64,000 nucleotides of DNA from contig NZ_JAHFVK010000001.1 of NCBI RefSeq assembly GCF_018599195.1, forward strand, positions 992,001 through 1,056,000, read 5' to 3'. The stretch is from Croceibacterium selenioxidans (lineage in GTDB: Bacteria; Pseudomonadota; Alphaproteobacteria; Sphingomonadales; Sphingomonadaceae). Positions 1-64,000 of the stretch are shown here, piece after piece; positions within the stretch are counted from its first letter, which is position 1, and every line of letters starts with the position of its first letter. The position numbers and the translations under genes were made by a program. Below the pieces are notes generated by a model. It saw only the letters and a list, made by a program, of their open reading frames with translations. It was not told the DNA's origin and did no database searches.

Positions 1-619
1 CTGTTTCGGAAAACGCCTTGATACATTCATATCCAGCCTTGGCGCTCCCCATCATGCCCTGCCGCCACCAGTTACGAATGAGTCCTTCGGAGACCTTCGC
101 GCCTGGTCGGTTGAAGCCGTAGAAAGGCCCGGTGGGGATATCGAGGTAAAGCTGCGCACGATTGGCCGCCAGCGCCGCACGAAAGCCGTCGAAGACTTCG
201 ATTGGCGTGCCACCCGGGTTCGTATCCTTCTTGACCATGACCGGAGGCACGGCGTCGATCAGTATCGCCTTGGCGACCCGTCCCGGTTCGGCTCGGGCGA
301 CGTAGCGCGCGACCTCGCCGCCACCCGTGGAATGTCCGATATGGATTGCATTGCGAAGATCGAGTTCAGCCACAAGTGCCGCCACGTCTGACGCGTAGGT
401 GTCCATCTCATTGCCGTCGCTTGTCTGGCTCGAGCGACCGTGGCCGCGACGGTCGTGCGCGATCACACGATACCCCAAGGCGCCGAAGAACAGCATCTGG
501 TTGTCCCAATCGTCGGCACTCAAAGGCCAACCGTGGTGAAATACGATCGGCTGCGCGTCTTTCGGTCCCCAGTCCTTGTAGAAAATGCGGGTGCCATCAG
601 AAGTCGTGACGTGAGTCAT
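1..619 (-). CDS. Alpha/beta hydrolase, non-heme chloroperoxidase-like (3' end outside window)
   Basis: The reading frame starts with ATG at 619 behind an AAGGGA-type ribosome site and is still open at the window edge, so only about 206 N-terminal residues are seen. An oxyanion-hole motif HHGWP lies at residues 28-32. The nucleophile elbow GHSTGG, with Ser97, follows the strand AIHI. This is the pattern of cofactor-free chloroperoxidase/esterase hydrolases. The part that should hold the catalytic Asp and His lies outside the window, so activity cannot be confirmed. The gene is divergent from the secreted amidohydrolase. Its substrate is unknown; 'chloroperoxidase' is a family name, and simple ester hydrolysis is equally likely. 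Confidence 0.85.
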
Positions 620-960
620 GGGACAGGATCCCTTACCAAAATGCCGGCCTGCAGGACCGGCGCTGCAGAACCGAGATCTACACCTCGGGCGACGGGAAGC
701 GATCCGTTCGGATCGAATCTACTGGAAAGACTCCGGGCTCCGGCCCCCGGTGGCAATCAGGGTTAAACCCGAGCGCTCGACGGTTTGCCGCTCGGCTGCC
801 TCCTCTCGCCAGCATGGGAACCGGGTGACCGACAAGAGAGTTATGGTTCTGGGGGTTTCTTTCTGCTGCCACTCATCGACCTTTGAAATCATAATCCGAA
901 GTGGAATTCACTTCGCTCTAACTGCCTGCGACGGAGAAACCAAAACCAGGGAGTAGCTCT
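620..960. other. Divergent intergenic region, no gene seen
   Basis: These 341 bases separate the start of the alpha/beta hydrolase from the start of the amidohydrolase, so they should hold both promoters. Short open frames here have no convincing ribosome site or protein character. The only clear structure is the inverted repeat at 897-915. No tRNA or small-RNA fold was recognised. Confidence 0.6.
897..915. promoter_or_regulatory. Inverted repeat, possible operator of the amidohydrolase gene
   Basis: Two perfect 7-base arms, CGAAGTG and CACTTCG, flank a 5-base AT-rich centre. The repeat lies about 45 bases before the amidohydrolase ATG. The size and position suit a dimeric repressor site. 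No regulator is assigned and no second copy was noticed. Confidence 0.35.
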
Positions 961-2319
961 ATGAAAGTGTTGTTCCGACCGTCTGTGCTGGCCGTGCTTT
1001 TGGCCATCGCCACGGTACCTCTACCCAGCGCCAGCGCACAAGAACCTACGGCGACGAGCGAAACGACGCTATTCCAGAATGTCCGAATATTCGACGGCAC
1101 CGGATCGCCTCTTTCAGGCCCGTCCAACGTGCTCGTCAGGGGACAAACGATCGAGCGCATCTCGGCCGGGGCGATCGAAGTGGAACCTGGAGCGACCGTT
1201 ATCGACGGTGGAGGGCGCACGCTAATGCCAGGGCTTATTGACGCCCACTGGCATGCGATGCTGATCCGCGGGAACCCCATCCAGATGATGGCCGACGACG
1301 TTGGCTACACCAATATCGTGGCGGCCGACGAAGCGACTGACACACTAATGCGCGGCTTCACCACCGTCCGCGACGTCGGCGGTCCCGCCTTCTCGCTCAA
1401 GCGCGCGATCGACGAGGGGCTTGTCGATGGGCCGCGTATCTATCCATCTGGCGCGATGATCACAGTCACCAGCGGTCACGGCGACTTTCGGCAGTTGATC
1501 GACCTGCCCCGAGTGCCAGGCAAGCTCTCGAGGATCGAGGAAATCGGCGGCGCCGCGATTGTCGACAGTCCGGACGAAATGCGGATGCGGGTGCGCGAGC
1601 AACTGATGCGAGGCGCCTCGCAGATCAAGCTTACCGCCGGAGGCGGAGTCTCGTCGCCTTTCAGTCCGGTGGACGTCTCAACCTTCACTGAAGCTGAAAT
1701 ACGCGCGGCGACCGAAGCAGCGAGCAACTGGGGGACTTACGTCACCGCGCATGCATTCACCGATGAAGCTATCAGGACCTCGATCGACGCCGGTGTCAAA
1801 GTGATAGAACACGGCTTTCTGATGACCGAGCCGACGGCCCAGCTCATTGCGCAGAAAGGTATCTGGCTCAGTTTACAGCCCCTTCCGGAGGCGCTTCGTG
1901 AAGGGTTTCCCGTTGGCTCGGTCCAGCGGGAAGGGGCGGATGAAGTCTGGCCGGGCATCGACCGAACCTATCAGTTGGCAAGAAAGTACCACCTCAAGAC
2001 CGCCTGGGGTACCGATGTGCTGTTCTCCCGCGCTCTTGCCCAGCAGCAAGGGGCGATCCTCGCTTCGCTGACTCGTTGGTACACTCCGGCCGAGGCACTA
2101 GCCATGGCGACCGGAACCAACGGAGAGCTCCTCCGACTGTCAGGAAGGCGCAACCCCTACCCCGGTAAACTGGGGGTCGTGGAACAGGGCGCACTGGCCG
2201 ACCTGCTGTTGGTGGACGGAAATCCCTTGGAGAACATCAACCTGATTGCCGATCCCGAGCGCAGCTTCGTGATCATCATGAAGGACGGCAAGATCTACAA
2301 GAACAGCCTCGCGAACTGA
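961..2319 (+). CDS. Secreted metal-dependent amidohydrolase (imidazolonepropionase-like)
   Basis: The 452-residue protein begins with a Sec signal peptide (residues 1 to about 26, ending ASA-Q), so it should act in the periplasm or be a surface/secreted enzyme. The amidohydrolase metal site is complete by eye: HWH at 96-98, the bridging Lys in QIKLTAGGG, two later His in VTAHAF and VIEHGF, and the terminal Asp in WGTD. Enzymes of this type hydrolyse peptides, lactams or organophosphates (prolidase/aryldialkylphosphatase-like relatives), but the sequence does not fix the substrate. GGGAG precedes the ATG. A strong hairpin follows the stop, so it is probably a single-gene unit. Confidence 0.85.
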   Translation: MKVLFRPSVLAVLLAIATVPLPSASAQEPTATSETTLFQNVRIFDGTGSPLSGPSNVLVRGQTIERISAGAIEVEPGATVIDGGGRTLMPGLIDAHWHAMLIRGNPIQMMADDVGYTNIVAADEATDTLMRGFTTVRDVGGPAFSLKRAIDEGLVDGPRIYPSGAMITVTSGHGDFRQLIDLPRVPGKLSRIEEIGGAAIVDSPDEMRMRVREQLMRGASQIKLTAGGGVSSPFSPVDVSTFTEAEIRAATEAASNWGTYVTAHAFTDEAIRTSIDAGVKVIEHGFLMTEPTAQLIAQKGIWLSLQPLPEALREGFPVGSVQREGADEVWPGIDRTYQLARKYHLKTAWGTDVLFSRALAQQQGAILASLTRWYTPAEALAMATGTNGELLRLSGRRNPYPGKLGVVEQGALADLLLVDGNPLENINLIADPERSFVIIMKDGKIYKNSLAN

Positions 2320-2334
2320 TTTCCTTCTGGGGTT

Positions 2335-2367
2335 CAATGGGCGGCAGTGATGCCGCCCATTGTTCTT
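2335..2367 (+). terminator. Intrinsic terminator after the amidohydrolase gene
   Basis: A perfect 12-base-pair stem (CAATGGGCGGCA with its complement at 2351-2362) has a 4-base loop and is followed by TTCTT. It sits 16 bases after the amidohydrolase stop and before the convergent oxidoreductase gene. The T-tract is short but the stem is very stable. Confidence 0.75.
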
Positions 2368-2405
2368 AGAAAAGCTGAGTTCCCTGCGGTAAATTGTTAT
2401 TTAAC

Positions 2406-3395
2406 TTAGAATTTCACGACAACCTTGCCGACCTGCTGGTTCGATTCCAGGAATTCGTTGGCCGCCACGATCTGGTCCAATCCGTGGAATTCCTTCGCGA
2501 TGACGGGCTTCAGGTGACCGCCTGCGAGCCCGGCGAGGATCTTGTCCTGCGCATTCTTGTAGCGATGAGGGTGGTTCCAGATCTCGCTCGCCACCCACCC
2601 GCGGACTGAAAGGCCTTTGTAAGCGCACGGCCAATGGGGGTAGGGCGTAGCTTCTCCGCTGAGCCCGCCGTAGATGAAGAGAATGCCGCGCGGGGCGAGG
2701 GCGTTGGCGAGCGTTTCCACATACGGGCCGCCGACCGGATCAAAGGCGGTGCGCGCGCCTTTGCCGCCGGTGATTTCCATGACGCGCGCCACCAGGTCTT
2801 CCTCGTCGGTCGCAATTACATGCGCCGCCCCGTGATCGAAAAGCGCCTGAGCCTTGTCGGATGTGCGCGTGCAGGCGATCGAGATCGAGCCGGCCCAGTT
2901 GGCCAGTTGAATAGCCGCGATGCCGACGCTTGATGAGGCGGCCCGGATGACCACGCCGTCGCCGATCCCGATTTCGGCGACCTCTATCAACGCGTAGGCC
3001 GTCATGTACTGCATCCAGATTGAGGCCGCCTCGGACGGGGTAAGCCCAGGAGGTGCGGGGAGGAGGATGCGAGTGGGGACGATCGCCTGCTCGGCCCAGA
3101 TGCCGTACTGCCCCTGATGGATCATGGGCAACACGCACACTCGATCGCCCACCCGAAAATCATCGACGCCTGGGCCGAGTTGCTCGACCACTCCAACCCC
3201 CTCATAGCCAATGAGGCTCGGTAGTTGCGGCGCTATCGGATAGCGGCCGGCGCGATACATGGCTTCGGCGCGATTCAGACCGACAGCCTCGACCCGAATG
3301 CGGACCTCGCCAACTCCGGGCGGGCCGATATCGAGATCCTCGATCTGAAGAACCTCCGGACCTCCGAGGCTATGGATGCGAACGACCTTGGACAT
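2406..3395 (-). CDS. NAD(P)H:quinone oxidoreductase-like medium-chain dehydrogenase
   Basis: This is a 329-residue MDR-superfamily protein. The ATG at 3395 (protein MSKVVRIHS) is chosen because GGGAGAG precedes it at good spacing and family homology begins there; the longer open frame upstream is not protein-like. The GroES-like N-terminal half lacks the catalytic and structural zinc cysteines. A Rossmann segment follows with AASSSVGIAAIQLA, a variant of the usual AAAGGVG dinucleotide loop. This fits the zinc-free quinone oxidoreductase branch, which reduces quinones or enones with NAD(P)H. It is convergent with the amidohydrolase and lies downstream of the TonB receptor, but the terminator at 3476-3509 separates it from that transcript. 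Confidence 0.85.
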   Translation of the reverse strand: MSKVVRIHSLGGPEVLQIEDLDIGPPGVGEVRIRVEAVGLNRAEAMYRAGRYPIAPQLPSLIGYEGVGVVEQLGPGVDDFRVGDRVCVLPMIHQGQYGIWAEQAIVPTRILLPAPPGLTPSEAASIWMQYMTAYALIEVAEIGIGDGVVIRAASSSVGIAAIQLANWAGSISIACTRTSDKAQALFDHGAAHVIATDEEDLVARVMEITGGKGARTAFDPVGGPYVETLANALAPRGILFIYGGLSGEATPYPHWPCAYKGLSVRGWVASEIWNHPHRYKNAQDKILAGLAGGHLKPVIAKEFHGLDQIVAANEFLESNQQVGKVVVKF

Positions 3396-3475
3396 TTTCA
3401 ATTCTCTCCCTGTTTGAAGAGAGATTGGGATAGCGGGCCGCCCATTGTCCAGCGCTATCAACTGCGCCTGGCGCA

Positions 3476-3509
3476 AATAAAAAGGGCCCTCCCACGAGGG
3501 GAGGGCCCT
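3476..3509 (-). terminator. Intrinsic terminator of the TonB receptor gene
   Basis: An 11-base-pair perfect stem (AGGGCCCTCCC at 3483-3493 with its complement at 3499-3509) has a 5-base loop. On the minus strand it is followed by TTTTTATTT. It begins about 25 bases past the receptor stop, a textbook factor-independent terminator. Confidence 0.9.
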
Positions 3510-3534
3510 AAAGTTTCGGCTGTTGCCGTTTCGA

Positions 3535-6500
3535 TTAGAAGCGCGCGTTGGCGCCGATGTAGAAGCGACGACCGTTGGTGTCGTGCGCGCTGAGGAACAG
3601 GTTGCTCGGGTAGAGCTGACCGTCCACGGCGGCAGTGTCCTCCGTGATGTTCCGGTTGTAACCACCCCACGGCGGACGCTTGTTGAACAAGTTGTCGATA
3701 CCGAAGCGGAGACCGATATCGTCGGTCAGCTGATAGTTCGCGTTGAGGGCGAACAGGCTGTAGCTCGGCCAGCCGACGATGTCCGGAGTACCGCCGGGGA
3801 CAGTGGCTTCGCCGCCGTCCTCAAGACCCGGGTAATACTGCCACTGGAGGGCAACACGCGCCGGGCCCCAGCTGTATCCTACCGTGGTGAAGACACGATA
3901 TTCGAACACGTTTGCGTTCAGACCGTTCTCACCCGAACCCGTGGTTCCGACATAGTCGATCAGCGGGAGCGACGGATAGAGAGACGAGCTCTCGAAATCC
4001 ATCTGGTAGTTGAGCACGCTGTTCAGCGTGAGCGTACCCGGACCGACGTCGTAACCCCAGTCGAGCTGAGCGTCGATACCCGAGAGATGCACCCGACCAT
4101 CGTTGGTGTAGGTGATCTTCACGTTGCCGAGCTGGCCGGTACCGTTGCGCGGTACCAGTTGGCAGAACGCGTTCGCCGCGGCCGAGTTGGCGGCTGCAGC
4201 CGAACCCGCAGCACCATTGACGAGCGGGTTGAACGTCGGGTCGAAGCACTGTTGCAGCACCGCACCAACCGTCTGGGCGCCGATCGCGTCCTTGATGGTG
4301 ATGTCGTACCAGTCGACCGACAGGCGAAGGCGCGAAAGCACGCCGCTGTCCATCGGGGACTGGATCACAACACCAGCCGTCCAGGTGTCGGCCGTTTCCG
4401 GCTTCAGGTTCGGGTTGCCGATCAGCGTCGGGAACGCGAAACCGAACGATCCGGTGGCTTGGGTCTGGCCGTAGTACTGGTTCGCCGCATCCGGGCTGGC
4501 CTGGGCCATCAGTGCACGGCAAGTGGCTTCGACGTCCGCCGCACCCGCTGCGCCGCCAGCATTCGCCGCCGGGTTGGCGGAGAACGAGTTCGGGTTGAGC
4601 CTGGAGCAGACATCGCCGCGGTTGTTCACACCGAAAGTCTGCTGTGCCGAGAGGAACAGCTCACCGATGTTCGGTGCGCGTTCAGCGCGGTTGTAGCCGC
4701 CCCGGAAACGCAGCCAGTCATTGACCGCCCAGTCACCCAGCAGCTTGTAGGTCCAGCTGGTGCCGGTGGTGCTGTAGTTCGACATACGGCCGCCGAGTTC
4801 CAGGTTGAACGCCTGGATGAACGGGATGTCGGCCAGAACCGGAACAAGCAATTCGCCGTAGACTTCGCGAACGGAGATGAAGCCTTCCGCGTTGCCGCTC
4901 GGGTAGATGCCCAGAGCCTGATCAAGGTACGAACGGCCCTGTGTGGTCAGCGTGTCGTTGATGAACTCATAGTCCATTTCACGGTAGCTGGCGCCGATCG
5001 CGCCGCGGAGTTCACCGGCAGGCAGGTCGATGACCTTACCCTGGGCGTTCACTTCGGCGATCGTCTGACGGAACTTCGAACGGTTCTTAAGGTCCGCGCG
5101 CATGGCTTCGAGGCAGTCCTCGCTGAAGCCACCCGTGGGCGGGCTGAAGAAGTTCACGCCGCTGGTGCAGGATCCGGTCGAAGCGCCGAAGCCGCCCGAT
5201 TCCTGGTTGCCAGTCATGCTGAAGCCACGGCCGAAGCCCGGCGAGCTGAGAACGGTCTGAACACGCTCGAGCGAGTAGATGCCGGTCTGACGGGCGAAGG
5301 TGTGCGATTCGCCGTGGTTGACGAAGGCTTCCCAGGTCCAGTCGGTGCCCGGAACCGAACCCTGCAGGCCGGTCGTGATGTTGTAAGTCATCACGTCGGT
5401 GAAGGTTTCACGGTCATCCGGCATGAGGGTCGACATTTGCCAGGGTTCGTTGGCACCCGAGACCTGAGCGTTCTGGGTCGGATCCGGGTTGTACCCTGCC
5501 TCACCCGGCCGAGCCGGACGCATGCGCGAGTTCAGGATCTGCTGTAACTCGGCTGGGAGGAATTGGCCGATCACCGCGTTGTTGGTGCAGCCACCGGTCC
5601 CGCCAACTGCGCCGCATCCATAAGCTGCCGAATAGAGCGCAGCGAATGCCGGGTTGTTGGGGTTGTCAGAGAGATCGCCCGGAGTCGGATCGATGTACTG
5701 AGCGCCATTGTAGGACATCCCGTTGAGGATGACCGAGCTCGGGTTGTTGGTGCCGAGGGTCGCGCCGTTCGGCTGACGGCCCTGGCTGCCGACGTACGTA
5801 CCCGTGCCGTAGGGCAGGAACACGTCCCAACCGTTGGTGATCGGGCCCGGCTCGTTGCGGGTGTAGGTGTTGACGGCGCTGAACGTCGCCTGGCCGAACA
5901 CGCCGATCCAGTCGTTGATCTCGTAGTTGCCACGCGCAAGGGCGTTGTAACGCGTCAACGGCAGGATCAGATACAGGTTCGGGTTGTTGAAGGCGATATT
6001 ACCGGCCGCAGTCTGCTTCCAGGGCTGGCCGTCAAGCGCGCCAGAGTTGAAGCGATAGGCACCGCCACGCTGGGGGAAACCGCTTCCGGCCCACGCCGTG
6101 CCATCCGGGTTGAAGAAGATGTTGTAGCCTGCGCCGCCCAGAGGCGGAGTATTGGCGGGGCGTTGATTGAAGATGTTGTTGATCACGGTCGGGCTGGCCG
6201 GGTTCGCGAACGACAGAATGACCGCCGGCGAACTGTTGAAGAAGCCCGAGCCTGCGGTAAGCGGGTTGGACCACACATCAGTGTACCAATCGCGATCGCG
6301 CTGGTAGCTGCCTTCGCGAGTGTTCATCGACAGGGCGAGGCTGATGTTGCCGCGGCCATCTTCGAAGTCGGTGCCCATGATGCCCGACAGCTGGTATTCG
6401 AAGCCGTCACCTTCCTGGGTGATGCCGGCCTGGGCGTCGAGTTCGAGGCCCTGGACGTTCTTCTTCAGGATGAAGTTGGTGACGCCGGCGACGGCGTCAG

Positions 6501-7002
6501 CGCCGTAAGTCGCCGAAGCACCGCCCGAGATGATCTCGACGCGCTCGATAGCGGCCGACGGGATCGTGCTGATGTCGGTGACGCCCGAAGCGTTCGCCGG
6601 AGTCGAACGGCGACCGTCGACGAGGACGAGGTTGCGGTTCGAACCGATACCGCGGAGCGATACGGTTGCGGCGCCCGGGGTGTTGGTTGCCGTTGGCTGA
6701 ATATCGCCGCCCAGGGTCGGGGTCTGGGCCGGAACGAACTGCGGCAGCTTGTTCAGGTTGCTTTCGACCGCGGAGGTCGCCGAGTTCTGCAGCAGCGCTT
6801 GGTCAGCGGTGATGGTCGGGCTGTTCGACTCGAAGTCCTGGCGCTGAATGCGCGAACCCGTGACGATGATCGCATCGCTGGCGACGGCGCAGGCCGGATT
6901 GTCCGGAGTGGCATCGCAGTCAACGTCTTGCGCGTAAGCTGGCATCGCCAGCGAAACGGTACCCGCGCATCCTGCTAATAGCAGGGCCTTGTATACCCCC
7001 AT
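3535..7002 (-). CDS. TonB-dependent outer-membrane receptor
   Basis: This 1155-residue TonB-dependent receptor should import a substrate across the outer membrane using TonB-ExbBD energy. The ATG at 7002 has GAGGAG ten bases upstream. A GTG further upstream overlaps that site and would spoil the signal peptide. The signal peptide ends at AYA-Q near residue 24, a TonB-box-like DAIIVTGSRI is at 43-52, and the plug follows with SLRGIGSNRNLVLVDG and the TYGADAVAGVTNF element. A long beta-barrel ends in the Phe needed for barrel insertion (NARF). Proteins of this long type import peptides, glycans or aromatic compounds in sphingomonads; the ligand is not evident. The divergent double-MarR gene is a plausible regulator, but this is inference. 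Confidence 0.93.
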   Translation of the reverse strand: MGVYKALLLAGCAGTVSLAMPAYAQDVDCDATPDNPACAVASDAIIVTGSRIQRQDFESNSPTITADQALLQNSATSAVESNLNKLPQFVPAQTPTLGGDIQPTATNTPGAATVSLRGIGSNRNLVLVDGRRSTPANASGVTDISTIPSAAIERVEIISGGASATYGADAVAGVTNFILKKNVQGLELDAQAGITQEGDGFEYQLSGIMGTDFEDGRGNISLALSMNTREGSYQRDRDWYTDVWSNPLTAGSGFFNSSPAVILSFANPASPTVINNIFNQRPANTPPLGGAGYNIFFNPDGTAWAGSGFPQRGGAYRFNSGALDGQPWKQTAAGNIAFNNPNLYLILPLTRYNALARGNYEINDWIGVFGQATFSAVNTYTRNEPGPITNGWDVFLPYGTGTYVGSQGRQPNGATLGTNNPSSVILNGMSYNGAQYIDPTPGDLSDNPNNPAFAALYSAAYGCGAVGGTGGCTNNAVIGQFLPAELQQILNSRMRPARPGEAGYNPDPTQNAQVSGANEPWQMSTLMPDDRETFTDVMTYNITTGLQGSVPGTDWTWEAFVNHGESHTFARQTGIYSLERVQTVLSSPGFGRGFSMTGNQESGGFGASTGSCTSGVNFFSPPTGGFSEDCLEAMRADLKNRSKFRQTIAEVNAQGKVIDLPAGELRGAIGASYREMDYEFINDTLTTQGRSYLDQALGIYPSGNAEGFISVREVYGELLVPVLADIPFIQAFNLELGGRMSNYSTTGTSWTYKLLGDWAVNDWLRFRGGYNRAERAPNIGELFLSAQQTFGVNNRGDVCSRLNPNSFSANPAANAGGAAGAADVEATCRALMAQASPDAANQYYGQTQATGSFGFAFPTLIGNPNLKPETADTWTAGVVIQSPMDSGVLSRLRLSVDWYDITIKDAIGAQTVGAVLQQCFDPTFNPLVNGAAGSAAAANSAAANAFCQLVPRNGTGQLGNVKITYTNDGRVHLSGIDAQLDWGYDVGPGTLTLNSVLNYQMDFESSSLYPSLPLIDYVGTTGSGENGLNANVFEYRVFTTVGYSWGPARVALQWQYYPGLEDGGEATVPGGTPDIVGWPSYSLFALNANYQLTDDIGLRFGIDNLFNKRPPWGGYNRNITEDTAAVDGQLYPSNLFLSAHDTNGRRFYIGANARF

Positions 7003-7615
7003 GTTATGTAGACTCCTCACGTCGTGCTCCCTTCACAATGATGGCCCAAGCTTTCGAGCCTGGACCGGTGTTCGAATTTACGGAGTAGGGTGTGCAGACG
7101 CGCCGGCAGCCGAAAGCGTCGGCAAGCCAGAGGCGCGAGTTTGCAAAAATGTCATGGACATTGTCACCCCTACCCTTTGCGGCCTCGCTCTTCGGAATCG
7201 GCAAGAGGTCCGCTTAGGGAGGACACATATTGGCAGGCATTCGCGGTGTCTAGCGATGGAATCCCCATCGGCCCTTGAAAGTGTCTCAATTCCGGCACTT
7301 CTGGCAGCAATGTTGCGCGAGGTGGAGGAAATCCCCGAGAGCCCGATGATTAGCTAAGTCAACGTTTTTGGCGGATTTCTGCCGTTTTTCTGCTGCTTGT
7401 AAATTCTTCTGGCGCAGCATGTGTTGCCAAGGTGCATCGCTTCTAAACTCGATGTTCGGGGGCGGGATTCAGGGGGATAGCAAGGTTAACTGTCTCGGCC
7501 GGGATCGTTTGCTTTCCGTTCGAATCCACAGCTTGCGCAGGTCGTCTGTTCATTCGCGGAATAAAGGCTATAGGTTTTCACTTAAGGGAAGAAACGGTCG
7601 GGAGAGACCGCACTA
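7003..7615. other. Long divergent intergenic region between TonB receptor and MarR-type regulator
   Basis: These 613 bases hold no convincing gene. A 33-codon frame at 7256-7357 lacks a clear ribosome site. Visible structure includes the palindrome at 7147-7161 and a small CGGTC/GACCG hairpin just before the regulator ATG whose loop carries a GGGAGA ribosome-site-like sequence. The length is several times that of other divergent gaps in the window, which suggests regulatory content, a small RNA, or a lost gene. Confidence 0.5.
7147..7161. promoter_or_regulatory. Palindrome AATGTC-ATG-GACATT, possible operator
   Basis: Perfect 6-base arms with a 3-base centre lie about 145 bases before the TonB receptor start and in the same gap as the divergent MarR-type gene. 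MarR-family dimers commonly bind short palindromes of this size in such gaps, so it is a reasonable candidate operator. A 12-base match can also arise by chance. Confidence 0.3.
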
Positions 7616-8929
7616 ATGGACACGCGGCACGCGCCGCCGGAAGGCAATTTCGTGAACAGCGGGCTCGATGGGCCGACCGTTGGGGCGACCGATTGGCGGT
7701 CGCTCTTGCGCCGTCGCGCCGAAACCCTGTGGCGAAATACGGTCGAAACCGCGGCGGTTGACGATGTCTGCCTCTCTGCCGTGACGCGGGCGTTAGGCCC
7801 TTTAGCGGACGACGCCGTCAAGGCGGTGGAAGCCTACGCGATTGGGGCTCGGCAATGGTCTCCACCGGAAAGTACTCCGGCGCGCTTTTCAAGCCGTCTG
7901 GACCTGATCCTCAAAGGGATCGAGGCTTCGGCAGACGCGCGTCTCATGCCCGTGGCGGCGGAGGAGAGCGCTCAGCCTCACGTTATTCAGAGTGAACTGT
8001 GGCAGGTCCTGCACAAGGTCCGGGAAAGTGCGGAGCTCTCTTACTCTCGCGAGCAGTATTTGATCGAGCTCGACAGGAGGCTGCTTTTCCTGCTGCAGAA
8101 CGCAGGCGCTCTCGTCCCGGCGGACATATCAAGTGCGGTCGGCGTCGATAAGGCCCAGGTCAGCCGCTCCGTGAAGCGCTTGCTCGAAATGCGGCTCGTC
8201 GAAAGGGAGCAAATTCGTGCACCGCTTCGTCTGACCCGCGATGGGGAGCGGCTTGGAAAGCGCCTTTCCCGAATGGCGGAGCTGCGAAATCGCGAACTGA
8301 CCATCGACATTTCCGAAGCCGAACTTGCCGAGTTCTTCGAAGCCATCGAGATTTTGCTCGACCGCGCGATTGCGCTTTACGACCAGGAGCGGGCGTTGGT
8401 GCAGGGTGGAAAGTCCACCGAACCATCCGATCGAGACGATGAGGATAAGCAGGCCGAGAAGGTCGTCATCGACCGTTCACGGATTATAGCTCCCCTTATG
8501 ACGCTGAGTGCCTATTTCAGCCGAAGCGGGGCGTTGGCGTTCAAGCGCCTCACGGGGTTGTCGACCTTTGAGGCATTCGTGCTGTCCGAGATCGGCATGA
8601 ATCCTCCGATCGAATGGAGCGCGCTCGTGGCGGCGCTGGCGCGGGATCACAGTCAGGCCGCCCGGACCGTCAACGCGTTGGTCGAGCGCGGCCTCGTCTC
8701 GCGTGAAGGGAAACCGGGTCGTCGACACGGTCGCTTCTATCCGAGCGATGAAGGACAAAAGCTGGTCGAAGTCATCCAGGAGGCAGGTCGCCAGAGAAGT
8801 ACCTTCCTGCTGGCGCCCTTGGAGCCAGCGCACAGGGCCCGCTTCCTGTCGACCTTCGACAAAGTGCGCCGAAACGCAGTTGCCCAGCTCGCGCGTGAGC
8901 GAGCATTTGCTGAGATCGACCGGGCCTAG
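7616..8929 (+). CDS. Transcriptional regulator with two MarR-type winged helices
   Basis: The 437-residue protein appears to contain two winged-helix units in one chain. The first is at about residues 145-215, with a recognition-helix-like segment DKAQVSRSVKRLLEMRLVER and then the wing APLRLTRDGERL. The second is at about 300-390, with DHSQAARTVNALVERGLVSR and the wing GRFYPSDEG. A helical region of about 120 residues precedes them and an acidic linker (about 265-285) separates them. MarR proteins normally have one such unit of about 150 residues and dimerise, so this looks like a fused pseudo-dimer. It is divergent from the TonB receptor and is inferred to control it or itself. The ATG follows GGGAGAG, part of a small hairpin. 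Confidence 0.8.
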   Translation: MDTRHAPPEGNFVNSGLDGPTVGATDWRSLLRRRAETLWRNTVETAAVDDVCLSAVTRALGPLADDAVKAVEAYAIGARQWSPPESTPARFSSRLDLILKGIEASADARLMPVAAEESAQPHVIQSELWQVLHKVRESAELSYSREQYLIELDRRLLFLLQNAGALVPADISSAVGVDKAQVSRSVKRLLEMRLVEREQIRAPLRLTRDGERLGKRLSRMAELRNRELTIDISEAELAEFFEAIEILLDRAIALYDQERALVQGGKSTEPSDRDDEDKQAEKVVIDRSRIIAPLMTLSAYFSRSGALAFKRLTGLSTFEAFVLSEIGMNPPIEWSALVAALARDHSQAARTVNALVERGLVSREGKPGRRHGRFYPSDEGQKLVEVIQEAGRQRSTFLLAPLEPAHRARFLSTFDKVRRNAVAQLARERAFAEIDRA

Positions 8930-8930
8930 C

Positions 8931-9479
8931 TCAGCGCAGGCGCCGGACTGGTACAGGTTCCTGACCATCGATACGCATGAGATAGCCTCCCATGGCGCCG
9001 CGCTCGATTTCGATCGATTGCCCGCGTTTCGGGGGGCGGAAGCTGAACGCAACACCATCGGTAAAGAGCCACTGCGCCCCGTCTGAAAGGGTGACCAGAT
9101 AGATCCCAGGTTCACGCTGCGCGGCCGCAGTTACGGTAGCAGTGACCTGCTTTTCAGAAGGGGCTACGGGCGTGAAACGTTCTTCGCGCCGCTTTACGCT
9201 CTCGAAGCCAAAGCCTTGGGGGCCGGCCTGGGCAGGCGGCGCTCCAGCACCTACCCCCGCTCTCGTAGTGGGAGGTGGCATGGGAACGCTTGGGTCGACA
9301 TTGCGAATGTTGTTATCGTAGCAAGCCAGACGGGCGCTGGGATCGCCGATTTTCGAGCATTCGACCATGATGCTGGCCGCTGTACGCTGGTCAATCTGGG
9401 CCGAGGCAGGACCGCTTGCGACGGCCAGCGATCCAGCCGCAGCGGCCATGATCGTTGCGCGGTACCCGATGATCGACAT
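8931..9479 (-). CDS. Exported protein with C...RLACYD motif, function unknown
   Basis: This 182-residue protein has a signal peptide (cleavage after ASA near residue 27). The ATG at 9479 is preceded by GAGGGGAG. After the signal is a Cys41...RLACYD (50-55) motif. A similar motif occurs at the N-terminus of type VI secretion accessory proteins of the TagO/VasI kind and in other small envelope proteins, but no secretion genes are nearby. A Pro/Ala-rich linker (about 65-90) leads to a C-terminal beta-rich domain with QWLFTDG and ending RIDGQEPVPVRRLR. It faces the MarR-type gene with the two stop codons almost touching. I do not assign a function. Confidence 0.65.
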   Translation of the reverse strand: MSIIGYRATIMAAAAGSLAVASGPASAQIDQRTAASIMVECSKIGDPSARLACYDNNIRNVDPSVPMPPPTTRAGVGAGAPPAQAGPQGFGFESVKRREERFTPVAPSEKQVTATVTAAAQREPGIYLVTLSDGAQWLFTDGVAFSFRPPKRGQSIEIERGAMGGYLMRIDGQEPVPVRRLR

Positions 9480-9567
9480 TGAAACTCCCCTCTCGTTCTC
9501 TGGCCGCTTAGTGGCGGGAACCCGGATAGCGTGCAATAGGCTTGCGTCCGTCAGAACGGGGAAAACC

Positions 9568-10659
9568 TCAATCGAGGGGCTCATCTGAACTCAGTACCCC
9601 TCGTTCAAGCTGGTCATCCTCCATGGACTTGAACAGCGCGCTGATGTTGCCTTCGCCGAAGCCTTCATCACCCTTGCGCTGGATGAATTCAAAGAACACA
9701 GGGCCGATCATCAGACGGCTGAAGATCTGCATCAAGAGTTTCGGGTTGCCGCCCTCCGTCGTTCCATCGACCAGGATGCCGCGCTTCCGAAGATCATCGA
9801 CCGGTTCGCCGTGGCCAGGCAGGCGTCCGTCGAGCTGGCGATAGTAGGCCTCTGGAGGGGGAGGGGCAAACCCCATGCCGCGCAACGAAAGGTTGTCGAG
9901 CGAGGCATAGAGGTCGTCACTGGCCAGGGCGATATGCTGGATACCTTCGCCATTGTAGGCGCGAAGATACTCGGCAATTTGCCCTTTGCCGCCGGCACCC
10001 CCTTCTTCGTTGAGGGGAATCCGAATCCTGCCGTCGGGCGCCATCATTACCTTGGTATTGAGCCCGGAATATTCCCCGGTCACGTCGAACTGTCGGAACT
10101 CGCGGAAGCCGAAAATGCGAGAGTAGAAATCCTCCCAGTGGGCTGCCCTGCCACCATAGACGTTGTGAGTAAGATGATCGATGGTGTGGAAGCCGGCGCC
10201 TACAGGATAACGCTCGACGCCATCCAGATAGATGAAATCGATGTCGTAGATATTGAGGTCATCCTCGTAGCGGTCGATGAGGTAGATCAACGATCGCCCT
10301 ATGCCTCGGATGGCGGGGATATTGAGTTCCATCGCTCCGGTTTTGACTTCGGCCGGTTCGGCCCCGCGTTCGATCGCCAGGCTAAAGGCTCGACCCGCGT
10401 CTCGCACTCGGAAACCCATTCCACATGCGGAGGGGCCATGTTCTGCGGCAAAGTAGGCGGCGGGACTGCGCGGCTCATAGTTCGCGATCAGGTTGATGTG
10501 CCCCTGGCGCCAGAGCTGTACGTCTTTGCTGCGGTGCCGGGCGACCTGGCTAAAGCCCATGCGTTCGAACGCGGGCTCTAACACGCCTTTCTGCGGAGCC
10601 GAAAACTCGAGGAATTCGAACCCGTCGAGTCCCAGCGGATTATCGAAAAGATCTGACAT
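9568..10659 (-). CDS. hpd: 4-hydroxyphenylpyruvate dioxygenase
   Basis: The 363-residue enzyme converts 4-hydroxyphenylpyruvate to homogentisate in tyrosine degradation. The three iron ligands expected for the family are visible: His162 in [11 protein letters not shown], His242 in GIQHIALAS, and Glu324 in FFEFIQRKG. The C-terminal [15 protein letters not shown] segment of the family is present. The start is put at ATG 10659 (MSDLFDN). An upstream TTG start would add 12 residues, and the ribosome site is weak for both. No homogentisate dioxygenase or other tyrosine-pathway gene is adjacent. A palindrome at 10660-10675 directly abuts the start codon and may regulate the gene. Confidence 0.95.
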
Positions 10660-10675
10660 GGTTACGGTTGTAACC
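10660..10675. promoter_or_regulatory. Palindrome abutting the hpd start codon
   Basis: GGTTAC and GTAACC are perfect 6-base arms around GGTT, placed immediately upstream of the hpd ATG where the ribosome site should be. A protein bound here, or the hairpin in the mRNA, would block initiation. The identity of any regulator is unknown. Confidence 0.35.
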
Positions 10676-10785
10676 GCTTCGGTGGTCACAAGCAATCATG
10701 GGCGATAGCGGGGGCATCTGCGGATAACTCGAGGAATAAGACGAAAGCGCTTGAAATGCGGAGGGGACTGTGATTCTCTCAAATC

Positions 10786-11115
10786 ATGAATCCGGTGGTA
10801 ACCAAGCGCGAAGTTGTCAGGGAAAAGATTGCCCGGTTCGGTGCGTTGGGTGTTCTGCTTCTGCTCGGGGGACTGACGTTCGTTGGCCCTTATGGCGTTC
10901 TGGCCTGGGGTGAAAATCTCGCTCTGCTGCAGCAAAGACAAGAACGAATCTCAAAGCTGAAGGCCGAGAAGGACGAGCTTGAGAACCTGGTGGATCGGCT
11001 AGATCCCAACCACGTCGACCCGGATCTGGCGACCGAATTGCTGCGCAAGAATCTGAATGTTGCGCATCCTGACGAATATGTCATCGAACTCGACAAGGCG
11101 CAGCAGGCGCACTGA
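10786..11115 (+). CDS. ftsB: FtsB/DivIC-family septum formation initiator
   Basis: This 109-residue bitopic membrane protein has a short cytoplasmic tail, one transmembrane helix at about 19-36, then a coiled coil at about 43-72 rich in Leu, Lys and Glu, then a small C-terminal region with LRKNLNVAHPDEYVIEL. This is the FtsB/DivIC layout; FtsB bridges FtsL and FtsQ in the divisome. It lies just before pdhA-pdhB, an arrangement I recall from other sphingomonads, and is divergent from hpd. The gene symbol is by family; true FtsB function is inferred. Confidence 0.85.
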   Translation: MNPVVTKREVVREKIARFGALGVLLLLGGLTFVGPYGVLAWGENLALLQQRQERISKLKAEKDELENLVDRLDPNHVDPDLATELLRKNLNVAHPDEYVIELDKAQQAH

Positions 11116-11235
11116 GGCGCCTGGTCCTCGGCAACCGCAAAAATAGCGACAATCGGGGCGTTGCCAGCGACGCGATCTATTGCCTATAGGCGAGGCTCAT
11201 CCTGCGTCATCGTGGCGCCATCAGGGGAAGAGGCC

Positions 11236-12354
11236 TTGGCACGAGCCGCCAGTTCAAGTTCCGGCAAGACCAAGCGGGCGCCGGCAAAGAAACCCGCTGC
11301 ACAAGCCACTGCAAGTGCCGGAAAGTCGGGCGATAATTTTGCCCTGCACAGCCTTCAGGAGGCGTTTCAGCAGGATCCGCGCTTTGACGCGACTGCAGAG
11401 GAGTTGCTGACGTTCTATGAGCGGATGCTTCTGATCCGCCGCTTCGAGGAAAAGGCAGGCCAGCTCTATGGTCTCGGCCTGATCGGCGGCTTCTGCCACC
11501 TCTATATCGGTCAGGAAGCGGTGGCCGTTGGCCTGCAGGATGCGCTGCAAGGCGGCAAGGACAGCGTCATCACCGGCTATCGCGATCATGGACACATGCT
11601 CGCTTACGGCATCGATCCCAAGATCATCATGGCCGAACTGACCGGTCGCCAGGCTGGCATCAGCCACGGCAAGGGTGGTTCGATGCACATGTTCTCGACC
11701 GAGCACGCGTTCTACGGCGGGCACGGCATCGTGGGCGCCCAGGTGCCGCTTGGTGCCGGGCTGGCCTTTGCGCACAAGTATCGCGGTGATGGCGGGGTCT
11801 GCATGGCCTATTTTGGTGACGGTGCGGCCAACCAGGGGCAGGTCTATGAGACCTTCAACATGGCGAGCTTGTGGAAGCTGCCGATCGTCTTCGTCATCGA
11901 AAACAACCAGTACGCCATGGGCACCTCGGTCAAGCGCAGCTCTGCCGAAACCGAGTTCTATCGTCGTGGCACGGCGTTTCGCATTCCGGGCATGAAAGTG
12001 AACGGCATGGATGTGCTCGAGGTTCGCAAGGCCGCTGAAATCGCCGTTGCTCATGTACGCGACGGAAACGGGCCGGTGCTGATGGAACTCAACACTTATC
12101 GTTACCGCGGCCACTCGATGTCGGATCCGGCCAAGTACCGCACTCGCGAAGAAGTGCAGGGCGTGCGCGATCACAGCGATCCGATCGAGGGCGCCAAGGC
12201 TGAATTGATCAAGTTGGGCGTTGACGAAGACAAGCTGAAGGACCTCGACAAGCGAATCCGCGCTCAAGTTGCCGAAGCAGCCGATTTCGCGGAAAGCTCT
12301 CCCGAACCCGCTCCGAGCGAGCTTTATACCGACGTCCTGGTGGAGACGTACTGA
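11236..12354 (+). CDS. pdhA: Pyruvate dehydrogenase E1 component, alpha subunit
   Basis: E1-alpha decarboxylates pyruvate with thiamine diphosphate and, with PdhB, feeds acetyl groups to the E2 core. From the TTG at 11236 (preceded by AGGGGAAG) the protein has 372 residues; no ATG fits the N-terminus. Residues 1-35 are a low-complexity Ser/Lys/Ala tail. The thiamine-diphosphate motif GDGAANQ is at 194-200, followed by [10 protein letters not shown], and the phosphorylation-loop-like [13 protein letters not shown] is present. It ends 2 bases before pdhB, so the two are co-transcribed. An alternative TTG at 11161 would add 25 residues of unlikely character. Confidence 0.95.
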
Positions 12355-12356
12355 CC

Positions 12357-13718
12357 ATGGCGATCGAGTTGAAAATGCCGGCCCTCTCACCGACCATGGA
12401 GGAGGGCACGCTATCCAAATGGCTGGTCAAGGAAGGCGATACGGTTTCCGCCGGTGACGTGCTTGCCGAGATCGAAACTGACAAGGCGACGATGGAATTC
12501 GAGTCAATTGACGAAGGAACCGTCGGAAAGATCCTCATCCCCGAAGGCACTGAAAACGTTGCTGTAGGGACCGTGATCGCGGTCTTGGCGGGAGAGGGGG
12601 AGGATGCGGCTGTCGCGACTTCAGCTCCCAGCGCCCCCGTGCCACAGGCAGACGCGCCTGTAGCTCCGGCGGCCGTGGACCGGCCAGTTGCCAAGTCTCA
12701 ACCCGCTGCCGATCCGGACATTCCGCCGGGCACCAACATCATCAAGCTGACTGTTCGCGAAGCGTTGCGCGATGCCATGGCGGAAGAAATGCGCCTGGAC
12801 GATCGGGTGTTCGTGATGGGCGAAGAAGTCGCTGAGTATCAGGGGGCCTACAAGGTCACTCAGGGACTGTTGGAGGAGTTCGGTCCTCAACGGGTGATCG
12901 ATACTCCGATCACCGAGTATGGCTTTGCCGGCATCGGTACGGGTGCCGCGATGGGGGGTCTGCGACCGGTGGTCGAATTCATGACCTTCAACTTCGCCAT
13001 GCAGGCGATCGACCACATCATCAACTCCGCCGCCAAGACCAATTACATGTCCGGCGGTCAGATGCGTTGTCCGATCGTGTTCCGCGGACCCAACGGTGCG
13101 GCGAGCCGCGTGGCCGCCCAGCACAGCCAGAACTTTGCTCCTTGGTACGCGAGCGTGCCAGGGCTGATCGTAATCGCTCCGTATGACTCCTCCGATGCCA
13201 AGGGCTTGATGAAAGCGGCAATCCGATGTGAGGATCCGGTCGTTTTCCTCGAGAACGAGCTTGTTTACGGGCGGAGTTTCGAGGTCGCTCAGCTTGACGA
13301 TCACGTCCTGCCGATTGGCAAGGCTCGCGTGGTTCGCGAAGGAAGTGACGTGACGATCGTTTCCTACTCGATTGCCGTTGGCCTGGCCCTCGAGGCAGCA
13401 GACGCTTTGGCTGCCGAGGGCATCGACGCCGAGGTGATCGACTTGCGCACCTTGCGCCCGCTCGACAAGGAAACGGTGTTGGCGAGCCTCGCCAAGACCA
13501 ATCGCCTGGTTGTCGCTGAAGAAGGCTGGCCCGGCTGCTCGATCGCTTCAGAGATCATCGCGATCTGCATGGAAGAAGGCTTCGACGACCTCGATGCCCC
13601 GGTCCTGCGCGTCTGCAACGAGGACGTGCCGCTACCTTACGCGGCGAACCTCGAAGCGATGGCGTTGATCAACGCAGACAAGATCGCTGCGGCGGTGCGG
13701 TCGATCGTTGGACGGTAG
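12357..13718 (+). CDS. pdhB: Pyruvate dehydrogenase E1 component, beta subunit, with N-terminal lipoyl domain
   Basis: This 453-residue protein starts with a complete lipoyl domain (about 1-80) whose [10 protein letters not shown] motif holds the lipoyl Lys43. An Ala/Pro-rich linker (about 85-120) leads to the transketolase-like E1-beta domain ([31 protein letters not shown], then RTLRPLD and the C-terminal fold). A lipoylated E1-beta is typical of alphaproteobacteria, where E1-beta shares lipoyl carriers with E2. The gene is 2 bases after pdhA. The E2 gene is not adjacent. A hairpin lies about 65 bases downstream. Confidence 0.96.
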
Positions 13719-13784
13719 GCTACCGAGTTTCGCGCTCAGAGAGCGTGAGACATAGCGGCCAAATGGTGGCTGGTTTGTAGACTG

Positions 13785-13815
13785 CACGGCCTCTCCCGGT
13801 TGGAGAGAGGCCGTG
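13785..13815. terminator. Bidirectional terminator-like hairpin between pdhB and the Tad module
   Basis: An 11-base-pair perfect stem (CACGGCCTCTC at 13785-13795 with its complement at 13805-13815) has a 9-base loop. It lies between the convergent pdhB and TadE-like genes. Neither side has a good T-tract, so it may act with Rho or only stabilise 3' ends. Confidence 0.6.
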
Positions 13816-13821
13816 TCGGGC

Positions 13822-14523
13822 TCAGAACGTTGAGTCCAACTTGTCACACGTTGAAGCACTGGCTTCTGGCTCGGTGTTATAGATTTGAGTCAAATCGCGA
13901 TCGTCGCGAACGTAAAAAGCGGCCTCGCGGCGGATGCGGATTTTCCCCAGCACCCATTCGCCAAAAATCGGATGGTAGTCGTAGCTGACTTCGGCGAACA
14001 TGACGGCTGATTTGGCTTCGGCCTGAACGCGTGTGCTGCCTGTCCCCATTCCCTGAAATCCGCCCGTCCCGGTCTCCGGCTGCGTGGCTCCTTCAACCCC
14101 GTACTTCGAGGCGACGTTTAGCTTACCCTTGCAACGTTGCCACGCAATCGTTTGGAGGCCGGCATCGGTTTGTTGCAGGCTCGATACGATAATTCGTCCG
14201 TGTTCCAGGATTTCCAGGCTGTTGCCAGCTTGGATGCGGGCGCCGAGAAGCGCGTCGTTGATATCGACCTCCCGCAACTGAGGGAGGCTGAGCGGAACCG
14301 ATTGCTTGGCGCGCGATAGGTTGTCCGCAACGGTCATCGCGATCTGGCTAACTCGCATATTGGCAATTGCTAGGCCCGCGACTTCGACTCCGGTAAATCC
14401 CAACGCCATAAGGAGAGGCAGAGAGAACGCGAACTCGATAAGGGCCACGCCGCTTCGATCGCCTTTCAGGCGAGATAGAAGCGCGGGCAATCGGTATCGT
14501 GCCGTTCCTACTTTGGCGGACAT
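13822..14523 (-). CDS. TadE-like pilus assembly protein (module 1, second TadE)
   Basis: A 233-residue protein with the TadE signature GVALIEFAFSLPLL at 25-38: a prepilin-like hydrophobic helix with the conserved Glu and Pro. TadE-class proteins are minor pseudopilins of Flp/Tad pili. It overlaps the preceding TadE-like gene by 16 bases and is the last gene of the TadG-TadE-TadE module. The extracytoplasmic part shares the elements GRII-SSLQ and I-WQRC with the protein at 17479-18141, showing the two are paralogues. The C-terminus carries a lone Cys. No prepilin peptidase, ATPase or Flp pilin gene is in the window. Confidence 0.8.
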   Translation of the reverse strand: MSAKVGTARYRLPALLSRLKGDRSGVALIEFAFSLPLLMALGFTGVEVAGLAIANMRVSQIAMTVADNLSRAKQSVPLSLPQLREVDINDALLGARIQAGNSLEILEHGRIIVSSLQQTDAGLQTIAWQRCKGKLNVASKYGVEGATQPETGTGGFQGMGTGSTRVQAEAKSAVMFAEVSYDYHPIFGEWVLGKIRIRREAAFYVRDDRDLTQIYNTEPEASASTCDKLDSTF

Positions 14524-15140
14524 ATCTGGACTCCCACCCTGGCCGCCTGAGCGGAAAATGGTTGATTGCGAAGATATGTCGATGCCTCGATCGTGTGTTC
14601 CTGCTTTTCACCGAGCAGCGCCCACAGCGGGAAGATGCGCACGTAGGTCACCTGGGCACTGATCGAGAGGACATCCTGAGCACCGCCGCGACCGGCAAGC
14701 CCGACGTCGGTGTCATAAGTTTGGTTGTTGTTCCGATCGACGTAGCACTCGTCGGTGTCCCACTTCTTGTTTTTGTTAGTATCTGTGAAGTCTTCGGGCA
14801 GCTCAATGTCATTATAGTTTGCGTAATAGTTCGGATTGAACGTGAAGGTGATGTCAGTTGAGGCGTCTCCCACCGGAATTACGGACTCGACCTGGTCGTT
14901 CACGCGTTGCTTGATCTTGTCCCATTCGGTGTTTTCAAGCGACGCAGTACGCGCCCCTTCTTCCACAGCGCCCTGCAGAACGGCCTTTGCGTAGACAAGG
15001 AACCCAAGGTCAAAGATCGCCATGAGCAGCATCAGGAAAATCGGGGCGACGATAGCGAATTCCACGATCGTCGAGCCGGATTCATCTGACCGGAGGCGCA
15101 AGTGTCTCGCGCGGTATAGCCTTGACTGGCGCTCGCTCAT
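14508..15140 (-). CDS. TadE-like pilus assembly protein with calcium-loop motifs (module 1, first TadE)
   Basis: This 210-residue TadE-family protein has the signature helix STIVEFAIVAPIFLMLL at 23-39. Unusually, its outer domain carries two 12-residue stretches spaced like EF-hand/dockerin calcium loops: D120-x-N-x-N...D128...E131 and D135-x-N-x-N...D143. The ATG overlaps the upstream TadG stop as ATGA, implying translational coupling. The C-terminus (STYLRNQPF) matches the paralogue at 18138-18743 (KTILRNQPF). Role inferred: minor pseudopilin or surface component stabilised by calcium. Confidence 0.8.
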   Translation of the reverse strand: MSERQSRLYRARHLRLRSDESGSTIVEFAIVAPIFLMLLMAIFDLGFLVYAKAVLQGAVEEGARTASLENTEWDKIKQRVNDQVESVIPVGDASTDITFTFNPNYYANYNDIELPEDFTDTNKNKKWDTDECYVDRNNNQTYDTDVGLAGRGGAQDVLSISAQVTYVRIFPLWALLGEKQEHTIEASTYLRNQPFSAQAARVGVQICPPK

Positions 15141-17227
15141 TGGACGAGCCTCAGATCGGCGATCTGCTTCGCGATGTCGGTGAAAGCCTTTTCAAGATCT
15201 TCCTTTTTGTCCGCCTGAAGGGCACGGCCGGTATCGGCGCAGGCGGAGAGGTTGCCTTCGACGGAAGTTCCGAAGGCGATGGCCCAGATGTTGACCTTCG
15301 ATCGCATCGCGTCACACAGGGCCTGGAAACGGAGGGCGTGCAGCTCTGCAGGCTGTTTGCCGGTGGTACCCGTGATGCGCTTGGCCATGTCCTCTACGCT
15401 GTAGGCGGTGTACGAATTCCCGCGCGAGACCGGCACACCATCAGTCAGGAAGATGATATATCTGTCGATCTGACCACCGTTCGGCCCGGTAAGATTCCGG
15501 CTGGCGAACATCCCTTGCGGCGAGATCATGCGCAGGCCCCAGACCATGCCGACATCGAGGTAGGTATAACCTCCCGGTTGGAGGGAATCGATGTAGGTCC
15601 CGAACTCGGTTTCGGTCATCGGGTTGAGATTGCGCATCTTTGCCGTCGGGCAAGAATAATCCAGGTTGCTCCGGGTAGCGCTGATATTGGTGTTAGTCAC
15701 AGCCGCACTACTGCTTCTGTAATAGGTCAGGTCCAGCAGCGAAGGCCGCCACCGCAGCTCGTTCGAGGTACCGCCCGAAATGAAATCCAGATCGAGTGCT
15801 CCCGACGGTATTGGCGCGAAACTGGTCGCCGGGACCGTGTTGCGCTCTTCGAGACAGCCGTCCCACTTTGAACTTGCCGCGGTGGTGAGCCCGGTTTGAT
15901 AAGGAAGCTGAGCTAGCTCCACCAAGTCGAGCTTGCCATCGTTGCCGGTGGCTGCGTACTCTTCCTCGGTGAGCGTATATTCCGGATCGACGATCGCGGT
16001 ATTGTAATTGATCGAATTGCCATTCTTGAAGTTGGCAACCGAATAGGTGGTTGGCTCGTAGCTCCAATGACGGAACTGATAGCCTTTTTGTTTGATATAT
16101 TTCTTCTGTATGACCCTTCGGGTACACTTCTTGCTGCCATTTGACCATGTCGGCGAAACACGTTCGAAGGTTGTTTTTGTATACGAGGTTCCTGTGGTCG
16201 GCGCACTGGTTTGGAGAGTCTCCGTGCCTGCGTCAGACCCCTTCTGGTAAAGGACCGATGAGCCGCCCGATAACAGCGTGACAGAGCCAAAGTTCGAATT
16301 CTTGGCATAGTTGGTGCAGTTGCTGTTGCTGATGTCGGTCCCGCCATTCGTCACAGCCTTGAACGGCTTCTTTGAATCGGCCGAGCCGCTGTCATAGGTC
16401 TGTTCGAAGATCGTGACCGAAGCGGTGCGATCCGGAACCCACTGGACTACGTTGGTAAAGACAGCGACGCGCGATTGAACGACCATCGAGTCGTTAAGGT
16501 AGCTCAGCGGCAGTTGTCCCTTGGTCTGATCGGGCGTGCTGCTGAACAGATCCGCGCCGTTGACCGCTTGGTCATAGGGTACGAAGCCGTAGCGGATCTG
16601 CGAGGTCGTATTTCCCGCCATTTCCTTCTTAAGGGTGGCATAGAACGTCTTGGCGGCCGCCTTCAACGAGTCGATCTTTCGTTCGTCGCCGCTTCCACAC
16701 TTGCCTTCCGGACAGTCGTTCATTGAACCAGTCACGTCGAGCACCATCACGATGTCGATGTTAGGAACCTGGATGTCCGCACTGCAGGTCACCGATAGGT
16801 TTGCCGGGCCGGCGCCGAACATTCCCATGACGGCCATGGGTATGGAGGTGGTGGCGGTTCCGCTCACCTTACCCTTGGCATCGGCGCTAGTAAGGAAGGT
16901 CGTCCCGGTGGCGGCGTAGTCGGCTTCCTGGAAGTTGAAGTTGAACATTGACCGGGCGCGGCCTTTAGCTGCGTCGGTGTAGGTTGTCGTCGACATGGCC
17001 TTGCGACCGGCGAGCACAGCGGAGTCGCATGCCGCCTGCACGCGGCTCTTGGTGAGGTATATCCGGCTGATGTCGACGGCGCCGCCTATTACAGCAAGCA
17101 TGGGAAGCGTGGCCGCAGCGGTCAGGGCCATGACGTTGCCCGTTTCGCTGCGCAGCAGCCGGCGAAGCACGCCACTGCTGCTGTTTGCGCACGAATTCCG
17201 TGATGCGTATTGCTTGGCATCAAGCAT
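15137..17227 (-). CDS. TadG-like protein with von Willebrand factor A domain (module 1)
   Basis: This 696-residue protein opens with the TadG-type N-terminus: a basic tail, SETGNVMALTAAATLPML and a transmembrane helix at about 32-53, then VDISRIYLTKSRVQAACDSA. A von Willebrand A domain starts near 155 with a metal-site motif DVTGS at 164-168 and later FLTDG. A large Ser/Thr-rich insertion splits the domain, as is common in this family. The N-terminal 170 residues align without gaps with the paralogue at 18743-20827. TadG-like proteins anchor or tip Flp/Tad pili and can mediate adhesion. The function of this copy is inferred. Confidence 0.85.
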   Translation of the reverse strand: MLDAKQYASRNSCANSSSGVLRRLLRSETGNVMALTAAATLPMLAVIGGAVDISRIYLTKSRVQAACDSAVLAGRKAMSTTTYTDAAKGRARSMFNFNFQEADYAATGTTFLTSADAKGKVSGTATTSIPMAVMGMFGAGPANLSVTCSADIQVPNIDIVMVLDVTGSMNDCPEGKCGSGDERKIDSLKAAAKTFYATLKKEMAGNTTSQIRYGFVPYDQAVNGADLFSSTPDQTKGQLPLSYLNDSMVVQSRVAVFTNVVQWVPDRTASVTIFEQTYDSGSADSKKPFKAVTNGGTDISNSNCTNYAKNSNFGSVTLLSGGSSVLYQKGSDAGTETLQTSAPTTGTSYTKTTFERVSPTWSNGSKKCTRRVIQKKYIKQKGYQFRHWSYEPTTYSVANFKNGNSINYNTAIVDPEYTLTEEEYAATGNDGKLDLVELAQLPYQTGLTTAASSKWDGCLEERNTVPATSFAPIPSGALDLDFISGGTSNELRWRPSLLDLTYYRSSSAAVTNTNISATRSNLDYSCPTAKMRNLNPMTETEFGTYIDSLQPGGYTYLDVGMVWGLRMISPQGMFASRNLTGPNGGQIDRYIIFLTDGVPVSRGNSYTAYSVEDMAKRITGTTGKQPAELHALRFQALCDAMRSKVNIWAIAFGTSVEGNLSACADTGRALQADKKEDLEKAFTDIAKQIADLRLVQ

Positions 17228-17478
17228 GGAATTGACCCCGAATAACTCGACCCAATTCCAGCCATTACAATTTTACGGTGACCGGACCCTCAAGGAGAAG
17301 GGTTAATGAGGAGTTACCATCAGGGCGGACTCCGCACCGCGTTATCGCGATAGCGGATGTCCGATCGCGGTCAAATCATTTTGCCAACGATATCAGATAG
17401 TCGCCGCCGAACTTACGTCCGCCTGCCGAAGCCCGAAGAGCCCGGCAAGGCCATAAGTCATGTCTGTTCCAGCTTCGC

Positions 17479-18141
17479 TCAGGAGCAATTCGAGACTTCG
17501 TTTTTACCGGAGTTGTCAACCCGACTAAGGTCGCGGCTATCCCTGATGTTGAAGGCGGCGTAGTCTGTGATCTTCCCAAGGGGGAGGCCGATGAAAGGCA
17601 CCAACGGCTCGTACTCGTAGGCGATTTCCACCACCATCACAGCGGTGCCGGGCGCGGCCGTGACCTGATCTCCCGCCGGCCCCATGCCGGAGATACCCAC
17701 ATTGCCTTCGTCCCCGTAGGACGATGGGTGGGCCAAACTTCCAAAGCAGCGCTGCCAAGAAATCATCTGCTGGTCGTCCTCATTGCGCTGCAAACTGGAG
17801 AGGATGATCCGGCCATTGCCCTCGAGGTCGAGTTGCCCGGCCTCTAGATCCGCGCCGATAAACACGTCGTTGATCTCGGCTTCGCTGATCGGCCTGTTGC
17901 TGAGTATGCTTTGGGTGCCGATGCGCGAGGCATTGTCGGCCACCAAGGCAGCAATCTCGCCAATCCGCTTGGTTGCGATCACATAGTTCGCGAGTTCGAG
18001 ACCCGAGCTCATCAAGACCAGGAGAATGGGCAGGGTTACGGCGAACTCGACAAAAGCGAGGCCTCGCTGGTCAAGCCGGAGCCCGCGGACGAGTTCCGCA
18101 GGGACGAGTTTGGTACGCAACGTCATCGCTCCGGTCCTCAT
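17479..18141 (-). CDS. TadE-like pilus assembly protein (module 2, second TadE)
   Basis: A 220-residue protein with a TadE helix at about 27-50 (LAFVEFAVTLPILLVLM). Its ATG overlaps the stop of the preceding TadE-like gene as ATGA. The outer domain contains GRIILSSLQ and ISWQRC, matching the last gene of module 1, so it holds the same position in the duplicated module. It ends with a Cys-Ser tail (NEVSNCS). Envelope-located, role inferred as minor pseudopilin. The 251 bases between its stop and the TadG start of module 1 contain no gene. Confidence 0.8.
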   Translation of the reverse strand: MRTGAMTLRTKLVPAELVRGLRLDQRGLAFVEFAVTLPILLVLMSSGLELANYVIATKRIGEIAALVADNASRIGTQSILSNRPISEAEINDVFIGADLEAGQLDLEGNGRIILSSLQRNEDDQQMISWQRCFGSLAHPSSYGDEGNVGISGMGPAGDQVTAAPGTAVMVVEIAYEYEPLVPFIGLPLGKITDYAAFNIRDSRDLSRVDNSGKNEVSNCS

Positions 18142-18743
18142 GGGCAGTGGCCGAGAACTGGCTGGACCTGACTGGCGAAAGGCTGGTTGCGCAAGATCGT
18201 CTTCGCAGTGACCGTCGCCTCCGGTTCCCAGCCCAGCAGGCCGGCGAGTGGGAATAGCCGGTTGTAAGAGAGGGATGCGGAGTAAATCACGGCATCATGG
18301 GCGCCGCCGATGCCAGTCTCGCCCGAATCCGTATCCCGCCGGCCGTTGCCGTTCGCGTCATCGAACGCTTCGTTGTCGTCACACACCCCGTTTTCGTTTG
18401 CGTCCGTGAAAGCCTCGGCCACGGCTTGGGCGCGGCCGTAGGACTTGTAGGCCATCCGAGTGAAAGTCAGGTTGCCGTGAGGGACCAGTCGTTGGACCTG
18501 CTCGGTAACGTCGGCATCCAGCGCCGCGACACTCTCATTGGTCGCGGTCTCGAGGGTCGAAGATCGGCCCGCAGCGCTGACTTCGCCCGCCAGGACCGAG
18601 CGCGCGTAGAGATAATATCCTGTGTCGAACAGAAACATCAGCAGGCCCGCGAACACGGGGAGGATGAACGCAAATTCGACGACCGTCGCCCCCTGGATGT
18701 CGGATGACAGCCGGCGGGCGAACCGGATCATGCCGTCCACCAT
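18138..18743 (-). CDS. TadE-like pilus assembly protein with calcium-loop motifs (module 2, first TadE)
   Basis: A 201-residue TadE-family protein with helix TVVEFAFILPVFAGLLMF near 20-37. Two consecutive calcium-loop motifs are very clear: D114-A-N-E-N-G-V-C-D-D-N-E125 and D129-A-N-G-N-G-R-R-D137-T-D. Both follow the DxNxNG...D pattern of EF-hand/dockerin loops. The start codon shares one base with the TadG stop (TGATG), so translation is coupled. The C-terminal ILRNQPF matches the module 1 equivalent. Calcium binding is inferred from the motif only. Confidence 0.8.
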   Translation of the reverse strand: MVDGMIRFARRLSSDIQGATVVEFAFILPVFAGLLMFLFDTGYYLYARSVLAGEVSAAGRSSTLETATNESVAALDADVTEQVQRLVPHGNLTFTRMAYKSYGRAQAVAEAFTDANENGVCDDNEAFDDANGNGRRDTDSGETGIGGAHDAVIYSASLSYNRLFPLAGLLGWEPEATVTAKTILRNQPFASQVQPVLGHCP

Positions 18744-20827
18744 CAGCCCGTGATCCTCAGCTGGGCAATCTGCGAAGCGATGTCGGAGAAAGCACTATTC
18801 AGTTGTTCCGCGTCACTAGCCTTATAGGCTCGATGTTCCGAAGCGCAGTTGGCGAGCATTGGCGAGAGGGTGACTTCGTCGCCGAAGGCGATCACCCATA
18901 CGGTGATGTTCATTTTGCTTTTCGCCAGCGTGCAGAGTTCTGCAAGGCGGTCTTCGGTAAGCTTGTCCCGCTCAGCCTTCTCCGGAATTTCAGTGACCGC
19001 TGTACGCCGTCGGTCCATGGCCGACAGGCCCCACGCATCGTAGGCGCCGATCCGCGTGTCGGTTTCCCCGTCGGTCATGAAAATGAGATGCCGGGAAATG
19101 CTGCCGTTTTCTTCGGCTCTCCTGTGTTCTGCCGCGAACAGTCCCGTCGGCGACATAAGGCGCAGGCCCCACAGGAAGCCGATATCGTGATAGGTGAACC
19201 CCCTGGGTTGCAGCTTCCTTAGATAGTCTTGCAGTTGGCCGGCATCCATCTCGGCAAATTTGCGAGCCGGCGCCGGACAGGCTCCGTAATCCCATGGCCA
19301 GTCCAAGGGGGTGTAGAAGTTGAAAGCCCTCCGCGGATATTCTTTCCCTTCATACCAGATCTCCTTGGTCCGGGTGGCTTCCGAACTGCCCAGGAGCCAT
19401 GTGTCGGTATCAGTCGGTCCAATAGCCTGACGGGAATAGACCAGGCCGGGCAGATAAGGTTTCCATTGTGTCGCGGGATTGTTGCGATCGGGGACGAGGT
19501 CGACATCCATGTCATAACGCGGCACATTGGAGCCTTCGTTCGTGCGGCGGGTGGCACGCTCCTCGATGCAGGCATTATGCTCTTCCCAGATGATCTCGCG
19601 GTCAACGTGCTCGTCGAAGTGATGGTTTAGGAAGCCGCTCGGGTCCTTCCCCTTCCGGAGGTCGATATTCGGTTCGATGAAGCGTCCTCCAATCACATTG
19701 CCGTCTTCATCCGTGCGTTTGAGGGGAGCCATTGAAAAAGTGCGTGGCCCGTAGATCCAGTGAAGCGTCTTTTCATCGTAATCAGGGTTATGGATCCCGG
19801 GCAGTCCCGTTTTCGTGTGGGTGTAGACCTCAACGTAATTATCGAACCTGGTCAGCGTGATCAGACATTCGCCGTTCTTACCCGTCTCCGTGGTATATCT
19901 GTCGCCATGCCGGGTGCGGGTAGACGTCTGAACGCGGGGCGTCGCGGGGGCCGCGGGTACCCACGGGGACCACACCGTGTTGTCTTGCAGCGTGCCTGGG
20001 GGCGCCACGCACCGTTCTGGCTCGCCTTTGGTCGCAGGAAAGATTTCAAAGCTGCCGGTTGTCTCGGTTTTATCGGTGTTGACGAGGATGCCCGGTTGCA
20101 CATGCGGCGTATCTGCTTCCCGAGAATTGTAGGTCGCCTGGTCGGCGATCCAGTCAGCCTTTAGGAGGGTACCGACGTTGACCGTGTTCGAATAGGGCAC
20201 GAAACCGTAGCGGATCGTGCTTCCGGACGCCTTCGCGCTTTCAAGCGTGGCATGGAATGTCGTCACTGCGTTTCGCATGGCATCGATGCGAGTTTGAGAA
20301 TCGCCGGAATTCTGGCCGGCCATCGACCGCGTCGTGTCGAGCACCAGCATGATATCCGTGTTGGGCAGATGGAGGTCGGCAGTGCACGTCGCGGACACGT
20401 CCCAATTCGGTTGATTGAAGAACTTCATGACCGTCATCGGCACCGAGACTTCAGCCGAGCCAGTGACGGCGCCGGTGCTCGACGCCTCAAAACCCACGCT
20501 CAAATCGCCAGAGCCGTACTTACCTTCGGGAAAGTTGCTGCTGAAGAACTGTTCCGCCTGCAGCCTGCTATCGTTCGTCCAGGTCAGACCCGTCATCGAC
20601 TTCCGCCCCGCCAGCACCCCCGCGTCGCAGGCCTGCTGCAGGCGCGCCTTGGTCAGGTATATGCGGCTTATGTCCACCGCACCGCCGATCATGCCAATCA
20701 GCGGGATGAGCGAAACGGCCGCGATCGCCATGACGTTGCCGCTCTCGCTCAAGCGGAGGCGACGCAGCAGGCCGCGGTTGCCATTCACGTCGGGCTTCTG
20801 CAGTTGACGCGGATCGGTATCGGGCAT
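18743..20827 (-). CDS. TadG-like protein with von Willebrand factor A domain (module 2)
   Basis: From the ATG at 20827 the protein has 694 residues. That start is preferred over one 87 bases upstream because AGGGA precedes it and because the N-terminus then aligns residue for residue with the module 1 TadG (both have LRRL at 21-24 and the metal-site Asp at 164). A transmembrane helix is at about 32-53, then VDISRIYLTKARLQQACDAG, then the von Willebrand A domain with DTTRS at 164-168 and FMTDG. The middle insertion differs strongly from module 1, suggesting divergence of the exposed part. First gene of a three-gene coupled operon. Confidence 0.85.
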   Translation of the reverse strand: MPDTDPRQLQKPDVNGNRGLLRRLRLSESGNVMAIAAVSLIPLIGMIGGAVDISRIYLTKARLQQACDAGVLAGRKSMTGLTWTNDSRLQAEQFFSSNFPEGKYGSGDLSVGFEASSTGAVTGSAEVSVPMTVMKFFNQPNWDVSATCTADLHLPNTDIMLVLDTTRSMAGQNSGDSQTRIDAMRNAVTTFHATLESAKASGSTIRYGFVPYSNTVNVGTLLKADWIADQATYNSREADTPHVQPGILVNTDKTETTGSFEIFPATKGEPERCVAPPGTLQDNTVWSPWVPAAPATPRVQTSTRTRHGDRYTTETGKNGECLITLTRFDNYVEVYTHTKTGLPGIHNPDYDEKTLHWIYGPRTFSMAPLKRTDEDGNVIGGRFIEPNIDLRKGKDPSGFLNHHFDEHVDREIIWEEHNACIEERATRRTNEGSNVPRYDMDVDLVPDRNNPATQWKPYLPGLVYSRQAIGPTDTDTWLLGSSEATRTKEIWYEGKEYPRRAFNFYTPLDWPWDYGACPAPARKFAEMDAGQLQDYLRKLQPRGFTYHDIGFLWGLRLMSPTGLFAAEHRRAEENGSISRHLIFMTDGETDTRIGAYDAWGLSAMDRRRTAVTEIPEKAERDKLTEDRLAELCTLAKSKMNITVWVIAFGDEVTLSPMLANCASEHRAYKASDAEQLNSAFSDIASQIAQLRITG

Positions 20828-20980
20828 GGAATGGTCCCTGGATCGAAGGCTGGTTATCGGCCCCCGCACCGGTGCGGTTAACGAAGTTTCGAAGGGGGAG
20901 CTTGCAGTGGTCATTAGTCTATCGATGGTCAGGCTTTGCCCCCGCCAGCGCCCGGTTTTCGGTTGCGGGAAGGCGGCGTG

Positions 20981-21631
20981 ATGGCCGAGGAAATGGCTTT
21001 GCTTGACGATCTACTAGAACCAGAACGGCTCGCGTTTCACTACGTAGATGGCCGTAGTCGCAAGCAGTGGTTAACCATATTGGCGCTCGATCGGCGCATG
21101 GCCACGATCCTGCGTTCACGTCGCGAGCCGATAATGGCGCAGGTTCGCCTGGCCTGGTGGCGGGAGACACTGGCGCGCGACCCGTTGCATTGGCCGCAGG
21201 GTGAGCCGCTGCTGGAGGCCTTGCGCGAATGGCGCGATCCCTCGGGGCTTGCCGAGCTGGCCTCGGGATGGGAGGCGCTGCTCTCGGACGAGCTGTCTTC
21301 CGGAGTCATCGCCGAGTTTATCTCGGGGCGCGGGGCAGCGTTCACCTGCCTTGCTCGGGAGTTGGGGGTGGACGTGACCGAGCACGCACGCGCGGCTGCC
21401 GAAATCTGGGCGCTGGGGGACCTTGCAGCCCATGTCTCGGACAGCGCGGAGCGCGACCGGGTGGTGGGCTATCGCACAGACCTGAGCGTCCCCCGCCTGC
21501 CGCGTTCGCTTCGACCGCTCGCCATTCTGGCCGGCCTGGGTGCGGCAGCGCTGCGGAAGGGCGGGGCGCCGCTGCTGAGCGGGAGGGCGAGTGCGCTTCT
21601 GGTCTTGCGGATCGGACTAATCGGGCGCTAG
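20981..21631 (+). CDS. Squalene/phytoene synthase-fold protein, NDUFAF6-like
   Basis: This 216-residue protein belongs to the trans-isoprenyl diphosphate synthase head-to-head family by the N-terminal segment (LALDRRMATILRSRREPIMAQVRLAWWRETL) and the later ALGDLAAHVSD. It is shorter than real phytoene synthases (about 290 residues), and the two Asp-rich DxxxD motifs are not intact. This resembles the NDUFAF6 group, a complex I assembly factor of mitochondria and alphaproteobacteria. The ATG at 20981 follows GGAAGG; an upstream TTG would add 15 residues. It is divergent from the Tad module. Catalysis seems unlikely; the assembly role is inferred. Confidence 0.7.
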   Translation: MAEEMALLDDLLEPERLAFHYVDGRSRKQWLTILALDRRMATILRSRREPIMAQVRLAWWRETLARDPLHWPQGEPLLEALREWRDPSGLAELASGWEALLSDELSSGVIAEFISGRGAAFTCLARELGVDVTEHARAAAEIWALGDLAAHVSDSAERDRVVGYRTDLSVPRLPRSLRPLAILAGLGAAALRKGGAPLLSGRASALLVLRIGLIGR

Positions 21632-21659
21632 TTAAGTCCCTGAATTCAAAGGGGACCTT

Positions 21660-22112
21660 GTGAATCGTTTCGTGCTCGGTGCGTTCGGCGCGCTTGTGTT
21701 TGTCGGCATCGGACTGTTCTGGCTACAGGGCCGGGCGGAAGTGGAAGAGGCCGCGCCGCCACCGTCAGTAACCGAGGCGGTCCCGACGGGCCTGCCCAGC
21801 GCCGACATCGCCGGATTGCAGGGCCCGGCACCTCCCGAAGCGAGCGAACTCAACCAGGAGCAGCGGCGTTTCTTCCGCTACGACCGCAATCGGGACCTCA
21901 GGATATCCCGCGAGGAAATGCTCTCGACCCGCACCAAGGCTTTTCGCGACCTCGATGTCGATGGAAACAACCTGCTGACCTTCGAGGAATGGGCGGTGGC
22001 CACCGTGACCCGCTTCGAAAGCGCGGATGCGGACGGCGATCGATCGCTTACCCAGCAGGAGTTCGCGGCGACGGCACCCAAACCGGCGAGCACGCCACGC
22101 TGCAATTGTTGA
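21660..22112 (+). CDS. Membrane-anchored EF-hand calcium-binding protein
   Basis: A 150-residue protein starting with GTG behind AAAGGGGA. Residues 4-22 form a signal anchor or uncleaved signal, then a Pro/Ala-rich spacer, then three EF-hand-like loops: 75-86 (DRNRDLRISREE), 99-110 (DVDGNNLLTFEE) and 123-134 (DADGDRSLTQQE). All have acidic or amide ligands at positions 1, 3, 5 and a Glu at 12. It ends in RCNC. It probably binds calcium in the periplasm. Proteins like this are common in sphingomonads, with unknown partner. Confidence 0.8.
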   Translation: MNRFVLGAFGALVFVGIGLFWLQGRAEVEEAAPPPSVTEAVPTGLPSADIAGLQGPAPPEASELNQEQRRFFRYDRNRDLRISREEMLSTRTKAFRDLDVDGNNLLTFEEWAVATVTRFESADADGDRSLTQQEFAATAPKPASTPRCNC

Positions 22113-22124
22113 CGCCTCGAACCG

Positions 22125-23456
22125 TCAGGCCGGGACCATTTCGTTCGTCGCCAGCCAGTCGCCGAAGTCAGCCTTGGCGCGTTCGGTGTAGGCTTCCTTG
22201 CGCTGCTTCTTCTTCACGTCATGCAGCGGCGGGAAGAGGCCGAAGTTCACGTTCATGGGCTGGTAGCTTTCTGCCTCCGCATCTCCGGTGATGTGCGCGA
22301 GCAGGGCGCCCATCGCGCTGGTACGGGGAGGGGAGGCCCACTCGCGACCGGACACTTCGGCCGCCGTCATCAGGCCGGTGAGCAGACCGACCGCCGAACT
22401 TTCGACGTAGCCCTCGCAGCCGGTGATTTGGCCAGCGAAACGAATGTGCGGAGCGCTCTTCAGGCGCAACTGGCGGTCGAGCAAGGTCGGGGAGTTGAGG
22501 AAGGTGTTGCGGTGCAGACCCCCCAGGCGGGCGAACTCGGCATTCTCGAGGCCCGGGATCGTGCGGAACAGTCGCACCTGCTCGGCGTGGCGGAGCTTGG
22601 TCTGGAAACCGACCATGTTCCACAGCGTGCCAAGCTTGTTGTCCTGCCTCAGCTGCACCACGGCATAGGGCCAGCGTCCCGTGCGCGGGTCGTCGAGACC
22701 GACCGGTTTCATCGGTCCATAGCGCAACGTGTCGACGCCGCGCTCGGCCATGACCTCGATCGGCATGCAGCCTTCGAAGTAAGGCGTGTTTTCCTCCCAC
22801 TCCTTGAAGGTGGTCTTCTCGCCGTCGAGCAGACCCTGGTGGAAGGCGAGGTACTGGTCCTTGTCCATCGGGCAGTTGATGTAGTCCTTGCCGTCGCCCT
22901 TGTTCCATCGCGACTGCATCCAGCACACCGACATGTCGATGCTCTCGTGATGCACGATTGGCGCGATGGCATCGAAGAAGGCGAGACTGTCGCTGCCAGT
23001 GGCCCGGCCGATGCTCTCGGCGAGCGAAGCGGCCGTGAGGGGGCCGGTGGAGACAATGGTGAGGCCGCTTTCAGGAAGGGTGTCGACCTTTTCGCGCACG
23101 ATCTCGATGTTGGGCTGGTTTTCGAGAGCCTTCTGCACTTCGGCCGAGAACACGTCGCGGTCGACCGCCATTGCCGACCCCGCGGGCACGCGAGCCACTT
23201 CGCCGGCGCGCATGACGAGAGAGTCCAGCCGGCGCATCTCGTGATGAAGCAGGCCGACTGCGTTGCGCTCGTCGTCGTCGGAGCGAAAGCTGTTCGAGCA
23301 GACCAGCTCGGCCAGCCCCTCGGTCTGGTGAGCCGGCGTCGACCCGCCGCCTCCGCGCATTTCCGAGAGCCTAACTTTCACGCCGCGACGGGCGAGTTGC
23401 CACGCGGCTTCGCTGCCGGCGAGGCCGCCGCCGATGATATGGACCTGGTACGTCAT
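22125..23456 (-). CDS. trmFO: Methylenetetrahydrofolate--tRNA-(uracil-54-C5)-methyltransferase
   Basis: The 443-residue folate- and FAD-dependent enzyme makes ribothymidine at U54 of tRNA. The FAD-binding motif [11 protein letters not shown] begins at residue 9. The conserved segments [26 protein letters not shown] and [20 protein letters not shown], containing the family cysteines, are present. The C-terminal region ([14 protein letters not shown]) matches the family, and full length is usual. It is convergent with the EF-hand gene (12-base gap) and divergent from the YhhN-family gene. Confidence 0.96.
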
Positions 23457-23501
23457 GCAACGGGCGCTTGCTCCCGGGCGTCCGCCGCGTCAAGGAAAGG
23501 C

Positions 23502-24188
23502 ATGTCCCGCCGCGCGCTAGCCGAGAAACGTCCGCTTATCCTGGCCAGCATCGTGGCGGCCCTGGCCTTCTACTACTTGCGTTGGGGGCCTTGGCCGGAA
23601 ATCTACCTGATCCCGATCAAGGGAGCGGCCGTTGGCCTGCTCGCTGCATACCTGTGGCTGCGCCATTCGAGTCCCGATGCGAGGCTGATGGCCTGGGCTT
23701 TCGGGGCAGCGGCGCTGGGCGACATGGCGCTGGAGATTACAACGGACAGGACAGTCGGCGGGCTGTTGTTCTTCGCTTACCACGTCATGGCGATGGGCGT
23801 TTATCTGCGAAACCGGCGAGAGGAGCTTTCGCCGAGCCAGAAGGCCACGGTCGTGGCGATGCTGATTCTAACGCCGCTGATTGCCTGGACGATGCCGGCA
23901 GATAGAGCCCAGGCTTTGAACATGGGTCTTTACGGGCTGGCGCTCGGCGCCATGTGCGCCAGCGCCTGGGCCAGCGATTTTCCCCGGTACCGCGTCGGGG
24001 CGGGGGCGGCGCTGTTCCTGCTGTCCGACTTGTTGCTGTTTGCCGAGATGGGGCCGCTGCAGGACAGCGTGGTACCGCAAGTCCTCGTCTGGCCGGTCTA
24101 CTACCTTGGGCAGCTCCTGATTGCCACCGGCCTCGTGAGCACCTTGCGCAAGCGCGATCCGGAGTTGCGTCTGGTCAAGAACGGCTAA
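23502..24188 (+). CDS. YhhN/TMEM86-family membrane protein (lysoplasmalogenase-like)
   Basis: A 228-residue polytopic protein with about eight hydrophobic helices. The family signatures are IPIKGAAVGLLAAYLW near 38-53, GAAALGDMALE, GLLFFAYHVMAMGVYL, and FLLSDLLLFAEM towards the end, containing the conserved acidic residues of YhhN/TMEM86 proteins. Members hydrolyse the vinyl-ether bond of lysoplasmalogens in animals; in bacteria the activity is known for few members. ATG at 23502 follows AAGGAAAGG. It is divergent from trmFO with a 45-base gap and overlaps the TipAS remnant by 4 bases at its stop. Confidence 0.8.
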   Translation: MSRRALAEKRPLILASIVAALAFYYLRWGPWPEIYLIPIKGAAVGLLAAYLWLRHSSPDARLMAWAFGAAALGDMALEITTDRTVGGLLFFAYHVMAMGVYLRNRREELSPSQKATVVAMLILTPLIAWTMPADRAQALNMGLYGLALGAMCASAWASDFPRYRVGAGAALFLLSDLLLFAEMGPLQDSVVPQVLVWPVYYLGQLLIATGLVSTLRKRDPELRLVKNG

Positions 24189-24412
24189 GCGGCGAGCCGC
24201 GCGGCGTAGGCCTTCATGGCCGGAGTTAGCCGGTCGGTAAGACCGGTTCCGCTCTTTTCGAAGTTGGCCCTGAAGTCAGGATGTCCCAGGTACAGTTTCG
24301 CCAAACCCGCATAGGCTTCCGGGGGGCAGGCACGTTCCCACATAGCCGCGATCCAGGCGTGATGCCGCGCCAGCAGGGCATCGTTCGCCCGGTCGTCTGC
24401 CTCCGCGCCTGA
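24185..24412 (-). pseudogene. Remnant of a TipAS-domain MerR-type regulator
   Basis: This minus-strand frame of 75 codons ends at TAG 24185. It encodes the C-terminal part of a TipAS effector domain: HHAWIAAMW, then RACPPEAYAGLAKLYLGHPD, then LTPAMKAYAARLAA. This is the pattern seen at the end of MerR-family proteins such as SkgA. The frame is closed upstream by a TAG at 24413-24415. Beyond that stop, TipAS-like character continues in the same frame for about 20 codons (LAEGEAAGLTLARAS) and perhaps in another frame (AAWRTDWPKV), so at least a nonsense mutation and probably a frameshift have occurred. The DNA-binding N-terminus is absent; gyrA lies immediately upstream. A short expressed protein is unlikely. 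Confidence 0.65.
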
Positions 24413-24521
24413 CTAGGACGCTCGTGCCAGCGTCAGGCCAGCCGCTTCACCTTCGGCCAGTCTGTCCGCCACGCCGCAACGAACTCACCGAGACTCCGGA
24501 GAGCCTGGCCGAAGAGTACAG

Positions 24522-27308
24522 TTACTCCTCGGCCCCGCTCTCGTCCCGATCCACGGTCGGCTCGGGCGGGATTTCCGTGCTGTCGCGGGCGATGATCTCT
24601 TCAATCACCATCTCTTCGGCTTCGTTCTCCGGCTCTTCCTGTTCGTCGAGACGGACCGCGCTGACCACGTGTTCGTTGTCCGCAACATTGAACAGCCGCA
24701 CGCCGGCAGACCCGCGGCCAATCACGCGGAGGGATTCTAGGCCGATGCGGATCAGCTTGGCCTGGTCGGTCACCAGCATGAGCTGGTCGGCCTTGGTGGC
24801 GGTGAAGCTCGCCACGACCGGGCCGTTGCGGGCGATGTTGTCGATATTGGTGATACCCTGGCCACCGCGGCCCGTTCGCCGGTACTCGTAGGCCGAAGAC
24901 AGCTTGCCATAACCGTTGGCACAAACGGTGAGGATAAACTGCTCCTTCTCCGCCAGCTCGGCAAAGCGTTCGACCGAGATGTTGGGCTCGCCTTCCTTTT
25001 CGGCCTTCCACGGCGCGAAGCGCAGGTAGTCGTCGCGCTCGTCCTGGTCCTTCACGCCTACGCGGTGCAGGATCGAAAGAGAGACCACCTCGTCGTTGGC
25101 CTTCAGGCTCATGCCGCGAACACCGGTCGAGGTGCGCGACTGGAACTCGCGAATGTCGTCCGCAGCGAAGCGGATCGCCTTGCCGTCGCGGCTAGCGAGC
25201 AGCACGTCGTCGCCGGAATCGAGCAAGGCCACGCCGATCAGGCGGTCGTCACTGCCATCCTCGAAGCGCATCGCGAACTTGCCGTTCGAGGGAATATTCG
25301 CGAACGCGTCCATCGAGTTGCGCCGGACGTTGCCCTTGGCCGTGGCGAATACGACGCTGAGAGCGCCCCAGCTGTCTTCGTCTTCGGGCAAAGGCAGTAC
25401 GGCGGCGATGGTTTCGCCTTGGTCGAGCGCAGGCAGCAGGTTGACGATCGGTCGGCCGCGCGTAGCCGGACCGCCTTCGGGCAGCTTCCACACCTTGATG
25501 CGATAGACTTTGCCTGCGGTAGAGAAGAACAGCACCGGATTGTGGGTGCTGGTGACGAACATCTCCGACACCGCATCCTCGTCCTTCGTCGCCATGCCCG
25601 CGCGGCCCTTGCCCCCGCGGTTCTGTGCGCGGAAGGTCGAGAGGGGGGTGCGCTTGATGTAGCCGTCGAGCGTGACGGTCACGACCATCTCGCCGCGTTC
25701 GATCAGGTCTTCGTCCTCGATGCCATCCCAGGCAGGCGCGATTTCACTGACGCGAGGCGTTGCGTATTGCTCGCGGATCTCGGTCAGCTCTTGGCGCATG
25801 ACTTCGTAGAGCCGGCGGCGGTCGCCCAGGATCGCGAGGTATTCCTCGATCGCTATGGCCAGTTCCTTGAGCTCGTCGCCGATCTCGTCCCGGCCAAGCG
25901 CTGTCAGGCGGTGCAGGCGCAAGTCGAGGATGGCCTTCACCTGCGTCTCCGAGAGGCGATAGGTTCCCTCGGCTCCGCCAAGATCTGGTTCCACCGCCTC
26001 TACCAAAGAAAGGTATTGGGTGATTTCGGCGGTCGGCCATTCCTTGGCCAGCAACTTGGTCCGAGCTTCGGCGGGGTTCGACGAACCTCGGATCAGGGCC
26101 ACGACTTCATCGAGGTGCGAAACCGCCACTACCAGGCCCAGCAACACGTGCGCCCGATCGCGCGCCTTGTTCAGCTCGAACTTGGTACGCCGAGTGATGA
26201 CCTGTTCGCGGAACTGGATGAACGCCTGGATGATCTCGCGTAGAGCCAAGGTTTCCGGGCGGCCGCCGCGGATCGCCAGCATGTTAGCCGGAAAGCTCGA
26301 TTGCGCGGGAGTGTGCCGCCACAGCTGGTTGAGCACGACCTCTGCAGTGGCGTCCCGCTTGAGGTCGATGACAACACGAACGCCCTGACGGTTGGATTCG
26401 TCGCGAATGTCGGAGATGCCCTCGATCCGCTTGTCCTTGGCCGCTTCGGCGATCTTCTCCACCAGGCCGGCCTTGCCCACCTGGTAGGGCATGCTTGTCA
26501 ACACGATCGACTGCCGATCGCCGCGCCCTTCCTCGATCGAGTGGCGGCAGCGCTGGAGTATCGAACCCCGGCCGGTGGTGTAGGCGGATCGGCTGCCCGC
26601 GGTACCCAGAATGAGCGGAGCCGTCGGGAAGTCGGGGCCGGGGATGTATTCGATCAGTTCCTCGGAGGTGATGCCGGGGTTCTCGATCATCGCCAGGCAG
26701 CCGTCGATTACCTCGCCGAGATTGTGCGGCGGGATATTGGTCGCCATGCCGACCGCGATGCCGCCCGTGCCGTTGACCAGGAGATTCGGGAAACGCGCCG
26801 GCAGCACAGCCGGCTCGTTGCGCGAGGAGTCGTAGTTCGGAACGAAATCGACGGTGTCCTTGTCGAGATCGTCGAGCAGCGCGTTCGCGACCCGCGCGAG
26901 GCGCGATTCCGTGTAACGCATCGCGGCCGGCGGATCGGGGTCCATCGAGCCGAAGTTGCCTTGGCCGTCGATCAGCGGCACTCGCAATGACCAGGGCTGC
27001 ACCATGCGCGCGAGGGCGTCGTAAATCGCGCTGTCACCGTGCGGGTGATACTTACCCATCACGTCGCCGACGATGTTGGCCGACTTGCGATAGGGGCGGC
27101 CGGCGACGTACCCGCCTTCCTGCGCGGCATAAAGAATACGGCGGTGGACCGGCTTCAAGCCGTCGCGAACGTCGGGCAGTGCCCGGCTCACGATCACGCT
27201 CATCGCGTAATCGAGATAGGAAGTCTTCATCTCATCGACGATGTCGATGCGTTCGAAGTCGCCCGGTTGGGAGGCCGGGGGCTCGGGGGTATCGGTAATG
27301 TCGTTCAC
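24522..27308 (-). CDS. gyrA: DNA gyrase subunit A
   Basis: The 928-residue gyrase subunit breaks and reseals DNA. The catalytic Tyr132 is in AAMRYTESR. The quinolone-determining region reads [15 protein letters not shown] with Ser93 and Asp97, the drug-sensitive residues in E. coli numbering 83 and 87. The GyrA box that separates gyrase from topoisomerase IV is QNRGGKG at 562-568, with Asn where Arg/Lys is usual. The C-terminus is an acidic tail of about 40 residues rich in Glu. The partner gyrB is not in the window; parE is at 56.8 kb. A large inverted repeat lies in the upstream gap. Confidence 0.96.
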
Positions 27309-27620
27309 CTGCGCGGTTAGCCCGTCTTGCTGTCGTTTCGTTTTGTCTCAAAGGCCCTAGGCCAAAGGCCTCTGACAGGCCAGTCGAAGGGTATAAGGGG
27401 AACGGCAGTCTGGCCCTTTATCCACACTTGCCGCCGCTACTGGAGTGAACCTCCGAACGGACAGTTCGGAGGGAAGGTTCGGCAAGCGGTTAAATGGGCA
27501 TTCATGCCGCGATTCCTAGGATGAATTGCAAACTTCGGAGTTTCCCGGCACTAGCGCGCGCACTATTGGTAAGGCCCCGCGACGAACCGGTCCAAGCCCC
27601 CCAAAGGAGAGTTACGAAAC
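27309..27620. other. Divergent intergenic region between gyrA and the exported repeat protein
   Basis: These 312 bases must contain the gyrA promoter and that of the divergent gene. No gene is supported. The notable element is the inverted repeat at 27450-27472. GGCC-rich short repeats near 27350-27385 are seen but do not form a clear fold. An AAAGGAGAG ribosome site ends the region for the rightward gene. Confidence 0.55.
27450..27472. promoter_or_regulatory. Nine-base inverted repeat in the gyrA upstream gap
   Basis: CCTCCGAAC and GTTCGGAGG are perfect 9-base arms around a GGACA loop. Outer bases GAA and TTC extend the symmetry with a small bulge. It lies about 145 bases from gyrA and 150 from the divergent gene, with no T-tract, so an operator or structured 5' leader is more likely than a terminator. 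Confidence 0.4.
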
Positions 27621-28880
27621 ATGTTCCCCAAGACAGGTAATGCAGGCCGCAAGTCTCGCGGTGGACTGAGTTCCGCCGTCGCACTGGCGCTCGCTCTGAT
27701 GGGTGGTGCCGTCGCCGGCACGGCAATGACCGCGTCCCCTGCGTTCGCACAAAACTCGAAGGGCTTTGCCTCGGCTTACAAGCCGGTGGCGGACATCGTG
27801 AACGCGCCGGGCGGCGATCTGGCCGCTGCCAAAGCGCAGATCCCCAGTGTAATCGCCGCAATGCAGACTCCGGAGGACAAGCACGTGGGCGGCAACCTCG
27901 TGCTGATCCTGGGCAACAAGCTCAACGATCCCGCCTTGCAACGGCAGGGCCTTGAATTGATGCTTGCGAGTGGCAAGGTCGATCCGGCCCAGGTCGGCGA
28001 GCTCCAGTTCCTCGTCGGTAACCTGGCCTACAACGCCAAGGATTACGCTGCCGCGCGCACAGCTCTTCAGGCGGCCGTGGCGGCGGGCCGCACGGCGGAC
28101 AATCCGGAAGGCCTGATCGCTGAGTCCTATTTCGGTGAAGGGCAGAACGCCCAGGGGCTCGATTATCTGCACGGATTGATCGACCAGCGCGTCGCCGCTG
28201 GTCAACCGGTGCCGGACGCGTGGCTCGTGCGCGGCCTGCAAGTCGCCTACAAGGCCAAGTTGGACGACCAGACCCTGGAGTGGTCGACGCTGCTCGTCAC
28301 TCACGGTTCTTCTGACAAGAAGTGGCTGCAGGCCCTTCAGGTCGTCAATTCGCTCAACGCCGGCGACCGACAGGCGCAGCTCGATCTACTCCGCCTGATG
28401 GCACTCACCAATGCGCTGAGCGATCGGCGCGAGTACGTCAGCTATATCGAGACGGCCGATCCGCGCGTCATGTCGAACGAAGTGGCACGCGTTCTTGACG
28501 CAGCGGTCCAGGCCGGGGTGATGACCACGGGCGATCAATACTATGGCGACGTGAAGCGCGTGGTTGACGAACGCGCGCCCGCGGACCGCAAGGATGCGCC
28601 GCAGCTGGCCGCGGCCGCCCGCAAGTCAGCTACTGGTCGGGACGCCCAATATGCAGGAGATGTCTTCCTCTCGCTTGGTTCTTACGCCGAAGCCGAAGAG
28701 ATGTTCAAACTGGCTCTGGAGAAGGGTGACATCGATCGCGATCTGACCCTGACCCGGCTCGGCATCGCGCAGGTGCACCAGAACAAGTACGCTGACGCCA
28801 AGGCGACGTTCGCGCAGGTCTCGGGAAGCCGAGCGACCGTGGCGCGGATGTGGGGGGCCTACGCCAGCTCCCGCGCCTGA
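27621..28880 (+). CDS. Exported alpha-helical repeat (TPR-like) protein
   Basis: The 419-residue protein has a signal peptide of about 44 residues ending AFA-Q, with ATG behind AAAGGAGAG. The mature part is a chain of helical pairs; clear TPR-like units are VGNLAYNAKDYAAARTALQAAV (written here in part), DVFLSLGSYAEAEEMF and GIAQVHQNKYADAKATF near the C-terminus. It should be periplasmic and act as a protein-interaction scaffold. It is divergent from gyrA and followed by a good terminator, so it is a single-gene unit. Partner and process are unknown. Confidence 0.75.
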   Translation: MFPKTGNAGRKSRGGLSSAVALALALMGGAVAGTAMTASPAFAQNSKGFASAYKPVADIVNAPGGDLAAAKAQIPSVIAAMQTPEDKHVGGNLVLILGNKLNDPALQRQGLELMLASGKVDPAQVGELQFLVGNLAYNAKDYAAARTALQAAVAAGRTADNPEGLIAESYFGEGQNAQGLDYLHGLIDQRVAAGQPVPDAWLVRGLQVAYKAKLDDQTLEWSTLLVTHGSSDKKWLQALQVVNSLNAGDRQAQLDLLRLMALTNALSDRREYVSYIETADPRVMSNEVARVLDAAVQAGVMTTGDQYYGDVKRVVDERAPADRKDAPQLAAAARKSATGRDAQYAGDVFLSLGSYAEAEEMFKLALEKGDIDRDLTLTRLGIAQVHQNKYADAKATFAQVSGSRATVARMWGAYASSRA

Positions 28881-28905
28881 TCGCGCTCAGAACTGACAAA
28901 GATTG

Positions 28906-28938
28906 CGGCGCGGAAGATCAGGCCTTCCGCGCCGTTTT
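28906..28938 (+). terminator. Intrinsic terminator after the TPR-like gene
   Basis: An 11-base-pair perfect stem (CGGCGCGGAAG at 28906-28916 with its complement at 28924-28934) has a 7-base loop and is followed by TTTT. It lies 25 bases past the stop and may also help end convergent ychF transcripts. Confidence 0.85.
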
Positions 28939-28942
28939 CGTA

Positions 28943-30043
28943 TCAGACGTTGAACTTGAACAGCATGACGTCGCCGTCCTGCACCCGGTATTCCTTACCT
29001 TCCTGGCGCAGCTTTCCCGCCTCGCGGGCGCCGCTTTCGCCGCCTAGCGTGACGTAGTCATCGTAGGCGATGGTCTCGGCGCGGATGAAGCCCTTCTCGA
29101 AGTCGGTGTGGATTTCGCCCGCGGCCTGCGGAGCCTTGGCTCCGTCATGGAAGGTCCAAGCCCGCGCTTCCTTGGGGCCGACCGTGAAGAAGGTCTTGAG
29201 GCCGAGCAGATCGTAACCGGCGCGGATCACCCGGGCCAGACCGGTTTCCTCGAGCCCGAGTTCCTTGAGATATTCGCCGCGCTCTTCCGGATCCATCGCG
29301 ACCAGTTCGGCCTCGATCGCGGCCGAAACGACGACGGCTTGGGCGCCTTCGGCCTTGGCCTTGGCAAAGATCAGCTCGGACAGCGCGTTGCCCTTCGAGG
29401 CATCTTCTTCAGCGACGTTGCAGACGTAGAGCACCGGCTTGGCGGTAAGGAGCTGAGCCTGAGCGAAGACGCGAGCCTCCTCATCGTCCTTCGGTTCAGT
29501 CAGGCGGGCGGGCTTGCCTTCGCGCAGCAGTTCCAGCGCCTGGCCCAATACGCTCGCGGCGAGCTTGCTTTCCTTGTCGCCGGTGGTCGCACGCTTCTGG
29601 GCGGCCGGGACCCGCTTTTCGAGGCTTTCGAGGTCGGACAGCATCAGCTCCGTCTCGACGACTTCGGCGTCAGCCAGCGGATCGACCTTGTTGGCGACGT
29701 GTTGAATGTCGTCATCCTCGAAGCAGCGCAGCACGTGAACGATCGCGTCCACCTCGCGGATGTTGCCGAGGAACTGGTTGCCCAGCCCTTCGCCCTTGCT
29801 CGCGCCTTTCACGAGACCGGCGATGTCGACGAATGCCAGCTGCGTCGGAATGATCTTGGCCGACCCGCCGATCGCGGCGAGCTTGTCCAGCCGTTCGTCA
29901 GGCACGGAAACCTGGCCGACGTTGGGCTCGATCGTGCAGAACGGATAGTTGGCCGCCTGGGCCGCCTGCGTTTCTGTAAGCGCGTTGAACAAGGTCGATT
30001 TGCCCACGTTGGGCAGGCCGACGATCCCGCAGCGGAATCCCAT
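28943..30043 (-). CDS. ychF: Redox-regulated ATPase YchF (Obg family)
   Basis: The 366-residue OBG-family P-loop protein binds ATP rather than GTP. G1 is GLPNVGKST near residue 9. The usual NKxD is replaced by NVAEED, the YchF-specific sequence that admits ATP. The C-terminal TGS domain has FFTVGPKEARAWTF and GFIRAETIAYDDYV, then EGKEYRVQDGDVMLFKFNV. It associates with ribosomes and affects translation and stress responses. It lies downstream of pth and mgtE on the same strand, with an 80-base gap to mgtE. Confidence 0.96.
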   Translation of the reverse strand: MGFRCGIVGLPNVGKSTLFNALTETQAAQAANYPFCTIEPNVGQVSVPDERLDKLAAIGGSAKIIPTQLAFVDIAGLVKGASKGEGLGNQFLGNIREVDAIVHVLRCFEDDDIQHVANKVDPLADAEVVETELMLSDLESLEKRVPAAQKRATTGDKESKLAASVLGQALELLREGKPARLTEPKDDEEARVFAQAQLLTAKPVLYVCNVAEEDASKGNALSELIFAKAKAEGAQAVVVSAAIEAELVAMDPEERGEYLKELGLEETGLARVIRAGYDLLGLKTFFTVGPKEARAWTFHDGAKAPQAAGEIHTDFEKGFIRAETIAYDDYVTLGGESGAREAGKLRQEGKEYRVQDGDVMLFKFNV

Positions 30044-30123
30044 GAAAAATGTCCTCTGGTCTGGTGTGGGGCGCCCCTTAGCGGGGCTGCACCCGAAAGG
30101 CCAGCCAAGCGCTGTTCAAGACA

Positions 30124-31191
30124 TCAAAGCAGCAGGACTGTGGCCAATGAAAGGAAGATGCCCATGCTCGCCACGTCGCTCGCAGTGGTGAGGAAAATGC
30201 TCGAGGCCGTAGCCGGATCAGCGCCCAGTTTCTTCAGGGTGAGCGGGATCAACGCACCGGCGATGCTTGCAACCGTGCAGGCCACGATCATCGACACGGC
30301 AACGACCGTTCCGAGGACCCACGGCTCCGCCTCGCCTTGCATCGTGGCGTAGATGATCATGCCGATACCCGCGGTCGCCCCGACGAGCAGACCATTACAG
30401 AGGCCTAGCGTGCCTTCCTTGATCACCAGGCTCCGCTCGGACCCGGGCTTGAGGTCGCCCAGCGTCATGCCCCGCAGGGTGACCGCCAGGGCCTGGCAAC
30501 CGGTATTCCCGGTTTGCCCCGCCATGACTGGCAGGAACACGGCCAGGATCACCAGCTTGCTGAGCGTGCCTTCAAAAATGCCCACCACCGCGGCCGCCAC
30601 GAAGGCTGTGAGCAGGTTTATCTGCAGCCAAGGGTGGCGCAGCATCAGGCTTCGCCGCAGCGGCGTTTCGAGACGCTCCTCCTTCTCGACACCGACCATG
30701 CTTCCCGCCTGACCACTGATGGCGATGGCTCGGTTGGCGAACAGGGTCTCACCGCGCACCAGTCCGGCAAGCGTGCCGTTGGCGTCGATCACGGGGTAGA
30801 CCGGATAGTGCCGCACTAGCGCGGCCTTGAGCGCTTCGTCGAGCGGCATGTCCTCCTGCAGCGTGAAGGGATCGCGCAGCATGATATCGGACAGCTTGTC
30901 CTCTGGCTTGGCCAGCAGCATGTCGCGCATGACCACCAGGCCTTCGAGCTTGTTGTCCTCGTCGGTGATGTAGCAATAAGTGATGAAGGCGGTACGCGTC
31001 GCTTCCCGCAAGGCCTCGGTCGTGTCCGCCACTGTGGCACTTCCGCGATAGACACCGACCGGCGGCGCCATGATGTCGCGCACGCGAGCGTTGCGTTCCT
31101 GCGCCTTGGCGGAAATGACGGCTGCCGGAGGAACCGGGCTTGGCGCGGGTGCGTCGCGGGAAACGGTGCCTTCCGTAAGAACCTGGTCCAT
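30124..31191 (-). CDS. mgtE: MgtE-type magnesium transporter lacking the N domain
   Basis: Start is put at ATG 31191 (protein MDQVLTEG); a TTG 54 bases upstream is less likely. The 355-residue protein has a short Pro/Ala-rich tail, a CBS pair at about 36-150 (DIMAPPVGVYR, ITDEDNKLEGLVVMRDMLL, then VYPVIDANGTLAGLV), a connecting helix, and five transmembrane helices from about 190 with the pore segment PVMAGQTGNTGCQALA. The MgtE N domain that normally precedes the CBS pair is missing, so the magnesium-gating apparatus is reduced. It imports magnesium along the membrane potential. Upstream of ychF, downstream of pth. Confidence 0.9.
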   Translation of the reverse strand: MDQVLTEGTVSRDAPAPSPVPPAAVISAKAQERNARVRDIMAPPVGVYRGSATVADTTEALREATRTAFITYCYITDEDNKLEGLVVMRDMLLAKPEDKLSDIMLRDPFTLQEDMPLDEALKAALVRHYPVYPVIDANGTLAGLVRGETLFANRAIAISGQAGSMVGVEKEERLETPLRRSLMLRHPWLQINLLTAFVAAAVVGIFEGTLSKLVILAVFLPVMAGQTGNTGCQALAVTLRGMTLGDLKPGSERSLVIKEGTLGLCNGLLVGATAGIGMIIYATMQGEAEPWVLGTVVAVSMIVACTVASIAGALIPLTLKKLGADPATASSIFLTTASDVASMGIFLSLATVLLL

Positions 31192-31308
31192 GGGGCCCCC
31201 CAGATTTGCGTCGCGGGAGGATAAGTCCGAAGCACCGATCGGCAAAGGACAATATCGGAGGTGACTAATCCTCCAAAAGAGTGCGAGGATTCCCCGAGAC
31301 GATCGTCC

Positions 31309-31878
31309 CTAGCCCTGCTGGCGGAGGGCCACGTCGTTCATGAACCGCGCGTCGTCTTCTTGGGCAAGCCACTCGGCTTCGGAACCGATCGCTCCGAGCA
31401 TGCCGGTCAGGTCGTCTATCTCCGATTTCGCGTAGTTGCCCAGGACATAGCCCGTGACGCGGTCCTTGTGGCCGGGATGACCGATGCCGATGCGTACCCG
31501 CCGGAAGTCGGGGCCAAGGTGCTGATCGATCGAGCGCAGGCCGTTGTGGCCCGCCGTTCCGCCGCCGTGCTTCACCTTGACCTTGAAGGGCGCGAGATCG
31601 AGCTCGTCATGAAACACCGTCAACGCGTCGACGCCGAGCTTGTAGAAGCGTAGTGCCTCGCCAACCGCGCGGCCGCTCTCGTTCATGAAGGTCGCGGGCT
31701 TGAGCAGGAGGATGCGGATACCGGCGATCCGGCCTTCCTGGAGCCACCCCTGGAACTTCTTCTGTACCGGACCGAACGCATGCATGTCGGCCAGCACGTC
31801 GAGCGCCATGAAGCCGACGTTGTGCCGGTGCATGGCATATTGCGGACCGGGATTTCCAAGGCCGACCCAGAGCTGCAT
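31309..31878 (-). CDS. pth: Peptidyl-tRNA hydrolase
   Basis: The 189-residue enzyme releases tRNA from drop-off peptidyl-tRNAs. The N-terminal GLGNPGPQYAMHRHNVGF carries the catalytic His20 and Asn10, and later segments LLKPATFMNESG, VFHDELDLAPFKVK and GGTAGHNGLRSI are all conserved, including the catalytic Asp. It follows rplY on the same strand, the common alphaproteobacterial order, with a terminator-like hairpin in the 75-base gap. Confidence 0.97.
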   Translation of the reverse strand: MQLWVGLGNPGPQYAMHRHNVGFMALDVLADMHAFGPVQKKFQGWLQEGRIAGIRILLLKPATFMNESGRAVGEALRFYKLGVDALTVFHDELDLAPFKVKVKHGGGTAGHNGLRSIDQHLGPDFRRVRIGIGHPGHKDRVTGYVLGNYAKSEIDDLTGMLGAIGSEAEWLAQEDDARFMNDVALRQQG

Positions 31879-31888
31879 CGCGGTTCCC

Positions 31889-31926
31889 TAAAAGCAAAAC
31901 GCCGGCCCTGCTAGGCAAGGCCGGCG
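31889..31926 (-). terminator. Terminator between rplY and pth
   Basis: An 8-base-pair stem (CGCCGGCC at 31900-31907 with its complement at 31919-31926) has an 11-base loop. On the minus strand it is followed by TTTTGCTTTT. It stands 28 bases after the rplY stop, so it likely ends or attenuates rplY transcription before pth. Confidence 0.7.
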
Positions 31927-31953
31927 CTTCGTAGATCATTTCCTGGGGCTGGA

Positions 31954-32601
31954 TCAGCCTTCGGAAGCTTCCTCGGCGGCTTCGCCCGCTTCTTCCCCGC
32001 CTTCGGCGGCAGCAGCCGCTTCGCTCTGCTTCAGAGCCGACGGAGCGACGATCGTGGCGATCGTGAAGTCACGATCGGTGATCGCGCTTTCCGAACCAGC
32101 CGGCAACGTGACGTTGCTGATGTGGATCGAATCGCCAACGTCGAGACCTGCGACGTCCAACTGGACTTCGCTCGGGATCTTGTCGGCTTCGCAGACCAGT
32201 TCGAGCTCGTGACGGACGACGTTGAGCACGCCACCCTTCTTGAGGCCGGGGCTGTTGTCTTCGTTCACGAACACGACCGGCACCGCGACTTCGACCTTGG
32301 CGTTCTTCGCCAGGCGGAAGAAGTCGACGTGCAGCGGGCGGTCAGTGACCGGGTGCAGCGCCACATCCTTAGGGAGGGTGCGCACGGTCTTGCCATCAAC
32401 CTCGAGCATGACGATCGAGTTCATGAAGTGACCGGTGTTGAGCTGGCGGACAAGCAGCCGTTCCTCAACGTGAATAGCAGTGGCTTCGTCCTTGCCGCCG
32501 TAAATAACAGCGGGGACACGACCGTCGCGACGCAATGCACGGGAGGCTCCCTTGCCAGCCCGTTCGCGCAGCTCGGCCGGCAGAGTCAGAGCGTCGCTCA
32601 T
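31954..32601 (-). CDS. rplY: Ribosomal protein bL25 (long CTC type)
   Basis: The 215-residue bL25/CTC protein binds 5S rRNA in the large subunit. It has the N-terminal L25 domain (about 1-95, with [22 protein letters not shown] given here in part as [13 protein letters not shown]) and the C-terminal TL5/CTC beta domain ([20 protein letters not shown]). An acidic Glu/Ala tail completes it, as usual in alphaproteobacteria. First gene of the rplY-pth pair. Confidence 0.97.
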
Positions 32602-32721
32602 GTCGTATGCCTTTCGAATGCGTTAGGTACTATCTTCCCGCCACGCCTCCAGGGATGACCATGGCTGGGAAGGGCGCGCCCTTACGGGCAATGGCCCCAG
32701 GATGCAAGCAGAAGCGGCCCG

Positions 32722-33591
32722 CTACTGGATCCGCTTCACCTCATATCCGCGCTTGGCGAGCAAGGCCGGGAGCCCGTCCGACCGGAGCATATGCGCGGCG
32801 CCAACGGCGACAAAGGGTGTTCGGTCTTGCTCGAGCGCGGCGACGACCTTGGCGGCGAACAAGTGATTGCGATCGGTCAGCAGCGCTTCGCGCAGGGCCG
32901 GGCTCATCAGGTATCCCTGGTTCATCTGGTTCTCGAGCGTGGCGAGGTCGCCGGTAAGCCAGGCCTCGATCCGCTCGTCCGTCCGGTCGAGTGCGGCCTC
33001 GTGAGCGATCCCCGCCAGGAGATCGCGTTGTTGCAGCGGCGCGAGCCCGTCGAAGCGGGCGAACTGACCGGCAAAGGTCTCGAATGCTTCGACTGGCTTC
33101 CCTTTCTCCAGCAGGACTCGGTCAACTCCATTGCCCGCCTCGCTATCGCGCACGGCGTTCGCCAGCATCAGCGCGGCGGCCCAGGTCTTTATGTTCCAGA
33201 AGTCATCGTCAGACATTCGAGCTTCGGACATGAGCGCGGCAAGGGCGGGGCGATCAGCCGGAGCGACCCGCGTGCTGAGCGCGGGCTGCGGGGTCGTCTT
33301 GGCGAAGGCCTGGAACGCATCGGCAGCCACTTGCGCATCGCCGAGATTGCCGATCTCGACCATCAGAACGTCGGACTCGGCGAAGGCCTTTTCGAAAGCC
33401 GGTGTCTGCCACTTGGCGCCGTCCGGCAACGCATGGATCGTGCCGAACAGCCACCCCCGCTCGCCGTTCATTCCGGTCACTTGCCACAGGGCGGGCGAGG
33501 GCGAGGGCCAATCACGAGCCGGTTTCGGGGGCTCGCTCTGGCATCCCGCCAGCGCGAGGACACCGAGCACTGCCAACAGGAAGCGCAACAT
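32722..33591 (-). CDS. TraB/GumN-family lipoprotein (paralogue A)
   Basis: This 289-residue protein starts at ATG 33591, sharing one base with the stop of the upstream paralogue (TGATG), so it is translationally coupled. A lipobox ALAGC places the lipid-bearing Cys at 17. The TraB/GumN domain is marked by GWLFGTIHALPDG near the N-terminus and VAVGAAHMLRSDGLPALLAKRGYEVKRI at the end (shown in pieces: AVGAAHML, LLAKRGYEV). TraB/Tiki-type proteins have conserved GxxH and GxxH elements and include metalloproteases in animals; the bacterial role is unknown. Envelope lipoprotein, function not assigned. Confidence 0.85.
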   Translation of the reverse strand: MLRFLLAVLGVLALAGCQSEPPKPARDWPSPSPALWQVTGMNGERGWLFGTIHALPDGAKWQTPAFEKAFAESDVLMVEIGNLGDAQVAADAFQAFAKTTPQPALSTRVAPADRPALAALMSEARMSDDDFWNIKTWAAALMLANAVRDSEAGNGVDRVLLEKGKPVEAFETFAGQFARFDGLAPLQQRDLLAGIAHEAALDRTDERIEAWLTGDLATLENQMNQGYLMSPALREALLTDRNHLFAAKVVAALEQDRTPFVAVGAAHMLRSDGLPALLAKRGYEVKRIQ

Positions 33592-34478
33592 CACCAGATA
33601 CGCCGTACCTTGAGCCCGCGCTTGCGCAACTGGTCCTGCACGCTGCCCTTGCCGGCGAGGTGACCCGCCCCGACGGCGATGAATACCGTTCCCGGCTGCT
33701 CCATCCGTTGCACGATCCAGCCCGCCCAATTGGCGTTGCGCGAGGTCAGCAGCCGATCGTAGAGCGCAGGATCCTTCATCTCGGAATTCATCAGCGCGGC
33801 GAGTTGTTTGGCATCGCCTTCGAGCCATTCGGCGACCATTGCGTCGAGCGAGTTGGTCGAACTCGGCACGGCTTCGACGGTCTGGTCGAGGAAGGCCAGC
33901 TGAGCTTCGACGGGCATGCCATCGAACAAGGCGATCTGCTCGTCGATCGTCTCTAGGGCGCCGCGCTTCTTGTTCTCTCCGGCAAAGGTGCCCAGCGCCC
34001 GCTCGACCCCGGCTTCGGTATCATAGCCGGAGCGCAGGACGGGCAACAGCGAAAGCGTCATCGCAGCGAACCAGGGCTCGAGTCTGTCGAGCGCTTCTAC
34101 CGGCAGGCCGAGCGTCACTAACGCCGCCTCGTACTCCTGGCGATTCTCGGGCGTCATCATCTCGCGCAGAGACTGGCCCTCGGGCAGCATTCCCGCTGCC
34201 TGAAGCGCGCGGGTGGAGCCCGAAACGTCGGCAATGTCGACTTCGGTTACCAGTTCGTCCGATGCGTTGAACGCTTTCTCGATACGGCCATCGAACCAGT
34301 TCTTGTCCTTTGGCAAGGCATGCACGGTGCCGAACAGGTAGATCGTGGTATCGGCATCGGACACGGCCCATAGCGCCGGACCCGGCACCGCGCCGGTCGG
34401 TGGAGTCTCGACAGTCGCACAGCCGGATAGTCCGAGCGCGAGGGCGGTAACGCTGGCAAGAAGGCGCTTGAACGGCAT
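33591..34478 (-). CDS. TraB/GumN-family lipoprotein (paralogue B)
   Basis: A 295-residue lipoprotein with lipobox LGLSGC (Cys20) when started at ATG 34478; a longer frame upstream would bury the signal peptide. It carries the same family markers as its downstream neighbour: YLFGTVHALPKD near residue 55 and IAVGAGHLAGKGSVQ plus LRKRGLKVRRIW at the very end. The two genes are tandem paralogues of about equal length. It is divergent from glyQ with about 130 bases between the starts. Possible envelope metallohydrolase; no substrate is evident. Confidence 0.85.
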   Translation of the reverse strand: MPFKRLLASVTALALGLSGCATVETPPTGAVPGPALWAVSDADTTIYLFGTVHALPKDKNWFDGRIEKAFNASDELVTEVDIADVSGSTRALQAAGMLPEGQSLREMMTPENRQEYEAALVTLGLPVEALDRLEPWFAAMTLSLLPVLRSGYDTEAGVERALGTFAGENKKRGALETIDEQIALFDGMPVEAQLAFLDQTVEAVPSSTNSLDAMVAEWLEGDAKQLAALMNSEMKDPALYDRLLTSRNANWAGWIVQRMEQPGTVFIAVGAGHLAGKGSVQDQLRKRGLKVRRIW

Positions 34479-34606
34479 CGGGAAGTAGACCCCTGGAAAT
34501 TCCGCCTCATTTAGAGGCTTGCCCGCGCGTTCGCCACTGGTTCGAGCATTCTTACTCACGGGTGTGATATTGACGCTACTCTAGTGGTCCGCCATGGCCC
34601 CCGGCG

Positions 34607-35506
34607 ATGAACCGCGACCCGTCCAAGAGCTTTCAGGACATGATCCTCGCGCTCCACGATTACTGGAGCGCCCAGGGCTGCCTGATCCTGCAACCCTACG
34701 ACATGCGAATGGGCGCAGGTACGTTCCACACCGCGACCACGCTGCGCGCTCTCGGGCCCGAGCCGTGGAACGCCGCATTCGTGCAGCCGTGCCGCCGTCC
34801 GACCGACGGCCGCTACGGCGAGAACCCCAACCGGTTGCAGCACTATTACCAGTACCAGGTGATCTTGAAGCCGAGCCCGCCAGACCTGCAGGAGCTTTAC
34901 CTCAAGAGCCTGGAAGTCATCGGCATCGATCCGCTCAAACACGACATCCGCTTTGTGGAAGACGACTGGGAAAGCCCGACGCTCGGCGCCTGGGGCCTGG
35001 GCTGGGAAGTCTGGTGCGACGGGATGGAGGTGACGCAGTTCACCTACTTCCAGCAGATGGGCGGCTTCGACTGCAAGCCTGTCTCGGGCGAGCTCACCTA
35101 CGGGCTCGAACGCCTGGCGATGTACATCCAGAACAAGGACAACGTGTTCGACCTCGACTTCAACGGCCGCGGGGTGACGTACGGCGACGTTTTCCTGGAG
35201 AACGAGAAGCAGATGTCGAAGTGGAACTTCGAGGTCGCCGATACCGAAGCGCTGTTCGACTTGTTCGCCAAGGCGGAGGCCGAATGCCGCAATGCCCTGG
35301 CTAACGACGTGCCGATCGCCGCCTATGAGCAGGCGGTCGAGGCGAGTCACGTGTTCAACCTGCTCCAGGCCCGCGGCGTGATCAGCGTGCAGGAGCGGGC
35401 TAGCTACATGGGCCGGGTGCGCGATCTCGCACGGGGCTCGTGCGAAGCCTACATGGCCAAAGAAGCCGATCGCTGGGCCAAGGACTACGCGGGGTGGACG
35501 GCATGA
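34607..35506 (+). CDS. glyQ: Glycyl-tRNA synthetase, alpha subunit
   Basis: The 299-residue catalytic subunit of the tetrameric bacterial GlyRS activates glycine and charges tRNA-Gly with GlyS. The family features are all there: [18 protein letters not shown] at the start (partial), [40 protein letters not shown] and [12 protein letters not shown] (pieces). It ends in ATGA overlap with glyS, so the subunits are translated in a coupled way. Confidence 0.97.
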
Positions 35507-37686
35507 CCGACTTCCTGCTCGAACTGCGCTGCGAGGAAATCCCCGCCAGGATGCAGGCCGGCGCGCGCGCCGATCTCGAAAAGCTGTTCCGCAAAGAGCT
35601 TGAAGCGGCAGGTGTCACCGCTGGCGCTATCACCGTCTGGTCGACCCCCCGTCGCCTGTCGCTGATCGCACGCGGCTTGCCCGAAGCGACCGAAGCGGTG
35701 CGAGAGGAGACCAAGGGACCCCGCGTCGGCGCTCCCCCGCAGGCTCTCGAAGGATTCTTGCGCAAGAGCGGCCTGACGCAAGACCAGCTCGAAGAGCGCG
35801 ACGGCGTGCTGTTCGCCGTGGTCGAAAAGCCGGGCAGGGCGGTCAAGGCCCTGCTGGCCGAGGCTATTCCCGCGATCGCACGCGCCTTCCCCTGGCCCAA
35901 GTCGATGCGCTGGGGTGCGGCTTCACTGACAACCGACAGTATCCGCTGGGTGCGCCCGCTGTCGGGCATCGTGGCGATCTTCGGCGAGGAACTGGTCGAA
36001 TGCACGGTAGGCGATGTTGCCAGCGGTTACATGACGCTCGGCCACCGGTTCCATCACGCTGGCCCGATCACCATCGGCAGCGTGGCGGATTATCAGGAGA
36101 AGCTGCGCGCCTGCCACGTGATCGTCGATCATGAGGAGCGGCAGAACCTGATCCGCTCGGGTGCGGCCAAAGCCGCGTCAGACGCCGGACTGGCGTTGAT
36201 CGAGGACGAAGGGCTGGTGATCGAGAATGCCGGTCTCACCGAATGGCCGGTGCCCTTGCTCGGCCGGTTCGAGGAGTCGTTTCTCGAGGTTCCGCCCGAG
36301 GTCATCCAGCTGACCGCCCGGATCAACCAGAAGTATTTCGTCTGTAATTCTCCCCTCCAGCTTGCGGAAGGAGCCGGGGTTGGGCCCGTTTCGGACGAAC
36401 GCGACACACCCACCTCTAACCCCTCCCGCAAGTGGGAGGGGGACAAGCTCGCCAATGCCTTTGTCTGCACCGCCAATATCGAGGCGAAGGACGGCGGCGC
36501 GGCGATCGTCGACGGCAACCGCAAGGTCCTGGCAGCGCGTCTCAGCGATGCGCGGTTCTTCTGGCAGCAGGATCGCAAGACTTTGTTGGCCGAGCAGGCG
36601 AAGAAGCTCTCGCGCATCACCTTCCACGAGAAGCTGGGCACGGTAGCCGACAAGGTCGAGCGGGTGGCAGAGCTGGCCGAATGGTTGGCGACGGAGGGTA
36701 TCGTACCGACCTGCGATCCCAAGCTCGCGCGTCAGGCGGCCGAGCTATGCAAGGCCGATCTCGTCACCGACATGGTTGGCGAATTCCCCGAACTGCAGGG
36801 CCTCATGGGCGGCTACTACGCCCGCGCCGAGGGTCTGCCTAACGCCGTCGCCGATGCGATCCGCGATCATTACAAGCCGGCCGGCCAGGGTGACGACGTG
36901 CCGACCGCGCCGGTGACGGTGGCGGTGAGTTTGGCGGACAAGCTCGATACCCTAAGCAGCTTCTTCGCGATCAATGAGAAGCCTACAGGGTCGAAGGACC
37001 CGTTTGCCTTGCGTCGTGCAGCTCTCGGAGTGATCCGGTTGATCGAGGCAAACGGGCTACGCATGCCTGTGGCCAAGGGTGAGCTTCTCGAATTCTTCGC
37101 CGACCGCCTCAAGGTGCAGCAACGCGAGGCCGGCGTGCGCCACGACCTGATCGATGCGGTGTTCGCGCTCGGCAACGAAGATGATCTCGTCCGCCTGCTC
37201 GCTCGCGTTCGTGCGCTCCAATCCTTCGTCGGCACCGAAGACGGCACCAACCTCCTCGCCGGCTACAAACGCGCCGCCAACATCCTCAAGAAGGAAGACT
37301 GGCGCGGGATCGAGGGCGAGATCGCCCGCACTGGCGAGGAAGACCCGCTGGCGCTGGTCGACGATCCCGACCTCGCGCCGGTGATCGCCGCAAAAATGGC
37401 GGAGCGGCATGGAAAAGAACTTTCCTACACGCCTGAACCTGCGGAAAAGGCCCTCATCGATGCGCTCGACTCAGCCGAGCCGGAGGCCAGTTCCAACATC
37501 GAAGCCGAGGCCTTCGAAGGCGCGATGGCCGCGCTTGCTTCACTGCGGGCGCCGATCGACCGGTTCTTTGACGAGGTAACGGTGAACGACGAGAATTCGG
37601 ATAAGCGCGCAGCCCGCCTCGACCTGCTTGCACGGTTCCGTGCTGCAGTGCACAGCGTGGCGGATTTCTCGCGCATCGAAGGGTAA
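35503..37686 (+). CDS. glyS: Glycyl-tRNA synthetase, beta subunit, with an in-frame repeat insertion
   Basis: The 727-residue beta subunit binds tRNA-Gly. ATG 35503 overlaps the glyQ stop (ATGA) and begins the conserved [17 protein letters not shown]. Typical segments follow, such as PMPLPK-like [15 protein letters not shown]-like MTLGHRFHH, and the HD-like and anticodon-binding C-terminal region. Residues 282-314 interrupt the usual YFVC...[12 protein letters not shown] stretch with about 30 extra residues encoded by the palindromic repeat at 36350-36443. The frame stays open, so the protein is probably functional with an exposed loop. The length is about 30 residues more than expected for the family. 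Confidence 0.96.
36350..36443. repeat. REP-like palindromic element inside glyS
   Basis: About 94 bases whose two ends are imperfect inverted copies: the left end CTCCCCTCCAGCTTGC matches the reverse complement of the right end (TCCCCCTCCCACTTGC) at 12 of 16 positions. Each half also folds on itself; the right half contains CCCCTCCC-GCAAGT-GGGAGGGG. The layout resembles the intergenic REP-type palindromes of many alphaproteobacteria. It lies wholly inside the glyS reading frame without a stop. No second copy was noticed in this window. Confidence 0.75.
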
Positions 37687-37745
37687 GTTGACACTTTTCG
37701 GAACTGTGTCACCCCGTCACCCCTGACAGATATTCGGGAGTTAAG

Positions 37746-40417
<2,672 letters not shown>

Positions 40418-40421
<4 letters not shown>

Positions 40422-41206
40422 CCCAGGCTCTTCGAGGGATGCCGGCCGCTGAGTGTGACAATTTCAAAGGTCTCTACCACGCGGCCGCTCTCGCCCGCCT
40501 CGGCTGCGAAAGCCAACCGAGCCCGCTCAAGACCGGCTTTGCCCAATGCCGGGGCGAGCGAGGCGAGGACATTGCCGAGTCCCTGCGCTCGCAAGTCAGC
40601 GGCCATTTGGTCGAGCGAGCGGTAGGACACCGTCAGTGTGCGGCTGTCGGCCACCGGATCGGCCCATCCGGCCCGCTGGAGCAGCTGGGCCCCGGCGCGC
40701 ACGTCCACTTGGGGATGCAGCCGCGCCGAGGGCCGATCGTCGTCGGCCGCGAGCATGATCCGCCTAAGTGCGGGCAGGCTCCCGGCGCCGACAAAGCTGG
40801 CGATGGCCATCCCACCTGGCGCCAGGGCTTTCCGGATATGGATCAAGGCGCCGGGAAGATCGTTCACCGTGTCGAGCGACGACACACTGGCGATAAAATC
40901 GAAACCTCCGAGGGCAAAGGGCTGCTCTTCGTCGAACCCGTCGGCGGCGTCGACCTGGCAAACCTCCGTGCCTTGTTGTCGCAAGGTGCGGGCCAACTCG
41001 CCAGTCCAGTCCCCCACGACGAGTGCCCGCTTCGGGTCGTGCCGCACGAAAGCAAGCCGCTCCAAGATGTCCCCGACCATGTCCTCGACGACAAACCGCG
41101 CGGGGTTCGGTCGCTGCTGGAGATAATGGATACGCCGCCGCGCTGCGATACGTCGCGTGGTGGAGAAGATGGTGGGGGGCGCGCTGGACACGTTCGGCTC
41201 CTGCAT
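40418..41206 (-). CDS. SAM-dependent methyltransferase-fold protein, NDUFAF5-like
   Basis: A 262-residue protein with the Methyltransf_11 layout: RALVVGDWTGELARTLRQQG as a degenerate motif I, then VDAADGF, DFIASVSSLDTVNDLPGAL (motif post-I region, in part) and LAPGGMAIASF. The N-terminus (STTRRIAARRRIHYLQQRP) and the tail resemble NDUFAF5/BioC relatives that modify complex I in mitochondria. The glycine-rich loop GDWTGE differs from the standard GxGxG, which may lower cofactor binding. Divergent from comF, convergent with ppdK. The complex I link is inferred. Confidence 0.75.
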
Positions 41207-41238
41207 CGCCCCGCCGCCTCGCGCAAGGCCGCGCTCGG

Positions 41239-41973
41239 ATGAAACTCGCTGCCGCGTTCGGTCCGCTGGTGGATCTCATCTATCCGCCAAGGTGCCCCTC
41301 ATGTGGCGATGGGATCACCAGCCAAGACGGCCTTTGTCCGGCCTGCTGGGGCGACCTCGTGATACCGGGAGAGCCCGCCTGCCGCAGCTGCCAGCGCCCG
41401 TTCGAGAGCGAAGCCACGACGGACGGCCTGATCTGTGCGCCTTGCTTGGCGGAGCCGCCGCGTCACGATGGAATTGCCGCCGGCACCTTGTACAACGACG
41501 CGTCGCGCACGCTCGTGCTGGCGTTCAAACATGGGCGAAGACTTGCCCTGGCAAAGATGTTGGCGCGGATGGCGACCGCGCGGCTGCCCGAGCTTGCGGG
41601 GCCGTGGCAGGTCATTCCTGTTCCGCTGCATCGTTGGCGATTGTGGCGGCGGGGGTTCAATCAATCCGCGCTGCTGGCGCAGGAGATCGCGCGGCAGCTG
41701 GGTCAGGAGCTTGTGGTGGACGGCCTGGTGCGACGAAAACGCACGCCTTCGTTAGGCGGCCTCGGTCGTGGAGCCAGGACTCGAGCCTTGTCCGGGGCAA
41801 TCGCTGTCAACCCGAGGCGCCGAGCCGGGTTGCAAGGTGCGAACGTCATCCTCGTCGACGATGTCATCACGAGCGGCGCTACGACCAATGCATGCGTTCG
41901 CACGCTCAAACATGCCGGGGCCGAGAAGGTGATGATCGCCTGTTTTGCGAGGGTGCTCGACGAAGCACTATAG
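41239..41973 (+). CDS. comF: ComF-family phosphoribosyltransferase-like protein
   Basis: From ATG 41239 the protein has 244 residues. An N-terminal zinc-ribbon region contains CPSCGDG, LCPACWG, CRSCQRPF and CAPCL. The phosphoribosyltransferase domain ends with the PRPP-loop VILVDDVITSGATT. This is the ComF/GntX pattern. In naturally competent bacteria ComF acts in DNA uptake after entry; elsewhere its role is less clear. Longer frames upstream overlap the divergent methyltransferase start and lack homology. A terminator follows within 12 bases. Confidence 0.9.
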   Translation: MKLAAAFGPLVDLIYPPRCPSCGDGITSQDGLCPACWGDLVIPGEPACRSCQRPFESEATTDGLICAPCLAEPPRHDGIAAGTLYNDASRTLVLAFKHGRRLALAKMLARMATARLPELAGPWQVIPVPLHRWRLWRRGFNQSALLAQEIARQLGQELVVDGLVRRKRTPSLGGLGRGARTRALSGAIAVNPRRRAGLQGANVILVDDVITSGATTNACVRTLKHAGAEKVMIACFARVLDEAL

Positions 41974-41983
41974 CCATACGCAA

Positions 41984-42012
41984 AACGCCCGGGGGTTGGC
42001 CCCGGGCGTTCG
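41984..42012 (+). terminator. Terminator-like hairpin after comF
   Basis: An 11-base-pair perfect GC-rich stem (AACGCCCGGGG at 41984-41994 with its complement at 42000-42010) has a 5-base loop. The following bases are TTCGCG, so the U-tract is weak, but the position 11 bases after the comF stop supports a terminator. Confidence 0.65.
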
Positions 42013-42238
42013 CGTGACGAAGTTCGCTGGACCGGTTGCCGCATCGCCCCCCAGCGGATGCGTCGGTCCAATCCCTCATGTTCCCGGCCCGCTCTTCGAG
42101 CTGTTGCCGAGACCCCCCTTCCTTGGCCCGTTTCACCGGCCTCCGGTCGGTTGCGGCCCGTCAAAGCCGCGGCGACATTCATCCCATCGAAAGGTTCTGA
42201 TACAAAGGGCCATCGCGGCGCAGCATGGATTTTGGACC

Positions 42239-42694
42239 ATGTCTGTGGTTATCGTGCAACAAGCGTCACTGAGCCCACCTGTTTTTCTTCCACGCGCCAA
42301 AAGGATAGTTACGATTTCGAAGCCCGATAACTCCGCCGATATCGAATTGGGTAACGTCTTTCAGCCGAAGTTTGATGCGAACGGTCTGCTGAGCGCTATC
42401 GTCCAGGACTCCGCCAGCGGTGAAATCCTGATGTTTGCCTTCATGGATCGCGAAGCGCTCGAGCGTACCCGCGAGACCGGCAAGGCCCACTTTCATTCGC
42501 GCAGCCGCGGGCGGCTTTGGATGAAGGGCGAATCGTCTGGGAACGTGCTTCATGTCGATTCGATTCTAGTCGACTGCGACCAGGACGCCCTGGTGCTAAA
42601 GGTGCGTCCTGTCGGCCCGGCCTGCCACACGGATGCGCGGAGCTGCTTTTATCGAGCGCTCGAAGGTGAAAGCCTGACTCGCATCGCCGACTGA
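42239..42694 (+). CDS. hisI: Phosphoribosyl-AMP cyclohydrolase
   Basis: HisI opens the adenine ring of PR-AMP in histidine synthesis. Conserved segments are DANGLLSAIVQDSASGEILM (in part), SRGRLWMKGESSGN and the zinc-binding CDQDAL and CHTDARSC. The start is uncertain: ATG 42239 gives 151 residues with a 30-residue tail before the first family segment; a start nearer 42320 would be typical in length but lacks ATG or GTG. No other his gene is adjacent. The 224 bases before it hold no gene. Confidence 0.9.
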   Translation: MSVVIVQQASLSPPVFLPRAKRIVTISKPDNSADIELGNVFQPKFDANGLLSAIVQDSASGEILMFAFMDREALERTRETGKAHFHSRSRGRLWMKGESSGNVLHVDSILVDCDQDALVLKVRPVGPACHTDARSCFYRALEGESLTRIAD

Positions 42695-42713
42695 CCGGCG
42701 CTAGGCGGCATTC

Positions 42714-44468
42714 ATGTCCAGCTACACTCCGCCCATTCGCGACGTTCGTTTCGTCCTCACCAACCTTCTCGGCATCGAAAGCTATTCATCACTCCCGGCC
42801 TTCGCCGCGGTTGATGGGGACCTGATCGATTCGATCATCGAAGAAGCAGGCCGCTTCTGCGCCGAGGTCATTGCGCCGATCAACCAAGTGGGGGATCGGG
42901 AGGGTTGTACACGTCATCCCGATGGCACGGTGACGACGCCCCAAGGTTTTCCCGACGCCTATGCCCAATACCGAGACGCAGGCTGGGGCGCCCTTGCGAT
43001 GCCAGAGGAGTTCGGTGGTCAGGGTCTGCCCCATGTCCTTGGCACCGCGGTAGAAGAGTTCCTCAACTCCTCTTGCCATGCCTTCAATATGTACACCGGC
43101 TCGATCATCGGAGCGGTCCTGACACTTGCGGCAAAGGGTTCCGACGAGATCAAGGCGGAATGGCTCCCGAAGATTGTCAGTGGAGAGTGGCTGGCGACAA
43201 TGGCCCTCACCGAGGCTCAGGCAGGAACCGACCTCGGCCTGCTTCGCACGAAGGCTGAGCCGCGTGACGACGGCACATTTGCCATCACGGGTGAAAAGAT
43301 TTTCTGCTCCGGCGGAGAGCACGACCTGACGGACAATATCGTTCACCTTGTCCTTGCCAAGTTGCCCGGGGCTCCAGAGGGTTCGCGCGGGATATCGCTG
43401 TTCCTGGTCCCGAAAGTGCTACCAAATGGTTCGCGTAATTCCGCTGGCTGTGGAGCCATCGAGCACAAGATGGGCATTCGCGCCAGCGCCACTTGCGTCA
43501 TGAACTTCGACGGCGCCAAAGGCTGGCTTGTCGGCGCGGAAAACGAAGGTCTGGCCGCCATGTTCATCATGATGAACGCCACGCGGCTCAGCTGCGGTAA
43601 CCAGGGCCTGGGCCACGCAGAACACGCCTATCAGAAGGCGGTGAGCTATGCCCTGGAGCGGAAGCAGGGCAGGGCGCCTGGGAGCCACGCCGTCGCCGAC
43701 CCGCTTATGGTCCACCCCGATGTGCGCCGCATGCTTATGGACGCGCGAGCCTTCACTGAGGGGTTTCGTGCCCTGGTACTGTGGACGGCCCTGCAGATCG
43801 ATCTTTCCCATGGCGCTGCCACTGAGGCCGAGCGGGCCGAAGCCGATGCGCTCGTCGGGCTGCTTACGCCAGTCATCAAAGCCTATGGCACCGACCGCGG
43901 GTTCGAGACAGCGGTGGCGATGCAGCAGATTTTCGGTGGCCACGGCTACATAGCTGAATGGGGCATTGAGCAGATCGTGCGCGATGCCCGCGCCGCTATG
44001 CTTTACGAGGGCGCGAATGGCGTCCAAGCCCTCGATCTCGCGGGCCGTAAGGTTGCGCGAGACGGTGGTGCAACCCTCGATCGATTCTTGGGCGCGGTTG
44101 AGAGTGACTGCGACGGCGCGGACGACGCTCTCGCCTTCTTCTTCGAGCCCCTGCGGGAATCGGTGCAGGAGGTCCGCACGGCGGCGCACGCGCTGATGAC
44201 GATGGGAAAATCAGATCCCAACAATCTCGGTGCCGGCTCCTACGCGTTCCTGCAGATGATGGGCATGACCGCCATCGGATGGATGTGGTTACGAATGGCC
44301 AAGGCCGCGCTGCCCGATAGGGATGAACCCTTCTTCGCGGCGAAGTTAGCGACCGCGCGACACTATGCGCTCCATACCCTGCCTCAAGTCCCGATGCTGC
44401 GACGAAAGGTAGAGGCCGGGGCCGCGGTGCTCATGGCGATCCCGGCAGAAGAATTCCTGCGCGGCTAG
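42714..44468 (+). CDS. Acyl-CoA dehydrogenase (long DmdC/FadE-like type)
   Basis: The 584-residue FAD enzyme oxidises acyl-CoA to enoyl-CoA. The first FAD signature MALTEAQAGTDLG is near 165, the second region has QQIFGGHGYIAEWGIEQIVRDAR (in part), and YEGANGVQALDLAGRK holds the loop of the catalytic base. A C-terminal extension of about 130 residues is typical of the DmdC-like subgroup, which includes 3-methylmercaptopropionyl-CoA dehydrogenase and related enzymes. AGGCGG precedes the ATG, 20 bases after hisI. The substrate cannot be told from the sequence alone. Confidence 0.9.
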   Translation: MSSYTPPIRDVRFVLTNLLGIESYSSLPAFAAVDGDLIDSIIEEAGRFCAEVIAPINQVGDREGCTRHPDGTVTTPQGFPDAYAQYRDAGWGALAMPEEFGGQGLPHVLGTAVEEFLNSSCHAFNMYTGSIIGAVLTLAAKGSDEIKAEWLPKIVSGEWLATMALTEAQAGTDLGLLRTKAEPRDDGTFAITGEKIFCSGGEHDLTDNIVHLVLAKLPGAPEGSRGISLFLVPKVLPNGSRNSAGCGAIEHKMGIRASATCVMNFDGAKGWLVGAENEGLAAMFIMMNATRLSCGNQGLGHAEHAYQKAVSYALERKQGRAPGSHAVADPLMVHPDVRRMLMDARAFTEGFRALVLWTALQIDLSHGAATEAERAEADALVGLLTPVIKAYGTDRGFETAVAMQQIFGGHGYIAEWGIEQIVRDARAAMLYEGANGVQALDLAGRKVARDGGATLDRFLGAVESDCDGADDALAFFFEPLRESVQEVRTAAHALMTMGKSDPNNLGAGSYAFLQMMGMTAIGWMWLRMAKAALPDRDEPFFAAKLATARHYALHTLPQVPMLRRKVEAGAAVLMAIPAEEFLRG

Positions 44469-44482
44469 AACCCGCCGTTTCG

Positions 44483-45184
44483 CTAAACGAAAACCTCGTC
44501 GAATAGCTCGAGCATCGCCGCCCAGCTCTGCCGGTCGGCGCTTGCGTCGTAGTCTGTGGCGGGGTTGTCGTTGGGGGCGGGGTTGGTGAACCCGTGCTTC
44601 ACCCCACTGTACGAGTGGAAGTGCCAATTGGCCCTGGCTTCGTCCATCTCCTCCCAGAAAGCGATAACCTGACTGCGGGGAACCATCGGATCGGCGTCAC
44701 CGTGGCAAACCAGGATACGTGCGCTGATGCCGCCGGGCTCGGCCGGAAGACCGGTATCGAGCAAGCCGTGAAAGCTAACTACCGCCTCTAACGGAGCTCC
44801 ATCGCGGGCCAACTCGAGCGCTGCCTGCCCTCCCATGCAGAAGCCGATCGCGGCGATCGGAAGTCCGCGAGCTTCGGGCTGAGAACAAAGAGCCTTGAGG
44901 CCCGCCTTGAGCCGACGACGATAGAGTTGAGGGTCGGGACGGATGTCTGCGGCCGCAGCTCGCGCCTCCTCGAAATTGCGAGGTTGGCTTCCGTAGAAGT
45001 CGGCGATCAGCGCGAGGTATCCGGCCTCTGCCAGCGCCAGCGCCTTGGCTTCGACCACGGGCGTCACGTTCATGATCGTGGGAAAGACGAGAATCGCCGC
45101 GCGAGGTGTGGCAGCAGGGTGGGCGATCCACCCTTTCAACTGGCTGGCACCATCGAAGTAAGTGAAGGGTTCCAAGCTCATCAT
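44483..45184 (-). CDS. Dienelactone hydrolase-family protein
   Basis: A 233-residue alpha/beta hydrolase of the dienelactone hydrolase family. The cysteine nucleophile motif GFCMGG is present, with the acid in CHGDADPMV and the His in GVKHGFTNP. The ATG at 45184 (or the adjacent one at 45181) has no obvious ribosome site. It converges with the acyl-CoA dehydrogenase (14-base gap) and is divergent from the small exported protein. True dienelactone hydrolases act in chlorocatechol breakdown; this homologue could cleave other esters or lactones. Confidence 0.85.
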   Translation of the reverse strand: MMSLEPFTYFDGASQLKGWIAHPAATPRAAILVFPTIMNVTPVVEAKALALAEAGYLALIADFYGSQPRNFEEARAAAADIRPDPQLYRRRLKAGLKALCSQPEARGLPIAAIGFCMGGQAALELARDGAPLEAVVSFHGLLDTGLPAEPGGISARILVCHGDADPMVPRSQVIAFWEEMDEARANWHFHSYSGVKHGFTNPAPNDNPATDYDASADRQSWAAMLELFDEVFV

Positions 45185-45283
45185 TAACCAATAACAAGTG
45201 AGTAATGCGGGAGAAAGAGCCGATGTCTTCCCTGCTTTGCTGAAGCAATTGTTGGGATGCGGCGAATTTGATAAAATGACCCT

Positions 45284-45661
45284 ATGCAAGCCATTGGACT
45301 TCTCTCCCTGGCCGCTGTCGCCGCCAGCTCTGTCGCGTCTTCACCGACGATGGATCGAACCGGACAATGGTGGATTCGATTTTCGGCGCCACTTAGTGAA
45401 CTCAATGAGGACACGGCGCAATCCGTCGCAAAGATCCCTCTCAGTCTCGACGCCTTTCCCGGCTCATCACTGATTATATGTTCGACCAAGTCCGTGGCTG
45501 AACTAGGCAAGGCCCGTCGGGACAACGTGACCGAGGTACTGACAAGGGCGGGAATCCCCCCCGAGCGCATTCACGACGCTGGAGAATGCGGTCTCGAAGG
45601 CGATTCCCGATCTTTCGACAATGCGGAGTCGGTACTGATCATCATGCAGCGCGTCGGCTAG
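45284..45661 (+). CDS. Small exported protein with OmpA-C-like tail
   Basis: A 125-residue protein with a hydrophobic N-terminus ending near AASSVASS, likely a signal peptide. The C-terminal half (IICSTKSVAELGKARRDNVT then EVLTRAGIPPERIHDAG) has the rhythm of the OmpA-like peptidoglycan-binding domain, in which a segment of the form RA--V---L---G+---RI is typical. The usual NxxL...R peptidoglycan-binding pair is not clear, so binding may be lost. The ribosome site is weak. It is divergent from the dienelactone hydrolase and convergent with cysK. Function unknown. Confidence 0.55.
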   Translation: MQAIGLLSLAAVAASSVASSPTMDRTGQWWIRFSAPLSELNEDTAQSVAKIPLSLDAFPGSSLIICSTKSVAELGKARRDNVTEVLTRAGIPPERIHDAGECGLEGDSRSFDNAESVLIIMQRVG

Positions 45662-45669
45662 GAGCCAAG

Positions 45670-46590
45670 TTATTCGGTGGGGAGGAAGTCCGGAACCGAG
45701 AGATAGCGTTCGCCCGTGTCGTAGTTGAAACCAAGCACGCGCGTGCCGGCGGGCAAGTCGGCCAGCTTCTGTTGGATCGCTGCAAGCGTTGCGCCCGAAC
45801 TAATGCCTACAAGCAGACCTTCTTCCCGCGCACATCGGCGAGCCATTTCCTTGGCGTCTTCCGGCTCGACCTGGATGGCACCGTCGATGGCCTGGGTGTG
45901 GAGGTTGGCCGGGATGAATCCAGCGCCGATACCCTGGATGGGGTGGGGACCGGGCTGGCCGCCCGATATCACGGGAGAAAGCGTCGGCTCGACCGCATAG
46001 GCCTTAAGCTCGGGCCACGCTTTCTTGAGTTGTTCGGCGCAAGCCGTGAGGTGGCCCCCCGTGCCTACACCCGTGATGATAAAGGCTGGAGGGGCATCGG
46101 CGAAGTCACGCAGAATCTCCTGTGCAGTCGTTTCGGCATGGACCTTGATGTTGGCGGGGTTCTCGAACTGCTGCGGCATCCAGGCTCCGGGCGTCTCGTC
46201 GACGATTTGTTGTGCCCTTTCGAGCGCGCCCTTCATGCCCTTTTCTTTGGGTGTGAGATCGAAGGTCGCGCCATAGGCCAACATCAACCGGCGCCGCTCG
46301 AGCGACATCGATTCCGGCATGACCAGGATGAGCTTGTACCCCTTGACCGCGGCCACCATTGCCAAGCCGATGCCCGTGTTGCCGCTGGTGGGTTCGACGA
46401 TCGTGCCGTCCGGCTTCAAGGCACCGGATTGTTCGGCGGCTTCGACCATGGACAGGGCGATGCGGTCCTTGATCGAACCGCCGGGATTGGCCCGTTCGCT
46501 CTTCACCCAGACTTCATGGTCAGGGAACAGCCGCGACAAGCGGATGTGCGGGGTGTTGCCGATGGTTGCGAGGACGTTGTCTGCTTTCAT
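45670..46590 (-). CDS. cysK: Cysteine synthase A (O-acetylserine sulfhydrylase)
   Basis: The 306-residue PLP enzyme makes cysteine from O-acetylserine and sulfide. The PLP-bearing Lys41 is in NPGGSIKDR, the substrate loop [11 protein letters not shown] follows, and the phosphate-binding GVGTGGH is present. Length is typical. Its ATG overlaps the stop of the upstream MFS gene by 4 bases (ATGA), so the two are coupled. CysK also serves as a binding partner in other systems (e.g. CysE, toxins), but nothing here suggests that. Confidence 0.96.
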
Positions 46591-47879
46591 GTGGCGGGTT
46601 CCTTGCCGGTCTCTTCGTGCAGAAATGTCGGGGCGAACGTCCTTGCTTTACGCAGCTCAGGAAAGATCCAGGCCCAGATTGCGGTGATTACTATCGCACC
46701 GACGCCGCCAAAGGCAACCGCTCCGGCGGCGCCAAGGATCGCAGCTGCCAGGCCCGACTGCAACTCACCCAGTTCGTTGCTGGCCGATACCGCCAGGCCG
46801 GAAATGGCGGAAACGCGGCCGCGCATCGTGTCGGGTGTGTTGAGTTGGACGAGCGAATTGCGAATGAACACGGAAATCATATCGGCCGCACCAAGGACGG
46901 CCAGGATGCCCATCGAGAGAAAGAAGTTCCGCGACAGGGCGAAGGCTGTGGTCGCGGCACCGAAGACGACCACGGCCCAGAGCATCTTGACCCCGACGTT
47001 GTTCGCCAACGGACGCCACGATAGCCATGCGGCCACGAGGGCAGCACCTGCTGCGGGGGCCCCGCGCATCAGGCCAAGGCCTTCGGGTCCGACGTGAAGA
47101 ATGTCGCGGGCGAATACCGGCAGCATCGCGGTCGCGCCGCCCAGAAGAACCGCGAAAAGGTCGAGCGTGATGCAGCCGAGCAGAAAACGCTCACGACGGA
47201 CGAAGGCAAACCCGTCGAGGATCTGCCGCAGCGGGTGGGCCGGCGGTCCCTGGTGGACCGCACGAACCGGGCGGACGGTCGAGATGAGCAGGCCCGAAAC
47301 CAGGAGCAGCCCGGCCGCGATGAAGTACGGCAAGGCTGGCGTATGCGCGAACAAGAAGCCACCGACCGCTGGTCCGGCCACGGTCGCGACTTGCCAAGCT
47401 ATTGAGCTGAGGGCGATTGCCTTCGGCAGCAGTGCCGGTGGTACGATATTGGGAGCGATCGCGCTCAGCGCCGGTCCGTTGAATACGCGGGCCGAACCAT
47501 GCGCAGCGGCAAGACCGAATAGAAGCGGGAGACTCAAGGTCTCGGCAGCGGTCGCGAAGGCTAGCGTCAAGGCAATGCCGCAGTCGATCACGTTGGCGAA
47601 AAGAACCACTCGCCGCCGGTCAAATCGATCGGCGGCCACGCCGGCCACAGGGGTCAGCAGAAACAGGGGCACGAACTGGGCCGCACCCAACAGGCCCAGC
47701 ATGAACGCGGCGTCGCGCACACTCATCCCATAATCAGCACGAGCGACGTCGTAAGTCTGGTAGCCGATCAGCACCACCATCGACAAAGTGGCGAAGACGG
47801 CAAGGAAGCGGGCCATCCAGAAACGCCGATAGTCGGCGATCTGAAGCGGAGAAGTGGGCTCGACGGGAGACGCAGTCAC
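46587..47879 (-). CDS. MFS transporter, MFS_3/EntS-like
   Basis: The 430-residue protein starts with GTG behind GGGG and has about 12 hydrophobic segments. The family motif A-like loop [14 protein letters not shown] lies between helices 2 and 3. Best matches by feel are the EntS/MFS_3 exporters with short loops ([34 protein letters not shown]). Translationally coupled to cysK, which suggests a sulfur- or cysteine-related export role, but that is inference only. The cargo is unknown. Confidence 0.85.
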
Positions 47880-47986
47880 CCGCGCCCCATGGCAGGAGAG
47901 CGCCTGCGCGCCAAGATATTAGCGCTTATCAGCGCTCAAGCGGTCGTTGCCGCGATGAGCTTGGGATGAAAAAAGCGAGGGCGAGC

Positions 47987-48337
47987 TTAGCCGCGGCGGC
48001 GGACGCGAGAATTGGGTTGGATCTGTTCGATCATAGCTACAAAATCGTCGAGCCGCAGAATGCGTTCGAACTGGAAGCCCGCTCGATCGCCGGTCCGCCA
48101 GATGCAGTAAGCTTCGATTCGACCGATAACGGGCAGTCGGACGATAACCCGATCACCCCGCGCAGGCGTTGGCGTGTCCGCCTCGATAGCGTCGACCATG
48201 AATCCGTGAGCCGAAACGTTGCTGATATGCAGCTTGATGTCGCCGACGGTCCGATGTTCCCCGATTGTCGGGAAATCAACCGAATGCCGCGCCGCGCGAC
48301 GCATTTCTGGCACAGAAAGCTGGGCTCCGCCTGCCAT
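47987..48337 (-). CDS. PilZ-domain protein
   Basis: A 116-residue single-domain protein. It has the PilZ features: RRAARH near the N-terminus (the RxxxR c-di-GMP motif), NVSAHGFMV (the D/N-x-S-x-x-G motif) and the beta-barrel segment RGDRVIVRLPVIGRIEAYCIWRTGD (in part). So it likely binds cyclic di-GMP and modulates motility, adhesion or synthesis of surface polymers. The start could be ATG 48337 or GTG 48346; GAGGGG lies upstream of both. No cyclase is adjacent. Confidence 0.85.
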   Translation of the reverse strand: MAGGAQLSVPEMRRAARHSVDFPTIGEHRTVGDIKLHISNVSAHGFMVDAIEADTPTPARGDRVIVRLPVIGRIEAYCIWRTGDRAGFQFERILRLDDFVAMIEQIQPNSRVRRRG

Positions 48338-48428
48338 ACCTCTCACTAACCCCTCAATCAGTTGCGACCCAGGGAAGCAAATGCCAGCAAATGCTGGACA
48401 AAGGGTAAAGGCGGGGTGCGGAAGTTGC

Positions 48429-49661
48429 TCAGGCGCCTCGCAAGATCGCGTGGCGCTTGCGACCTAGGCTGAGTTTGCGCTCCTCTCCCACGGGCAACTC
48501 GATCAGCAATCCGGGATCCGATTGAGCGATATCGTCTATTCGCACAGCACCCTCCGCGATCTTGCGCTTGGCCTCGCCATTGGACGCGGTGAAGCCCAGC
48601 GCGGTGCAGGCTGCTCCGAGGCGAATCCCTTCTCCGCTGACTTCGAGGACCGGCAAGTCCTGCCCCATACCGCCACCAGCGAACGTCGCGGCTGCGGTAG
48701 CCTCGGCCGCGCCTGCGGCATCTTCGCCCCGGACCAGCTTGGTCACTTCATTTGCTAGGACGATCTTTGCCTGGTTGATCTCTGCCCCTTCGAGGGCCTC
48801 GAGACGGGCGATCTCATCTAGAGGCAGGTCCGTGAACAGGCGCAGAAACCTCCCGACATCGCGGTCGTCAGCGTTGCGCCAGTACTGCCAGAAGTCGTAG
48901 CTTGGTAGCTGGTCCTCGTTAAGCCAGACTGCGCCCGCTGCGGTCTTGCCCATCTTCCCACCGTCTGCCGTCGTGAGCAACGGTGTGGTTAGACCGAAGA
49001 CTTCGACGCCGTCCATCCGGCGGGTGAGCTCCACGCCGTTTACGATATTGCCCCACTGATCCGAGCCGCCCATCTGCAGCCTGACGCGCTGGTCCTTGCA
49101 CAAGTGGCGGAAGTCGTAACCTTGCAGTATCATGTAGTTGAATTCGAGAAAGGTCATCGGCTGCTCGCGTTCGAGCCGCAAGCGGACCGAGTCGAAGCTC
49201 AGCATCCGGTTCACGGTGAAGTGCGTGCCGACTTCCTGCAACAGCTGGATGTAGCCGAGCTGGCCTAGCCAATCGTGATTGTTGACCATGACTGCGTCGG
49301 TCGGACCGTCGCCAAATCTCAACAACTTGGCGAAGACGGTGCGGATCGAGGCGATGTTCTCCTCGATCGTCTCGTCGGAGAGCATCTTGCGGCTTTCGTC
49401 GCGGCCGGTGGGGTCGCCGATGCGAGTGGTGCCGCCGCCCATCAGGACGACGGGCTTGTGCCCCGCCTGCTGCAACCGGCGCAGCATCATGATCTGCACC
49501 AGGCTGCCGACATGGAGCGATGGCGCTGTGGCGTCGAAGCCGATATACCCCGGGACGACTTGCTTCGACGCGAGGGCATCGAGTGCCTCCGCGTCGGTCA
49601 TCTGGTGGATGTAGCCACGCTCGTCGAGCAGGCGGAGCAGGTCGGACTTGTACTGGCTCAT
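48429..49661 (-). CDS. tyrS: Tyrosyl-tRNA synthetase
   Basis: The 410-residue class I synthetase charges tRNA-Tyr. The HIGH-like HVGSL follows GFDATAPSL near the N-terminus. The KMSKS loop is represented by KMGKT after TTADGG. A C-terminal S4 RNA-binding domain is present ([16 protein letters not shown]). ATG 49661 is preceded by AAGGAAG; a longer frame upstream lacks homology. Divergent from the DOMON-like gene with 46 bases between start codons. Confidence 0.95.
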
Positions 49662-49706
49662 AGCGCTTCCTTGATCGGGGCGGGCGCGTAGCACGGGGTT
49701 GAACGC

Positions 49707-50249
49707 TTGCAAACGCATCTGCTGACCCCGCATCCTTATCATCCTGCTTCAGTCGTGAACCGCATAGAGGCTCGCGTGATAGGATCCGATGCCAATTGGC
49801 TGCGGGTCCGCTGGCGGATCGAGGGGGCGCAGGAGCTTGTGGTGCCGTCTTTCGCGGGGAAGGGCAGGGCGGACGGGCTCTGGAACGCGACCTGCTTCGA
49901 GCTGTTCCTCAAGCCCGAGGGGCAGAGCTCCTACGTCGAACTGAACCTTTCGCCGTCCGAGCGCTGGAATGCGTATGATTTCGCCGCCTATCGCTGGGGC
50001 ATGAAGGAGCGGCCGTTCCCGCGCGAGCCCGAGTGCACCATGCGCCAAGGGAGCAGTTTCGCCATCTTCGACGCCGCGATCCCGATCGGCGGACTGCCGA
50101 CGGTCGAATGCTCCATGGGCATGTGCGCGGTCATCGAAGAGCAGGGCGGGGTGAAGAGCTACTGGGCGCTTGCCCACCCTGAAGGCGCGCCCGACTTCCA
50201 CTCAGCCGCTTGCTTCACCGCGACGCTTCCGGCACCGGGAGCGGCATGA
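49707..50249 (+). CDS. DOMON-like domain protein
   Basis: A 180-residue protein with start TTG 49707, which follows GGGG at 8 bases; no ATG fits and a GTG at 49755 would remove the first strand. The segments [36 protein letters not shown] and the end CFTATL form the beta-sandwich pattern of DOMON-like/carbohydrate-binding-like domains. No signal peptide is seen, so it is probably cytoplasmic. Its stop overlaps the start of the NamZ-like gene (ATGA), implying a joint task. Confidence 0.7.
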
Positions 50250-51445
50250 AGTTCGGGATCGATCGCCTGCTCGCGGAGCAGGAGCTGAAGGCACCTCTGG
50301 CAGGCAAGCGAGTCGCGCTGGTCGCGCACCCCGCCTCTGTGACCGCCAACTTGACCCATTCACTAGATGCCCTGGTCGCTGCCGGGATAAACGTGACCGC
50401 GGCCTTTGGCCCGCAGCACGGGATCAAAGGCGACAAGCAGGACAACATGGTCGAGACCGTCGACGAGACGGACGCGCGCTACGGCATTCCGCTGTTCAGC
50501 CTCTACGGAGAAGTCCGCCGGCCGACCGGACAGATGATGAGCTCTGCCGACGTATTTCTGTTCGACCTGCAGGACCTCGGCTGCCGCATCTACACCTTCT
50601 GCACGACCCTGCTGTACCTGCTCGAAGAGGCGGCCCGGTACGGCAAGGAAGTCTGGGTATTGGATCGTCCCAACCCGGCGGGACGTCCGGTCGAGGGCAC
50701 GCTGCTCATTCCGGGGCAGGAGAGTTTCGTGGGCGCCGGGCCCATGCCCATGCGGCACGGGCTGACCATGGGCGAGATGGGGCATTGGTTCATTCATCGC
50801 TTCGGGCTCGACGTGGAATATCGCGTGATCGAGATGCACGACTGGCTGCCCGAGGCCGGCCCCGGCTTCGGCTGGCCCGAAAGCCGCGTCTGGATCAACC
50901 CGAGCCCGAACGCGGCCAGTCTCAACATGGCCCGGGCCTATGCAGGCACGGTCATGCTCGAGGGCACGACGCTGAGCGAGGGGCGCGGCACGACCCGTCC
51001 GCTGGAAGTGCTGTTCGGTGCGCCGGATGTCGACGCCTCGGCGGTTCTGGCGGAAATGAATCGCGTGGCGCCGGAGTGGATGGGGGGCTGCGCGATCCGT
51101 GAATGCTGGTTTACCCCGACTTTCCACAAATACGCAGGAGAGCTGTGTAACGCCTTGATGATCCATGCCGAAGGCGGGTTTTACCGGCACGAGACGTTCC
51201 ACCCCTGGCGATTGCAGGCCCTAGCCTTCAAGGCCATCCGAAACCTCTATCCCGATTACGAGCTTTGGCGGGACTTTCCCTATGAGTACGAGTTCGAACG
51301 CCTGGCGATCGACGTGATCAATGGCGGCCACGCACTGCGCGAATGGGTTGATGACGCCGCCGCAAGACCCGGCGACCTCGACGCCTTGACGAGCGCTGAC
51401 GAGGCCGAATGGCGCGAGGACGTGAAAGAGCTGCTGCTCTATTGA
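50246..51445 (+). CDS. DUF1343/NamZ-family protein (exo-beta-N-acetylmuramidase-like)
   Basis: A 399-residue member of the DUF1343 family, whose characterised member NamZ removes N-acetylmuramic acid from the ends of peptidoglycan chains. Family segments: GKRVALVAHPASVTANL, AFGPQHGIKGDKQD, SLYGEVRRPTGQMM, VFLFDLQDLGCRIYT (with the conserved acidic-residue region), VLDRPNPAGR and GTTLSEGRGTTRPL. No signal peptide is seen from ATG 50246, so it would act in the cytoplasm on recycled muropeptides, or be exported by other means. ATGA-coupled to the DOMON-like gene. Confidence 0.88.
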   Translation: MKFGIDRLLAEQELKAPLAGKRVALVAHPASVTANLTHSLDALVAAGINVTAAFGPQHGIKGDKQDNMVETVDETDARYGIPLFSLYGEVRRPTGQMMSSADVFLFDLQDLGCRIYTFCTTLLYLLEEAARYGKEVWVLDRPNPAGRPVEGTLLIPGQESFVGAGPMPMRHGLTMGEMGHWFIHRFGLDVEYRVIEMHDWLPEAGPGFGWPESRVWINPSPNAASLNMARAYAGTVMLEGTTLSEGRGTTRPLEVLFGAPDVDASAVLAEMNRVAPEWMGGCAIRECWFTPTFHKYAGELCNALMIHAEGGFYRHETFHPWRLQALAFKAIRNLYPDYELWRDFPYEYEFERLAIDVINGGHALREWVDDAAARPGDLDALTSADEAEWREDVKELLLY

Positions 51446-51457
51446 GCGGCGGGCGCT

Positions 51458-51787
51458 CTACCGAAGCGGGCGCACCTGCGCTGGTTCGTTGATCGTCGGC
51501 ACCGGGCGGACATCGCTGGTGTCGTTGCGCATGACCAGGACCGAGCAGCCGTCGATCTTGTGGTCGACCGCCGCGATCAGCATTCCTTCCTCAGCTTTGT
51601 CGGCGTCCCGCTGGAGCGCTGGTTGGCCCCGTTCCTGACGGACCAGTTCTATACGGCCAATGCAACTATCGGCCTTTGTGTTGGCCAGGGCGTGCTTAGC
51701 GCCGGGCACCGGCGCCAGCGGGACTTCGTTCGGCGCTACGGCGCCGGTGGTGAGTGCGAGTGCGAGAAGGGCAATGGCAGTACGCAA
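51458..51787 (-). CDS. Small exported protein, function unknown
   Basis: A 109-residue protein translated from TTG 51787, chosen because AAAGGAGAGG precedes it closely. The N-terminus is a signal peptide (AIALLALALTTGAVA). The remainder contains CIGRIELVRQERGQP and DGCSVLVMRND, giving two Cys that could form a disulfide. No family is recognised. It is convergent with the NamZ-like gene and divergent from the GST gene. Confidence 0.6.
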   Translation of the reverse strand: MRTAIALLALALTTGAVAPNEVPLAPVPGAKHALANTKADSCIGRIELVRQERGQPALQRDADKAEEGMLIAAVDHKIDGCSVLVMRNDTSDVRPVPTINEPAQVRPLR

Positions 51788-51883
51788 CAGGTCCTCTCCT
51801 TTTGACGTCCTTGTATCACGATTCCGCCGTCTTCAAAATCCCGGAACCGCTGCTAAGCCCTGTCGAAACATGAGGAGAGACGG

Positions 51884-52630
51884 ATGCTCAAACTGTACAG
51901 CTTCGGACCGGGTGCAAACTCGCTCAAGCCCATGCTCACGTTGTTCGAGAAGGGCCTCGAGTATGAGCAACACCTGTTGAACCCGGCGAAGTTCGAGCAT
52001 CATTCGGATTGGTACAAGGCCCTCAACCCGCGCGGACAAGTGCCGGCGCTTGACGACGACGGGCGCATCGTCACCGAGAGCACGGTGATCTGCGAATATC
52101 TGGAGGACGCCCACCCAACAGCGGTGAAGCTGCGTCCCGACGACCCTTACGACCGCGCCCAAATGCGAGTCTGGACCAAATGGGTCGACGAATATTTCTG
52201 CTGGTGCGTCTCGACTATCGGCTGGCATCGCGGCGTCAAGTTCATGGCTCAACAATTGTCCGACGCTGAGTTCGAAGAGCACCTGAAGAAGATTCCGATC
52301 CCCGAACAGCAGGTGAAGTGGCGCCGGGCCCGCGAGGGATTTCCGCAGGACCTGCTCGACGAGGAAATGCGCAAGATCGGCGTCTCGGTCCGCAAGCTCG
52401 ACGATCATCTGGCCCATAACGAATGGCTCGCCGGTGGCATGTTTTCCCTCGCCGATATCTGCAATTTCGCGATCGCCAACGGCATGGAACTGGGCTTCGC
52501 CGAACAGGTGAACAAGCAGGACACGCCGCACCTCGTCCGCTGGATCGAGCAGATCAACGCCCGCCCGAAAGTGCAGGCCATGTTCGCAGCGATACCGCGC
52601 GAGCGCCTGGGGCCGCCGAAAGACGGCTGA
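51884..52630 (+). CDS. Glutathione S-transferase
   Basis: A 248-residue protein with the thioredoxin-like N-terminal domain (LKLYSFGPGANSLKPMLTLF, in part; NPRGQVPALDDDGRIVTEST, in part) and all-helical C-terminal domain ending in WIEQINARPKVQAMF. The cis-Pro (QVPAL) and the Glu-Ser glutathione motif (TEST) are in place. It should use glutathione for conjugation or reduction; subclass not assigned. ATG follows GAGGAGAG. Confidence 0.9.
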   Translation: MLKLYSFGPGANSLKPMLTLFEKGLEYEQHLLNPAKFEHHSDWYKALNPRGQVPALDDDGRIVTESTVICEYLEDAHPTAVKLRPDDPYDRAQMRVWTKWVDEYFCWCVSTIGWHRGVKFMAQQLSDAEFEEHLKKIPIPEQQVKWRRAREGFPQDLLDEEMRKIGVSVRKLDDHLAHNEWLAGGMFSLADICNFAIANGMELGFAEQVNKQDTPHLVRWIEQINARPKVQAMFAAIPRERLGPPKDG

Positions 52631-52682
52631 GGTCTTCTTTGCGGTAACGGACTGGCAAGGGCTTCTTGGTTAATGGCTGGCC

Positions 52683-53882
52683 ATGAAGTGGGAGTTTTTA
52701 CGCAAGGCAGAGTGGCTGGATAGGTCGCGGGCGACCGCCTACCTGGGCATTCTGGCGGCCATCAATATCACGTCGCTTGTGGCGTTGGTGTTGACGTCGC
52801 ACGGCGGCGTTGATCGCAACGGCTCCCTGCTGGGGACTGATTTCTTGAGCTTCTGGGCGACGGGACAGATGCTCCACCAGGGGGCGCCGGTCTACGACGC
52901 CGCGGCCCACATCGCCGCGCAGCGGGCGTTCTATGCCCCGGAAGAGGGCTACATGGCCTTCTTCTATCCTCCGTCGTTCCTGCCATTCTGCTGGCCGCTG
53001 GGTCTTCTCGGCTACTTCCCGGCACTCGCCATATGGCTGCTGGCAACGGGTGCCTTCTACGCCTTTGCGGTGCGCAAATGGCTTGGCGCGCTGTCGCTCG
53101 ATAGGCCCGTCTGGCTGCTGCTCGCCGCCTTTCCTCCGGTTTTGCTCACCGTAACCCATGGACAGAGCTCATTATTGGTGGCGGCGCTGCTCGGACTCGG
53201 CGCTCTCCTGGTCCCTCGGGCGCCGGTACTGGCCGGAGTGCTGTTGGGCTTGGCGACGATCAAGCCGCAGTTCGGCCTCCTGTTCCCTTTGGCGCTACTC
53301 CTGACGCGCGAATGGCGCGTCATCATCGCCGCTGGGGTGACGGCAGTAGGTCTGGCCGTGATGAGCGCTGTGATCTTCGGTGTCGACATCTGGGGGGACT
53401 GGTACCTCGCGAGCGGTCGGGCCCAATCAGCGCTGGTTGCGGGCGAAGTCGCCTACGCCAAGATGATGAGCCCCTTGGCGGCGCTGAAGTTGTTGGGAGC
53501 GCCTGACAGTGCAGCTTTCGCGGTGCAGGCCATAGTCGCGCTCTCGGTGGCCGCCGCCGTGGCATGGGCCGCGTGGGGACGGCGTTGGAGCATCGATCTT
53601 GCGGCGCTGGTTCTGGCGGGGGCGCCCCTCGCTACGCCTTTCGTGCTCGATTATGACATGGTCCTGTTGGCCTTCCCGTTGATCTACCTCGCGGCGACGG
53701 GCTTCCGGAATTGGGAGAGGCTGGCGTTGGTGCTCGGCTTCGCTGGAGCAGCGCTGGCCAGGCCGCTGGGCGTCTACGGAGGGATACCGGTGATGCCCTT
53801 TATTGCCGGACTGCTCTTCGTGGTCCTCGCGCGGCGGATCATTGTTCCAATCGCAGTCTCGGGATCTGCCCCGGGCGAATAG
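52683..53882 (+). CDS. GT87-like membrane glycosyltransferase (DUF2029)
   Basis: A 399-residue polytopic protein with about ten hydrophobic helices. The N-terminal loop GTDFLSFWATGQMLHQGAPVYD (in part), with its conserved Asp after the first helix, and FFYPPSFLPFCWPLGLL are characteristic of the GT87/DUF2029 family, which in actinobacteria transfers mannose from polyprenol-phosphate donors. In sphingomonads the substrate is unknown. The ribosome site is weak. It stands alone between the GST and the chemoreceptor genes. Confidence 0.8.
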   Translation: MKWEFLRKAEWLDRSRATAYLGILAAINITSLVALVLTSHGGVDRNGSLLGTDFLSFWATGQMLHQGAPVYDAAAHIAAQRAFYAPEEGYMAFFYPPSFLPFCWPLGLLGYFPALAIWLLATGAFYAFAVRKWLGALSLDRPVWLLLAAFPPVLLTVTHGQSSLLVAALLGLGALLVPRAPVLAGVLLGLATIKPQFGLLFPLALLLTREWRVIIAAGVTAVGLAVMSAVIFGVDIWGDWYLASGRAQSALVAGEVAYAKMMSPLAALKLLGAPDSAAFAVQAIVALSVAAAVAWAAWGRRWSIDLAALVLAGAPLATPFVLDYDMVLLAFPLIYLAATGFRNWERLALVLGFAGAALARPLGVYGGIPVMPFIAGLLFVVLARRIIVPIAVSGSAPGE

Positions 53883-53949
53883 CCTTAACGCTCCGCTAAC
53901 CAAACCGATGGTACCGCTATCTCAAAGATAGATGGGGTTGGGGGTTAGA

Positions 53950-55347
53950 ATGCTGCATGAGTCCATCAGCGCGCCCGATAGCGGTGCGATTGAAGGCATT
54001 TCCGAGGCGTGCGGAGAAGTCACCGTCGGTTGTTCCGACGTGTCCGGCCTTATACAGTCGGTCATCGCCTCGTCAGAGCGGCTGCGGGCCGAGCATTCTG
54101 CCTTGCTCGGCACTGTCGAAAATCTCAACTCCGACCAGGATCAGGTTGCGCAGGCCTGTGACGAATCCCGCCTGTTGTCCCAGCGGGCCATCGATCAGCT
54201 CGGCGAAGGCACCGGCCACATCCGCTCTTCGCTCGCCGAGATCGGCAATCTGCTCCAACTGGTCGACAAGCTCACGCATCACGTAACCGGTTTCGCGGCG
54301 GCGATGGAGCAGGTGCGCCGGTGTTCGCAGGACATCGACAAGCTCGCCCAGACCACCAACATCCTCGCGCTCAACGCCACGATCGAAGCGGCTCGGGCCG
54401 GCGCGGCGGGACGCACGTTTGCCGTTGTGGCCGGCGAGGTGAAAAGCCTGGCCAATGATACCCGCGTCGCTACCGACGAGATCATGCGCACTATCGACGC
54501 CCTCGGCGTCGAGGCCGAACAGGTCATCGTCGAGATAGAGAAGGGCGTGAAAGTCCGCGACGATGCGCGCAACTCGGTGGCCAGGATCGAAGACACCCTC
54601 ATCAGCGTCAGCGAAGTCGTGACCGAGGTGGATCGGCAGAACGACCAGATTTCCCGCGCCACAGGCGCGATCAGCGGCCATGTCGAGTTGCTTCAGCAAG
54701 TGCTGGCCTCGTTCAACGAGGCGGCGAAGGACAACGAGGGGAAGCTCGGCAGCGCGCAACATCGCATGGGCGACCTAGAGGAAATGGCGAGCGTGATGTT
54801 CGACCGGATCGTCCATGCCGGCCTTGCTCCGCAGGACAGCGAGATGGTTGCGCGCGCAAAAGAGGCTGCCGATGAAGTCGTTACGCTGGCAAAGGAAGCG
54901 CTTTCGAGCGGAAAGCTTAGCGAGGCCGCCCTGTTCGACGACAACTATGTCGAAGTGGCCGGGACCAATCCGCAGCTCTTCCGTAACAAGTTCTGCGACT
55001 GGGCGGACGCCAACTGGCGTCCAGTGCTCGACCGGATCAAGGCTTCGGACACGCGCATCGTCGCGACGGTCTGCGATGACCGCAATGGCTTCCTGCCGAC
55101 CCACCTTTCGGATCGTTCGCGCAAGCCGACCGGCGATTACCAGCACGATCTGCAGTATTGCCGCAACGGTCGCATCATCTTCAACGCCATCGACAGGCGC
55201 ATCAAGAAGAGCGCGGCGAACTTCTCGATGGCGGTCTACCGTTACGAAGGCGACGGCAAGCAGTACCGCGTCGTTCGCCTCGCCAGCGTTCCGATCGTGA
55301 TCAACGGTCGGCGCTGGGGCGACTACGAGATCTCCTACGCTCTGTGA
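53950..55347 (+). CDS. Soluble methyl-accepting chemotaxis-type protein A with C-terminal sensory-like domain
   Basis: The start is ATG 53950, which has GGGGG just upstream; an ATG 18 bases earlier is less likely. The 465-residue protein has no transmembrane helix and no HAMP. Residues about 20-320 are a long helical signalling region with hairpin tip NILALNATIEAARAGAAGRT (in part, 137-156) and GEVKSLAND. Behind it is a C-terminal domain (about 330-465) with DRNGFLPTHLSDRS, YCRNGRIIFN and INGRRWGDYEISYAL. This domain occurs in alphaproteobacterial chemoreceptors after the signalling hairpin and resembles a Cache/PAS-type fold. No che genes are in the window. Confidence 0.82.
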   Translation: MLHESISAPDSGAIEGISEACGEVTVGCSDVSGLIQSVIASSERLRAEHSALLGTVENLNSDQDQVAQACDESRLLSQRAIDQLGEGTGHIRSSLAEIGNLLQLVDKLTHHVTGFAAAMEQVRRCSQDIDKLAQTTNILALNATIEAARAGAAGRTFAVVAGEVKSLANDTRVATDEIMRTIDALGVEAEQVIVEIEKGVKVRDDARNSVARIEDTLISVSEVVTEVDRQNDQISRATGAISGHVELLQQVLASFNEAAKDNEGKLGSAQHRMGDLEEMASVMFDRIVHAGLAPQDSEMVARAKEAADEVVTLAKEALSSGKLSEAALFDDNYVEVAGTNPQLFRNKFCDWADANWRPVLDRIKASDTRIVATVCDDRNGFLPTHLSDRSRKPTGDYQHDLQYCRNGRIIFNAIDRRIKKSAANFSMAVYRYEGDGKQYRVVRLASVPIVINGRRWGDYEISYAL

Positions 55348-55430
55348 TGGGGACTGACCCGCACCTTTGATTTCCGCGGTGCAGCATTGGTGTTGCATTG
55401 CATGATGCAGTGCGGCATCGTCGACATCCT

Positions 55431-56837
55431 ATGGGGGAATTAGCAGTTTCGATCCGACCTGAGATCGAGGACCTTCTCGCGCAACTGGGTGAGCAGGCCG
55501 GCGATATTTCGGTCCAGTGCAGCGATACCGGCGGTATCGTGGGCAAGCTCAATCGCCAGATCTCGGCAGAAGCCGTGCGGCTTGACCATCTCGTCGAAGC
55601 GATGGCTTCGCTCAATGGGAGCCAAGCGGAGAGCCGGGGGGCGACCGAAGAGCTGCTACAAACCGCGACGGTGGCGTTCGATGTGCTCGAGCGCGGTAAC
55701 AAGGTCGCGCAAGTCTCCCTCAACGAGGTTTCGAAACTCGTAAGCGACGTGACGGGCATTGACGGGCAGCTCCAGGGTTTCCTCGAAACACTCGGTACGA
55801 TCGGCAATGTCACCCGGACGCTCAACCAGCTGGCCGAACAGACCGAATTGCTCAGTTTCAATGCGCGGATCGAGGCAGCGCGCGGTGGCGAAGCGACGCG
55901 GCCGTTCGAGGTGCTGGCGACGGAGATACGCCGGCTGGCGCACACTACCTCGGACTCCTCGACCCAGGTTGGGCGCAGTATTACCCGCCTGGAGCAATCG
56001 GCCGGAACGCTGATCGGCTCGCTCAAGGCCAATATCGCCAGCGGCCGCGAGACGACCCGTCACATCGAGGCGCTCAGCGAATCCCTGTCCGAAATGGCTG
56101 CTTTGGTGCACCAGTTCCGCGACCGCTCCCTGGCGATCGCCGCCAGCAACAAGCGCGCCGAGATCGATGTGGCGACGCTCGACGCGGGCCTCGTCGAGTT
56201 CGGAGAGGTTGCCGCGGAAAGCGCGCTTAGGGCCAAGCAAGCCTGCGAACAGCTCGACGATCTAGAGACCCGCGCCAACGACATGCTCAACCAGGTCGCC
56301 CACGGCGGCATCGAGACCCGCAACACGCCGCTGATCGACTTTGCCCTCACCGGTGCGCGCGAAGTCACCGAACTGATCGAGCGGCACCTCGGGACCGCCG
56401 AACTGCGTGAAGCCGCGCTGTTCGACACACACTACGTCCCGCGGCCAGGCACCGATCCGGTGCAGTACGATAACGCCTTCGCCGACTTTGCCGACAAGCA
56501 CGTCCGGCCCCTGCTCGACAATCACACCCGGCTCCAGCGCGCTGTCGTCGGATGCTGCCTGATCGACATGAACGGCTACCTGCCGACCCACATTACCGAG
56601 CGCAGCCAGGGCCAGATCCCCGGCCAGCGCCTGCGTAACCTGGAGTTCGCCCGCAACCGCCAGATTTTCATGGACAATCAGACCCGCCGGGCCCTCGACG
56701 GGGAGGGGGAGTTCTTCCTTTTCGCCTATCGCCAGGACCTCGGCGACGGACGGTTTCGCGCGCTACGCAGCGTGTTCGTCCCGCTCACCTTCGCAGGCCG
56801 CCGCTGGGGCCTCTACGAGGTCGGGTTCCTGCTCTAG
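55431..56837 (+). CDS. Soluble methyl-accepting chemotaxis-type protein B with C-terminal sensory-like domain
   Basis: A 468-residue paralogue of the preceding gene, starting at ATG 55431 (the upstream TTG lacks support). No transmembrane segment. The hairpin tip is more divergent (ELLSFNARIEAARGGEATRP, in part, then EIRRLAHTTS). The N-terminus shares a CSD--G-I element with protein A, and the C-terminal domain matches it (NGYLPTHITERSQGQ, ARNRQIFMDNQ, FAGRRWGLYEVGFLL). It converges with parE (8-base gap). Likely coupled by function to protein A; any partner kinase lies elsewhere. Confidence 0.82.
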   Translation: MGELAVSIRPEIEDLLAQLGEQAGDISVQCSDTGGIVGKLNRQISAEAVRLDHLVEAMASLNGSQAESRGATEELLQTATVAFDVLERGNKVAQVSLNEVSKLVSDVTGIDGQLQGFLETLGTIGNVTRTLNQLAEQTELLSFNARIEAARGGEATRPFEVLATEIRRLAHTTSDSSTQVGRSITRLEQSAGTLIGSLKANIASGRETTRHIEALSESLSEMAALVHQFRDRSLAIAASNKRAEIDVATLDAGLVEFGEVAAESALRAKQACEQLDDLETRANDMLNQVAHGGIETRNTPLIDFALTGAREVTELIERHLGTAELREAALFDTHYVPRPGTDPVQYDNAFADFADKHVRPLLDNHTRLQRAVVGCCLIDMNGYLPTHITERSQGQIPGQRLRNLEFARNRQIFMDNQTRRALDGEGEFFLFAYRQDLGDGRFRALRSVFVPLTFAGRRWGLYEVGFLL

Positions 56838-56845
56838 CGCGCCAC

Positions 56846-58822
56846 TCAGGCGTCGATCAGGTCGCGGTCGAGTTCGCCGGCGCGGTTCTGGATGAAGTTG
56901 AAGCGATGCTCCGGATTGCGGCCCATCAGCTGGTCGACCAGTTCCTTTACCGCATAACGCTGCTCGTGCTCAGCCGGCAGGGTGATGCGTGTCATCGTGC
57001 GTGATGCCACGCTCATGGTCGTCTCGCGCAGCTGCTGCGGGTTCATCTCGCCGAGACCCTTGAAGCGGCTGACTTCGACCTTTTTGCCCTTGAATACCGT
57101 CTCTTCCAGCTCCTTGCGGTGCGCGTCGTCGCGCGCATAGCGGCTCTCCTTGCCGGCCGTGAGGCGGTAGAGCGGGGGCTGGGCCAGGAACAGGTGACCG
57201 TTCTTCACGATCTCGGCCATTTCCTGGAAGAAGAACGTCATCAGCAAGGTGGCGATATGCGCGCCGTCGACGTCGGCGTCGGTCATGATGACGACCCGGT
57301 CATAGCGCAGCTGATCGGGATTGCAGTCCTTGCGCACCCCACAGCCGAGGGCGAGGATCAGGTCGGCGATCTCGCTATTGGCGCGAATCTTGTCCGCCGT
57401 GGCGCTGGCGACGTTGAGGATCTTGCCGCGGATCGGCAGGATCGCCTGAGTCTTGCGATCGCGCGCCTGCTTGGCGCTGCCACCGGCGGAATCGCCTTCG
57501 ACGATAAAGATCTCGGTCTCCGCATCGCCTTCGCCCGAACAATCGGTGAGCTTGCCCGGCAGACGCAGCTTGCGGGCGTTGGTCGCAGTCTTGCGCTTGA
57601 TCTCGCGCTCCGCCTTGCGGCGCAGCCGTTCGTCCATCCGCTCCATCACCGAACCGAGCAAGGCGCGCCCGCGCTCCATGTTGTCGGCGAGGAAATGGTC
57701 GAAGTGATCGCGCACGGCGTTTTCAACCAGGCGCGCGGCCTCGGGGCTGGTCAGGCGGTCTTTGGTCTGGCTCTGGAACTGCGGCTCGCGGATGAACACC
57801 GAGAGCATGATTTCGCTGCCCGTGACGATATCGTCCGCCGAGATGTCCTTGGCCTTCTTCTGCCCGACGAGTTCGCCGAACGTGCGAATGCCCTTGGCCA
57901 GGGCAGAGCGCAGGCCTTGCTCGTGGGTGCCGCCGTCGGGAGTGGGGACGGTGTTGCAGTACCAACTCGTCGAGCCGTCGGACCACAGCGGCCAGGCGAC
58001 GGCCCATTCGACGCGGCCCTGGTCGTCGGGGAAGTCCTGTCGGCCGGCGAAGAACTCGCTGGTGACACATTCGCGCGTTCCGACTTGCTCGGCCAAATGA
58101 TCGCTGAGGCCGCCGGGGAACTGGAACACCGCTTCCTCGGGCACGCCGTCCGTCGCCAGTGACGGCGCACATTTCCACCGGATCTCGACCCCGGCGTAGA
58201 GATAGGCTTTCGAACGGGCGAGCTTGAATAGCCGCATCGGCTTGAATTGCCGGTCGCCGAATATCTCTGGATCGGGCGTGAACGACACTGTCGTGCCCCG
58301 GCGATTAGGCGTCGCGCCGATTCTCGAAAGGGGCGCGAGGGGATGCCCACGGGAAAACTCCTGCGCGTAGACCTCTTTGTTCCGCGCCACTTCGACCCGC
58401 ACGTTTTCGCTGAGAGCGTTGACCACGCTGACGCCGACGCCGTGGAGACCGCCGCTGGTCGCGTAGGCCTTACCCGAGAATTTGCCGCCTGAGTGCAGCG
58501 TCGTGAGAATGACTTCGAGCGTCGACTTGCCGGGAAACTTCGGATGCTCGTCGACCGGCATGCCCCGGCCGTTATCGCTGATGGTCAGCCGATTGCCCAC
58601 ATCGAGCGTGACCTCGATCCGGTTCGCATGGCCAGCGACGGCCTCGTCCATCGAGTTGTCGAGGACTTCGGCGGCGAGATGGTGCAGCGCGCGCTCGTCG
58701 GTGCCGCCAATGTACATGCCTGGGCGGCGACGGACGGGTTCCAGTCCTTCGAGGACTTCGATCGCGGAGGAGTCATAATCCCCGCCACCGGCGGGCAACT
58801 TGTCGAACAGGTCTTCGGACAT
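56846..58822 (-). CDS. parE: DNA topoisomerase IV subunit B
   Basis: The 658-residue type IIA ATPase subunit. The GHKL motifs VLEGLEPVRRRPGMYIG, EVLDNSMDEA and DNGRGMPVDEH are present, then the transducer, then the TOPRIM part with IVEGDSAGGSAKQARDR (Glu) and MTDADVDGAHI. The length and the N-terminal VRRRPGMYIGG class favour ParE over GyrB (about 800 residues). ATG 58822 begins MSEDLFDKL. The start lies about 78 bases upstream of the LpoA-like stop on the same strand, so it follows that gene. ParC is not in the window. Confidence 0.94.
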   Translation of the reverse strand: MSEDLFDKLPAGGGDYDSSAIEVLEGLEPVRRRPGMYIGGTDERALHHLAAEVLDNSMDEAVAGHANRIEVTLDVGNRLTISDNGRGMPVDEHPKFPGKSTLEVILTTLHSGGKFSGKAYATSGGLHGVGVSVVNALSENVRVEVARNKEVYAQEFSRGHPLAPLSRIGATPNRRGTTVSFTPDPEIFGDRQFKPMRLFKLARSKAYLYAGVEIRWKCAPSLATDGVPEEAVFQFPGGLSDHLAEQVGTRECVTSEFFAGRQDFPDDQGRVEWAVAWPLWSDGSTSWYCNTVPTPDGGTHEQGLRSALAKGIRTFGELVGQKKAKDISADDIVTGSEIMLSVFIREPQFQSQTKDRLTSPEAARLVENAVRDHFDHFLADNMERGRALLGSVMERMDERLRRKAEREIKRKTATNARKLRLPGKLTDCSGEGDAETEIFIVEGDSAGGSAKQARDRKTQAILPIRGKILNVASATADKIRANSEIADLILALGCGVRKDCNPDQLRYDRVVIMTDADVDGAHIATLLMTFFFQEMAEIVKNGHLFLAQPPLYRLTAGKESRYARDDAHRKELEETVFKGKKVEVSRFKGLGEMNPQQLRETTMSVASRTMTRITLPAEHEQRYAVKELVDQLMGRNPEHRFNFIQNRAGELDRDLIDA

Positions 58823-58900
58823 GATCAGGCTATAGGGCGCGGCTCTGCACGCGTTCAAGCGACAGGCGAGAAGTTATCCGCTCCCGCCTGCCACAAACCA

Positions 58901-60049
58901 TCAGAACCGGCTCGGCGCGGGATCGACGACGGAAACCGATCCGTTTCCGACCTGTCGCACTTCCATGGCCCGTTCGCCGACGCCGGTGCTGCGGAAGCGA
59001 AACGGCCCGTCGAGGCCGAGGAAACCGTCGTCGGCGAGCATTTTTCCGGTCGGGAAGGGACGTCCCGGTTGCCAGTCGCGCGCGATCCGCAAAGTCAGCA
59101 GCACCGCGTCATAACCGAGTGTCGCCACGCGAAACGGCTGTTCGCCGAAGCGTGATTGATAGCTGGTCGCGAACTGGCGATATCGAGTATCGGACACGGA
59201 GGAGTACCACGCACCGCGCAGGGCCGGGGCGTTGGCGATGCTGGCTTCGCTGCTCCACAATTCGGTCCCCAGCAGGCGAAGCGTATTCCCATCCTTCAGC
59301 GCATCGGCTGCCATTATCGAGAGCCGAGCGCCTTCGGCGATGAGCACAGCGTCAAATCCGCCGCGGGCCTTAAGGCGTTCGGCAGCGCTGACGATGGAGG
59401 TATTTCCGCGGTCGAAGCGCTCGGTTGCGACAACGGTGCCTCCTGCCGCCTGGACGGCCGCGGTCAAGGCTTCGCCCGAGCGGCGCCCGTAGTCACCATT
59501 GGGCAGCAAGGCGGCAAAATTGCGGATGCCCTGCGAGCGAGCGTAGGCGATCGTTCGAGTAATCGACTGCTCGGGCACATGGCCCATCACGAAAACGTCG
59601 GGTTGTGCCACGGAAGTGTCGTTTGAAAACGAGACCAGCGGCACGTTGGCCGGGCGGGCGCGGGCCAGAACCGGCTCAACGTCTTCGCGCAGCAAGGGCC
59701 CGAGGATGAGCTTGTTGCCGTCGCGAATGGCATTCGCGGCGGCCGAGCCGGCTCCGGTGGCCGTATCGTACGTCGTGATACGCAAGTTCTGGGCGCTGGT
59801 GTCGAGGAGGGCCATGGTCGTCGCGTTGGCGATCGACCGACCGACAGCCGCGTTTTCTCCCGACAGGGGGACCAGCAACGCGACGCGATGGCGCGCGGTA
59901 TCGGTGGGAAGAACATCTTCGCTCGGTCCCGGTGCCGTGGTCGGCGCGGGTGCCGGTCCAGGGCGGCCGCTATCCGGCACGACCTTACAGGCAGCGAGGA
60001 GAACGGTGAGCAAACCAACGGCGAGAACTCGCCTGGTCATTGCCAACAT
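58901..60049 (-). CDS. LpoA-like penicillin-binding protein activator lipoprotein
   Basis: The 382-residue protein has a lipobox LLAAC (Cys21) when started at ATG 60049, which follows GGAG. After a Pro-rich linker comes a type 1 periplasmic-binding fold: VALLVPLSGENAAVGRSIANA, ILGPLLREDVEPVL, LVSFSNDTSVAQP, NFAALLPNGDYGRRSGEAL (in part) and GLDGPFRFR at the end. This is the C-terminal domain of LpoA-type activators of bifunctional penicillin-binding proteins, also related to amino-acid-binding proteins. The divergent rsmI-yraN pair matches the gene neighbourhood of E. coli lpoA (yraL-yraM-yraN). The activator role is inferred. Confidence 0.85.
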   Translation of the reverse strand: MLAMTRRVLAVGLLTVLLAACKVVPDSGRPGPAPAPTTAPGPSEDVLPTDTARHRVALLVPLSGENAAVGRSIANATTMALLDTSAQNLRITTYDTATGAGSAAANAIRDGNKLILGPLLREDVEPVLARARPANVPLVSFSNDTSVAQPDVFVMGHVPEQSITRTIAYARSQGIRNFAALLPNGDYGRRSGEALTAAVQAAGGTVVATERFDRGNTSIVSAAERLKARGGFDAVLIAEGARLSIMAADALKDGNTLRLLGTELWSSEASIANAPALRGAWYSSVSDTRYRQFATSYQSRFGEQPFRVATLGYDAVLLTLRIARDWQPGRPFPTGKMLADDGFLGLDGPFRFRSTGVGERAMEVRQVGNGSVSVVDPAPSRF

Positions 60050-60087
60050 GCTTGCGGCTCCAACTTGAACTGGGCCACAAGCATCGC

Positions 60088-60936
60088 GTGAACGACACCG
60101 ACCGACCCGAACCTCTCTCCAACGGCCTCTATATTGTTGCCACCCCTATTGGCAATCTCGGTGACATAACACTGAGGGCAAAGGAGACTCTCGCGCGCTG
60201 CGATGCTGTGGCCTGCGAGGATACACGCGTTACGGGCAAGCTCCTCCGTCATCTCGGAATATCCAAACCTTTGTGGAGATACGACGATCATGCCGGAGAG
60301 CGGGATCGCCAACGGCTGCTCGACGCCATGCGTACGCAGGCCATCGCGCTGGTGAGCGACGCGGGGACGCCTTTGATCTCCGACCCCGGCTATCGCCTGG
60401 TTAGCGAGGCGAGGGAGGCGGGCATTCCTGTCACGAGCCTGCCTGGGCCCAGCGCGCCGATCATGGCGCTGACGCTTTCCGGCTTGCCGAGCGACCGGTT
60501 CCTGTTCGCAGGTTTCCTGCCGAACAAGGACAAGGCCCGGCGCGATGTGCTCGAAGAGCTTGCCTCGGTTCGGTCGACCCTGGTGTTCTTCGAGACCGCA
60601 CCCCGCCTGGGGAAGGCCCTGGAAGCTATCGGAGAAGTTCTGCCGGGCCGCGAAGTGGCAGTCGCGCGTGAGCTCACCAAGCTTTACGAGGAATGCCGCA
60701 CGGGCAGCCCTACGCAGCTCGCGCTCCATTTTGAGGCCCATCCGCCCCGTGGGGAGATCGTGCTGCTAGTCGGCCCCCCGGCAACTGATGTGGTGAACGA
60801 GGCTGATGCCGATGCCCTCCTTCGCGAAGCCCTGGAGACGTTGAAAACCTCACAGGCGGCCGCTCACGTGGCCAGGCTCACCGGACTCGACCGCAGGATG
60901 CTCTACGCACGGGCTATGGAGTTGCGCGGCGAGTGA
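60088..60936 (+). CDS. rsmI: 16S rRNA (cytidine-1402-2'-O)-methyltransferase
   Basis: A 282-residue SAM enzyme that methylates C1402 in the decoding centre. GTG 60088 is the likely start. Family motifs: ATPIGNLGDITLRA, CEDTRVTGKLL, VSDAGTPLISDPGYRLV, PGPSAP, AGFLPNK and VARELTKLYEE. Divergent from the LpoA-like gene. It overlaps yraN by 4 bases (GTGA), as in E. coli-like neighbourhoods. Confidence 0.96.
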   Translation: MNDTDRPEPLSNGLYIVATPIGNLGDITLRAKETLARCDAVACEDTRVTGKLLRHLGISKPLWRYDDHAGERDRQRLLDAMRTQAIALVSDAGTPLISDPGYRLVSEAREAGIPVTSLPGPSAPIMALTLSGLPSDRFLFAGFLPNKDKARRDVLEELASVRSTLVFFETAPRLGKALEAIGEVLPGREVAVARELTKLYEECRTGSPTQLALHFEAHPPRGEIVLLVGPPATDVVNEADADALLREALETLKTSQAAAHVARLTGLDRRMLYARAMELRGE

Positions 60937-61283
60937 AGCGCGAGATTGCCGAACGAAAGGGCCGGCGCGGCGAAGTGTTTGCCGCGTGGTGGCTGCGCCT
61001 CAAGGGCTGGCGGATCGTCGGCCGCCGCGTGAAGACGCCGCGTGGTGAGATAGACCTCATCGCTCGCCGTTTCGGCACGGTGGCCTTTGTCGAGGTCAAA
61101 TGGCGCGCCGGAGAGGCTGCCCTCGCCACGGCGATCGACGGCTATCGCCTGAGACGGGTCGCGGCGGGCGCCGAAGCCGTTGCGCACAGATATTCTTCCC
61201 CGGGAGAGAATATTCGCATCGACGTGGTCCTGCTTGCGCCGCGCCGCTGGCCGCGCCACATCGTCAACGCCTGGCAGCCCTGA
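60933..61283 (+). CDS. yraN: UPF0102 (YraN-family) protein
   Basis: A 116-residue protein starting at GTG inside the rsmI stop. The endonuclease-like core is visible: RRGEVFAAWWLRLKGWRIVGRR (in part), TPRGEIDLIARRFGTVAFVEVKWR with the GEIDLI and EVK residues of the PD-(D/E)xK fold. Proteins of this family are nuclease-like but their substrate is unknown. Followed by gshB after 10 bases. Confidence 0.92.
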   Translation: MKREIAERKGRRGEVFAAWWLRLKGWRIVGRRVKTPRGEIDLIARRFGTVAFVEVKWRAGEAALATAIDGYRLRRVAAGAEAVAHRYSSPGENIRIDVVLLAPRRWPRHIVNAWQP

Positions 61284-61293
61284 GGGGGATCGA

Positions 61294-62250
61294 ATGAGTT
61301 TGCGTGTCGCGGTCCAGATGGATCCGCTTGAGAGCATCAATATCGCGGGAGATTCGAGCTTCGCGCTGATGCTCGCGGCGCAGGCGCGCGGGCATCGGCT
61401 GTGGCATTACGATGTTCGCTCCCTCGCTTGGGAGAACGGCCGGATCACCGCCTGGGCGCGTCCGGTGCGGGTGCAGCGTGTTGAAGGGCAGCACTTCGGA
61501 TTCGAGGGCGACGAGGCCAGAATCGACCTCGTCTCCGACATCGATGTGGTGCTGATGCGACAGGATCCGCCGTTCGACCTCGGCTACATCAGCGCGGCCC
61601 TGCTGCTCGACAGGCTTAAGGGTGAGACGTTGGTGGTCAACGACCCGCGGAGCGTGATCAACGCGCCCGAGAAGATGTTCGTGCTGGACTACGCGCGGTT
61701 CATGCCCCCGACCCTCGTCGCGCGGCGGATTGAGGACGTGCGCGGGTTTCAGCAGCAGCATGGCGCCGTGGTCATGAAGCCGCTCCACGGCAACGGCGGA
61801 AAGGCGATCTTCAAGGTCGAGGCCGACGGTACCAACCTCTCGGCCATTACCGAGTTGTTCGGGCAAGTCTGGCCCGAGCCGTTCATGGTCCAGCCGTTCC
61901 TTCCCGAAGTGGCCGAGGGCGACAAGCGCATCGTCTTGGTCGACGGCGAGTTCGCCGGAGCGATCAACCGCAAGCCGGGCGAGGGTGAATTTCGCTCAAA
62001 CCTTGCGCAAGGTGGCTATGCCGAGGCTGCCGAACTCACCGCGCGCGAGGAGGAAATCTGCGCCGCCATGGGTCCCGAGCTCAAACGTCGCGGGTTGGTC
62101 TTCGTCGGGATCGACGTCATCGGTGGCCGGTGGCTGACCGAAATCAACGTCACCTCACCGACGGGAATCGTCGCAATCGACAAATTCAACGGTACCGATA
62201 CGGCGGCCTTGATCTGGGATGCGATCGAGCGCCGACACGCGGCGATGTAG
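61294..62250 (+). CDS. gshB: Glutathione synthetase
   Basis: The 318-residue ATP-grasp ligase adds glycine to gamma-glutamylcysteine. The N-terminal domain has QMDPLESINIAGDSSFALML (in part), and the ATP-grasp region has MRQDPPFDLGYI, VVMKPLHGNGGKAIFKVE, RIVLVDGEFAGAINRKP and the end EINVTSPTGI, all as in bacterial GshB. ATG 61294 follows GAGGGGG. It closes the rsmI-yraN-gshB operon. gshA is not in the window. Confidence 0.96.
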   Translation: MSLRVAVQMDPLESINIAGDSSFALMLAAQARGHRLWHYDVRSLAWENGRITAWARPVRVQRVEGQHFGFEGDEARIDLVSDIDVVLMRQDPPFDLGYISAALLLDRLKGETLVVNDPRSVINAPEKMFVLDYARFMPPTLVARRIEDVRGFQQQHGAVVMKPLHGNGGKAIFKVEADGTNLSAITELFGQVWPEPFMVQPFLPEVAEGDKRIVLVDGEFAGAINRKPGEGEFRSNLAQGGYAEAAELTAREEEICAAMGPELKRRGLVFVGIDVIGGRWLTEINVTSPTGIVAIDKFNGTDTAALIWDAIERRHAAM

Positions 62251-62309
62251 CGCTGAAGATCCGGAGGATTTTTCAGAACCCTTCGGCTCTCCGGCACGTT
62301 TGACCCCAA

Positions 62310-62915
62310 ATGCACGAATTCATCATCGATGCCATCGCGCTGGGCGGATACTGGGGGATCGCCTTTCTGATGGCGATCGAGAACGTATTTCCGCCCATTC
62401 CGTCCGAAGTGATCATGGGCATCGGCGGCTTGCTGGTCGGGCGCGGGGAGATGGAGTTCTGGCCGCTGCTCATCGCCGGAACGGTAGGGTCCACCGCCGG
62501 CAACTACGTTTGGTTCTGGATGGGCGACAAGTGGGGTTATCGCCGCCTTGCGCCGCTGATCGAGCGGCACGGGCGTTGGCTAACCCTCGAATGGGAGGAC
62601 ATCGAGAACGCCACCCGCTTTTTTCAGCGACATGGCCAGTGGGTGGTGTTGGTGCTGCGATTCTCGCCGTTCCTCCGCACAATGATCTCGCTGCCGGCGG
62701 GGCTTTCGCACATGAAGGCGTGGAAGTTCCTGCTGTTCACCTTCATCGGTGCCGGTATCTGGAACGTGCTGCTGATCTACGGCGGCCAGTGGCTGGGCCG
62801 CTATTTCGAGCAGTCGCAGGATGTGTTGGCGTGGATCGTGCTTGGCGCCTTCGGTCTTGCCATCGTCGCGTACCTGTGGCGCGTTGTTACCTGGAAGCCG
62901 CGCGCCGAACGTTAG
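62310..62915 (+). CDS. DedA-family membrane protein
   Basis: A 201-residue protein with the DedA/SNARE-associated motifs: MAIENVFPPIPSEVIMGIGG (first re-entrant loop, in part), GNYVWFWMGDKWG, and the second conserved region RFSPFLRTMISLPAGLSHMK (in part) ending FTFIGAGIWN. Family members flip polyprenyl or phospholipid head groups across the membrane. ATG 62310 has a weak ribosome site but the N-terminus fits the family. Stop overlaps the xerC stop by 4 bases. Confidence 0.92.
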   Translation: MHEFIIDAIALGGYWGIAFLMAIENVFPPIPSEVIMGIGGLLVGRGEMEFWPLLIAGTVGSTAGNYVWFWMGDKWGYRRLAPLIERHGRWLTLEWEDIENATRFFQRHGQWVVLVLRFSPFLRTMISLPAGLSHMKAWKFLLFTFIGAGIWNVLLIYGGQWLGRYFEQSQDVLAWIVLGAFGLAIVAYLWRVVTWKPRAER

Positions 62916-63808
62916 GCCTTTTCGCGCGGGTGGGCCGAGCGGTAGGCCTCCAGCATCGTCGCCGCGTCGACTCGGGTGTAGATCTGCGTCGAGCCCAGGC
63001 TCGCATGGCCGAGCAGTTCCTGCAGGCTGCGCAAATCGGCCCCTGCCCCGAGCAGATGCGTCGCAAAGCTATGGCGCAAAGCGTGGGGGGTTGCAGTGGC
63101 GGGCAAGCCGAGGGCGATGCGTGCCCGGGCCATCGCCTTTTGCACCATGCCCTGGCTCAATGGGCCGCCTTTCGCTCCGCGGAACAGGGGCTGCGCAGGC
63201 TCGTGGGGAAAGGGGCAACGTCTCACGTAGTCGGCCACCGCGGCTCGAACCAGCGGCAGGACCGGCACGACGCGTTGCTTGTTGCCCTTGCCCGTCACCA
63301 CCAGCGTTTCGCCCAGCGGCGCATCCGAACCTTTGAGCGACAGGGCTTCGGCAATACGCAAGCCGGCGCCGTAAAGCAGCAACAGGACCGCCCGATCGCG
63401 CGCACCGATCCAGTCCTGGGCCGACGTTTCCTTCACCGTCTCGACAAGGTTTGCTGCTTCGTCAGGAGTGACCGGGCGCGGCAGGCCTTTCTTGATCCGG
63501 GGTCCGCGAACGCGGGGAGGGGCAGCATCCGCGAAACCCGCCTGCTCTCGGGCATAGGCCAGGAAGGCCTTGAGCGCCGACAGCTCACGCGCGGCCGAGA
63601 CGTTGCTCAAACCGTCGGCGCGCCGTAGCGCAAGCTGCATGCGCAAGTCCCCGGGACCCAGCCGCGCGAGCGCGCCCCAGTCTGCCGCGTCGATCCGTTC
63701 GAGCCAGCGCTCGGCCGTCGCGACGTAAGCCCTGACAGTATGCGGTGACCTTCGGCGCCCCATCGCGAGGTGCTCCCGCCACTGGTTGAGGAGCACGCCC
63801 TCGCTCAT
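62912..63808 (-). CDS. xerC: Tyrosine recombinase XerC
   Basis: A 298-residue tyrosine recombinase. The core-binding domain (1 to about 95) precedes the catalytic domain with Arg in YGAGLRIAEAL, Lys in TGKGNKQRVV, HALRHSFATHLL, the LGHASL His, and Tyr in STQIYT. It resolves chromosome dimers with XerD at dif. The dif site is not seen here. The start overlaps the upstream hemW-like stop (ATGA). Confidence 0.94.
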   Translation of the reverse strand: MSEGVLLNQWREHLAMGRRRSPHTVRAYVATAERWLERIDAADWGALARLGPGDLRMQLALRRADGLSNVSAARELSALKAFLAYAREQAGFADAAPPRVRGPRIKKGLPRPVTPDEAANLVETVKETSAQDWIGARDRAVLLLLYGAGLRIAEALSLKGSDAPLGETLVVTGKGNKQRVVPVLPLVRAAVADYVRRCPFPHEPAQPLFRGAKGGPLSQGMVQKAMARARIALGLPATATPHALRHSFATHLLGAGADLRSLQELLGHASLGSTQIYTRVDAATMLEAYRSAHPREKA

Positions 63809-64000
63809 GCCGCAGCCAGGCTGCCCGGCACTAGTTCACCGAGCAGCGCGTCGAGCACAGGCATGCCTTGCCCGGTCACGCCGGCTCGTCCCTCAGCGCT
63901 CCACACAAGGCCGAGCGTCTCGAGAAACGCCAGCTTTTGGTGGTCGAGCAACTCCGTCTCGGTCAAACCGAAGCGCTCCGCCAAATCCGCGATCCCCACG
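63805..64000 (-). CDS. C-terminal end of a probable HemW-like radical SAM protein (5' end outside window)
   Basis: About 65 residues of a frame cut by the window edge: FGLTETELLDHQKLAFLETL, then GLVWSAEGRAGVTGQGMPVLDALLGELVP (in pieces: AGVTGQGMPVLDALL). This is the winged-helix-like tail seen at the end of HemW/coproporphyrinogen-III-oxidase-like proteins, which end in a similar 'LT-G-LLLD--I-EL' sequence. The upstream radical SAM core is outside. It is coupled to xerC by an ATGA overlap. Confidence 0.6.
   Translation of the reverse strand, partial: VGIADLAERFGLTETELLDHQKLAFLETLGLVWSAEGRAGVTGQGMPVLDALLGELVPGSLAAA

Follow-up and report, generated by a model that had tools for sequence, protein, structure and literature searches.

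The glyS gene of Croceibacterium selenioxidans, encoding the beta subunit of glycine–tRNA ligase, contains within its reading frame one copy of a palindromic repeat that is dispersed in the genome. At this codon and at two other loops of the same gene, relatives carry repeat-like inserts, which mostly belong to other, unrelated families. In our judgement the glyS element is probably a dispersed non-coding palindromic repeat, and the pattern as a whole is probably the product of ongoing hairpin insertion that selection filters down to permissive, disordered loops. The window, that is, the whole stretch of DNA analysed, comprises 64,000 nucleotides, and the positions used below and in Table 1 are counted from its first letter.

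Table 1. Positions in the window of glyS, its neighbours and the insertion sites
Feature	Position	Strand	Basis
glyS, glycine–tRNA ligase beta subunit, 727 aa, host gene	35503..37686	+	translation; TIGR00211, E 1.6e-203; PF02092 and DALR_1
glyQ, insertion control	34607..35506	+	
ppdK, insertion control	37746..40421	+	
Inserted repeat element, site 1, about residues 282–314	36346..36444	+	inverted repeat, genomic copies, RNA fold, alignment with relatives
First hairpin unit of the element, imperfect CCCCTCCaGCTTGCGGaAGGaG	36352..36373	+	alignment with 25 other copies
Core between the arms; length and sequence differ among copies	36385..36408	+	
Second hairpin unit of the element, CCCCTCCCGCAAGTGGGAGGGG	36420..36441	+	perfect inverted repeat; copy alignment
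Site 2, codons 404–405; empty in own genome, filled in 43 of 130 GlyS	36712..36717	+	
Site 3, codons 599–620; own genome without repeat, repeat-like inserts in at least 21 relatives	37297..37362	+	

The element is a double hairpin of about 95 bp, in which two inverted CCCCTCCCGC/GCGGGAGGGG units enclose a variable core. Its arms (36352–36384 and 36409–36441) are 33 nt long each, 73% complementary and separated by a 24-nt spacer. The RNA fold has an energy of -50.4 kcal/mol (z -3.92), and none of 200 shuffled sequences folded as well. An earlier note, made from the sequence alone, had described a palindrome read through in frame within glyS, and the arms, the fold and the open frame of 727 codons bear this out. 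The internal hairpin that it pointed to, CCCCTCCC/GGGAGGGG, is also present and perfect (36420–36441), but it is only the second unit of a double hairpin, an inverted REP-like pair with a variable core. In the corresponding region of the closest relative (G001, 92% identity) there are 20 residues as against 49 here, a net gain of 29 sense codons, close to the 30 or so extra residues without stop or frameshift counted in the earlier note.

The GlyS frame is uninterrupted from its first to its last position, and both flanks of the insert are conserved. The insert lies at the turn between two strands, in the region YFVC...KLANAF, and is flanked by the equivalents of residues 289 and 296 of PDB 7yse, the best solved beta subunit, which aligns on both sides and which we take to be the E. 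coli structure. An AlphaFold2 prediction with 36 GlyS sequences (mean pLDDT 87.4) has strands on either side of the insert (279–283 and 315–324), with pLDDT below 50 at residues 288–312, within the insert, and at residues 606–620, within site 3. The insert is thus predicted to form a disordered loop between two strands. Site 2 corresponds to a predicted loop between helices 381–397 and 406–415. By the 7yse alignment and the limits given for the E. coli HD domain in the part of PMC8464048 available to us (341–540), it appears to fall within that domain. Could it instead be an assembly error, or mark a decaying glyS accompanied by a second working copy? We found no point in support of this, and its probability appears negligible given the open frame, the conserved flanks and the score against the TIGR00211 model, the state of the genome (99.98% complete, 4 contigs, one full-length glyS among the matches listed) and the presence of like inserts in dozens of other genomes.

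GlyS of the four congeners read (G001, G003, G004 and G005) lacks the insert. Site 1 is empty in G001, G004 and G005 and in most other genera read; G003 has a short, different insert there. No other GlyS read has residues 282–314, so that the earlier note's condition for refutation, their presence in distant alphaproteobacteria, does not apply, although a distant Sphingomonadaceae assembly (L142) has a repeat of the same family and a similar peptide at the same site. Since the two nearest neighbours of L142 in the tree have no insert at site 1, its copy looks like a separate insertion. A repeat copy probably entered glyS of C. selenioxidans after the lineage split from its nearest sequenced relatives. 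Such an insertion, placed in a beta-hairpin turn, a multiple of three in length and with an open frame, would presumably be translated and tolerated in a stable protein.

In the genome as a whole the element has 50 BLAST matches (40 of 67 candidates scored), which correspond to about 40 distinct places; the matches outnumber the places because several copies, being palindromic, are hit twice, once on each strand or once through each arm. The earlier note's expectation of further genomic copies was therefore correct. At least 86 bp are present in 26 copies, and in their consensus CCCCTCCCGCTTGCGGGAGGGG and its partner form two 22-nt hairpins in inverted orientation. Inward of each hairpin lies GGGGGTGGG/CCCACCCC, followed by a core that varies in both length and sequence. 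The repeat is a double REP-like unit of about 90–110 bp. It has matches in 16 of the 59 genomes, all within the taxonomic family of the window's organism, and copy numbers from these cross-genome searches are lower bounds, with at most 15 candidates scored per genome.

The context of the copies was judged by ORF, GC3 and Pfam, independently of annotation. The family resides mainly outside genes, as had been supposed for a REP-like repeat, and three of the 26 copies lie inside conserved genes, all in frame: those of glyS, of valS (PRK05729, 1168.9 bits) and of a gene for a biotin carboxylase-type subunit (L048 in the own genome, G000), where the element is inside the Biotin_carb_C match. A fourth in-frame copy is found in dnaE2 (L061, G000); its BLAST match covers only 33 nt, with a hairpin fold over its length. 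A crude gene model had flagged six copies as intragenic, and three of them (L005, L042 and L050) were rejected on finding that the Pfam domain starts at or after the element, which places the element upstream. In three other spanning ORFs (L009, L045 and L060) the Pfam domain likewise begins after the element, and for those of L002 and L052 the Pfam search gave no match. By composition, 57.7% of all frames (six per copy, 26 copies) are open, so that an open frame alone is weak evidence.

A search for the RAYT-type Y1 transposase domain (PF01797) gave no match in G000, and mobilisation by a RAYT within this genome was rejected on that basis; the domain has a match in 12 of the 59 genomes. At the junctions compared between G000 and G001 the flanks are too diverged for a target-site duplication to be recognised, and no parent transposase was found.

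We compared GlyS from 51 of the 59 genomes (own and relatives) and from 80 loci, in total 130 distinct sequences after removal of one duplicate (L130, identical to G019); glyS was fragmented or unmatched, and left out, in G002, G012, G035, G036, G042, G048, G053 and G054. A narrower group of 102 GlyS joins the 33 from genomes of the window's taxonomic family with 69 loci, these being the 80 minus the duplicate and minus ten of other orders. A few of the 69 are labelled only Alphaproteobacteria, Proteobacteria or Rhodobacterales and were placed in the clade by the tree. Repeat-like inserts occur at three positions, sites 1, 2 and 3. Site 1 (around codon 283) is filled in six of the 130: the own genome, G049, L126, L142, L164 and L189. 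The insert of G049, which belongs to another family of the order, is a PELVEG-type repeat. At site 2 (codon 404/405), 43 of the 130 are filled, seven partial and 80 empty; for the group of 102 the numbers are 43, six and 53. "Filled" here denotes a segment of at least 45 residues, and 39 of the 43 belong to multi-member clusters. Within the same 102, site 1 is filled in five, site 3 in 21 and any of the sites in 50; the count for site 3 is a lower bound, as at least two repeat inserts (G011 and L131) escaped the filter. Among other families of the order, one of 18 GlyS has a filled site.

Several further inserts were seen in the same sequences. Sphingorhabdus soli (L164) carries repeat-like inserts in all three GlyS loops, together with a PELVEG-type repeat in frame in ppdK. 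A single repeat-like insert lies around codon 186 in L189. In glyS of Brevundimonas halotolerans (L200) there is a hairpin-rich insert of 32 residues around codon 441, which suggests that the effect may extend beyond Sphingomonadales. Around residue 525, many loci have lengthy inserts (up to about 80 residues) that are specific to lineages and not palindromic; we considered these as repeats and rejected them, none being hairpin-rich in 92 rows (lowest z -1.5), and they are apparently ordinary variable segments.

Clustering of the insert DNA by single linkage (blastn, E <= 1e-4) produced six multi-member families and 11 singletons, some of the latter not repeats. One family may occupy several sites and one site may hold several families. 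The own family (C4) is found at site 1 in the own genome and L142, at site 2 in L122, L140, L142 and L148, and at site 3 in L136, and the inserts at site 2 represent at least five repeat families. Genomic dispersal was assessed for three of the six families, C4, C0 and C5, each of which proved to be spread over many genomes; with the same limit of 15 candidates per genome, C0 has matches in 27 of 59 genomes and C5 in 28 of 59, mostly short.

We then placed the inserts on a quick tree (LG+G4) built from 603 GlyS columns without the insert sites, with 39 of its 127 inner branches drawn open. With the seven partial site-2 rows excluded and gains not separated from losses, site 2 shows 26 changes between filled and empty and 41 changes of family state for 43 filled tips. 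When family labels were shuffled among the filled tips, the mean was 38.9 changes (range 33–42), so that related species show no detectable sharing of families. Merging families at site 2 gave 40 or 37 changes, as against shuffled means of 37.7 and 35.0. Sister pairs differ as well: G011 has C0 where L132 has C1, and L178 has C1 where L186 has C0. Which family occupies site 2 is thus not detectably passed on along the tree, and glyS alleles may have been exchanged. At site 1 there are six changes for six filled tips.

These results bear on the idea of one ancient insertion per site, inherited ever since, whose repeat was afterwards replaced by other repeats through conversion. Many filled site-2 alleles do have in common a downstream "EEL/xxL" motif that is lacking in empty alleles, and such shared residues on the downstream side of the inserts are what an ancient insertion might leave; the motif may also reflect shared history or exchange of glyS alleles. 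However, the families are unrelated in sequence, which makes homologous conversion hard, their labels cluster on the tree no more than they do after shuffling, and site 1 changed as many times as it has filled tips. We therefore regard a single ancient insertion as very improbable.

Another possibility is that the inserts are functional and that insertions are favoured, either as a disordered linker that tunes the synthetase or as an mRNA hairpin that delays translation from one domain to the next. Parallel insertions at the same loops of GlyS and ValS would fit a function, as would the strong RNA hairpins of 31 of the 43 site-2 inserts (z <= -2 relative to other windows of the same gene), the remaining 12 not being hairpin-rich. 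Yet 59 of the 102 GlyS do without a full site-2 insert (53 empty, six partial), among them that of the own genome, the peptides are unrelated, sister species differ or are empty, and the hairpin comes from the repeat itself. Function of the peptide or the hairpin has no positive support, and we consider it improbable; the peptide would more simply be without one. The related proposal of the earlier note, that the element may be evolving as a peptide source, is not borne out: the four congeners read lack the insert, it is predicted to be disordered, and what relatives have in the equivalent loops is mostly unrelated peptides from unrelated repeats. A literature search with the peptide motifs of the inserts returned nothing related.

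How unusual is glyS in taking up such DNA? In the same 80 loci, the adjoining control genes glyQ and ppdK were found in 76 and 71, respectively, with a median ppdK coverage of 828 of 891 residues. Differences in length of at least eight residues were seen in six glyQ (one shorter and five longer, with four of the six from outside Sphingomonadales) and in two ppdK (one shorter, one longer). The longer ppdK (L164, +45) contains the in-frame PELVEG-type repeat, the only such insert among the 71. Against one insert in 71 ppdK, the 43 filled of 102 at a single glyS codon suggest that permissiveness alone may not explain the concentration. ValS was read in 30 of the 59 genomes, at the loci of best matches. 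Its loop LGWPE...HYPND contains an insert of 21–47 residues in nine of the 30, including the own genome (L207–L212, L226, L231 and L232). Several of these inserts belong to different repeat families, and the hairpin z is -3 or lower in six cases and -1.9 to -0.2 in three; in G019, ValS has an insert at another loop. The effect is not confined to GlyS.

A second kind of DNA was found at site 2. In four genomes the insert starts with a near-exact 3′ end of a tRNA of the same genome, running from the T-stem to the CCA end: tRNA-Met(cat) in G003 (24/26), tRNA-Asn(gtt) in Novosphingobium naphthalenivorans (25/26) and tRNA-Arg(cct) in both G033 (24/25) and Sphingomonas mali (23/25). All are in frame at the same codon (loci L072/L202 for G003, L126/L205, L101/L240 for G033 and L146/L239 for S. 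mali) and have nearly the same 5′ border, with short microhomology. A repeat follows the tRNA piece within about 15 nt in three of the four, and in S. mali the tRNA piece stands alone. The assignment is based on matches to tRNA genes of the own genomes, a T-arm score by itself not being decisive (values of 17–18 are reached by unrelated coding DNA). A search of eight GlyS loci against Rfam at E up to 5 gave 13 weak matches, none above the gathering score and none to a tRNA. L192 has a tRNA-Met-like piece at site 2 and is a probable fifth case.

The present tRNA genes do not have these repeats downstream in the 60–204 nt shown. A tRNA gene followed by a VERSRDT-type repeat within 30 nt was considered as donor and rejected, with no instance in the 59 genomes by one strict pattern, which would also miss the glyS copy of G003 (GC where the pattern asks for TC). 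Mobility of the repeats does not explain the tRNA ends, whose presence at one codon in four genomes is a physical clue to the mechanism.

The tRNA ends also bear on the idea of a true hot spot, in which the structure of DNA or nascent RNA, replication or repair would make glyS site 2 capture hairpin nucleic acid regardless of what the protein tolerates. The concentration at one codon in 43 of 102 sequences, the five or more unrelated families and the absence of detectable family inheritance are all consistent with this, as are the near-exact own tRNA ends (Met, Asn and Arg) with their nearly common border and microhomology, and the S. mali tRNA end without a repeat. On the other hand, other positions of GlyS and the ValS loop behave alike, sites 1–3 all lie in loops, as selection alone predicts, and no common target motif has been established. 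On balance a hot spot of this kind seems rather unlikely. Still somewhat less probable, in our view, is a more specific version, in which GlyS loop 2 would be an order-wide capture site for REP dimers and tRNA 3′ ends, served by an undescribed hairpin- or RNA-guided insertion process in the gene of a tRNA-charging enzyme.

Insertion followed by selective filtering, the reading that we prefer, accounts for the empty sites and the intact frame, for disorder and rapid turnover, and for the parallel in ValS. Many families of hairpin DNA would insert often across the order, and selection would remove the insertions save in-frame ones in a few loops, three in GlyS and one or two in ValS. Old copies would then decay or be lost, and new, unrelated ones would follow. 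Filtering accounts less well for the crowding of inserts at one codon and for the tRNA ends, and these point to a capture process with a site preference. Whichever process dominates, translated repeats have so far been the subject of scattered reports, whereas here dozens of parallel natural insertions are found in one essential enzyme across one order. Insertions at fixed codons, with ppdK and glyQ as adjoining controls, make insertion frequency and speed of turnover testable, along with the relative roles of protein tolerance and target choice and the question of how repeats lacking a known transposase are moved.

Among the closest known parallels are the Rickettsia palindromic elements (RPEs), which the part of PMC10969869 available to us describes as palindromic repeats of several families, about 150 bp long (about 95 bp for the own repeat), inserted in frame in conserved, unrelated genes. 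The system described here is similar in the in-frame insertion into conserved genes of an alphaproteobacterium (for the own repeat glyS, valS, biotin carboxylase and dnaE2) and in its several families, but differs in that several families recur at one codon of one gene across genera. RPE models, which NCBIfam presumably includes, matched neither GlyS nor the inserts of four relatives at E up to 1. The comparison with Rickettsia made in the earlier note is thus apt for what happens, in-frame insertion, and does not extend to the sequences.

Small, non-autonomous, palindromic and dispersed, the own repeat also resembles bacterial MITEs; a parent transposase was not found for it, and the junction flanks are too diverged for a target duplication to be recognised. 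A further comparison is with GTAG and CGTC REPs, which, according to the part of PMC3733652 available to us, are short hairpins, often in inverted pairs, that are mostly intergenic and in some cases lie in ORFs. More than half of the intragenic REP inserts reported there encode 20–30 residues, and their hosts include DnaE2 and tRNA synthetases of E. litoralis and S. alaskensis, the latter not specified in the main text; recB of two Xanthomonas has different REPs at about the same site. The own repeat is likewise an inverted pair of 22-nt units in about 40 places, as in REPs and BIMEs, but the associated RAYT (Y1) transposase was not found in the own genome. Its family consensus lacks the unpaired GTAG at the hairpin foot, and it also lacks the CGTC (TGTC, CCTC) foot of the CGTC REPs, whose stem of 8–9 bp opens with A/T pairs; its own ends are TCTCCCC and GGGGGAC and its stem starts with G–C pairs. 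By eye, CGTC...GACG ends are visible in several site-2 inserts of cluster C1 from other species.

In a literature lying mostly outside subscription journals, our searches met with no description of inserts recurring across the order at fixed GlyS or ValS codons, or of tRNA ends there. Order-wide recurrence, turnover and tRNA-end capture are likewise not described for intragenic REPs in the part of PMC3733652 available to us. Judging by that same source, Sphingomonadales were already known to have REPs of the translated kind; what is new is their recurrence and turnover at fixed codons and the capture of tRNA ends.
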